A stretch of 40,460 nucleotides of DNA, from assembly GCA_019685555.1 (NCBI GenBank), contig JABFQN010000014.1, positions 1 to 40,460 of the forward strand. The letters are read 5' to 3'. Of this stretch, positions 1 through 40,460 are shown one piece after another; position 1 is the first letter of the stretch, and every line of letters starts with the position of its first letter. This stretch comes from Candidatus Bathyarchaeota archaeon A05DMB-3. GTDB taxonomy: Archaea; Thermoproteota; Bathyarchaeia; Bathyarchaeales; Bathycorpusculaceae. A program made the position numbers and the translations under genes. Under the pieces are notes generated by a model. The model was not told where the DNA came from, made no database searches, and was given only the letters and a program-made list of their open reading frames with translations.

Positions 1-341
1 GGCTCCATTTTGCCAATTTCTTTCCCAACGTTTTCGGTGATGACTTGGGCTATGCCTTTCAAGTGTCTTTGAGCGTAGTCTGAAACTCCTACACGGATGT
101 TTCCTTCGGGGGTTATTTGAGCCCATGTGTGCTTAGGCGTGTAAAGCAACTGCTCTGGTATCGCCAGAAGTTCTTCACGTTTTGTGGTTGGGATACCCTC
201 TGCACGCATTAGCTCTTCTAGGCGTAGTCTTATGGCTTCTGATACGAACTCTGATATGCTTCGATAACGCCCTGTTCTGAGGGCTTTCTCAATCTCTTTA
301 ATCAGTTCTTGCCTAATACTTACGGTTTTCCATTCAGACAT
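1..341 (-). CDS. RHH DNA-binding domain fused to a GcvH-like lipoyl domain (3' end cut by window edge)
   Basis: The reading frame starts at ATG 341, 9-10 nt after a strong AGGAGG (about 352-357), and runs off the left edge, so only about 113 residues are visible. Residues 1-45 read as a ribbon-helix-helix segment: a short beta strand (WKTVSIRQEL) followed by two helices containing SISEFVSEAIRLRLEEL, as in CopG/MetJ-type regulators. From about residue 68 the chain changes to a glycine cleavage H-protein pattern: YTPKHTWAQI, GNIRVGVSDYAQ, then LKGIAQV. The lipoylated lysine region lies beyond the edge or is absent. GcvH carries aminomethyl or lipoyl groups in the glycine cleavage system; an N-terminal RHH head is not part of that enzyme, so a regulatory or protein-tethering role is possible. 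The gene is divergent from the PhoU gene across 120 bp. Domain calls are by eye. Confidence 0.65.
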   Translation of the reverse strand, partial: MSEWKTVSIRQELIKEIEKALRTGRYRSISEFVSEAIRLRLEELMRAEGIPTTKREELLAIPEQLLYTPKHTWAQITPEGNIRVGVSDYAQRHLKGIAQVITENVGKEIGKME

Positions 342-461
342 TTTCCATCAACCTCCTTTACATGTGCGTGATATATAGAGTAAAACGAAAAATATATATC
401 TAACGTAAGTAGAAAATATAGAATAAATAAATGTGTTAAAGTATATATCATACATAGAGGA
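342..461. promoter_or_regulatory. Divergent AT-rich promoter region between the RHH-GcvH gene and phoU
   Basis: This is a 120-bp intergenic stretch, strongly A/T-rich, with TATA-like runs near 388-400 and 440-450. Genes point away on both sides, so it must carry promoters for both. The RHH protein may bind here, which would be autoregulation, but no clear inverted repeat was picked out by eye. Confidence 0.4.
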
Positions 462-1541
462 ATGGCTTTGGAAATTAGAAAAGTTCAAAGGGTTGGGCAC
501 TCAACAATGACCGTTTCGCTTCCAAACGAGTGGGTTAAAGAGCATGGCATAAAACCCAGCGACCTCCTATTCATAATGCCTGAAAGAGACGGCTCCCTAA
601 AAATAATGCCAAGGCACATAGCTCAAAGAGAAGAAGCTGAAGAATACATTGTAAATGCAGATGCATGCGACGAGCCAGGCATGCTGGAAAGGATAATTGT
701 GGGAAGCTACATCCTTGGACGCGACGTTATACGTGTAACCTCCACGAGTCGTATAGCCAAAGCCCACATAGACGAAGTGAGAAGAATAGTCCAAAAACTC
801 ATTGGATTGGGCATTCTTGAAGAAACACCGAAAAGCATACTTTTGCAGTGTTCCATTGACGCGACAAAGTTTAAACTTGACATGCTTATTAGGCGTTTGG
901 CACTCATCGCTTCAACAATACTGTCTGAGGCAATGCAAGGCTTCAGAGAGAAAAACTACGACCTTGTTGAGGAAGCCATAGCCCGCGAAGACGAAGCGGA
1001 CAAAATCTACTATTTAGCAGTGCGCCTACTCCTTTCTGCCCAGCTAAAACCAGCGACAGCTGAAGAGGTCGGCATGGTGGACGTTATTTTTATACCTGCT
1101 GCAAGGCTTATACTGCAGTATTTAGAGCTTGTGGCAGATTACTCGGAAGATTTAGCTAGAGAAGTGCTTGAAATGGAAGTTTACAGGAATAGGCTGCCAG
1201 AAAAAGTTGTTGACCGAATATTTCATCTAAGCGAGTTAACCCAAACCATCTTTCAAAAGTCCATAGAATGCGTGTTCACAAGGGATTTAAAGGTTGCAAA
1301 CCAACTTCTGGAGATGAGAAAAACCATTGAAATAGACTCCAATAGGCTTATGCGTGAAGCCCCGGAAATTCCATACATTCGGTCGATTCTCTCATGCCTA
1401 AGCAAGATTGCAGACAAAGGGGCAACAATCGCTGAAATAGCAATAAACAGAGCTTTAGAGGATCCAAGCAAATACGCGGAAGATGTGGTTAGAGCAGTGA
1501 AACACGTTAGAAGTTTGCCTATGACAATTGGAAAGGGTTAG
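462..1541 (+). CDS. phoU: PhoU family phosphate uptake regulator with N-terminal AbrB domain
   Basis: The 359-aa protein begins with a SpoVT/AbrB-type swapped-hairpin domain (residues 1-50, with VQRVGHSTMTVSLPNEWV and SDLLFIMPERDGSLKI). Two helical PhoU repeats follow at about 130-230 and 235-345, including the acidic helix stretch EEAIAREDEADKIYYLAVR that binds metal in PhoU proteins. This AbrB-PhoU architecture is widespread in archaea. PhoU proteins normally control phosphate transport through the Pst transporter; no pst gene is visible here, so the target is unknown. The ATG at 462 gives the full AbrB strand, which supports the start. The gene stands alone on the plus strand. Confidence 0.88.
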   Translation: MALEIRKVQRVGHSTMTVSLPNEWVKEHGIKPSDLLFIMPERDGSLKIMPRHIAQREEAEEYIVNADACDEPGMLERIIVGSYILGRDVIRVTSTSRIAKAHIDEVRRIVQKLIGLGILEETPKSILLQCSIDATKFKLDMLIRRLALIASTILSEAMQGFREKNYDLVEEAIAREDEADKIYYLAVRLLLSAQLKPATAEEVGMVDVIFIPAARLILQYLELVADYSEDLAREVLEMEVYRNRLPEKVVDRIFHLSELTQTIFQKSIECVFTRDLKVANQLLEMRKTIEIDSNRLMREAPEIPYIRSILSCLSKIADKGATIAEIAINRALEDPSKYAEDVVRAVKHVRSLPMTIGKG

Positions 1542-1636
1542 TTTTATCTTTGCATACACCATGTTTGTGCTATGTATAAAATAACAAAGGTTAAAGAGGA
1601 TGAAGTAAATATTCTATTTAGATAGAGGAAGACGTC

Positions 1637-2089
1637 ATGGATGATTTTGAAGAGGCAATTCGAAATATAGACGTCTTCTGCAAGGTTTTAGCCAAAAAAC
1701 TGGTGGAAAGCCTGAAAGAAGAAGAACCCAGCAATGAAATTCCAATAGAGCCTATGGAGAAACTCTTGAGGAGAAAATATGTTATTGAGGAAAAGTTTGA
1801 GAAAAACCCCACAGTGAAACATTTTATTCCGCTTCCCCACATTGAAGACCCCTTAATAGACGTTTTTGAAGATGAAAACTATGTTAAGGTTTTAATGCAG
1901 TGCCGCTGCAGAGAACAACGGGTAACAGTGCACAAATACGATGATGGCTTGCAAATATGTCTAGAAAACACTTGCTGGAAGCTTGACCTCCCCGTCAAAG
2001 AGTTACAGATAGAAAACATAATTATGAAATGCAACAACAATGAAGCTTTAGAAGTTGAAATTCCAAAGCTGAGGACAACAATAAACTAA
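1637..2089 (+). CDS. Hsp20/alpha-crystallin-like protein, cysteine-containing
   Basis: This 150-aa protein starts at ATG 1637 after GAGGAAG. The first 75 residues are charged and helical. The remainder (about 76-146) fits an Hsp20/CS beta-sandwich: PLIDVFEDENYVKVLMQC, a strand VTVHKYDDGLQICLE, LDLPVKEL, and the closing strand ALEVEIPKL, which corresponds to the LEVxLPK end of archaeal small heat shock proteins. It lacks the usual I-x-I tail. Several cysteines (CRC near 94-96, and three more) are unusual for Hsp20 and could bind metal or form disulfides. The family call rests on the strand pattern and the end motif only; a p23-like cochaperone is an alternative. Confidence 0.5.
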   Translation: MDDFEEAIRNIDVFCKVLAKKLVESLKEEEPSNEIPIEPMEKLLRRKYVIEEKFEKNPTVKHFIPLPHIEDPLIDVFEDENYVKVLMQCRCREQRVTVHKYDDGLQICLENTCWKLDLPVKELQIENIIMKCNNNEALEVEIPKLRTTIN

Positions 2090-2219
2090 CAAGCTAAAAG
2101 CAACACTGAGGTAAAAACAGTAGTCAAATAGAAAGTGAAAATATCCCAGTAGTTCAGTGAATATTTAACGAAAGCTTATTAATTTTAACTTCTTTCTAAG
2201 TTTATGCAGAGGGCGAGTT

Positions 2220-2450
2220 ATGTCGCAGGTGAGTTTGGAAAAAGTTTTTGCCGAGGTTAGGAAAGTTAGGGTTAGGCTTGAATCTATAGAGAAAACGCTG
2301 GAAAGTTTGGTGGATGCATTGTTGCCTGAAGAAGAAATAAGCGAAGAAGAATGGAAAGAAATTGATGAGATAGAGCGGGAAATGGAAAAAGGCGAATATG
2401 TTTCTTTAGAAGACATCCGGAGAAGGTATGGAGCCAAAAAACGTGGCTAA
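2220..2450 (+). CDS. Antitoxin of a RelBE/ParDE-type module
   Basis: A 76-aa acidic, helical protein that starts at ATG 2220 after GAGGGCGAG. The N-terminal half is a long helix with coiled-coil character (EVRKVRVRLESIEKTLESLVDALL). It is followed by a highly acidic segment and a C-terminal SLEDIRRRYG, a common antitoxin ending. The stop overlaps the start of the RelE-type gene by 23 nt in another frame, the usual layout of antitoxin-toxin pairs with translational coupling. The family is inferred from the partner and layout. Since the toxin frame is broken, the antitoxin may now be a leftover or may still act on toxins encoded elsewhere. Confidence 0.6.
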   Translation: MSQVSLEKVFAEVRKVRVRLESIEKTLESLVDALLPEEEISEEEWKEIDEIEREMEKGEYVSLEDIRRRYGAKKRG

Positions 2451-2711
2451 GTACCAAATTATTGTTTCAAAAAGGGCTCTAAAATTTTTAGATAAGCTGA
2501 ATAAGAAACTTAGGTTAAAAATAATTAATGATTTAAAGTGTTTGGAGGATTTTCCGTTTTTTACGAGACATCTTGACATTGTTAAGCTAAAGGGTAGAAA
2601 GAACTACTATCGGCTACGTGAGGTAATGTGAGGATCATATTCAAAGTGGATAAGAAATCAAGGATGGTATTGGTTGAGAAAATTGCATATAGAAAAGAAG
2701 TATACAAATAA
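2428..2711 (+). pseudogene. RelE/ParE-type toxin, broken by a -1 frameshift
   Basis: From ATG 2428 the frame reads a RelE-superfamily N-terminus (YQIIVSKRALKFLDKLNKKLR, then VKLKGRKNYYRLR). It hits a stop at 2629-2631 where the family continues with R-x-G-x-Y/V-R-I-I-F. The missing end is present one frame over, from about 2621: G N V R I I F K V D K, then VLVEKIAYRKEVYK and TAG at 2709-2711. Restoring one T at about 2620 (GTA-GGT for GA-GGT) rejoins the two parts into a toxin of about 94 residues. RelE toxins are ribosome-dependent mRNA nucleases; the lost half contains the conserved RIIF strand and the C-terminal tyrosine, so the visible 67-aa product should be inactive. Confidence 0.75.
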
Positions 2712-2742
2712 GATTCCTACATAACTAAAGGTAATGCGATGG

Positions 2743-2940
2743 CTAAACGGTCACGCCTTTCTGCTTAATTCTTCTTCGGCAAGCCTCTTCCTCAGCGCAT
2801 TTTGCACAAGTATAGATGACGTCAAACTCACTTTTCAAAGGGTTTTCAGGGTTAACAATGAAAACAAAACATTCTTCGCCCTTTTTGATGTTTCCGCCGC
2901 AGCAGAAGCATTTATGTTCTTTAAGGGCTGTAACTTTCAT
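2743..2940 (-). CDS. Small zinc-binding protein, four or more cysteines
   Basis: A 65-aa protein. It has an N-terminal knuckle CFCCGGNIKKGEEC and a second pair, YTCAKCAEEEAC, about 30 residues later. This is a treble-clef/zinc-ribbon layout. There are no other recognisable motifs. It lies between the toxin remnant and hdrB, separated from hdrB by 85 nt, and may be a structural or nucleic-acid-binding zinc protein. The function is unknown. Confidence 0.6.
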   Translation of the reverse strand: MKVTALKEHKCFCCGGNIKKGEECFVFIVNPENPLKSEFDVIYTCAKCAEEEACRRRIKQKGVTV

Positions 2941-3025
2941 TAAGCATCCTCAGAAATAATGCGGTATGTACGCTTTTAACATTTTCTAACAACAAGAATA
3001 AAGAAGGATTGAAGAAGCTTAATGT

Positions 3026-3901
3026 TTAGCCTATTTTTTCCATAACTTTGTCTATTTTCACTTTATGAAAGTCCAATGCCAGTTCTTTTGGCTCCACGCC
3101 TAGGCTTAGGCTTAAAAGTTCAGCGTAATGTATTATGGGCATGTTGTATTCCTCTTTATAAGTTGTCTTTATCAGCACTTGCCCAAGGTCCAGTGTTAGG
3201 AAGCAGAAGGGACAAAGGGTTGATATGCAGTCTGCACTTGCGTTATGGGCGTTTACAATCTTGTCTCTGGCTATGGCTAGCGCCACATCATCCGCGTAGC
3301 CTCTGAGAAGTCCGCCGCAGCATCTCAGCTTGTTTTTATACCATATGCTTTTGGCGCCTAAAGCCTCAATTAGAGTGTCAAATATGCGGGGTCGTTCTGG
3401 ATCGTCGAAGCGCAAAAGTGCACTTGGGCGTAGGAGGTGGCATCCTGAGAATGCTGCCACTTTAAGATTGTTTAGGGGTTTGATGATGTTTTGTTTTATG
3501 CTGTTTATGCCCACATCGTTCATTAAAACTTGTAGATAATGCCTCACTTCCTTGTTGCCTTTGAACTCTTTTCCGGCGTTTGCTAGAATTTTGTTCACCC
3601 TTTCTTTTAGTTCTGGCTTTTCTTTTAGTAGGCGGTTTGCCATTGCTAGGGATTCGAAGCATCCAGTGCACAGTGTTATCATGTTTAGGTCTGCTTCTTC
3701 TGCGAGGCAGATGTTGTAGGCGGCGACTGCTAAGCTTGTTTCCAAGTCTATGGACTGTAATGGTGGGGGAGCACAGCAAGTCATGTTTTCAAGGTCTATA
3801 AGTTCTATTCCAAGTTTTGTTAGGGCTTTTCTTGCTGAAAGTTCGTATTGGGGTTGTCGGGCTGGTATGGTGCAGCCTAAAAACAGTGCGTAACTTGTCA
3901 T
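3026..3901 (-). CDS. hdrB: Heterodisulfide reductase subunit B-like protein (HdrB)
   Basis: The 291-aa protein has two complete CCG domains, the sites of the noncubane [4Fe-4S] clusters of HdrB. The first uses C10, C42-C43 and C78-x-x-C81. The second, from about residue 150, uses a GCH, then RCCGG, then CPFC. HdrB reduces the disulfide substrate (CoM-S-S-CoB in methanogens) at the end of the bifurcation chain. No methanogenesis gene is visible here, so the true substrate may be another disulfide or acceptor. Its start overlaps the hdrC stop (ATGA), placing it last in the mvhG-mvhA-hdrA-hdrC-hdrB operon. The C-terminus (LSLGVEPKELALD) is typical of the family. Length is close to that of methanogen HdrB. 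Confidence 0.9.
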   Translation of the reverse strand: MTSYALFLGCTIPARQPQYELSARKALTKLGIELIDLENMTCCAPPPLQSIDLETSLAVAAYNICLAEEADLNMITLCTGCFESLAMANRLLKEKPELKERVNKILANAGKEFKGNKEVRHYLQVLMNDVGINSIKQNIIKPLNNLKVAAFSGCHLLRPSALLRFDDPERPRIFDTLIEALGAKSIWYKNKLRCCGGLLRGYADDVALAIARDKIVNAHNASADCISTLCPFCFLTLDLGQVLIKTTYKEEYNMPIIHYAELLSLSLGVEPKELALDFHKVKIDKVMEKIG

Positions 3902-4416
3902 TGCGATTCACCTTTTTTGAACATGATTTTGTCGAATCCCGTGGCTGAAAGAATTTTTTTCAAGGCTTCGATGCCTGTGGGCTTTAGCGGTGGCAATCCG
4001 TAGTCTGCCCTTTTCTTTTCTAGGAATTTCGATATAGGAACTATGCGTCCTTCGCTCATAAGTCCAGTTGCGAACTCTGTGTATATGGCTGGTATGTTCC
4101 CTTCGCTTATAGCGATGTTTCTCAAGGCGTATATAACATCTGCAATCTCGACTTTTTGGGGACATCGTTCTTGACAGTTGTAGCAGGAGGCGCAAAGCCA
4201 AATGGCATCTTCCGTGAGAACTTCGCCTCTTTGTCCAAGAAGGGCTAGTCGCAGGATTTGCCGTGGGTTGTAACGGTCCGTTGTTTTGGCGACTGGACAG
4301 CTGCTGGCGCATGTTCCGCATTGGTAGCAATAGGTGATGGTTTCTCCGCCCAGTTTGCTGGTAATCTCTCTTGCGAAGTCTACGGTTGAAGGTTTTTCTG
4401 GTTTTTCCTCAGCCAT
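3898..4416 (-). CDS. hdrC: Heterodisulfide reductase subunit C-like ferredoxin (HdrC)
   Basis: The 172-aa protein carries two classic [4Fe-4S] motifs: CYQCGTCASSCP at about residues 30-41 and CASCYNCQERCP at about 75-86. HdrC passes electrons from HdrA to HdrB. A helical C-terminal region follows (ALRNIAISEGNIP, then GRIVPISKFLEKKR), as in known HdrC. The gene lies 22 nt downstream of hdrA1 and overlaps hdrB by 4 nt. It is a standard member of the Mvh-Hdr operon. Confidence 0.9.
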   Translation of the reverse strand: MAEEKPEKPSTVDFAREITSKLGGETITYCYQCGTCASSCPVAKTTDRYNPRQILRLALLGQRGEVLTEDAIWLCASCYNCQERCPQKVEIADVIYALRNIAISEGNIPAIYTEFATGLMSEGRIVPISKFLEKKRADYGLPPLKPTGIEALKKILSATGFDKIMFKKGESQ

Positions 4417-4438
4417 TTTGTTCCCTCTACGTTTTGGT

Positions 4439-6850
4439 TTAGGCTAGTTGAAGGCTTCCCAGCTTTTCCACTCTTTCAGTCATCATCTTTGCTGCTTCGG
4501 CGAACTTGTCGCCTTCAATGTAGACTAGGTTGAACATTTCAAGTCTTTCAGGTTCTATGCCATACGCTTTGAGCAGCGTCTTTGCCAACTCCACTTTTTT
4601 ATGGGTTTTTTGGCTGCCTACTTCGTAGTGGCATCCGTCGGGTTTGCAGCCCACAACCATAACGCCTTGAGCCCCAGCCTTAAAGGCTTCGAGGATGTGT
4701 TGAACTTGAACTATGCCCGTGCATGGAACCCTTAAAACTCTAACGTTTGCTGGATAGCTCATCATAGCCATTCCAGAAGAGTCTATGGCGGCGTTGCCGC
4801 ATTCAGAACAGCTTATAGCTAACACTAACGGTTTAGATGTGCCGTTAATGGACAGCAAGGCTTTCATTTGGGCGGATATTTGACTTGGCTTTAGATGGCG
4901 AAGTTCTATGGCGCCCACTGGACATGTGCCAACGCAGACACCGCATCCTTCACATAAAAGTTCGGAAACTCGTGCAACGAAATGCCCTTCTCCTTTAGGT
5001 TCGAGGGTTATGGCGCCATACGGACATGTTACTGGACAGAACTCACAGTCGCCACAGTAATCCTCGTTCACAACAGCCACTTTCAAGTCTTTAACTATTT
5101 TGCCATTCATTAAGAATTTGGCTGCTTTAACGGCTGCTGAATGGGCGTGAAGCGAAGCTGTCGGAGCGTCCTTTGGGAAGGTGGCTCCTCCACAGAGGAA
5201 TATGCCTCTCCGCTTTGTTTCTGTGGGTCTAAGCTTGGCGTTGTATTCTTTGAAGAAGCCGTCTTGATCTAGTTCTATGCCGAGGATTTCCGCCAATTCT
5301 CTTGCATTTTCGGATGAAACCATGGCTGTGGCGAGAACCACAAGGTCTGCTTCAAGCTCCAGAAGCCTTCTTAGCAGTTCATCTTCAACTTCTACAACCA
5401 ATGTGTTTGTGGCTGGGTCATGGACAATTTCGGCGGGTCTTCCCTTGACGAATTTTACGCCTATTTCTCTTGCTCTTTCATAATAGTACTCATGTTCTCT
5501 TCCAGTTGTTCTGATGTCTATGTAGCATATGGTTACGTCTGTGTCTGGGAACGCCGATTTAATCAGTGTAGCATGTTTTAGGGATATCATGCAGCATATA
5601 CTCGAACAATACGGGTTCCAACGTCTATCCCGCGAACCCACACACTGGACGAAAACAATGCGTTTCGCCGGTTTTCCGTCAGAAGGCCTTACAACAGTTC
5701 CGTTTGTTGGACCGAAAGCATCAAGCATTCGCGCCAGTTCTAAATGTGTTACGATGTCTGGGTATTCGCCGTAATGATATTCTTTTATAACGCTTGGGTC
5801 GTATTCTCTAAAGCCTGTGGCTACGATTACGCTTCCAACGTTAAGGGTTAAGTGCTCGGTTTTCTGGTCTAATTCAATGGCTTTTGTGGGGCAAACTTCA
5901 ACGCATTTGGCGCATTCATGGAACTTGCATGCTTTAGCGTCTATGGCATAGACTGGTGGATAAACAAGTGGCTTGTTTACGTATATGGCTTTCCGGGTCT
6001 TAAGCTTAGCGTTATACTCGTCTGGAACTTCCACCGGACAAACGGACGTGCACAAGTCGCATGCCACACACTTCTTTTCGTTGACATATCTGGGTTTTCG
6101 TTCCACTGTAACTTTGAAGTTTCCAGGGGCTCCTTCAACCTTCACTATTTTAGAGTTTGTTAGAACGTTTAGGTTTGGAATTTCAGAGAATCCGGAACGG
6201 TAAACGCATTTTCTTGATGTTTGGGTTACAGTTTTAAGGTCTGAAGTTGGTGACTGGATGCAGATGGCACAGTCGTCTGTTGGGAAGAAACGCACGGCTT
6301 TGGCTGCTAAACCGCCGAGGAAAGGCTCCTTCTCCACTAAATAAACTTGGAAACCCATGTCAGCCAAGTCTTCTGCTGCTTGTATTCCAGCTATTCCACC
6401 GCCAATCACAAGAACGGATTTAACCGCTGGAAATTCAGTCTTCTCTATTGGCTCAAGAAGTTTAGCCTTCTCAACCGCTGCCAAAAGCATGGCTTTCGCT
6501 TTTTCCGTCGCCTCTTTAGGCGTGTCTTTGTGAGGCCATGCGCAATGGTCTTTAATGTCTAAAACCTCCACAAGATGAGGGTTTAACTCCGCCTCTTCCA
6601 CGGCTTTTGTAATAGCTATTTCGCTGATTTTTGGAATATTTTCTGCCACAACAACACGGTTTATCTTCTTTTCTTTAACGGCGTCCACTATAGCTTGGAG
6701 TCCTTGTCCCCGCCAGAACTCGCTGCCTCTTGCAACAAGTGCTACTCCATTGACGGTTTTCAGAAAGCCTGTTAAGGCTTCGAAGTCCAAGATTTTTGCG
6801 ATTTGTCCTCCGCAGTCTGAAAGGAAAACTCCAACTTTTGCTTCTTCCAT
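4439..6850 (-). CDS. hdrA: HdrA-MvhD fusion, bifurcating flavoprotein subunit (HdrA1)
   Basis: ATG 6850 is chosen because it gives the family N-terminus (MEEAKVGVF) 10 nt after the mvhA stop; a frame open to 6949 would run into mvhA. The protein is 803 aa. Residues 1-140 are the N-terminal domain, but of the four expected cysteines only C13 remains (S11, a tryptophan-containing stretch and an asparagine replace the rest). A thioredoxin-reductase-like FAD domain follows (VLVIGGGIAGIQAAEDL). Inserted ferredoxin motifs are CVACDLCTSVCP and CAKCVEVCP, and a C-terminal ferredoxin pair is CGDCEFCPVTCP and CEGCGVCVGTCP. An MvhD domain spans about 674-775 with C681, C684, C710, C735 and C740, the [2Fe-2S] set. 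HdrA bifurcates electrons between ferredoxin and HdrB. HdrA-MvhD fusions are known in other archaea. Confidence 0.9.
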   Translation of the reverse strand: MEEAKVGVFLSDCGGQIAKILDFEALTGFLKTVNGVALVARGSEFWRGQGLQAIVDAVKEKKINRVVVAENIPKISEIAITKAVEEAELNPHLVEVLDIKDHCAWPHKDTPKEATEKAKAMLLAAVEKAKLLEPIEKTEFPAVKSVLVIGGGIAGIQAAEDLADMGFQVYLVEKEPFLGGLAAKAVRFFPTDDCAICIQSPTSDLKTVTQTSRKCVYRSGFSEIPNLNVLTNSKIVKVEGAPGNFKVTVERKPRYVNEKKCVACDLCTSVCPVEVPDEYNAKLKTRKAIYVNKPLVYPPVYAIDAKACKFHECAKCVEVCPTKAIELDQKTEHLTLNVGSVIVATGFREYDPSVIKEYHYGEYPDIVTHLELARMLDAFGPTNGTVVRPSDGKPAKRIVFVQCVGSRDRRWNPYCSSICCMISLKHATLIKSAFPDTDVTICYIDIRTTGREHEYYYERAREIGVKFVKGRPAEIVHDPATNTLVVEVEDELLRRLLELEADLVVLATAMVSSENARELAEILGIELDQDGFFKEYNAKLRPTETKRRGIFLCGGATFPKDAPTASLHAHSAAVKAAKFLMNGKIVKDLKVAVVNEDYCGDCEFCPVTCPYGAITLEPKGEGHFVARVSELLCEGCGVCVGTCPVGAIELRHLKPSQISAQMKALLSINGTSKPLVLAISCSECGNAAIDSSGMAMMSYPANVRVLRVPCTGIVQVQHILEAFKAGAQGVMVVGCKPDGCHYEVGSQKTHKKVELAKTLLKAYGIEPERLEMFNLVYIEGDKFAEAAKMMTERVEKLGSLQLA

Positions 6851-6860
6851 CTTTTTCACC

Positions 6861-8318
6861 TTACCTTTTGAGCGTTTTGATAAGCCTTTTTTCGCTGTCA
6901 TAAATTTCCACCTCCAAAGGCATTTGGCCAACTGCAAAGTGAGTGGCACACGCGAAGCATGGGTCGTAAGCCCTAAAAGCCATTTCCACCATGTTCAGTA
7001 TTCCGTCTGTAACTTTGCCTTTCTTGATTAAGCCTTTAGCCGCATTTCTAATTGACATGCAGATGCTTGGCGCGTTGTTGACAGTCGCCACTATCAAATT
7101 GACTTTTTTAGCCAAAGCGTTCTCATCCAACTGGTAATGATGTATCAGCGTGCCCCTTGCAGCCTCCACAATTCCGACGCCTTCGCCTGGTTTGCCCGGC
7201 TTGTTGCGCACATTCTTGCTTGTTATTTCCGGGTCTGTTACAAGTTCTAGGGCGCGTTCAGCCGCGTATAAAAGCTCGATAAGCCTAGCCCAGTGATAAG
7301 CCAAGGTGTTGTGAACGGGTTTCCCGCCTAAGGTGGCGTACATCCGCTCATATTCTATTTGAGCCAACGGTGTGGCCATTCCATCCGCAGCATTAAGCCT
7401 TCCAAGGGGGCCTACGCGATATAATCCGCTTTCTGGACCATCCACAAGACCTTTCCAACCTATCTTCTTCAAGTATGGAAGCTTCACGTAGGTCCATGGT
7501 TCCACATGTTCTTCTATGACGTTTAGATACTCTTTGGGAGAGAATTTGACGGATTCCTTTCCTTCTGGGTCGACTACGCGGACGTTTCCATCGTAAAAGT
7601 TCACTTTGTTATTTTTGTCCACCAAGCCCATGTAATAAGTCTTCAGTGTGTATGGTTCGCTTTTGATTAGGTTTACGTAATCCGTGTTTTTCAACACTAT
7701 GTCGTCGAAAAGCTTCAACGAAAACTTGGCGAATTCAAGACAGCTTCTAACCATTCTTTCAATTTCTCGCCGCTCTTCCTCTGAAATTGGCCTTGCAAAT
7801 CCGCCTGGGATGCACGCGCTCACTGGGTGGGTTGCCTTGCCGCCTAAGATTTCGGTTATCTTTTGCCCATAAGCCCTATGCTTTATAACTTCCCTGCCGA
7901 TTTCTAGGCCAGCTTTTTCAATGACGCCTAAAACATTGCGTTTTTCTGGCGGTGCGTCTGGCCCAACCACAAAGTCTGGTCCGCCAAGATAATAGAAGTG
8001 CAAAGTATGGTCGTATAGGTAGTAGCCGCAGTACATTAATTCGCGAAGTTTTTTGGCTGGTTCAGGCGGTTCAACGTTAAAGCACGCATCGAGGGCTTTG
8101 GAGCTTGCCATGTGGTGGGCTACTGGGCAGACGCCGCAAATGCGTGTTGTTATTATTGGTAAGTCTTCAGCCCTTCGGCCTTCGCAGAATTTTTCAAAAC
8201 CGCGCAGTTCTGGGACTTGGAAGTAAGCCTCGTCTACGTCGCCTTCATCGTTTAGGAATATGGTTATTTTTCCGTGGCCTTCAAGCCTTGTGATCGGGTT
8301 TATAACTATCTCCTTCAT
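6861..8318 (-). CDS. mvhA: [NiFe]-hydrogenase large subunit, group 3 Mvh/Vhu type (MvhA)
   Basis: A 485-aa protein. The L1 motif RICGVCPVAHH gives C61 and C64, and the L2 motif DPCFACATH gives C454 and C457; these four cysteines hold the Ni-Fe site. The 25-residue tail after H460 is the part normally removed by a maturation protease, which is not seen in this window. It oxidises H2 in the cytoplasm and passes electrons through MvhG to MvhD. The start overlaps the mvhG stop (8315-8318, ATGA). The genomic partner hdrA1-mvhD directly downstream points to the group 3c Mvh-Hdr complex rather than an F420-reducing enzyme (no frhB here). Confidence 0.93.
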   Translation of the reverse strand: MKEIVINPITRLEGHGKITIFLNDEGDVDEAYFQVPELRGFEKFCEGRRAEDLPIITTRICGVCPVAHHMASSKALDACFNVEPPEPAKKLRELMYCGYYLYDHTLHFYYLGGPDFVVGPDAPPEKRNVLGVIEKAGLEIGREVIKHRAYGQKITEILGGKATHPVSACIPGGFARPISEEERREIERMVRSCLEFAKFSLKLFDDIVLKNTDYVNLIKSEPYTLKTYYMGLVDKNNKVNFYDGNVRVVDPEGKESVKFSPKEYLNVIEEHVEPWTYVKLPYLKKIGWKGLVDGPESGLYRVGPLGRLNAADGMATPLAQIEYERMYATLGGKPVHNTLAYHWARLIELLYAAERALELVTDPEITSKNVRNKPGKPGEGVGIVEAARGTLIHHYQLDENALAKKVNLIVATVNNAPSICMSIRNAAKGLIKKGKVTDGILNMVEMAFRAYDPCFACATHFAVGQMPLEVEIYDSEKRLIKTLKR

Positions 8319-9274
8319 TCGCGCACCACCCTCCTCCTCAAAATGGAATTAGCTAAGGAATATTTGTAGAAGGTTCCAACAGGGTCTACGACTTGCTCGA
8401 TGACTTTTGGGTCTGTAGCTATTGAAGCGAAAGCGCTTATCATGGCTGCGCCTTGGTCTGATACGCGGGGTGTTGGTCCACCGCATCCAGTGCACGGTAT
8501 ATTCGCCTTTAAGCATTGGGCGCCGCATCCGCCTCTTGTGGCTGGTCCCATGCATATGACGCCCTGGTCTAGGAAACATGTTTTGAAGTCGTCTTCTATT
8601 TCGTAGATTCGCTTTACCTGGGTTATTTTTCGTTCTTTCTTTTCTCTTGGGCACTCGTCGCAGACAGACTTGTTTAGCAGGAAGCTTGAGCCTTTAGGTG
8701 GAAGTTTCCCGTTTAAAATGGCGTCTAAAGCCTCAATTATCCTTGGAACTGGAGGGGGACAGCCAGAAATGAAATAGTCTACGTCGACGGTTTGCGCCAA
8801 GGTTTTGACAGTGTCGTAAAACTCCGGAAGCTCCAGCTCTCCTTGTGCAACTTTAAATCGGGTTTGAGGAGTTACGCTCTGCGGATTTCTTGTTGAAGGA
8901 GTTTCAAAGTAGGCTCTTTCAAAAATTTTCTCCCTATTCCACAAGTTTCCTAAGCCTATTACGCAACCGTCGCAGGCGCATGAGCCGAAAGCCACCAGCA
9001 CCTTTGCCTTTTGCCTTAACAGTTTTGCCATATGCTCGTTTTCTTCGGTTCTTATCGCGCCGTTGAAAAAGCAGACATCTATGCTCTTGTCGGGCATGGC
9101 TTCAACATCCTTGTATTTAATGTCCATGGCAACAGGCCAAAAGACTATGTCCGCTTTGGCTATAACGTCTAAGATTTTCTCGTTTATGTCTAAGACGGCG
9201 ATTTCGCATCCGCCACAGCTTGCAGCCCAATAAAATGCGAACTTCAATTTTTTGGGTTTCTCCATTCTCCTCAC
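8315..9274 (-). CDS. mvhG: [NiFe]-hydrogenase small subunit (MvhG)
   Basis: The 319-aa protein begins near the conserved AASCGGCEIA (C20, C23). Later cluster ligands are in GSCACDGC, SGCPPP, CDECP and the long C-terminal set CFLDQGVICMGP / GGCGAQC / IPCTGCGGP. The small subunit carries three Fe-S clusters from MvhA to MvhD. The start is GTG 9274 or ATG 9265. The AGGAG directly before 9265 sits only 1 nt away, too close to serve it, so GTG or leaderless translation is more likely. It is the first gene of the mvhG-mvhA-hdrA1-hdrC-hdrB operon. Confidence 0.92.
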   Translation of the reverse strand: MRRMEKPKKLKFAFYWAASCGGCEIAVLDINEKILDVIAKADIVFWPVAMDIKYKDVEAMPDKSIDVCFFNGAIRTEENEHMAKLLRQKAKVLVAFGSCACDGCVIGLGNLWNREKIFERAYFETPSTRNPQSVTPQTRFKVAQGELELPEFYDTVKTLAQTVDVDYFISGCPPPVPRIIEALDAILNGKLPPKGSSFLLNKSVCDECPREKKERKITQVKRIYEIEDDFKTCFLDQGVICMGPATRGGCGAQCLKANIPCTGCGGPTPRVSDQGAAMISAFASIATDPKVIEQVVDPVGTFYKYSLANSILRRRVVRE

Positions 9275-9416
9275 CAGTCACGCATAATTTTAATGGAGCT
9301 AGATTATTGCAGCTTCTATAATTTAAATTTAGCTCATTGAGTAAATAGAAAATATGTTTCATTAAGCTTAATTTATTTTTAGCATATTCAGAGAGAGGGT
9401 AGTGTGAACTGCACAG
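9275..9416 (-). promoter_or_regulatory. Promoter region of the mvh-hdr operon
   Basis: A 142-bp A/T-rich gap between the acyl-CoA synthetase stop and mvhG. On the minus strand a TATA-like run (AAATTTAAATTATAG, about 9317-9331) lies some 40-60 bp before the possible mvhG starts, which fits an archaeal promoter with a short leader. The operon is therefore probably transcribed separately from the synthetase gene upstream. Confidence 0.35.
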
Positions 9417-12251
9417 TTAACTTGTTGCGGCGGTTTCCGCCTCTTTATCCGCAGTTCTATCGACTTCCGTCTTTTCCGCGCTTACAGCGGCTTCCAACAG
9501 TTCTGTTTTCTCTGCAGCTTGAGGCAGTTGCTTCTCTTCCTTTAGGTTTAGGGTTCCTCTAATTGTGCCGTCTTCCATATACTTCAACTGAAAACCAAGA
9601 TTTTTCATGAGCTCTATTGCTTTTCGGTTTTCCGGCAGCATAATTCCATAAACTGTTTCTAAGCCGCGTTCCTTGCCTATTTCGATAACATAGTCTACAA
9701 GTTTTGTTCCTAAGCCTAAGCCCTGCCATGGGTCTGCCACAAGAAAAGCTATTTCGCCGGTTTTTCCATCAAGTTCTATGCTTACTCTGGCGGTTCCAAT
9801 TATTTTTCTTGCGCCGTTTTCTGTTAGTTCGGCGACTATGGCTATTTCGCGGTCATAGTCTATATTGCAATAGCGAACCCTAACTTCATGAGGCATGTGT
9901 TTAAGCGTTTGAAACAATTTATACCGAATGGACTCTTCTGAGCAGTTTTTGAACATTTCCAGCCATAAGGGCTCGTCTTCTGGTTTTATAGGCCTTAAAA
10001 GCACAGTTCTCCCGTCGCGAAGTTTCCATAAGGTTTCATACTTTTTGGGGTAGGGGCTTATCACCAAGTGCTGATGCGGTTCCACCTTCTTGAAGACTAG
10101 CTCCTTATCGATGATTACACGAGCATCTATGGCCAAGGCTTCTTTCTCATCTACAATTAACGGGTTTATGTCAATTTCCTTTATCTGCGGGAAGTCTATG
10201 AGCAACTGCGAAAAAAGAACCATCACCTCTTCGAGGCGTTTAATGTTGGCTGGAGGCATGTTCCTATAGCCTTTCAAAAGCTGATAGACCTTTGTCTCCT
10301 CCATCATCCTTCTAGCCAAAGTCTGGTTTAGCGGAGGCAAACCGATGGAAAAGTCTCTAAAAAGTTCAACTCCAACCCCGCCCATTCCAAACATAACTAT
10401 TGGACCGAAAACAACGTCCTTTTTTGCGCCTAGAATAACTTCATACCCGCGTTTCTTAACCATAGGCTGAACAGTAACGCCGATTATTTCCGCGTTTTGG
10501 TTATACTTTTTAGCGTTTTTCATTATGGTTCTAAAAGCTGCCCTAACCTCATCATCATTTTTAATGTCGAGGATTACGCCGCCCGCATCTGTTTTGTGAA
10601 TTATTTGGGGAGAAAGAACTTTCAAGACAACTGGATAGCCTATCCGCGAAGCTATAACAACAGCCTCATCCTCATCTTTGGCGATAAATGTTTTCACAAC
10701 TGGAAAGTTGTAAAACTCCAAAACTTTTTTGGCTTCAAACTCTGTTAATACTTCACGGTTTTCAAGGGCAGCATTCCGCATAATAGCCATTATTGGAAGC
10801 TTAGGCGGAGAAACATCCACAGGCAACTCTTCAGGCGTTTCGTAAAGCAGTTCAAGGTTACGCTTATACTGGTACATGTAAAGATAGGTTTTAACTGCTT
10901 GTTCAGGGGTGGAAAAAGTTGGAATTTCGTTTGCGTTGAATATGAAGTTGGCTTCTTCAACTGCTTTCCTACCCATAAAAGAGGTTAGTATCGTCTTGCC
11001 TTGCTGTCCTTTACTTTTTAAAAGTTCCACAATGCTTTTAGCGATTTCAACTGGTTCCGCCACTGCTTGAGCGGTGTAGATTAATAGGATTCCGTCGACA
11101 TTTTCATCGTTGAGGCATGCTTCCAAAACAGCCTTGTAACGGTCAGCTTTGGCGTCTCCTAAAATGTCAATGGGGTTGCCGTGGCTCCAGTAGGGCGGAA
11201 GAACACTGTTAAGGTAATCCATTGTTTGCTGGCTTAGCTTGGCAAGTTTGCCGCCCATACCTATCAAGGCGTCTGTAGCCATAACACCCGGACCCCCAGC
11301 GTTTGTGATTATCGCCAGGTTTGGTCCACGGGGCAGTGGCTGCAAACCTAAAACTTCAGCGCAGTTGAATAGGTCTGCTATTTCTTCGACGCGCACCACT
11401 CCTGCACGTTTGAACGCCGCATCGTAAACATTGTCTTCGCCAGTAAGCGAACCCGTGTGGGAGGCTGCTGCCTTGGCGCTTTCGCTGAACTTTCCAGCCT
11501 TAACAACAATTATTGGCTTTGTTCTTGCAAAATGTCTCGCCGCACTCATAAACTTCCTAGAGTTAGCCATGCCCTCAATATACATAAGAATGCTCCGCGT
11601 TTTCGGGTCTGTTCCAAAATAGTCTATTAAATCGCCAAAATCCACATCTATCATTGAGCCAACAGAAACGAAGTGGCTGAAACCCACATTCTCGTGAACC
11701 GCCCAGTCCAGAATCGCTGTCCCAAGCGCGCCGCTTTGGCTTATGAAGGCAATGTTGCCCGGTCTAGGCATCTTATTAATAAAGGTGGCGTTTAGGCGTA
11801 TGCTGGGACGAATAATTCCCAAACAGTTGGGCCCAATAATACGCAAATCGTATTTCTGTTTTATCTCGAGAATCTTGTCTTCTAAGGCTTTGCCTTCTGG
11901 TCCGGTCTCCTTAAAACCAGCACTTATAATGATTAATCCCTTTATTCCGGCTCTGCCACACTGTTCCACAACGTCTGGAACGGTTTTCGCCGGAGTGGCA
12001 ATAACTGCCAAATCAACAGTTTTTGGAAGTTGCAAAACGTTTTGGTAGGCTTTAACGCCTAAAATCTCCTTTTTACGAATGTTTACGGGGTAAACCTCAC
12101 CTTCAAACCCGGATTCAAGAAAATTCTTCATTAAAGCGCAGCCTACCGAGCCCTCCTCATCGCTTGCGCCCACAACAGCTACACTTTTAGGGTTAAAAAT
12201 CTTGTCAAGATGAAGGGTAACCAACCAGACACCAGCACTTTGAAAATTCAA
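9417..12251 (-). CDS. ADP-forming acyl-CoA synthetase (alpha+beta) fused to a GNAT acetyltransferase
   Basis: The 944-aa chain has, in order: a CoA-binding Rossmann domain (NPKSVAVVGASDEEGSVG, 20-110), succinyl-CoA-ligase-like domains with the phosphohistidine motif ASHTGSLTG (H265), an ATP-grasp beta part (about 495-715) with the second histidine in IHKTDAGGV, and a C-terminal GNAT domain (about 760-905). The GNAT acetyl-CoA loop is WQGLGLGTKL. ADP-forming acetyl-CoA synthetase makes ATP from acetyl-CoA in archaea. Bacterial Pat protein acetyltransferases share this order but often have a dead synthetase; here both histidines are kept, so synthetase activity is plausible. The tail (about 905-944) is low complexity, rich in Glu/Ala. 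The start is TTG 12251 or TTG 12224 (GGTG nearby). It lies between the Mvh-Hdr and Nfn-like gene sets, with gaps on both sides. Confidence 0.85.
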   Translation of the reverse strand: MNFQSAGVWLVTLHLDKIFNPKSVAVVGASDEEGSVGCALMKNFLESGFEGEVYPVNIRKKEILGVKAYQNVLQLPKTVDLAVIATPAKTVPDVVEQCGRAGIKGLIIISAGFKETGPEGKALEDKILEIKQKYDLRIIGPNCLGIIRPSIRLNATFINKMPRPGNIAFISQSGALGTAILDWAVHENVGFSHFVSVGSMIDVDFGDLIDYFGTDPKTRSILMYIEGMANSRKFMSAARHFARTKPIIVVKAGKFSESAKAAASHTGSLTGEDNVYDAAFKRAGVVRVEEIADLFNCAEVLGLQPLPRGPNLAIITNAGGPGVMATDALIGMGGKLAKLSQQTMDYLNSVLPPYWSHGNPIDILGDAKADRYKAVLEACLNDENVDGILLIYTAQAVAEPVEIAKSIVELLKSKGQQGKTILTSFMGRKAVEEANFIFNANEIPTFSTPEQAVKTYLYMYQYKRNLELLYETPEELPVDVSPPKLPIMAIMRNAALENREVLTEFEAKKVLEFYNFPVVKTFIAKDEDEAVVIASRIGYPVVLKVLSPQIIHKTDAGGVILDIKNDDEVRAAFRTIMKNAKKYNQNAEIIGVTVQPMVKKRGYEVILGAKKDVVFGPIVMFGMGGVGVELFRDFSIGLPPLNQTLARRMMEETKVYQLLKGYRNMPPANIKRLEEVMVLFSQLLIDFPQIKEIDINPLIVDEKEALAIDARVIIDKELVFKKVEPHQHLVISPYPKKYETLWKLRDGRTVLLRPIKPEDEPLWLEMFKNCSEESIRYKLFQTLKHMPHEVRVRYCNIDYDREIAIVAELTENGARKIIGTARVSIELDGKTGEIAFLVADPWQGLGLGTKLVDYVIEIGKERGLETVYGIMLPENRKAIELMKNLGFQLKYMEDGTIRGTLNLKEEKQLPQAAEKTELLEAAVSAEKTEVDRTADKEAETAATS

Positions 12252-12414
12252 CAGCCCAAATTAAAACTTTATGCAGTAAAGCTACACCACGTTTTCAACA
12301 CAATAAAAGAAATAGCAAAAACTATAGGGGGAGGGTCGCTATTGGCTTTTCCAGCAACCAAAAAATGTAGAGAGGGTATCCATTTTAGGTTTTGGCAGAC
12401 ACTTAAATTTGACG

Positions 12415-14644
<2,230 letters not shown>

Positions 14645-14648
14645 TTTG

Positions 14649-15857
14649 CTAATCCCTCCCCTCAGGTTTTGTTGTTGGCGGCAGTGCCGCAACCTTCTTC
14701 ACAAACTTGTCAAGGTTTTCTTCAAAATTACCCGTCTGCCTTGGAGAAGCCTCGAAAAGTTCAAACCGTTCAAGCATATTCATTTTCTTCAAAACATCCT
14801 TTAACACGGTCATGTTTCTTTCAGCCGTGTCGCGTCCCTCTTGAAGCTTGCAGTCTTCAGCTGAGCAGACAACAGCCATAACACCGTCAAAGCCGTTTTG
14901 CAAAGCGTTGACAATGTGAACTGGGTCAAGTGCCTTAAAACATGGAACCTCCAGCGTAACAGCATTCCTTTTGAAGAATATGCCTTCAGGGTTGTCGAGG
15001 GCTGAAAACTCTGACCACTGACAGCAGAAGACAAGGATTACCGGCGATTTGCCTTCGGCTTTCAGCCTAACAGCGGAGTCACAGTAACGTTTCAAAACAC
15101 TTTCAAACTCGAAACCCTTGATTTGGATAGCATAGTGTGGACAAACTAAGGCGCAAGCACCGCATCCCATGCAATAGTCATAGAGAATTTTCGGTGTTGC
15201 AAAAGGTTCCGCTTCTATGGCTGCGTATGGGCATATGAAGACGCATTTGTCACAGCCTACACATTTAGCAGTGTCGTAAACAACTTTCCGAGAGTATTTG
15301 ATAACTCTAACAGCTTCTTTGCTAAAGCCCAACTCTTCGAGAACCCTTCTGCCGAGAAAAAGCCGCCTAGTATTGATTTTTGTGCCCTCTTTAAAGCGGC
15401 AAAAGGCATCTTCACACTGAACTGAAACAACGTTTTTTACGCCAAATCCTAAAACCTTGAAAATAAACTCTGTTGGAACCCTTCCAGAACATGGCAAACG
15501 TAATGGAATATAATCCTTTACGCGTAAGCCTTGCTCAGCCAAAATCTCTTCAACCTCACGCGTGGACGGAGAGTTTCCACGACACATCAAAACCAAAGTT
15601 TCAATTCCAGTCTTTTTATGCAAATCTTCAACATGTTTTACAAGGCTGTCATAGTCGTAGTAGGCTATTTCAATTGCAAAAACTGGACAAGCACTATAGC
15701 ATATTCCGCAGACTTGACATTTTTGGATGTCTATTTCCACCTTGCCAGTCTCAGCGTCCCGTTTTATAGCCTCGTAGGGGCATACCGAATAGCATATGGA
15801 GCAGCGGCTACAGTAATCTTGGTTTATACTTACTACAAGAGTTTGTTCCCCACTCAT
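14649..15857 (-). CDS. Tandem ferredoxin-MvhD protein: two copies of [2x(4Fe-4S) + MvhD]
   Basis: The 402-aa protein is an internal duplication. Unit 1: two [4Fe-4S] motifs (C16-C19-C22-C26 and C47-C50-C53-C57), then an MvhD-like domain (about 88-190) with C92, C123, C148 and C153. Unit 2: C199-C202-C205-C209 and C229-C232-C235-C239, then a second MvhD-like domain (about 273-375) with C278-C279, C306, C331 and C336. MvhD is the [2Fe-2S] electron link between hydrogenase and HdrA. Here it is bound to four ferredoxin clusters and placed upstream of NfnAB-like genes and in the same block as trxB and the HdrCB fusion, opposite hdrA2. An electron-transfer hub between an NAD(P)H module and HdrA2 is inferred. 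The exact family name is unknown to me. Confidence 0.8.
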   Translation of the reverse strand: MSGEQTLVVSINQDYCSRCSICYSVCPYEAIKRDAETGKVEIDIQKCQVCGICYSACPVFAIEIAYYDYDSLVKHVEDLHKKTGIETLVLMCRGNSPSTREVEEILAEQGLRVKDYIPLRLPCSGRVPTEFIFKVLGFGVKNVVSVQCEDAFCRFKEGTKINTRRLFLGRRVLEELGFSKEAVRVIKYSRKVVYDTAKCVGCDKCVFICPYAAIEAEPFATPKILYDYCMGCGACALVCPHYAIQIKGFEFESVLKRYCDSAVRLKAEGKSPVILVFCCQWSEFSALDNPEGIFFKRNAVTLEVPCFKALDPVHIVNALQNGFDGVMAVVCSAEDCKLQEGRDTAERNMTVLKDVLKKMNMLERFELFEASPRQTGNFEENLDKFVKKVAALPPTTKPEGRD

Positions 15858-15955
15858 CTAGCATTTCTCCAATCCGACTAAACGCATGCAAGCGCTAGAA
15901 GTTTTGAAAGATAATGCCACGAATAATATAATATTTTTGGAACAAAAGTGGCTGT

Positions 15956-16891
15956 TCACTGCCTATAATAATAGGGTCTCCGAATATACCCATAAGCTTC
16001 CAGAGCAGCGGTTATCCCCTGACCAACAGCCGCCCCAACCTGTTTAACCGGATGATTTGTAACATCGCCAGCAGCATAAACCCCAGAAATGTTGGTTCTC
16101 TGCCGAATATCAACAATAACATAGCCATGCTCATCCACCTCCACACCAGCCTCTTTGGCAAGCTGGCTATTGGGGATTTCACCAACTTGGACGAAGACTC
16201 CATCAATTGGCAACTCTCTAACCTCTCCAGTTTTGTTGTTGAATAAAATTGCCTTTTCCACAAGTTTTCCGCCTTTAATCTCCCTCAATTCAGTGTTCCA
16301 AAAAACTTCAACGTTGCCTTTCTCAAGCAAAGCCTTAACGCGGGCTTCTTCAGCGCGGAATGCATCTCTTCTATGGGCAACTTTAACTTCTGAGGCAAGC
16401 TCCGCCAAATAAAGGGCTGTCACCACAGCGGAGTTTCCGCCGCCAACCACTAGAACACGTTTATCCTTGAAAAGGGGTCCATCGCATATTCCACAGTAGC
16501 TCACCCCTCTTCCCTTAAACTCCTTTTCACCAGAAACTCCCAACTCGCTGTAGCTTGAGCCAGAGGCAATTATGACAGCCCTAGCTTTATAGACGCCTTT
16601 ATCAGTTTTCACAATTTTCTCCTCTCCCTTTAAGTCCAAGTCCATAACCTTTTCAAACTCGTGGATTGCGGTGCCAAGTTTTCTACACTGAGCCACAATT
16701 TTCTGCGCAAGTTCAGCTCCGCTTATTCTCTCAAAACCGGGGTAATTCTCAATCACTGGCGCGTCTCCAAGAGTCCCGCCGGCAATTTTCTCCTCTATGA
16801 TTAGCGCCTTTAGCCCACTTCTGGCAGCATAAATTCCAGCAGTCAAGCCCGCTGGACCAGCGCCAATAATCATCAGGTCCCATATTTCCAT
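15956..16891 (-). CDS. trxB: Thioredoxin reductase-like flavoprotein
   Basis: A 311-aa protein with FAD motif [16 protein letters not shown], redox pair C133-G-I-C136-D (usually CATC), NADPH motif VVGGGNSAVVTALYL with HRRDAFRA, and the closing GVYAAGDV. These are all features of low-Mr thioredoxin reductase. The CGIC active site still keeps the following Asp. It begins 12 nt after a 46-aa zinc-ribbon gene and lies inside the redox island, so its partner could be a thioredoxin elsewhere or a protein of this island. Confidence 0.9.
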   Translation of the reverse strand: MEIWDLMIIGAGPAGLTAGIYAARSGLKALIIEEKIAGGTLGDAPVIENYPGFERISGAELAQKIVAQCRKLGTAIHEFEKVMDLDLKGEEKIVKTDKGVYKARAVIIASGSSYSELGVSGEKEFKGRGVSYCGICDGPLFKDKRVLVVGGGNSAVVTALYLAELASEVKVAHRRDAFRAEEARVKALLEKGNVEVFWNTELREIKGGKLVEKAILFNNKTGEVRELPIDGVFVQVGEIPNSQLAKEAGVEVDEHGYVIVDIRQRTNISGVYAAGDVTNHPVKQVGAAVGQGITAALEAYGYIRRPYYYRQ

Positions 16892-16903
16892 GATGCATCG
16901 CCT

Positions 16904-17044
16904 TTAGTCGTCCTCATAGTCTAGTTCATCTATCTCTATTTCATAGCATTCTTGGCAAAAGCCGTCAAAGGTTTCATATTCTTCCTTTGTGATTTTTCTT
17001 CCACACTTTAAACAGTGGTAAACCTCTTCATCATCCTCTTCCAT
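16904..17044 (-). CDS. 46-aa acidic zinc-ribbon protein
   Basis: A short frame from ATG 17044 to TAA 16904-16906. The sequence has two CxxC pairs (YHCLKCGRKIT and FCQECYE), giving a four-cysteine zinc ribbon or rubredoxin-like knuckle, flanked by acidic ends (MEEDDEEV and DELDYEDD). A GAGG lies about 13 nt before the ATG. It lies 34 nt after the HdrCB-fusion stop and 12 nt before trxB, in the same direction, so it is probably co-transcribed. Its length would let many gene finders miss it. The function is unknown; a small redox or scaffold protein of the island is possible. Confidence 0.7.
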   Translation of the reverse strand: MEEDDEEVYHCLKCGRKITKEEYETFDGFCQECYEIEIDELDYEDD

Positions 17045-17078
17045 GTCGGAAGCCTCAAAATATTTTCTGCATATACCA

Positions 17079-18188
17079 TTATAAGGCTAATGCCAGCAAC
17101 TCCGCAATGTCCATAATTTGGATTTTACCCTCGTTTCCAGTGGTTTTAACAGCGTCTTCCATGGTTAGCATGCAGAAGGGACACGCCACAGCTAAGATTT
17201 CTGCTCCAACTTCAACGGCTTCTTTAACGCGGATTTCCGCCAAACGTGGTCCAGGAATGTCAACCCACATTCTTCCTCCTCCGCCTTCGCAGCATAGGCT
17301 TCTGCTTCTTGAACGGTCAAACTCCAAAAGCGTGATGCCTTTAATGGTTTCTATAACCTTTCGAGGTTCATCGTAAATGTTGTTTTGTTTGCCAAGATAA
17401 CACGGGTCGTGGTAAATAACTTTTTTATTTAGTTCCTTTGATGGGTTAAGCCTATTCTCATCAATTAGTTTTGCAAGAAGTTGCGAATGATGCTGCGCCT
17501 CAAAGCTTGTTTGGTTGTATCGGTTTTTGAAGACGTTGAAGCCGTGGGGACAGTTGGTTACAACTTGTTTCACACCATACTTGTTGAATACCTTCATGTT
17601 TTCTTCTACGAGAAAATCGAAGAGTCCCTTTTCGCCCATGCCATAAACTTCGCTTCCACAACAGTTTTCCTCTTCACCCAAAACACCGAAGTTCAACTGA
17701 GCCTTTTCGAAACAAGCTGCAAGACTTTTTGCCACGTTTTGAATTCTCGGGTCGTAGGCTAACGTGCATCCCACATAGTAGAGGACTTCAGCGCCTTGGG
17801 AAACATGTTTTACTTTCAAGTCTTGGCTCCATTCTGTGCGCTTTCCACGAATTCTACCCCAAGGATTTCCGTTTTTAAATATGCTTTCAAGAGCATCCCT
17901 AAGGGTGGGAGCTATCTGTCCCTCCTCAACAGCCATACTTCTGATGTCTATTAGAAACTCGTAGGGGTTCAAGTCTTTTGGGCAGCGAATCCCACACGTG
18001 GAGCATGTGGTGCAACTCCACAACTCGTTAGGCGGATGTATAGTTAGCCTACCCGAAGCGGAAACTTCCCGCATATACCTTCTAATGTTAAGATTAGCTT
18101 TCTTGGCAACGGGGCAGCTTCCAGTGCACATGCCACATTGGATACATTCCAAAAGCTTATGCTTCTCAACAAGTTCTTGAGGGTTCAT
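17079..18188 (-). CDS. HdrC-HdrB fusion (HdrD-like) iron-sulfur protein
   Basis: The 369-aa protein starts at ATG 18188 (MNPQELVEKH); an open frame to 18278 would invade the divergent promoter. Residues 15-25 and 59-69 are [4Fe-4S] motifs (CIQCGMCTGSCP, CTTCSTCGIRCP), the HdrC part. The HdrB part has two CCG domains: C141, C176-C177 and C213 in the first, and C263, C299-C300, C336 and C339 in the second. In the first CCG the last cysteine is replaced (CPHG, G216), so that cluster may be altered. HdrD-type proteins end HdrDE or stand-alone disulfide or lactate-type reductases. Here the gene is divergent from hdrA2, suggesting it is the HdrBC partner of HdrA2. Confidence 0.85.
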   Translation of the reverse strand: MNPQELVEKHKLLECIQCGMCTGSCPVAKKANLNIRRYMREVSASGRLTIHPPNELWSCTTCSTCGIRCPKDLNPYEFLIDIRSMAVEEGQIAPTLRDALESIFKNGNPWGRIRGKRTEWSQDLKVKHVSQGAEVLYYVGCTLAYDPRIQNVAKSLAACFEKAQLNFGVLGEEENCCGSEVYGMGEKGLFDFLVEENMKVFNKYGVKQVVTNCPHGFNVFKNRYNQTSFEAQHHSQLLAKLIDENRLNPSKELNKKVIYHDPCYLGKQNNIYDEPRKVIETIKGITLLEFDRSRSRSLCCEGGGGRMWVDIPGPRLAEIRVKEAVEVGAEILAVACPFCMLTMEDAVKTTGNEGKIQIMDIAELLALAL

Positions 18189-18284
18189 TTTCCACGTCAC
18201 TTTTGTTGAAAGTGAGGAGCAAGATTTTAAAAGCATTTTCCCCTTTATGGGTCTAAACAACCATGCAACTGGAGACATCTACTC
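18189..18284. promoter_or_regulatory. Bidirectional promoter between the HdrCB fusion and hdrA2
   Basis: A 96-bp divergent gap. TTTTAAAA at 18225-18232 is self-complementary and can serve as a TATA element in both directions. It is 37 bp before the minus-strand ATG and 53 bp before the plus-strand ATG. GGAG at about 18271-18274 is the likely ribosome site of hdrA2. A shared element would co-regulate the two halves of the second Hdr system. Confidence 0.45.
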
Positions 18285-20660
18285 ATGCCGGAGGAGAAAG
18301 AGGCTAAAAACCCCCGTGTAGGCATTTTCGTCTGTGAATGCGGTGGAAACATTGGCGATGTTGTTGATGTTAAGGCTGTTGTCGAAGCCGTTAAAAACTG
18401 GAAAGGTGTTGCAGTAGCCAAATACCACAAGTATCTATGCTCAAAACCAGCCCAAGAAATGATTGCCGAAGCTATAAAAAAGGAAGATTTAGACAGAGTT
18501 GTCGTAGCTTCCTGCACGCCACGAATGCATCTTCCCACCTTCCAAAGCGTTTTGGAGCGGGCTGGATTAAACCCCTACATGCTTGAATTCGTAAACATTC
18601 GGGAACAAGATTCATGGGTTCACGGACCCAAACCGAGCCCAGAAGCAACACGGAAAGCGATAAGCCTAATTAGGGGAGGTTATGAACGCAGCCTAGAACT
18701 TGAGCCGCTGGAAACGATAAGCGAAAAAGGCTCGCGGGAAATCCTCATAATAGGCGGCGGCATAGCAGGCATAACAGCCGCCCTTGAACTTGGATATTTA
18801 GGTTTTAAAGTCCACCTTGTTGAACGGAAACCAAGTATAGGCGGAAACATGGCGAAACTCACAAAGGTTTTCCCCACTCTGGACTGTGCCCAATGCATTT
18901 TAACACCCCGCATGGCTGAAGTCGGCAGAAACCCAAACGTGAACTTGCTAACCTATGCGGAAGTGCAAGACGTAAGCGGACGCCCAGGCAACTACACAGT
19001 TCGCGTTTTCATGAAGCCCAGAGGCGTTGACATTGAAAAGTGCAGAAGCTGCGGCGTCTGCGCCAAAGTCTGTCCCGTAACCGTTCCAGACGAGTTTAAC
19101 GAAGGCTTATCCCAGCGAAAAGCCGCCTACATAGAGTTCCCACAAGCAGTTCCCTCAGCTTACGCAATAGACTTTAACGCATGCACAAAATGTGGAAAAT
19201 GCGAGCAGTTCTGCCCAGCAAAAGCCATAAACCTAAACGATAATGGCAAAATGGTTGAATTAAACGTCGGCGCCATAATTTTGGCTACTGGCTATAGGCT
19301 TTACGACGCGCGGAAACTCGAAAACTATGGATATGGCATATACAAAGACGTCATAACAATGATGGATTTGGAAAGGCTTACATCTGCTACTGGACCAACT
19401 GGAGGCTACGTCAAAAGAGCTGACGGAACCGACGTGCACAAAATCGCCATCCTCCTCTGCGCAGGCTCAAGAGACAAAAATTACATTTCCTACTGCAGCC
19501 GAATATGCTGCATGTACGCGCTTAAACAAGCTTTTGTGCTCAAAAAAATGCTCGGAATAGATGTGACCATCTATTATACAGACATTAGGGCTACTGGAAA
19601 AGGCTATGAAGACTTGTACTGGCGAGACCAAGAAGCCGGAGTAATGTTTATTCGAGGAAAAGTGGCTGAAATCTGGAAAAACAACAATGGAAAACTTGTC
19701 GTTCAAGTTGAGGACACATTGACTGGCGAGACGAGGGAAGACGAGTTTGACATGGTGGCTTTAGCAACACCCATGGTTCCACCAGACGGATTAGGCGAAC
19801 TTGCAGGAAAAATGAAAGTGGCAATAGGGGAAGACGGTTTCGTAACGGAGAAACATCCAAAACTCGACCCAGTGGACTCGCTGGTCACAGGAATTTTCGC
19901 GTGTGGATGCGCCTTAAGCCCAAAAGACGTGCGGGACACAGTTTCAGACGCTTTAGGCGCGGCGGCACGAGCAGCACTATTCCTAAAAAGCGAGTATGTA
20001 ACCACAAGCCCAGAAAAAGCCTTCGTCATCGCAGATCTTTGCAATGGCTGCAGTGAATGTGTAAAAACATGTCCAGTAAATGCTATAACAATGCAAGAAG
20101 GCAAAGCCAAAATCGACCCCTTCCAATGCGTAGGCTGCGGTGCGTGTATTCCAGTCTGCCCACAAGAAGCCATAGACTTTAGGAATGCTACATCAAGGCA
20201 GATAACCGCCACCATAAAGGGAGTGCTAGAAGACAAAACACCGGAAGAGGTTCGAATAATAGCTTTTGTTGATAAGAATGTTGGGTATACGGGCATGGAC
20301 TTTTTGGGACTTGACCGCACAAACTATCCGGAAAACATCCGCATAGTCACCGTTCCATCAACCGCCATCCTTGGAAAAAAACACATCCTAACAGCCTTCG
20401 CCTATGGAGCTGACGGCGTGCTAGTCATCGAAGGAAACGAGGAAATAGACGAAAAATTCACCAAAAAACGGATGATTGAAATGGGAAGAGAAATTGCATC
20501 CTTCGGAATAGAAAACATGCGACTGCGGTACAGCTACGTGCCACTACCAGTCTACAAGAAAGCTGCAGAACTCTTCACAATGTTTACAGACAGAATTAAA
20601 AAATTCGGACCACTGGCAGAGGAAAAACGCAAAAGCATAAAACAGAAACTGCAAATATAG
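18285..20660 (+). CDS. hdrA: HdrA paralogue with cysteine-free MvhD-like tail (HdrA2)
   Basis: A 791-aa protein from ATG 18285. The N-terminal domain keeps all four cluster cysteines (C17, C19, C52, C77). An FAD domain follows (ILIIGGGIAGITAALEL), then inserted ferredoxin motifs CRSCGVCAKVCP and CTKCGKCEQFCP, and a C-terminal ferredoxin pair CNGCSECVKTCP and CVGCGACIPVCP. The last 140 residues have the MvhD layout (VRIIAFVDKNVGY, VTVPSTAILG, ADGVLVIEGNEEID), but every cluster cysteine is replaced, so no [2Fe-2S] site can form. HdrA bifurcates electrons via FAD. This copy probably receives electrons from a separate protein, for which the tandem MvhD-ferredoxin protein is the obvious candidate. 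Confidence 0.9.
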   Translation: MPEEKEAKNPRVGIFVCECGGNIGDVVDVKAVVEAVKNWKGVAVAKYHKYLCSKPAQEMIAEAIKKEDLDRVVVASCTPRMHLPTFQSVLERAGLNPYMLEFVNIREQDSWVHGPKPSPEATRKAISLIRGGYERSLELEPLETISEKGSREILIIGGGIAGITAALELGYLGFKVHLVERKPSIGGNMAKLTKVFPTLDCAQCILTPRMAEVGRNPNVNLLTYAEVQDVSGRPGNYTVRVFMKPRGVDIEKCRSCGVCAKVCPVTVPDEFNEGLSQRKAAYIEFPQAVPSAYAIDFNACTKCGKCEQFCPAKAINLNDNGKMVELNVGAIILATGYRLYDARKLENYGYGIYKDVITMMDLERLTSATGPTGGYVKRADGTDVHKIAILLCAGSRDKNYISYCSRICCMYALKQAFVLKKMLGIDVTIYYTDIRATGKGYEDLYWRDQEAGVMFIRGKVAEIWKNNNGKLVVQVEDTLTGETREDEFDMVALATPMVPPDGLGELAGKMKVAIGEDGFVTEKHPKLDPVDSLVTGIFACGCALSPKDVRDTVSDALGAAARAALFLKSEYVTTSPEKAFVIADLCNGCSECVKTCPVNAITMQEGKAKIDPFQCVGCGACIPVCPQEAIDFRNATSRQITATIKGVLEDKTPEEVRIIAFVDKNVGYTGMDFLGLDRTNYPENIRIVTVPSTAILGKKHILTAFAYGADGVLVIEGNEEIDEKFTKKRMIEMGREIASFGIENMRLRYSYVPLPVYKKAAELFTMFTDRIKKFGPLAEEKRKSIKQKLQI

Positions 20661-20717
20661 CATTAGAAAAATCTAAACCCAAAGCCGTATACTGAAACAA
20701 CAATTAAAAACACAAAA

Positions 20718-20738
20718 CCCATTAATATTATTAATGGG
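20718..20738. repeat. Perfect 21-bp palindrome upstream of an unknown gene
   Basis: Two 10-bp arms, CCCATTAATA and TATTAATGGG, are exact reverse complements around a single central T. The A/T core lies 8-28 bp before ATG 20746, overlapping the position expected for a TATA box of a leaderless transcript. A repressor operator over the promoter is a reasonable reading. It could also act as a hairpin after hdrA2. Confidence 0.6.
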
Positions 20739-20745
20739 CGCATTT

Positions 20746-21162
20746 ATGAGTGAGAAAGCCAAAAAAGTAAAGCTTTTGAAACCCTTCGATGCAAGCAAAA
20801 TATCAATAGAAAAAGACAGCTACTTTCACGATGCCTATATAGTGGACCTTCCACTAGAAGCCATGCCGGACCACATATGGCAAGACCTTTTCGAACGGGA
20901 ATGGAAAGCTAGCCGACATTTATGGGATAGAAAACTCTTCATCATAGGAGATAAAATTAGGCTTATAACAACAGAAGAGGATTTTGAAGAAAAACTGGAC
21001 TGGATAGAACGGGTTATAGACCAGACAAATAAAGCTATCGATGAGCATAACCGTAGCGTGGAAGCCGCCAAAGAGTTGGAAAGAAAAAAAGCGGCGTGGG
21101 AAGAAAGAGCAACAATAGAAAGAATGCGAGAAATACTGATAAAAAAATTCAGCCCAATCTAA
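20746..21162 (+). CDS. Hypothetical protein, charged, helical C-terminus
   Basis: A 138-aa protein from ATG 20746; ATG 20734 in the same frame lies inside the palindrome and is less likely. No family was recognised. The N-terminal half has a possible beta segment (KDSYFHDAYIVDLPLEAMPDH), then W-rich WQDLFEREWKASRHLWDRK and a strand LFIIGDKIRLITTEEDFEEKL. The C-terminal 50 residues are a long charged helix with coiled-coil character (AAKELERKKAAWEERATIERMREIL). There is no signal peptide or membrane segment. It stands alone between hdrA2 and leuS. Confidence 0.6.
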   Translation: MSEKAKKVKLLKPFDASKISIEKDSYFHDAYIVDLPLEAMPDHIWQDLFEREWKASRHLWDRKLFIIGDKIRLITTEEDFEEKLDWIERVIDQTNKAIDEHNRSVEAAKELERKKAAWEERATIERMREILIKKFSPI

Positions 21163-21368
21163 TCTAAACTTTAACTTTAAAGACCATTCATAACCGTTAT
21201 TAAATTTAAAGTGATAACGCTAAACATCAATGGCTGGATTCTGTCAAAACAGCAAAGGTTTAATTTGAGTTCTGCATTATTGTTGTGCGGTGTTAAATGT
21301 GAGGGACTACGTTCTCTCTATGCAAAAACAAAACCTTTAATACCCCTCAGAACAGTTCAGAAAACTTT

Positions 21369-24272
21369 ATGGAATTTTTAAAAAGAATCGAGGAAAAATG
21401 GCAAAAACGCTGGGAAAACGCAAGAATTTTTGAGGCAAACCCAGACCCATCAAAGCCAAAATTCTTCATCACAGTGGCATATCCATACCCAAATTCTCCA
21501 CAGCACATAGGCCATGCCAGAACTTACACGCTGGCAGACGTTTACGCGAGATACATGCGAATGCAAGGCTATAACGTGCTTCTGCCCATGGCTTTCCACT
21601 ACACTGGAACCCCAGTCTTAGCCATGGCGAAACGCCTAGCGGAAAACGACCAAGACCTAATAGACGATTTCATTAATGTCTACAAGGTCCCAAAAGAAAA
21701 GCTGAAAGATTTAACGGATCCGCTTAAAATGGCGCGTTATTTCCACGAGGAAATTAAAGAGGGAATGAGGAGGATAGGCTACTCCATAGACTGGAGACGC
21801 GAATTCACAACTGTGGATCCCCAATACAACCGCTTCATTGAATGGCAATTCCACAAACTCCGCGAAAAGGGATTCATAACCCGTGGAAGCCACCCAGTTG
21901 GCTGGTGTCCAAGATGTGGCAACCCTGTTGGGCAACATGATACGCAGGGCGATGTGGAACCGGAAATAGGCGATTTCACGCTAATAAAGTTCAGACATGA
22001 AGAGTGGATTCTTCCAACGGCTACACTGCGTCCAGAAACGGTCTTCGGAGTAACAAACATTTGGCTTAATCCAAAGGCAACGTACGTTAAGGCCGTTGTT
22101 GACCGTGAAAAGTGGATAATAAGCCAAGAATCCGCTGAAAAGCTAAAATACCAAAACCGAAAAGTGACAGTTCTCGAAAGCTTCAAAGGAAAAGAGCTTA
22201 TAGGGAAAAAAGCCGAAAACCCGGCTACGAACAGGGAAATCTACATTCTGCCAGCAGAATTCGTAGATCCCAAAAACGCAACTGGTGTGGTAATGTCAGT
22301 GCCGGGACACGCTCCCTATGATTATGCTGCTCTAGAAAATATTAAAAGTGAAACCTCAAAGCTTACGGAATATGGGCTGACAGCAAACATTGTAAAATCT
22401 ATAAGGGCTATTTCAATAATCGAGGTTCCAGGATACTCTGAGGTTCCAGCGGCGGACGTTGTCAAGCGAATGGGTATAAAAGAACAGACAGATCCAAAAC
22501 TTGAAGATGCCACAAAAGAAGTTTACAGGCATGAGTTCCACAATGGCAAAATGAAAAGCAACGCAGGAAAATATGCTGGGTTATCAGTGGCTGAAGCTAA
22601 AGAAAAAGTGAAACAGGACTTAATAGCTGAAGGCAAAGCCGCAACGATGTATGAGCTTTTAAACAGACCGGTGAAGTGCCGCTGTGGAACAGAATGCATA
22701 GTGAAAATCTTCGAAGACCAATGGTTCATAGATTATGGGAATCCTGAATGGAAAACACTAGCCCACAAATGCCTAGAAAAAATGAGAATCTTCCCAGAAG
22801 AACTCCGCGCGGAATACGAATATGTGATAGAGTGGCTTCATGAAAAAGCATGTGCGCGAAAATCAGGCTTAGGAACAAAGTTGCCGTGGGACCCAGAGTG
22901 GATTATTGAATCTCTGTCAGACTCCACGATATACATGGCCTACTACACCATAGTCAGACACGTAAAAGAGCACAAAATCAAACAGAATCATCTGACAGAC
23001 GAAGTTTTTGATTATGTCTTCCTAGGAATTGGGAAAGCCGAAGAAATAGCGGAAAAAACGAATATAGACATTGCAGTCCTTGAGGGAATGCGGAAGGAGT
23101 TCTTATACTTCTATCCGCTTGATAGCCGACACTCAGCCCATGAGCTGATACCAAACCATTTAACATTTATGATATTCAACCACACAGCCATATTCCCGGA
23201 AAAACTTTGGCCCCGCCAAATAGTTACAAACGGTCACGTGACAATGCAAGGAGCGAAAATGAGCAAATCCTTCGGCAATATAATACCGCTAAGGGAAGGC
23301 CTTGCCACCTTCGACGCAGACCCAATAAGGCTAAGTGTCCTTGCAACGGCTGAACTATTGCAAGACGCAGACTTCAGTCCGTCAGTTGCAAAGGTTATGC
23401 GTGACAAACTGGAACGGCTGTATAGACTTGTCACCCAAACATTTCAAAGCAGTACGGAAAAAGAGTCTAAAGAAGAGCCCTTAACAACAATTGATAGGTG
23501 GATGCTGAGCAGACTCCAAGACCACATTAAGAAAGCAACAGAAGCCATGGAAAAGCTGGAGGTACGAAAAGCCATACAGACAATACTATTTGAACTAGAC
23601 CAAGACCTACAATGGTATCAAAAACGTAAAGCATCTGAAAAAGCCAAAACATTACACATACTAAGCGAAACATTAAAAGCGCAAACATTGATGCTGACAC
23701 CCTTTGCACCACACACATGCGAAGAACTCTGGGAAACAATGGGTGGAAAAGATTTCGCATCTCTACATCCATGGCCGAAACCAGACGGAAAAAAGGTGGA
23801 CATAAAAGCTGAGGAAAGTGAAAGTTTGATAATGAACTTGCTTGATGACACCCGCAACATAATAAAGGCGACAAAAATGGCACCCAAAAAAGTGTTTTAT
23901 TACGCTGCAGCCCAGTGGAAATGGAAAGTCTACATGAAAGCCCTTGAAAAATCCTTAGAGAAAGTTGAGCAAACCAGTCTAATTAGGGAATTGCTGAAGG
24001 ATCCTTACTTGAAGGCCATAGCCAAAGAAGTAGCAGTGTTCACAGGCAAAATAATAGACGAAATTAATCAGATGCCTCAGGAGAGAAAACAGAAGCTAAT
24101 CGCTGTCGGGCCTATAAACGAAACTCAAGTGTTAAAGGATACAGAGAGGTTTCTAAAAAGCGAAATAAACGCCGAAATCATAATTTACGAAGAAGAGAAC
24201 AAAGAGCGTTACGACCCGAAAAACAGAGCTCATTTAGCAAAGCCATTACGGCCAGCAATATACATTGAATAG
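21369..24272 (+). CDS. leuS: Leucyl-tRNA synthetase, archaeal type
   Basis: The 967-aa protein shows the class I signatures HIGH (PQHIGHARTYT, about residue 41) and KMSKS (GAKMSKSFGN, about residue 634). The editing domain CP1 has TLRPETVFGVTNIWLNP and the MSVPGHAPYDYAAL loop, as in archaeal/eukaryotic LeuRS. It attaches leucine to tRNA-Leu. The length is normal for the archaeal form. Two knuckle cysteine pairs (CPRCGN and the pair near RPVKCRCGTEC) suggest zinc sites. A TATA-like CTTTAATA lies about 30 bp before the ATG, so the message may have almost no leader. Confidence 0.95.
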   Translation: MEFLKRIEEKWQKRWENARIFEANPDPSKPKFFITVAYPYPNSPQHIGHARTYTLADVYARYMRMQGYNVLLPMAFHYTGTPVLAMAKRLAENDQDLIDDFINVYKVPKEKLKDLTDPLKMARYFHEEIKEGMRRIGYSIDWRREFTTVDPQYNRFIEWQFHKLREKGFITRGSHPVGWCPRCGNPVGQHDTQGDVEPEIGDFTLIKFRHEEWILPTATLRPETVFGVTNIWLNPKATYVKAVVDREKWIISQESAEKLKYQNRKVTVLESFKGKELIGKKAENPATNREIYILPAEFVDPKNATGVVMSVPGHAPYDYAALENIKSETSKLTEYGLTANIVKSIRAISIIEVPGYSEVPAADVVKRMGIKEQTDPKLEDATKEVYRHEFHNGKMKSNAGKYAGLSVAEAKEKVKQDLIAEGKAATMYELLNRPVKCRCGTECIVKIFEDQWFIDYGNPEWKTLAHKCLEKMRIFPEELRAEYEYVIEWLHEKACARKSGLGTKLPWDPEWIIESLSDSTIYMAYYTIVRHVKEHKIKQNHLTDEVFDYVFLGIGKAEEIAEKTNIDIAVLEGMRKEFLYFYPLDSRHSAHELIPNHLTFMIFNHTAIFPEKLWPRQIVTNGHVTMQGAKMSKSFGNIIPLREGLATFDADPIRLSVLATAELLQDADFSPSVAKVMRDKLERLYRLVTQTFQSSTEKESKEEPLTTIDRWMLSRLQDHIKKATEAMEKLEVRKAIQTILFELDQDLQWYQKRKASEKAKTLHILSETLKAQTLMLTPFAPHTCEELWETMGGKDFASLHPWPKPDGKKVDIKAEESESLIMNLLDDTRNIIKATKMAPKKVFYYAAAQWKWKVYMKALEKSLEKVEQTSLIRELLKDPYLKAIAKEVAVFTGKIIDEINQMPQERKQKLIAVGPINETQVLKDTERFLKSEINAEIIIYEEENKERYDPKNRAHLAKPLRPAIYIE

Positions 24273-24279
24273 ACATGCA

Positions 24280-24657
24280 TCAAAGGAAGCTTTTCATTAG
24301 GCCTAATGTTCTGGAATTAACCTTAATATGGTAATTTCTCCTTCCACCACTTGTCGTTGTAACGTAAAAGTCTTCGCCTTCACGAAGTTTACAACCGTAA
24401 AGAAGAGCCAAAATTGTGCGGCAAATATTCACGGTCGTCACTTTTTCATTCCTGATTCTTTCCTCAATATCCTCCTGCAACATCCTAGGATTAATTGTAT
24501 AAATAACCTCAGAGCCTTCGCTGACTCTTTCATAATGCATTTCCATTTCCCTCAAAAGATGCTGAACAATATCATAATAGGGTGACCTACGATATTTTAT
24601 AAGGAAGACGTAGTTTACAAGGGGGATAGGAACTTCGCCTATCCTAATCTCAGACAA
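24280..24657 (-). CDS. Hypothetical protein, 125 aa
   Basis: No family was recognised. The chain is hydrophilic, without signal peptide or cysteine pairs (two lone cysteines). The N-terminus EIRIGEVPIPLVNYVFLIKYR could be a strand pair. The middle MLQEDIEERIRNEKVTTVNICRTILALLYG is helical. The end FYVTTTSGGRRNYHIKVNSRTLGL looks like a beta hairpin. A nucleic-acid-binding winged-helix-like fold is conceivable but unproven. The stop lies 7 nt past the leuS stop on the opposite strand (convergent). Confidence 0.6.
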   Translation of the reverse strand: MSEIRIGEVPIPLVNYVFLIKYRRSPYYDIVQHLLREMEMHYERVSEGSEVIYTINPRMLQEDIEERIRNEKVTTVNICRTILALLYGCKLREGEDFYVTTTSGGRRNYHIKVNSRTLGLMKSFL

Positions 24658-24784
24658 GCCTGCCTCCCCCTAAATTATATATTGTATAGAAAACACTCTT
24701 AAAAGTTTTAAGGAACATTTTTCCATTCGCATCAAAAGATTATAGGTAAAGCTATATCAAGCATTTTTACTATGAAATTCCGTA

Positions 24785-24874
24785 GGGTCCGTGGCGCAGC
24801 TTGGACGAGGCAACTCCAAACAGCGCGTCGGCCTTCTAAGCCGGAGATCCCGGGTTCAAATCCCGGCGGACCCG
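24785..24874 (+). tRNA. tRNA-Arg (anticodon TCT) with a D-loop intron
   Basis: The acceptor stem is GGGTCCG/CGGACCC with discriminator G at 24874. The D stem is GCGC/GCGC, the anticodon stem TCGGC/GCCGG, the loop CTTCTAA with anticodon TCT at 24835-24837, and the T arm CCGGG-TTCAAAT-CCCGG. CCA is not encoded; a T5 run (24876-24880) follows and may end transcription. The D loop carries 15 extra nt (24807-24821). Removing them leaves a standard archaeal D arm (GCGC-AGCTTGGACA-GCGC). It decodes AGA codons. Confidence 0.95.
24807..24821 (+). other. 15-nt noncanonical intron in the D loop of tRNA-Arg
   Basis: The exon-intron fold is a textbook bulge-helix-bulge. A 4-bp central helix TTGG/CCAA (24801-24804 with 24816-24819) is flanked by 3-nt bulges ACG (24805-24807) and ACA (24820-24822). 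The inner stem AG/CT closes a GCAA loop, and an outer GC/GC pairing (24799-24800 with 24823-24824) follows. Cutting after the second nt of each bulge removes exactly 24807-24821 and joins AC to A, near tRNA position 20a/21. Such introns are cut by the archaeal splicing endonuclease. Confidence 0.85.
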
Positions 24875-24938
24875 CTTTTTACGTGTGTTTAAAAGTTTAA
24901 AGGTTTGTTAATCCCTAACCTTTGTAAGGGAAGCATGT

Positions 24939-27329
24939 ATGAAAGTTAAGTTTTGGCTGTTGGATGTGAATTATGAGGTTAAAAATCATAAGCCGGAGAT
25001 TTGGCTTTGGGGTTTAGATGATTCTGGAAATAGGGTTTTAATTGTTGATAGAAGCTTTCTCGCCTATTTTTATGCTGTTGTTAAAGAAGGCTTTGACGCC
25101 GGCAAGGTTCTTAAGGAAGTTGAATCTAAAAAGGCAGAGTATCCCTTCCTTGTTAGGTTTGAGGTTGTTGAGAAGAAGTTTTTCGGTAAACCTGTTAAGG
25201 CTTTGAAGGTTTATTGTAGAGATCCGGATGTTATTGCGAAATATGCTAGGGCTTTTCGGAAAATCGAAGGGGTGAAGGAGTGCTTCGAAGATGATATTCG
25301 CTATTCAATGCGATATTTGATTGACAATGGCGTTATTCCATGTGGTTGGCACGAAGTTGAAGTTGTTGAGGAAGCAAAGGACTTTAGCGTGCAAGTTGAC
25401 CATGTTTATGTGGCTAAGTCTCCTCCGAAATTTTTTGAAAGAACGGATTTTCCAAATTTGAGGATTCTCGGTTTCTCCGCGATATGTTATAGCAGAGAAG
25501 GCTCGCCGAAACCAGACCGCAACTCAGTTGTCATAATTTCAGCGGCAACCAACAGCGGAGAGGAGAGGCAGTTTTTGGCTGGCGAGGATAAAAATGATAA
25601 GCCTGTTCTCGAGGCTTTCATTGATTATGTGCGAAGTTTCGACCCGGACATTCTTATTGGTTTTGGCGTTAATAGACAGGATTGGGCGTATCTTAGCGAA
25701 AGGTGTAAGAGGCTTGGGATGCTCCTGTCTATTGACAGAGTTGGAACTGAGCCTCACACCAGTGTTTATGGGCATGTTTCGATAACTGGAAGGGCGAATG
25801 TGGATATTTTTGATTTTGCCGATGAGTTTCCGGATGTTAAGGTTAAGACTTTGGAGAATTTGGCGGACTATTTGGGTGTGATGAAAATTGAGAAGCGTGT
25901 TTTAATCGAGGATGTTGAGTTTGCGGATTACTGGGATGACAAGGCAAAGCGTGAAATCTTGAAGAAGTTTTCGATGGAGAACACTCGCTGCATTATGGGC
26001 ATAGCTGAAGCCATTTTAGATTTTGCCATGCAACTTTCAAGTCTTGTAGGTTTACCCATAGACCATGTTGGAACGGCAGCCGTCGGCTTCAGAGTGGAAT
26101 GGTTCTTGATAAAATATGCTCATAAAATTGGAGAGCTTGTGCCGAAGAGGGTTGAACAGCCTTATAGGCCTTATGTCGGAGCCATAGTGCTAAGTCCAAA
26201 GCCGGGGCTGCACAAGAACATTGCTGTTTTAGACTTTGCCTCTATGTATCCAAACCTCATGATAAGTTACAATCTTTCCCCAGATACTTATGTGACTCCT
26301 AAAGAGCCTATTCCGCCATGTGGGGTTTATGAGGCGCCAGAAGTTAAACATAGATTCAGAAAGGAGCCTTCAGGGTTCTACAAGGAGGTGTTGTCCCATC
26401 TTATCAGCATAAGGAATGAAATTCGTGCCAAAATGAAGGAGTGCGCTCCGGATAGCGTTGAATACCGCGTTTTGGATGCTAGACAGAAGGCTGTTAAAGT
26501 TATAACAAATGCTTCTTACGGGTATGCTGGTTGGATTGGAGCAAGATGGTACATTAAGCCTGTTGCTGAAGCCGCTACTGCTTGGGGGAGACACACAATT
26601 CTCACCGCCATAAAAATGGCTGAGGAGGAAGGCTTAACTGTTGTTTACGGCGATACCGATAGCATTTTCATAAAGTATGAGCCGGAAAAAGTGGAAAGAC
26701 TAACAAGTAAAATTTGTGAAAAGCTTGGTTTAGAAATCAAGCCCGACAAGGTTTACACGCGCATATTTTTCACAGAAGCTAAAAAGCGTTATGCTGGGCT
26801 TCTTCCAGACGGGCGGCTTGATGTTGTTGGGTTGGAAGTTATACGGGGCGATTGGGCTGTTGTGGCTAAGAAAGTTCAAGAAAGGGTTTTGGAAATAGTG
26901 TTGAAAGAACAGTCGCCGCAGAAAGCCGCAAGCTTTACTCAACAGTTCATTTACGAGTTAAGGCAGAGGCGGGTTCCCTACCGCGACCTCATAATCTGGA
27001 AGACATTGACCAAGCCTATTGAAGAATACGCTGTCAAAGCCTCTCATGTGGAGGCTGCTAAAATGTTGATGGAGAAAGGCTGGAAGCTTGCTATGGGCGA
27101 CAAGGTTGGCTATGTTGTGGTTGTTGGAACAGGGCGTCTTTATGAACGGGTTAAGCCTTACATGTTTGCTACTTATGATGAAGTGGACATAGAGTATTAT
27201 GTGACTAACCAGGTTGTGCCAGCAGCCGCCAGAATCCTTGAATGTTTTGGCATTACTGGAGAGCAGCTTTTAACGGCTAAGGCTAGCGATAAAGAAAGGG
27301 AAACTAGGAGACTTACAGACTTCTTTTAA
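24939..27329 (+). CDS. Family B DNA polymerase with degenerate exonuclease motifs
   Basis: A 796-aa protein. The polymerase motifs are whole: motif A VLDFASMYPNLM (D432), motif B KVITNASYGY (about 520-529), and motif C VVYGDTDS (D572, D574). The 3'-5' exonuclease domain is present but altered. Exo I reads LGFSAIC (S180 and I182 in place of D and E). Exo II reads GFGVNRQDW (G243 for N, D248 kept). Exo III reads KFSMENTR (F344 for Y, N348 for D). Three of four metal-binding acids are therefore lost and proofreading is not expected. It is convergent with dnaG, 1 nt apart. A translesion or accessory polymerase, or replication with proofreading in trans, are options. Confidence 0.92.
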   Translation: MKVKFWLLDVNYEVKNHKPEIWLWGLDDSGNRVLIVDRSFLAYFYAVVKEGFDAGKVLKEVESKKAEYPFLVRFEVVEKKFFGKPVKALKVYCRDPDVIAKYARAFRKIEGVKECFEDDIRYSMRYLIDNGVIPCGWHEVEVVEEAKDFSVQVDHVYVAKSPPKFFERTDFPNLRILGFSAICYSREGSPKPDRNSVVIISAATNSGEERQFLAGEDKNDKPVLEAFIDYVRSFDPDILIGFGVNRQDWAYLSERCKRLGMLLSIDRVGTEPHTSVYGHVSITGRANVDIFDFADEFPDVKVKTLENLADYLGVMKIEKRVLIEDVEFADYWDDKAKREILKKFSMENTRCIMGIAEAILDFAMQLSSLVGLPIDHVGTAAVGFRVEWFLIKYAHKIGELVPKRVEQPYRPYVGAIVLSPKPGLHKNIAVLDFASMYPNLMISYNLSPDTYVTPKEPIPPCGVYEAPEVKHRFRKEPSGFYKEVLSHLISIRNEIRAKMKECAPDSVEYRVLDARQKAVKVITNASYGYAGWIGARWYIKPVAEAATAWGRHTILTAIKMAEEEGLTVVYGDTDSIFIKYEPEKVERLTSKICEKLGLEIKPDKVYTRIFFTEAKKRYAGLLPDGRLDVVGLEVIRGDWAVVAKKVQERVLEIVLKEQSPQKAASFTQQFIYELRQRRVPYRDLIIWKTLTKPIEEYAVKASHVEAAKMLMEKGWKLAMGDKVGYVVVVGTGRLYERVKPYMFATYDEVDIEYYVTNQVVPAAARILECFGITGEQLLTAKASDKERETRRLTDFF

Positions 27330-27330
27330 A

Positions 27331-28482
27331 TTAGTTTTCCATGATTTCTGAGAAGGTTGTCAACTGCACGTTTAGCGATGGTTTGACAGCTTCTGAAATG
27401 CGTGATGCTATGATGTTTTTTATGTTTTTCTCGCTTGCTATGTCCACTATTCGTTGGGTTATTATGCCGTCAAAGATAACTGTTTCAACGCCGCTTGTTT
27501 GCTGGAGTTTTTCTGCCAGTTGGCTTACTGGAAGCCTTTCTATGGGCTCTAGTTTTTCATTTAGAAGCACAGCCTCCAACGTGCCTACTAATTCCTTTGC
27601 TATCTGAACTATTTCTTTTGGGAGCTCAATTTTTCGTTTTTCCCTTTTCGGCTTAAGAAGCTCTTCGAGGGGAACTTTTGCCTCTAAAGCCTCGAAGATT
27701 TCCTTGCAGTTTAGCTCTTCAACTTCTTTGCCCCGTGGGGCTCTTGCAATGTATTTGACGTTGGTTACTTGAAGCAACTCCTTGAGGATTAGGTCTCCGC
27801 CTCTGTCTCCGTCGAGGAAGGCTGTTGCCTCTTTTTCCTTGCAGAGTTTCTTTATGGTTTCTGGAACTTTTGCGCCTTCAAGGGCTATAACGTTGTGGAT
27901 TCCGCAGCGCATTAAGTTGATTACGTCTGCCCTTCCCTCAACAATTATTATTTCCTTTGCGCTTTCAACATCTGGACCGGCTGAAAGCTCTTCTGGACCG
28001 TATTTTTCGACTTTAGCCACCTTTAGGGTTTCAGCGACTTCCTTGAAAACCTCGTCGACGGATGGCATGGCTTCTATTGTCCACTGGTGGAGAATTTCTT
28101 TTGCTCTGTCGATTATGGCTTTTCGGCGGGCTTCCCGTACGTCCTCTATTTTTTCAAGGGTTACTTTTGCGGCGCATGGTCCAACGCGGTTTATGCTTTC
28201 TATGCTTGCCGCCAAGAGGGCTGTTGAAACGCGGTCTAGGCTTGTGGGGATGGTTATTGTGCCTGTTGTCTTGTCTTGTTTTGAGTGGAGGTCAATTTCT
28301 ATTCTTCCTATGCGGCCTGACTTTTGAAGTTCTCTTAAGTCGAGTTCTGGCCCGAAAAGTCCTTCTGTTTGTCCGAAGACTGCGCCTATTACGTCTGGTT
28401 TTTCAACTACTCCTTCTATTTCGAATTTTGCGCGTATTACATACTTTACGGTAAGGGTTTGTGATGAACCCGTAAGCGTCAC
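27331..28482 (-). CDS. dnaG: Archaeal DnaG-type primase (Toprim)
   Basis: A protein of about 380 aa with the archaeal DnaG N-terminal domain (KYVIRAKFEIEGVVEKPDVIG, then FGQTEGLFG and RELQKSGRIGRIEI). The central Toprim domain has the catalytic E in IIVEGRADVINL and the LDGDRGGDL acids. A helical C-terminal region follows. Archaeal DnaG also associates with the exosome in some lineages. Start: GTG 28482 lies inside the perfect SD (AGGAGGTGA), so it cannot use it. ACG 28473, 8 nt after AGGAGG, matches the conserved N-terminus (x-GSSQTLTVKYVI) exactly. The gene comes after the UPF0292 and tyrS genes, the same direction, 98 nt apart. Confidence 0.92.
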   Translation of the reverse strand: MTLTGSSQTLTVKYVIRAKFEIEGVVEKPDVIGAVFGQTEGLFGPELDLRELQKSGRIGRIEIDLHSKQDKTTGTITIPTSLDRVSTALLAASIESINRVGPCAAKVTLEKIEDVREARRKAIIDRAKEILHQWTIEAMPSVDEVFKEVAETLKVAKVEKYGPEELSAGPDVESAKEIIIVEGRADVINLMRCGIHNVIALEGAKVPETIKKLCKEKEATAFLDGDRGGDLILKELLQVTNVKYIARAPRGKEVEELNCKEIFEALEAKVPLEELLKPKREKRKIELPKEIVQIAKELVGTLEAVLLNEKLEPIERLPVSQLAEKLQQTSGVETVIFDGIITQRIVDIASEKNIKNIIASRISEAVKPSLNVQLTTFSEIMEN

Positions 28483-28580
28483 CTCCTATGTGTAATCTAT
28501 TCATGTTAGCTTTAATTGTGTGATGAGAGAATTGTGCCTCTCAAACACTAGATTAAATTTACTTTTGATATATATTACCT

Positions 28581-28997
28581 TTATGAATTACCAGTCTTGT
28601 TCTTTAATGTTTCTATGTAAGTGGCTAAGCCTTCAACATCCTTAACCTCTTTGCCCGCTAAGCCTGAAAGCCTAAGCCAAAAGTGTAGATTTGCGTTTAT
28701 TCCTGTTTTTTCTATGTGACGTTTTAAGTTTGTGGTTAGCTCTCTGCCCCTTCTGTCGAAATCCAACATTAATATGACTTCTGTTAAGTTGGATGCTTCT
28801 ATTTCCGAGATTGTGTTTAGAAGGTTTTTGCCGCCGGTTTTTACGGATATTATTTTCCCTTTTATTCCAAGGTTTCTTAATGCTTTAATGTCTTTTCTCC
28901 CTTCTACGAGGATTGGTTTTCCGTTTATGTTTTCTTCTGCCAGTTGTTCCAAAATTTTTAGGATTTGCTCCTCTTTTTCTTTTAGGTGTGTTGACAA
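28581..28997 (-). CDS. UPF0292-type small Toprim protein
   Basis: A 138-aa protein from TTG 28997. A short helical start (KEKEEQILKILEQLAEEN) precedes a Toprim fold: KPILVEGRKDIKALRNLGIKG (catalytic Glu), then VILMLDFDRRGREL (two-Asp motif) and the C-terminal strand. This matches the archaeal UPF0292 family, whose substrate is not established; Toprim domains cut or join nucleic acid strands. It sits 7 nt after tyrS and before dnaG in one direction, so a nucleic acid task is plausible. Confidence 0.8.
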   Translation of the reverse strand: MSTHLKEKEEQILKILEQLAEENINGKPILVEGRKDIKALRNLGIKGKIISVKTGGKNLLNTISEIEASNLTEVILMLDFDRRGRELTTNLKRHIEKTGINANLHFWLRLSGLAGKEVKDVEGLATYIETLKNKTGNS

Positions 28998-29004
28998 GTT
29001 TGGT

Positions 29005-30081
29005 TTACCTTGTCACTTGTGCTTTTTTAACGGTTTCTAGGTTTTCTCTTGCTTCTTTGTCTTTTTCAAAAAATTTTCTTATGGGCTCCAGTATTTTTGC
29101 CAGTTCTTTTGCAACTGCGTTTTTCAAGTCTTGCGGGTGGAGTTGACCGCTTCGGTAGGCTTTTTCCAGTTCTGTGTAGTTTTCGAATGTGGTGGTTCCT
29201 CCAAACTTTGATGGGCGTTCCACTGTGAAGGTTTCGTTTTCATGGAATATTACGTGTTTTGCTATTTCCAGCACTGGGTTCATTTCCGTCTGTTTTTCTG
29301 GGCACCAAGCTTTCTTGAGTTTGGCTTTTATCTGTTCTTCTGTGTCGTGGATGAATATGGCTGTCCAAGGTTTTGACTTGCTCATTTTGCTTGCTATAAC
29401 TTGTTCAAGCTTGTCTTTTGCTTCAATTTTGACTGGTTCGGCTATTCCCATCAGCAAATGGTGGTGAACCGCCACTGGTTTTCGCCATCCCATTTTAGGG
29501 AAGATTTCGCGGGCTAATACGTGGGCTTTGCGTTGGTCCATTCCTCCGTGGGGGATATCAGCACCTATGGTTTTTATGTCTACGGCTTGCATTGGCGGAT
29601 AGAAGTACTGCGACAAGTCTAGCCTTTCTGTTTCGCTTCTTCCCATTATCGTTAAGCAGCGGAGGGTTCTGCTTAAGGTCATGTGCTTAGCAAACTTTAG
29701 CAAGTTACGCCAATACTCGTCGTTGTTGTGGTAAAGCTCCGAGCCGACAACAATTTTTACGTCTGGACAGAAGAACTGAAAAGCTTTAGCATAGTACTTT
29801 GCAGCTTGCCCAATTTTTTCCCAGTCTCCGCCGAACTTGTTGTTTATGAAGCTGTGCCAATCCGCTAGGTAAACTTGGCAACGTATACCCGCCTTTAAGA
29901 AATCGTTTATTTTAAACCCGGACATGACAAGGTTGCCAAGATGTAGCAGACCCGAGGTTTCAAAACCTATGTAATGCCCCGGATGCGGGTTGGTTTCCAG
30001 AAGTTCCCGCAGCTCGCTTTCAACCAGAATCTCTTCGGTCGGCGGTTTCTTAATTAAATCGATTTTTGTTTCTATGTCCAA
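29005..30081 (-). CDS. tyrS: Tyrosyl-tRNA synthetase, archaeal type
   Basis: The 358-aa class I enzyme has the HIGH-like site HYIGFETSGLLHLGN (about residues 37-51), the tyrosine pocket YFYPPMQAVDI, then HGGMDQRKAHVLAREI, and KMSKS within VIASKMSKSKPWTAIF. It attaches tyrosine to tRNA-Tyr. The length is typical of the archaeal type, which lacks a C-terminal extension. The ATG 30081 gives MDIETKIDLI, the family start. The TATA-like ACTTTTAAGT near 30117-30126 would serve this gene on the minus strand. Confidence 0.93.
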   Translation of the reverse strand: MDIETKIDLIKKPPTEEILVESELRELLETNPHPGHYIGFETSGLLHLGNLVMSGFKINDFLKAGIRCQVYLADWHSFINNKFGGDWEKIGQAAKYYAKAFQFFCPDVKIVVGSELYHNNDEYWRNLLKFAKHMTLSRTLRCLTIMGRSETERLDLSQYFYPPMQAVDIKTIGADIPHGGMDQRKAHVLAREIFPKMGWRKPVAVHHHLLMGIAEPVKIEAKDKLEQVIASKMSKSKPWTAIFIHDTEEQIKAKLKKAWCPEKQTEMNPVLEIAKHVIFHENETFTVERPSKFGGTTTFENYTELEKAYRSGQLHPQDLKNAVAKELAKILEPIRKFFEKDKEARENLETVKKAQVTR

Positions 30082-30132
30082 GCCTAATCAAGCCTTTTAC
30101 ATTTTATGCAAAGAGAAACTTAAAAGTTGTTT

Positions 30133-30335
30133 CGCGGGCGTTTGTTTCCCACGATACCTATCACTTAACTTCATCGTGGAGCCGTGCGCTCCCCTTGGTT
30201 AAGCTCTCTCTGGCGTGGGAATGTTTTGCGCCCGCGCCCACCGTGTCCCATGCTTGGGTAAACCCGCCCTCACGGCAACAAGCGTTTTGACGCTGGCTAC
30301 TCTGTTGGGTCCGTCGGCATGGATTATCCGGTGGG
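30133..30335. ncRNA. Putative structured RNA with two long hairpin domains, class unknown
   Basis: Domain 1 folds as nested perfect helices: CGCGGGCG 30133-30140 with 30229-30236, TTCCCACG 30146-30153 with 30214-30221, CTTAAC 30164-30169 with 30198-30203, and GGAGC 30178-30182 with 30188-30192. Domain 2: CCCACC 30237-30242 with 30330-30335, CCATGC 30248-30253 with 30317-30322, CAACA 30276-30280 with 30303-30307, and AGCG 30281-30284 with 30291-30294, plus a small GGGTAAACCC hairpin. The domains abut and could stack. All these pairs are Watson-Crick, so the strand cannot be decided. The segment is richer in G+C than its flanks and codes for nothing convincing. The conserved cores of RNase P RNA (GAGGAAAGTCC) and SRP RNA (GGAAG...AGCA loop) were not found. 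Confidence 0.45.
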
Positions 30336-30597
30336 ATTGCGAGAAGGCTCAGCAGTGGGTCATTGCCGAAAATACTCTAACGCCTTTACGGAATTAAATG
30401 TTGCTGTTCCTTGGGCGAGGTCATATTTGTTAAGGGCTTTAAACAACACCCGGTAAGCGGAAACCTTGCACCTTTTGAGCTGATGATTCTTTAGGGCTTA
30501 TGCTTGTGGAATTTGGACTTTTTCGGGTTTTATTTTCCCTACCCCCTTCCCCTCTAGAATTTCGCTACGAGCATGGCCCAATGAAAAGGGAAGGTTT
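30336..30597. other. Intergenic remainder before the radical-SAM remnant, no gene supported
   Basis: This is the rest of the 516-nt stretch between tyrS and the broken radical-SAM gene. Short open frames exist on both strands (for example a minus-strand one ending at 30360 with an internal TAA), but none has a ribosome site, a recognised motif or enough length. It may contain the leader of the structured RNA or eroded coding sequence. Confidence 0.3.
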
Positions 30598-31705
30598 TTG
30601 AAGGGTATTGTTCATACTTGGATGGATGAAGGAAAATGCGAAAAGAACAGGATTCCCGTAGGAAAGCCAAGGAAAGTGCTCGTCGTAGCAGAGCAAAGGG
30701 ACATCAAACTAGAAGGGCTCGTGGTGGGAAGAAACAGAAGAGAAGGTAAACATTCTTTAAAGAAGTTTGTTGGCGTTGCAAAGGTTGCTTGTAAAATAGT
30801 TCAGGCGAAGTTTTTTGGTAAGAAATTGTCTGTTTTTGGTTCTGCTGACATTGTAAATTCTTGCAATTTGAAGTGTAAACATTGCTATTGGTGGCTAAAT
30901 AGAAAACCGCGTGAAGAGTTAAGCGCTGATGAATGGAGAACCATTGTAAGGGAAAAATTCATAAAAAATGATGTGCTGTCCATTAGCCTAACAGGCGGCG
31001 AGCCTCTTCTTAGGCAGAGGTTATTGAGGCCATTATCAGCGAGATGAAATGGCGCTACGTAACAATAGTGACAAATGGGACATTGTCGCTGGTTGATTTT
31101 GGCGCTGGATATTTCATTTCAATTGATGGAACGGAAAGCGTTCACGACGCAATTAGAGGTGTTGGCGTATATCAGAAAGTTAGGCGAAACGTTAGAGAGC
31201 ATCCGGAAGCAAAGGTAACCATTAACATGACCATAAACAGTCTGAACTGGAAATGCATAGAAAGGGTTGTTGATGAATGGTATGGCTTTGCAAGGGTAAT
31301 CACATTTCAATTTCACACATCTTTTTCTTATGATGACGGATTATGGCTGCCTTATGGAAAATTGAGGAATAACACTGTTAATAAGCTGTTGGAGATAAAG
31401 GAGAAGTATCTAGATTTCGTTGCCAACACGTCGAAACAACTAAACCTTTTTAGGGATGGGAAATGGACTGCAAATTGTCCAACATGGTTTTTATAAATTT
31501 GGACAGCAGCGGCAAAACAAAACAGCCATGCGTTATATCCAGCAACAACGGGAATGGAGCCAAACCCCTATGCGAAAGGTGTGGGATAGGCTGTTATGCC
31601 GGTGTGTACTCGGGGTTGTTTTTGTCTGACACGGAGTGGCTTAGAATGTTTAAAGTTGCAGAAAGAGTCGCACCTTTCAAGAACAAAATTGAAGCCCCTC
31701 TCTAG
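30598..31705 (+). pseudogene. Radical SAM/SPASM-like protein, broken by two frameshifts
   Basis: The first part contains the radical SAM cluster motif CNLKCKHCYWW and the glycine motif SLTGGEPLL, then goes out of frame. Adding one base near 31015 (AGG-CCA-GAG for AGG-CA-GAG) joins it to EVIEAIISEMKWRYVTIVTNG, which continues with YFISIDGTESVHDAIRG. A second break sits in a T5 run at 31488-31492; one more T joins TANCPTWF to FINLDSSGKTKQPC and the C-terminal cysteine set CERCGIGCYAG, a SPASM-like auxiliary cluster. Family members generate a 5'-deoxyadenosyl radical to modify peptides or other substrates. The real N-terminus is uncertain: TTG 30598 or GTG 30721/30724. The product is probably inactive unless the breaks are sequencing errors. 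Confidence 0.75.
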
Positions 31706-31734
31706 ATTTTCTGGCTTTAGTGCTTCTAGGTCTA

Positions 31735-33441
31735 TTAAGGCTGCTGCACTTGGCATTGTTTGATTTTGGCTATTTCTGTCATGTTTATTTCGAAGGCGGC
31801 TGCTGGATGTTCAAGCTTCCACGCTTCTAAGACTTTTGGGTGGATTTCGCCTAGAAAACCGATGTTGACGCCGTTGATTTCCGCTGTGCCAACTCTTCCT
31901 TCAATAAAGCTTGGGTGCTTTGTCTCGTTTATTTCCCATTTCACTCCAATGTTGACCAGAAAGGCATCAAGGGCAGATTTTATTTCGCTGAAGCTGGCGC
32001 TGGCGTGGGCAGTTACTGCGGCAAGTCTTTCCTCGTCTCTTGTTTTTGTTTCGGCTTTGGCGTCTGGAAGCACAACGGTGCCTAGTTCGAAGATTTTTTG
32101 GGGATAGTCCACGTGGAGGTTGTTGCTTAAAAACTCCATGAGGCTTGGGAGAAGCCAGTTTCTTAGGCATGTGAAGGTTTGAACTTTTGGGTTGGCAACT
32201 TCAATGATCCTTTCTTTTTTGCAGTTCATTTTTTTGAATAGGTTTTCAGGATTCGTTAATGTGTAGGTTAAAACTTCTTGAAACCCTAAACCAATCATAA
32301 GCTCTCTTGCAGCGTTCAATATGGGCTGTTCGGGTTTTGTGCCGCCTGTGGTTGGAAGTTTACGCCAGAGAGGCTTAATGTTGTTGTAGCCATATGCTAT
32401 TGCAACGTCTTCAACTATGTCTATTGGATGCATGATGTCGATTCTGTAGCATGGAACTTGAACTGTAACAGCTTCTTTTCGAGCTTTTTTAACTCCGAAT
32501 CCGGCTTTACCCAACAGTTTAACAATTTGCTCACTTGCCAAGTTTAAACCCAAAACCCTGTTTACATAATCAACATGCAAATCCACATATTGAACTTCAA
32601 AGCTTGGTGTTAAAACATGCGACTTTTCACGGGGATAATGGATTTTGGCTGAATAGGCTTTTCCGCCGCGGTCAACAAGGGCTAAAGTAACGATTTTCAA
32701 AGTGTTAAGCACAGTCTCATAAGCTGTTCCAGTTACTTCTACAAGCACACACTCCGTTTTTTCCGTCACTTTTCCCAAATCGTTTGAGTTTATGATGGGC
32801 GGAAAAGAAAGCACCTTTCTCTTTGAATCCAAGAGTATTGGATATAACGCATGTTTTTCAACAATGTGCCCATATTCTAATCCCTTAGGATGCTGCTCTA
32901 GAATCTCCTTCAAAGTCATTTCTTCTGTGAAGCCTAATGGGGCAAAGCTGATTTCAGTAGGCTTCGCAACCGTATAATAAAGCGGCGGAGTTATGAGACT
33001 GTAATCGTATAAGCCTATGCTTGTCCGCCGTCTATTCCGTCCATAAGTTTGGTCAAGCTTATCCTGTAAATGCATTAATCCACGAATTACGGTGTCGGTT
33101 AACTTTACGCCTTTAACAACAGAACACCCTATATATGGGCGAATTTTTCCAAGCCTTTCGTCAACGTAAACATCCAATATGGGTTTTCCAGCACTATAGC
33201 GTTTTAATCCTTCTTCGATGCCTAGAAAACCCCGTAAAGTCCTTGTTAAGCCTTCGATGCCCCACAAGTCTGGACGGTTTGTATCCTTGATTTCAATGCT
33301 GAGCGTGCCCTCTTTTTCGTCGAAAAGCTTCACTTCGCCTTTAACAAAAGCCAAAATTTCGTCAAGTTTTTCCATGTCCCTGTGCAGTTTTATTCCAAGC
33401 ATTTTTTCGAAATCAGCATAGTCAACATCTATTGTCGGCGT
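31735..33441 (-). CDS. pheT: Phenylalanyl-tRNA synthetase beta subunit
   Basis: The archaeal-type PheT is about 568 aa from ACG 33441, or 555 aa from ATG 33402. The 13 codons upstream of that ATG (TPTIDVDYADFEK) match the conserved family N-terminus, which normally begins MP. The codon in the Met position is ACG, placed directly after the pheS stop and 8 nt after AGGAGG. Recognisable parts are DTNRPDLWGIEGLTRTL, the B3/4 editing region (PPIINSNDLGKVTEKTECVLVEVTG), B5, and a synthetase-like core (DIMHPIDIVEDVAIAYGYNNI). It forms the heterotetramer with PheS. It is convergent with the radical-SAM remnant. Confidence 0.93.
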   Translation of the reverse strand, partial: TPTIDVDYADFEKMLGIKLHRDMEKLDEILAFVKGEVKLFDEKEGTLSIEIKDTNRPDLWGIEGLTRTLRGFLGIEEGLKRYSAGKPILDVYVDERLGKIRPYIGCSVVKGVKLTDTVIRGLMHLQDKLDQTYGRNRRRTSIGLYDYSLITPPLYYTVAKPTEISFAPLGFTEEMTLKEILEQHPKGLEYGHIVEKHALYPILLDSKRKVLSFPPIINSNDLGKVTEKTECVLVEVTGTAYETVLNTLKIVTLALVDRGGKAYSAKIHYPREKSHVLTPSFEVQYVDLHVDYVNRVLGLNLASEQIVKLLGKAGFGVKKARKEAVTVQVPCYRIDIMHPIDIVEDVAIAYGYNNIKPLWRKLPTTGGTKPEQPILNAARELMIGLGFQEVLTYTLTNPENLFKKMNCKKERIIEVANPKVQTFTCLRNWLLPSLMEFLSNNLHVDYPQKIFELGTVVLPDAKAETKTRDEERLAAVTAHASASFSEIKSALDAFLVNIGVKWEINETKHPSFIEGRVGTAEINGVNIGFLGEIHPKVLEAWKLEHPAAAFEINMTEIAKIKQCQVQQP

Positions 33442-34977
33442 CTAAACCACCTCCTTCCGCCTAATCCAATCCAAGTCCTGCGTGAAAATTAGGCGTATAT
33501 CGTCTATTCCAGCCTTCAACATGTAAAGACGGTCTATGCCCAAACCCCAAGCAATAACTGGCACGTCAACGCCTAAAGGCAAAGTTACCTCCGGCCTAAA
33601 AATTCCAGAACCGCCAAACTCAATCCACCCATAACCCTTCCTGTAAGCGCTTAATTCAACGCTTGGCTCTGTGAAGGGGAAATAGTCTGGCTTAAACTTC
33701 ACAGCATCCGCCCCAGCTATTTCTATGGCGAATTTCTCCAAAACTCCTAAAAGGTCTCGAAGCGTCAAATCCTTGTCAACAATAATGCCTTCCACCTGAT
33801 TAAACTCTGTAAGATGGGTTTTATCAACAACTTCGGGTCTATAACAGCGGACAATGGAGAAGTATCTGCTTGGAATCTCCAAATCCTTGCTCAACAAGGT
33901 TCTTACGCTTTGGCATGTGCCATGTCCCCTAAGAATCAGGCGCGCTGCTTCCCTTAAGGAATATTTATATCGCCATCCAGTTGAGCCAGTTTTCCACCCG
34001 TTCTCGTGGGTGCTCTTCACGTTTTTTAATGCTTGCTTGTAAGCGTTTAAATTTCCATATTTTGGCGCTTTCACGAAGTATATGCCGAAAATCTCTCGGG
34101 CAGGATGGTCTTGAGGCATATATAAAGCGTCGAAATTGAGGAAGGAAGCCTCAACAGTTGGTCCCGCCATTTCTTTAAAGCCTAAAGTGACAAGTTTCTC
34201 TTTAACCTCGTCTATAAACTGTAAGTAAGGATGCTTTTTGCCAGGCCATGTTTTGGCAGTGGGTGCCCATATATTATATTTTTGAAGTTTTACTTTTCGC
34301 CATTTTCCGCTTGTGATGAGTTCTGGGGTAAGCTGGGTTACCTCTTCAACCGCCGTCTTAATCACAGTTTTTAGGAGACTTTTTCCAGCCTCTGTTATTT
34401 GGATTATGCGTTTTGCCTTCTCCTCTATTTTCAACAGATTTCTCTTCTTCAAAACTTCAGCTGCATCCATCAATTCTGGGCTTAGGTCTTCAGCTACAAC
34501 AACCTCTTTTTCTTTCAAAATCTGCAGCAGTTTTTCCTCGTTTCCCAGAGGCGGCGCCTTCGCAGGCCACAGTGTCTTAACTTTGTTTTCTGTTTTGTCG
34601 ATTAAAGCCCATTTTTTTCGCACAAGCCAGCCTAGCGCCACTGGAACGGTGCTTGGCGTTATATCCACCTTTTTCGGTATTTCTAAAATTGGAATCTCGC
34701 CTTTTTCTAGTAAAATGTTTAGAATTCGGCGTTCCGGCAGCCCCTTAACCGCGTAAAGCCTCCCCTCCCTATTAAGTCTTAAAACCGTTTGTTTGGCTTC
34801 TATGATTTCTACAAGGTTTTTCTCTTTTAGCATTAGGGCTGCCCGCATCACAGCAGCGTTGGATAGCTTGCTTTCGCTGGTCACTTGTTCCACTGTGGCT
34901 TTTCCACCCAGCTTTTCCAAAGCCAAAAGCGTTTTGCGTTCTTGCTGCCTAATTTCCACCATTGCTTTTCCATCCAT
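33442..34977 (-). CDS. pheS: Phenylalanyl-tRNA synthetase alpha subunit
   Basis: The 511-aa protein has N-terminal winged-helix domains (about 1-200; LEKLGGKATVEQVTSESKLS and LLEKGEIPILEIPKKV) used for tRNA binding in archaeal/eukaryotic PheS. The class II catalytic core has motif 1 near DHPAREIFGIYF, motif 2 FSIVRCYRPEVVDKTHLTEFNQVEG, and motif 3 GLGIDRLYML. It charges tRNA-Phe with PheT, whose gene follows without a gap. Start ATG 34977 has no clear SD; a TATA-like TTATAAAT about 35 bp upstream suggests a short leader or leaderless message. Confidence 0.94.
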   Translation of the reverse strand: MDGKAMVEIRQQERKTLLALEKLGGKATVEQVTSESKLSNAAVMRAALMLKEKNLVEIIEAKQTVLRLNREGRLYAVKGLPERRILNILLEKGEIPILEIPKKVDITPSTVPVALGWLVRKKWALIDKTENKVKTLWPAKAPPLGNEEKLLQILKEKEVVVAEDLSPELMDAAEVLKKRNLLKIEEKAKRIIQITEAGKSLLKTVIKTAVEEVTQLTPELITSGKWRKVKLQKYNIWAPTAKTWPGKKHPYLQFIDEVKEKLVTLGFKEMAGPTVEASFLNFDALYMPQDHPAREIFGIYFVKAPKYGNLNAYKQALKNVKSTHENGWKTGSTGWRYKYSLREAARLILRGHGTCQSVRTLLSKDLEIPSRYFSIVRCYRPEVVDKTHLTEFNQVEGIIVDKDLTLRDLLGVLEKFAIEIAGADAVKFKPDYFPFTEPSVELSAYRKGYGWIEFGGSGIFRPEVTLPLGVDVPVIAWGLGIDRLYMLKAGIDDIRLIFTQDLDWIRRKEVV

Positions 34978-35156
34978 AATGGTTGAGGGAGCTTAGTAGA
35001 GTAGTTGTTTCATTTATAATAAAAGTATGCATGTTTTTGGCTGGTGTTTGCGTTTGGAAGTTACATTTCTTTAGGGAAATTGGCGGGGCATCCCTTCACC
35101 GCACTTTAAAACACGCCATACAAAGTATTTATGGTTTATTCTTTAGGCTCAAACCA
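34978..35156 (-). promoter_or_regulatory. Promoter region of the pheS-pheT operon
   Basis: A 179-bp gap between the trpS stop and pheS. On the minus strand TTTATTATAAATG lies around 35010-35024, some 35-45 bp before the pheS ATG, a fitting place for an archaeal TATA box. Nothing else was recognised in the gap. Confidence 0.35.
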
Positions 35157-36266
35157 CTATTCGACTTGAAGGATTTGGCGGGCTTTGTCAACGAATTTCT
35201 GTTTCTTGCGTCGGTGTTCCTTAACAAATTTTAGAACTATGTCAATTGTCTGTTTTTTGTGTTCGCCGCATAGAAGCTTTCCAGTTTTGCAGTCGTGGTA
35301 AGTTTTTATGATTTCATCGTCGTCTTCAACAAAGTGGAATAGGCATATTTCGTAGACTGGGCATATTTCTGGAACTCCTCCAAGCTCCCGCTGCTCCTTT
35401 ATGGTGGCTCTTCCGCCAGTAAAGGCGTTTGAAATTCTTTCTGCAATTACTTCTGGCTTGTCATGCAAAGTGAAATAATTCATGAGGCGTTTGCTCATTT
35501 TCGGCGAACCGTCCAAACCCTTCATAAGCTTATGATAAGTTGAGGATGGAAGGATAAAGCCATGCTTTTTCTGGAATATTTGGGCAAGGTCTCTTGTGAA
35601 ACGTATATGGGGGTCTTGGTCTACGCCGACTGGTATGACTGTGGGTTTCGGTCCGCCAAACTCCTCCATTTGAGGAAGCAGTATGTCGCCGGCTTGGATT
35701 AGGGCAGCCAAATAAAGTCCTATGTGGCGTTCTCCGTAAATTGCCTTCATTGTGGCTAGGGTGACGGCTCTTCCAAAGATTATAGCCAAGTCTTTAACAT
35801 GGTTTTCCTTTGACTGACGGTAAATGTAGCCTTTTTCCGGGTTGAAACCAAGCGCAAGCAGGTCTGCAACATTGTCAACGGCGATTTTCTCGCTTTTTTC
35901 GAAGGGGATTTTGTTGTCTTCGTAGGCTTCTATGTCTGCTATGCAATAGAAGGTTTGGGCGCCATGCTGCTGGAAGTAGATTATCTCCCTAACGGTCATT
36001 AAAGTGCCAAGGTGGAACTCGCCTGTGGGTTTTATGCCGCTGAGGACAGCGAACTTCTCACCCTTAACCATGGCATCCAATACTCTGCCGAAGTCTCTGT
36101 GTCCAAAAACTATGCCCCGCCTCATGTAAACCGACGGGTTCGGCACTTTAGAAAGCAGAGGCTGGAAAGGCTCTATTCCAAACTCCTTATAAAGCCTCTC
36201 ATAATCCGCAACAAAACTTGTTCCAAAAGGGTCTAAAACCGTTTTTTCGCCATGTTTAGACTCCAA
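35157..36266 (-). CDS. trpS: Tryptophanyl-tRNA synthetase
   Basis: A 369-aa class I enzyme with the long N-terminal region of the archaeal/eukaryotic TrpRS type (VLDPFGTSFVADYERLYKEFG). The HIGH-like site is GIKPTGEFHLGTLMTV. The tryptophan pocket residues lie in PVGVDQDPHIRFTRDLA. The KMSKS-like loop is GSPKMSKRLMNYF. The start is TTG 36266, placed 7 nt after GGAGGAG. It lies in the same direction as pheS-pheT but 179 bp upstream, probably as a separate unit. Confidence 0.93.
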   Translation of the reverse strand: MESKHGEKTVLDPFGTSFVADYERLYKEFGIEPFQPLLSKVPNPSVYMRRGIVFGHRDFGRVLDAMVKGEKFAVLSGIKPTGEFHLGTLMTVREIIYFQQHGAQTFYCIADIEAYEDNKIPFEKSEKIAVDNVADLLALGFNPEKGYIYRQSKENHVKDLAIIFGRAVTLATMKAIYGERHIGLYLAALIQAGDILLPQMEEFGGPKPTVIPVGVDQDPHIRFTRDLAQIFQKKHGFILPSSTYHKLMKGLDGSPKMSKRLMNYFTLHDKPEVIAERISNAFTGGRATIKEQRELGGVPEICPVYEICLFHFVEDDDEIIKTYHDCKTGKLLCGEHKKQTIDIVLKFVKEHRRKKQKFVDKARQILQVE

Positions 36267-36481
36267 GCTTCTACTCCTCCACCAAATTAAGGGAGAATAT
36301 ACGTGTGAGACTTCTTTTAAACTTAAGTGCGTCCGCTACAAAAACACGGAGAATCTTGGCTTGGATTAATGCCAGTCCAACTCTTTTCCCACTAACTATT
36401 TGGCTGGCAATGTTTTAAGTTTTTTGGAAAATTATTTAAACTGTTAGGTTTAATGTGAAAACCGAAAGGATGGAAGCATGT

Positions 36482-37051
36482 ATGAGTTTTGGAAAAGAAG
36501 TCTTTAATGTTGGCGTCTCATCTGCCTATAGACTTTTACATCCCATGCACACGGTGCTGGTTTCCTGCGTTGGCAAAAGTGGGAAACTCAACATTATTAC
36601 TTTGGCTTGGGCTATGCCAACATCCATAAACCCGCCGCTGGTTGCCATAAGCATAGCGCCTAGGAGACACTCCCACACGCTTATTGAGGAAACAAGAGAG
36701 TTTGTGGTTAACATCCCAACCATGAATATACTGAAAGAGACGCTTTTCTGTGGAAGGGTAAGCGGCAAAGGCCACGACAAGTTTAAAGAAGCGGGGTTAA
36801 CACCGCTACCCGCAAGAAAAGTGAAGCCTCCAATAATAGGGGAATGTGTCGCCCATTTAGAATGCAAACTTCACAGCCAATTTACAACTGGAGACCACAC
36901 CATCTTTATAGGTGAAATCCTCGAAGCCTACGCCAACAAAAACTGCTTCACAGAAGCGGGCTACAACCTTGAAAAGGCGAAAATGGTTTTCCACCTAGGC
37001 GGAAACGAGTTCGCCACCCTCCAACCTAGAATTTTCACGCCGCAAATCTAA
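36482..37051 (+). CDS. Flavin reductase-like FMN-binding protein
   Basis: A 189-aa protein from ATG 36482; in-frame GTG 36455 and ATG 36470 are possible earlier starts. It matches the flavin reductase/flavoredoxin fold: HPMHTVLVSCVGKSGKLNIITLAW, then PPLVAISIAPRRHSHTLIEET and FVVNIPTMNILKE, the split-barrel FMN-binding pattern, and HTIFIGEILEAYA near the end. Family members bind FMN and transfer electrons or reduce free flavin. A TATA-like ATTATTTAAA about 45-55 bp before the ATG fits. Its stop overlaps the convergent hydrolase stop by 4 nt. Confidence 0.85.
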   Translation: MSFGKEVFNVGVSSAYRLLHPMHTVLVSCVGKSGKLNIITLAWAMPTSINPPLVAISIAPRRHSHTLIEETREFVVNIPTMNILKETLFCGRVSGKGHDKFKEAGLTPLPARKVKPPIIGECVAHLECKLHSQFTTGDHTIFIGEILEAYANKNCFTEAGYNLEKAKMVFHLGGNEFATLQPRIFTPQI

Positions 37052-37719
37052 AACTGGTAGCTTTCTCCCGAGTTTAAAACCACAACCTTAACTTTAGGCG
37101 CCTTTTCCCTCACCTTTTCTACAAACTCATCTGCTGATTGCGCCAAAACGGGAAAAGTCTTGTAATGCATTGGAATAACCGTCTTGGAATTAAGCAGTTT
37201 AACAGCTTCAGCAGCTTCAGAAGCGCCCATCGTGTAGTATCCTCCAATCGGAACAAGCGCCAAATCAAGCTTGTAGAGTTCTCCGAAAAGGCGCATATCG
37301 CCGAAAAGCCCAGTGTCTCCAGCATGATAGACGGTTTTGCCATCTCCCTCAACAACAACCCCTGTGGGTGCACCCCTTAAGCATGTGTGGAAAGCTTGAA
37401 CCATATGCAATTTTACACCTCTAACTTCTACACATCCGCCAATGTTTAATCCAACAACGTTTTTGACACCGTTTTCTCCAGCATAATTGCCCAACTCAAA
37501 GGTTGAAACAAAAGTGGCGCCAGTCCTTTTGCATAGGACAACAGCGTCGCCTAAATGGTCACCGTGGTCGTGGGTAACATAAACAATATCCGCTCTGGCA
37601 ATTTCAGAACTCTTTATGGGTGATGTTGGGTTTCCGTCAAGCCACGGGTCAATTAAAACAATTCTATTGGCAATCTCAATTTTGAAGGCTGCATGTCCAA
37701 ACCACGTTATCTTCGCCAA
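37048..37719 (-). CDS. UPF0173-type metallo-beta-lactamase fold hydrolase
   Basis: The 223-aa protein has the metal-binding HDHGDHLGD motif (about residues 50-58) and further ligands in QAFHTC, VYHAGDTGLFGD, and the closing VIPMHYKTFPVL. The N-terminus KITWFGHAAFKIE is typical of the UPF0173 (YtkL/UlaG-like) group. Its substrate is not known. It starts at ATG 37719 and is divergent from the methionine aminopeptidase gene 84 bp away. Confidence 0.88.
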   Translation of the reverse strand: MAKITWFGHAAFKIEIANRIVLIDPWLDGNPTSPIKSSEIARADIVYVTHDHGDHLGDAVVLCKRTGATFVSTFELGNYAGENGVKNVVGLNIGGCVEVRGVKLHMVQAFHTCLRGAPTGVVVEGDGKTVYHAGDTGLFGDMRLFGELYKLDLALVPIGGYYTMGASEAAEAVKLLNSKTVIPMHYKTFPVLAQSADEFVEKVREKAPKVKVVVLNSGESYQF

Positions 37720-37803
37720 ATTTGCATTCCTCCCTGCAATGAAACCTTTTAAATTGGTAATTGATTAATAAATTTAAACTTAAAAGTTTAAAGTGGAAGG
37801 GAA

Positions 37804-38709
37804 TTGAAAGGTTTTGACGAAGAAGCCTTAAAAAAGCTTCAGCAATCTGGCAGAATCCTCCGCGAAACCCGCGAAGAAGTTAAGGGATTAGTCCGCGAAA
37901 ACATGCCAATAATAGAGGTCTGCGAAAAAGCTGAAGCCCTTATAAGAAAAAAGGGTGGAAAACCAGCGTTTCCATGCAACGTTTCAATAAACGAAATAGC
38001 CGCCCACTACACTTCACCTCCAGGCGACACTAGAAGAATACCGGAAAACTCCCTTGTGAAGGTGGATATAGGGGCTCATGTAGACGGTTACGTGACGGAC
38101 ACAGCGGTAACAATATGCTTCAACCACGAACTCAGAGACATGGTGAACACAGCAGAACAAGCCCTAAAAAAGGCTATAGAGGCAATCCGCCCTGAAACAC
38201 CAACATCAAAGCTTGGCGCCCTAATAGAGCAAACCATAAAATCCCACGGCTACAAGCCCATTTCAAACCTAACAGGACATAAGATTGGCAGATATCTAGT
38301 GCATGCTGGCGCTTCACTGCCAAACGTGGCGCATTTTTCCCTTTCAAAGGTTAAAGCAGGCGAAGTTTACGCCATTGAACCTTTCGTAACGTTCCAAAAC
38401 GCCGCTGGAAAGGTTGAAAACAGCCCGGAAGTCACAATTTTTCGTTTTGTAAAGCAGAAATCCCTAGAAAACCCCTATGCAAAAAAGCTTCTAGAACATA
38501 TGGAAGAAAACTTTAGGACATTGCCCTTCGCCGAACGTTGGCTAAAAGGCCTAATACCCCAAAAACACTTCAAAGGAGCCTTCCAAGAAATTTTGGCTTC
38601 AAAGGCTGTTATGGGCTATCCAGTATTCATAGAGGCTAGCGGAAAACCAGTCGCCCAAGCCGAGCATACAGTCTTAATAACTGAAGATGGATGCCTAGTC
38701 CTAACCTAG
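37804..38709 (+). CDS. map: Methionine aminopeptidase, type II
   Basis: A 301-aa protein from TTG 37804 just after GGAAGGGAA. The pita-bread fold motifs are FPCNVSINEIAAHYTS (substrate His), KVDIGAHVDGYVTDTAVTI (two Asp metal ligands), GHKIGRYLVHAG (His), YAIEPFVTF (Glu) and AEHTVLI (Glu). The type II insertion (about 200-265) is present, as usual in archaea. It removes N-terminal methionine from new proteins. The stop overlaps the convergent membrane protein stop by 4 nt. Confidence 0.93.
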   Translation: MKGFDEEALKKLQQSGRILRETREEVKGLVRENMPIIEVCEKAEALIRKKGGKPAFPCNVSINEIAAHYTSPPGDTRRIPENSLVKVDIGAHVDGYVTDTAVTICFNHELRDMVNTAEQALKKAIEAIRPETPTSKLGALIEQTIKSHGYKPISNLTGHKIGRYLVHAGASLPNVAHFSLSKVKAGEVYAIEPFVTFQNAAGKVENSPEVTIFRFVKQKSLENPYAKKLLEHMEENFRTLPFAERWLKGLIPQKHFKGAFQEILASKAVMGYPVFIEASGKPVAQAEHTVLITEDGCLVLT

Positions 38710-39125
38710 TATGGAAAAGGGGCTTTCCCCTTTTCGCGAACTTCTCTATAAATAGCTGTAATCAACATTTTCTCGTTGCATTTCTGGCAAGGTTCAACCT
38801 CCTTAAAAATGTAGTCGCCCCGCTGGAACTCCCTTACACTTTTGAAGCCACACTTCCTACATTCAATTGTTGTTGTTATAGGAGGGGTTTCAATTTTTAA
38901 ACGTATTATGCGTTGCCTCGTCTGGAAAAGCACATATGTGGATGCGGCTACGCCTAGAAAACCTATAATTAACAAGTACACGGCAACTTCTATGTTTCCA
39001 ATGCTGTAGGCTTGAACTGCAAGGATAAGCGCCATAATAGCCACCACCAACATTATGAATATTGCCAATAGAACAAAGGATGAAACTTTGGTTGCAGCAG
39101 AAGATTCTGAAGCAGCTTTACTCAT
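38706..39125 (-). CDS. Two-helix membrane protein with C-terminal zinc ribbon
   Basis: The 139-aa chain has two membrane segments (about residues 15-38, FVLLAIFIMLVVAIMALILA, and 46-66, VAVYLLIIGFLGVAASTYVL). A cytoplasmic zinc ribbon follows: ECRKCGFKSVREF and EPCQKCNEKM. No family name was recognised. It lies 17 nt downstream of the DUF1512 gene and is probably co-transcribed with it. Confidence 0.75.
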   Translation of the reverse strand: MSKAASESSAATKVSSFVLLAIFIMLVVAIMALILAVQAYSIGNIEVAVYLLIIGFLGVAASTYVLFQTRQRIIRLKIETPPITTTIECRKCGFKSVREFQRGDYIFKEVEPCQKCNEKMLITAIYREVREKGKAPFPY

Positions 39126-39142
39126 CCCTCAACCTTCCCCCT

Positions 39143-40285
39143 TTATTGTCCTATGCCAATAGTGTTGCCCACACCTGCAATAATAATCTTGTCTCCTTCC
39201 CTAGTTCTCTCTAAAATCACCTGTTTAATTCTTTCAATGGCTTTGTCAACGGCTTCAAAAACCTCTTTCCGCATTGGTGAAACTGCGTCGCCAATATCCT
39301 CCTTAACTATAACAGCGTTTATAGGTATACGATGTTTCAATATTGCTTCTTCAATTTTGAATTGGTCGACACCCGGCCCTCCTATGGCTGCGCCAACTCC
39401 TTCGGCTACCTCGCCAACATCTTCACCCTCAAGCTTTAAAGCTGCATCAATCATAACTATGTTGGCAATCTTCCCCTCATTTTCTTCAATAATTGTTTTA
39501 ATGGCGTCTCCAGGCTTGCCAACGTTTCCGCCTGGACCTTCAGCCTTTATCACGTAGGCTGTTCGCCCCTCAAATGGAACAGTTGCGACGACACAGTCTT
39601 TAGGCACTTTTCTCAAGGGGTAGCCGTGCATAAGCTTGGCGGCTACAAGGGCGCCTACCCCGTCGCCTATGGGTTGACCATACGCGAAGGCTTTGAGGGC
39701 GCTAGCATAAGCCTCAGCCTCCCGCATTACAAGGGGTAGTATCATCTGTATCTGCATTATAATGTAAAGGCTTAAAGTCTTCTTTCCAAGTAGGAAATAA
39801 TGCCTTATAACCTTGTAAATGTAGTTCAGCGCCATAGCCGCTTCAAGAGTGTTCTCTAAATTGTTGGCTTGAGTTTCATCAGCCGAAGGAGCCAAAAGCC
39901 TAACTTCATCTTTAAACCGCGTGTCCCTAACATCCAATATATGCTCAAGCTTCCAAACAACCCCAGCTGGGTCAAGACTTTGAGGCGATATAGTGAAGTA
40001 TTCAAGGAAACGGTCAACCCTAGGCGTCGGATCGGTTTGAGGCTTACCAATTTCCTTAATAGATTCTATGGCGATTCTCCGCCCCTCATCACGGATATAC
40101 TTCAACTTGTATAGAGAACCCTCAACCTCACGGAGCATAATGTGCAACTGAATCCTCTGCACATAAAACAAGGAAATAAATATGAAAATGTAAATGGCGA
40201 AGGTTATAACCTGCGACAGTATGTCCCCTCCTGGAAACTGGAAAAGTTGGCCCTGCAACGCAGCCAATGCCGCCACTATGCCCAC
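39143..40285 (-). CDS. DUF1512 family membrane-anchored protein
   Basis: A 380-aa protein from GTG 40285 (after GGAAGGTGA). One membrane segment is near the start (VITFAIYIFIFISLFYV), followed by a long cytoplasmic part with an acidic helical region (HILDVRDTRFKDEVRLLAPS). A C-terminal nucleotide-domain-like end follows (TAYVIKAEGPGGNVGKPGDAI, AIGGPGVDQFKIEEAIL, IIIAGVGNTIGIGQ). It resembles the archaeal DUF1512 family, whose function is unknown. The TATA-like AAATTTATAA about 35-45 bp upstream fits a promoter. Confidence 0.8.
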   Translation of the reverse strand: MGIVAALAALQGQLFQFPGGDILSQVITFAIYIFIFISLFYVQRIQLHIMLREVEGSLYKLKYIRDEGRRIAIESIKEIGKPQTDPTPRVDRFLEYFTISPQSLDPAGVVWKLEHILDVRDTRFKDEVRLLAPSADETQANNLENTLEAAMALNYIYKVIRHYFLLGKKTLSLYIIMQIQMILPLVMREAEAYASALKAFAYGQPIGDGVGALVAAKLMHGYPLRKVPKDCVVATVPFEGRTAYVIKAEGPGGNVGKPGDAIKTIIEENEGKIANIVMIDAALKLEGEDVGEVAEGVGAAIGGPGVDQFKIEEAILKHRIPINAVIVKEDIGDAVSPMRKEVFEAVDKAIERIKQVILERTREGDKIIIAGVGNTIGIGQ

Positions 40286-40355
40286 AAACTCACCTTCCGA
40301 GAAACTAACCAGAGCTTAGTTATAAATTTTAGGTAACTCCACTACAAATTGAAAA

Positions 40356-40460
40356 GGGGGCTGCCAGCTTTCCCGGCTTCGCGTGGCCGAAGACCACACT
40401 ACAACCGGGAACGGAGCGCGGTTTAACTTCTGAGTTCGGAATGGGATCAGGTGGGTCCCG
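40356..40460 (-). rRNA. 5S rRNA, 5' end cut by window edge
   Basis: On the minus strand the sequence contains the universal 5S core GATCCCATTCCGAACTCAG and AAGTTAAACC, then the loop regions ending in GGCAGCCCCC at 40356-40360, followed by TTTT. About 105 nt are visible; the 5' strand of the terminal helix (expected to pair with CAGCCCCC) lies past the window. It stands upstream of DUF1512, and the rest of an rRNA operon is not in view. Confidence 0.95.

Follow-up and report, generated by a model that had tools for sequence, protein, structure and literature searches.

MvhD is known as the domain that plugs HdrA into hydrogenases or formate dehydrogenases, and the question raised by the locus analyzed here is what an archaeal protein that carries this domain twice, next to genes for an NfnAB-like enzyme, might connect. 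The window, i.e., the whole stretch of DNA that was analyzed, is contig JABFQN010000014.1 of Candidatus Bathyarchaeota archaeon A05DMB-3 (GCA_019685555.1), with a length of 40,460 nucleotides. On its minus strand (14649..15857) lies an ATG-started gene for a protein of 402 aa, hereafter DUP, with the layout [2x(4Fe-4S) ferredoxin + MvhD]x2. A preliminary description had read this frame as two ferredoxin-MvhD repeats with all cluster cysteines kept and six predicted Fe-S clusters, and had proposed that, next to nfnA/nfnB-like genes and opposite an HdrA with a dead MvhD, it works as a long-range electron hub.

The tandem layout was recovered by Pfam and by alignment. Four Fer4 stretches and two stretches of FlpD/MvhD (PF02662) were detected. 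For FlpD/MvhD the complete protein scored 128.2 bits against a cut-off of 22.3, and the halves scored apart gave 89.0 and 44.4 bits, both above that cut-off. From the N-terminus, and all on the minus strand, the parts are ferredoxin half 1 (residues 9-66; 15660..15833; Cys 16/19/22/26 and 47/50/53/57), MvhD half 1 (residues 83-187; 15297..15611; Cys 92/123/148/153), ferredoxin half 2 (residues 192-248; 15114..15284; Cys 199/202/205/209 and 229/232/235/239) and MvhD half 2 (residues 274-392; 14682..15038; Cys 279/306/331/336). The ferredoxin halves were assigned by Pfam and alignment, and MvhD half 2 by Pfam, PDB and Foldseek. Alignment with canonical MvhD showed that the C-terminal portion of the domain is missing from MvhD half 1. 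In the sequence comparison with the PDB, half 2 matched MvhD chains with 1.5e-9 and half 1 with 3e-6, and the top Foldseek matches of an AlphaFold model built with 33 homologues (pLDDT 83.5, pTM 0.79) were the MvhD chains 5odc_D, 5odh_D, 8rvu_F and 7bkb_F. The best NCBIfam match was the C-terminus of HdrA2 (NF040770 positions 574-774, its ferredoxin and MvhD part; 2.8e-49 for the whole of DUP, in two stretches). Half 2 thus resembles the ferredoxin-MvhD C-terminus of HdrA2, or type Ia HdrA (PMC5296606, PMC12054007), but HdrA2 has a FAD (thioredoxin-reductase-like) domain and DUP has none, no FAD family being found among its Pfam matches. Since this domain is missing, DUP itself is unable to bifurcate, and it can be described as the ferredoxin-MvhD entry module present twice without FAD (cf. 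PMC12350162). That DUP is a truncated HdrA2 was ruled out, because the gene has no flavin domain, is intact and full-length, and is conserved in dozens of genomes.

The canonical MvhD domain carries five or six cysteines in the motifs FxC-NWC, CSGR, GC and DC. Each MvhD half of DUP retains four of these cysteines but has lost the one of NWC. The four CxxCxxCxxxCP motifs are all complete, and the 24 candidate ligands, i.e., eight ferredoxin ligands and four MvhD cysteines per half, show no variation in homologues that include these positions, as the preliminary description would have it for this one protein. Since four ligands suffice for one [2Fe-2S] cluster, six clusters are the natural prediction, well founded by motif, although the loss of the NWC cysteine and the short C-terminus of MvhD half 1 qualify it. 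MvhD/FlpD (PF02662; 5ODC, 7BKB, 8RVU) is the [2Fe-2S] connector of the Mvh-Hdr, Fdh-Hdr and Elp-Hdr complexes, and DUP shares the domain by sequence and fold, with the four cysteines in the same places, so that docking on MvhG would be expected. However, the known connector is a single domain of ~140 aa, either alone or C-terminal in HdrA, whereas DUP has two copies, each preceded by a 2x(4Fe-4S) ferredoxin.

The age of the doubling was then considered. The two halves of DUP were 26% identical when aligned (blastp E 8e-15), and a profile comparison also matched their MvhD parts on their own (hhalign E 2e-9, probability 96%). The halves were placed in a tree together with HdrA and MvhD modules, which is unrooted and carries a long-branch warning, and across the family each half formed a single clade (100/100 and 99/94); hence the doubling is old and single. 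Such divergent halves, each monophyletic across the family, rule out a recent internal duplication or an assembly artefact. The module may have been doubled by duplication or by fusion of two modules, as the unrooted tree is compatible with both.

When the same domain order was searched for in other archaea, 57 distinct homologues turned up, belonging to Bathyarchaeia and to a minority of Thermoplasmatota. A scan of the genomes of 84,980 species with the peptides of the window, which reaches close relatives only, yielded 35 loci. Almost all of these were recorded as Bathyarchaeota or Bathyarchaeia, and the remaining ones belonged to Methanomassiliicoccales, Thermoplasmata and two 'Euryarchaeota' bins. 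By profile, in a sampling that covered Thermoproteota and Thermoplasmatota, DUP was present in 23 of 300 Thermoproteota, all in the window's own class, and in 11 of 293 Thermoplasmatota; in the order to which locus L043 (recorded as Methanomassiliicoccaceae archaeon UBA472) belongs, 17 of 147 genomes had it. In the DUP tree the Methanomassiliicoccales proteins were nested inside Bathyarchaeia. One homologue of 297 aa (L041, 9883-10912) lacks ferredoxin half 1 and the beginning of MvhD half 1, through either truncation or a frameshift, and still precedes nfnA-nfnB and hdrC-hdrB.

Other MvhD proteins were also seen. One is fused to a C-terminal helix-turn-helix (PF12840) beside an hdr-mvh operon (L005; G000:C18:226036-226383) and is possibly a redox-sensing regulator, and frames in G266, G281, G305 and G306 that contain MvhD and are about as long (250-269 aa) are candidate fusions. 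The Thermoplasmata genomes G303 and G304, which hold loci L038 and L040, have 21 and 22 MvhD-domain matches, an expansion in which many frames are about 260-280 aa long and, in one 30-kb stretch of G304, are spaced about 4 kb apart.

The gene neighbours were read from the 57 distinct proteins, for 55 of which the downstream side was readable. In the window, nfnA (13808..14644, minus strand), which encodes an NfnS-like FAD/NAD(P)H/[2Fe-2S] subunit, has its probable ATG at 14644, 4 bp past the DUP stop, and is followed by nfnB (12415..13836, minus strand) for the NfnL-like bifurcating-FAD subunit. Their best PDB matches were 5jca_S (2e-84) and 4ylf_B (5e-185), i.e., NfnA was closest to the NfnI small subunit of P. 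furiosus and NfnB to T. maritima NfnB, which bears out the nfn-like labels of the preliminary description. The same adjacency was found in 50 of the 55 loci, with gaps of -121 to 17 bp (negative values being overlaps or a matter of start-codon choice), and nfnB came after nfnA wherever readable, the edge case L115 excepted. Arg196 of NfnB, the equivalent of T. maritima R187, which contacts the bifurcating FAD (PMC6405883), was invariant (50/50), and the eight Fe-S cysteines were kept in 49-50 of 50. The products of the adjoining genes are therefore clear NfnA and NfnB, for which a bifurcating transhydrogenase activity is predicted. They share the bifurcation Arg and the Fe-S ligands with the known NfnAB/NfnSL (4YLF, 5JCA), but characterised Nfn uses free ferredoxin, whereas here a multi-cluster partner is co-encoded and, in one order, a hydrogenase as well. 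In Bathyarchaeia, nfnB is often present where DUP is not. A thioredoxin-reductase-like gene on the other side (15956..16891, minus strand) is upstream of DUP in 30 of the 57 homologues only, which ruled it out as an obligate part; it was not seen beside DUP in Methanomassiliicoccales, and it adjoins nfnAB without DUP in G142.

So constant an nfnAB linkage, far more constant than the linkage to mvhGA, would suit a protein that acts as a tethered ferredoxin of NfnAB only, i.e., a multi-cluster store or relay to soluble partners with no specific hydrogenase contact. Two Thermoplasmata loci also fit such a general low-potential relay: 2-oxoacid oxidoreductase genes lie upstream of DUP in both, in L038 with nfnAB downstream and in L040 on the upstream side only. 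However, a relay of this kind leaves unexplained why two MvhD copies, the docking domain for partners of the MvhG, FdhB and HdrA type, have been kept, and four of the 55 loci, those of the distant homologues L037, L087, L094 and L095, carry metV-metF (PF12225, PF02219) after DUP, with neither nfn nor hdrA beside it. In the HdrABC-MvhD-MetVF complexes of Moorella and Sporomusa (PMC9430772) MvhD connects the flavoenzyme, and the DUP-metV-metF loci differ from them in having the doubled ferredoxin-MvhD protein in place of a single MvhD and no adjoining hdrA. In the window, metVF is not beside DUP. The tethered-ferredoxin explanation also has no place for the hydrogenase operon and the co-distribution with a special MvhA described below, and we regard it as rather unlikely.

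The HdrA to which the preliminary description had linked DUP exists. This HdrA2-like protein (18285-20660, plus strand) ends in an MvhD that keeps the fold motifs and has no cysteine in any of the 13 homologues (13/13), and such a conserved dead MvhD perhaps has a structural role. DUP might then be a hub that passes electrons from NAD(P)H to this HdrA and to an HdrCB fusion, and in some Bathyarchaeia loci the two genes are indeed near each other. The distribution argues against it: the HdrA was found in 11 of the 300 Thermoproteota, of which 4 were DUP-positive and 7 DUP-negative, so that it was missing from 19 of the 23 DUP-positive genomes, and one of the four homologues present was just 50% identical. 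Furthermore, a close homologue near DUP was always on the opposite strand, and none was found beside DUP in Methanomassiliicoccales. By this distribution the dead-MvhD HdrA is a neighbour in some lineages and was ruled out as the DUP partner, and the hub that feeds it appears very improbable. Rather than a general long-range hub, the comparisons suggest an adaptor that connects MvhGA hydrogenase with NfnAB, with MetVF and 2-oxoacid oxidoreductase variants.

The evidence for the hydrogenase comes mainly from Methanomassiliicoccales. In the window, mvhG (8315..9274) and mvhA (6861..8318), both on the minus strand, encode the small and large subunits of a [NiFe]-hydrogenase of the group 3c type, as assigned by Pfam, NCBIfam and cysteine conservation and, for MvhA, also by a tree. 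The Ni-Fe cysteines of MvhA (two CxxC, C61/C64 and C454/C457) and the cluster cysteines of MvhG (C99, C172, C205, C208, C233, C241, C250, C254, C261 and C264) were present in 14 of 14 sequences. In all eight readable loci of the Methanomassiliicoccales type the order is DUP-nfnA-nfnB-mvhG-mvhA-hycI, and neither mvhD nor hdrA was found near this operon in any of the eight. In HdrABC-linked Mvh, mvhD and hdrA accompany mvhGA; the DUP operon is without both, whereas the separate canonical copy in the same genomes has them. The Methanomassiliicoccales with the operon have exactly two MvhA, the DUP-operon copy being 68-73% identical to the window MvhA and the second 56-59%, and in the six genomes examined the latter was always in the classical order hdrA-mvhD-mvhG-mvhA. 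When 68% or more identity to the window MvhA was taken to define the Bathyarchaeia type, this MvhA was found in 16 of the 17 DUP-positive and in 0 of the 130 DUP-negative genomes of the 147-genome order (Fisher p about 2e-20, without correction for relatedness). This MvhA shared a contig with DUP in 15 of the 16 and lay about 4.4 kb downstream where both genes were intact; in the seventeenth genome DUP lies on a 3.2-kb contig. In the MvhA tree the operon copies nested with the mvhG-mvhA-hycI copies of the Bathyarchaeia G172 and G184 (100/98, 98/94), apart from the canonical copies of the same genomes. As both DUP and its MvhA nest inside Bathyarchaeia, the DUP-Nfn-Mvh cassette was probably transferred as one.

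For most Bathyarchaeia loci, no mvhGA could be seen in the vicinity of DUP. The mvhG-mvhA-hycI genes lie directly upstream of DUP-nfnA in G201; in G172 they have no mvhD or hdrA beside them, and DUP-nfnA-nfnB is elsewhere in the genome. A close MvhA (E below 1e-200) was found in 22 of 23 DUP-positive Thermoproteota versus 9 of 27 genomes of their class that have no DUP, a comparison confounded by kinship, and it was not found in G285 (91% complete), which has DUP-nfnAB. One operon, nfnA-nfnB-mvhG-mvhA in G019 (L129 4667-9436), has no DUP, MvhD or HdrA nearby; it supports the pairing of Nfn with Mvh, with DUP not always beside that pairing, and so DUP may not be required. In the window itself, a gene for an ADP-forming acyl-CoA synthetase with a fused GNAT domain (9417..12251, minus strand), found between nfnB and mvhG in close relatives, separates mvhGA from nfnB, and mvhGA is followed by genes for an HdrA2 with an intact MvhD, HdrC and HdrB (3026..6949, minus strand, by Pfam and NCBIfam), another candidate partner. 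Split from nfnB and adjoining HdrA2, the window MvhGA may therefore serve two partners.

Such neighbours could also mean that DUP connects NfnAB with HdrABC, whether MvhGA takes part or not, in a supercomplex of Nfn, Mvh and Hdr that would couple NADPH, H2 and disulfide. In JdFR-07 (L030) the genes DUP-nfnA-nfnB-mvhG-mvhA-hdrA2-hdrC-hdrB all run in one direction, hdrC-hdrB comes after nfnB in L041 and in L112-L114, and in G059 and G154 an HdrA lies directly before nfnA, in the position of DUP (the one of G059 ends in an intact ferredoxin-MvhD module). Most DUP loci, however, and the Methanomassiliicoccales operon have no adjoining hdr genes, and we consider a supercomplex of this extent quite improbable.

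The reading that we favor, with moderate confidence, is that DUP replaces MvhD as the adaptor and joins the bifurcating NfnAB to a group 3c [NiFe]-hydrogenase, for H2-linked NADP(H) chemistry. The observations are the domain make-up, the invariant ligands, the single ancient doubling, the gene order, and the co-occurrence and apparent co-transfer with MvhGA, and from them we infer a physical complex, its subunit contacts, the cluster types, the activity, its direction and the bifurcation. DUP would be the electron-transfer adaptor subunit of the NfnAB complex, its MvhD domains would dock on MvhG as MvhD does in the Mvh-Hdr complex, and its ferredoxin domains would exchange electrons with NfnB in place of free ferredoxin; because half 1 is truncated, one of the two MvhD domains may not dock on the hydrogenase. 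The HdrA of G059, with its ferredoxin-MvhD end directly before nfnA, is in line with this role. A DUP-NfnA-NfnB-MvhG-MvhA assembly could thus couple H2 to the NADP(H) and NAD(H) pools, with electrons probably bifurcated or confurcated at the FAD of NfnB, e.g., H2 + NADH + 2 NADP+ -> 2 NADPH + NAD+ + H+, in either direction. Some other lineages seem to use the adaptor for MetVF or for a 2-oxoacid oxidoreductase instead.

Within the open-licence literature searched, neither a tandem ferredoxin-MvhD protein, which the preliminary description had also thought new, nor an Nfn-Mvh operon or complex was found. The type III HdrA and the ANME-1 HdrA-NfnB fusions (PMC12054007, PMC9012536) are another proposed union of Nfn with Mvh/Hdr, including Bathyarchaeota with mvhADG, but there NfnB/GltD is inserted in HdrA, whereas here a separate two-subunit Nfn would be joined through DUP. 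We tentatively extend the adaptor reading to a further bifurcating [NiFe]-hydrogenase, in which MvhGA, joined via DUP to NfnAB, would bring H2, NADH and NADPH together in one soluble complex with the flavin in NfnB rather than HdrA, and which would have arisen in Bathyarchaeia before some Methanomassiliicoccales acquired it as an H2-to-NADPH route. Neither an F420-dependent NADP reductase over the cut-off nor an FrhB/FdhB C-terminal domain was found in any of the nine DUP-positive Methanomassiliicoccales tested, and this is a gap that such a route would close. For three cultured or enriched Methanomassiliicoccales strains, each genome was described as having a single mvhA and a single mvhG (PMC4153887), and these strains therefore appear to be without the cassette.

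DUP is a marker gene for an apparent transfer of this cassette between phyla. If the adaptor reading is true, a doubled plug between a hydrogenase and Nfn would be a new wiring of electron bifurcation, would account for some Methanomassiliicoccales having mvhGA twice, and would give F420-poor, H2-dependent archaea a testable route to NADPH.
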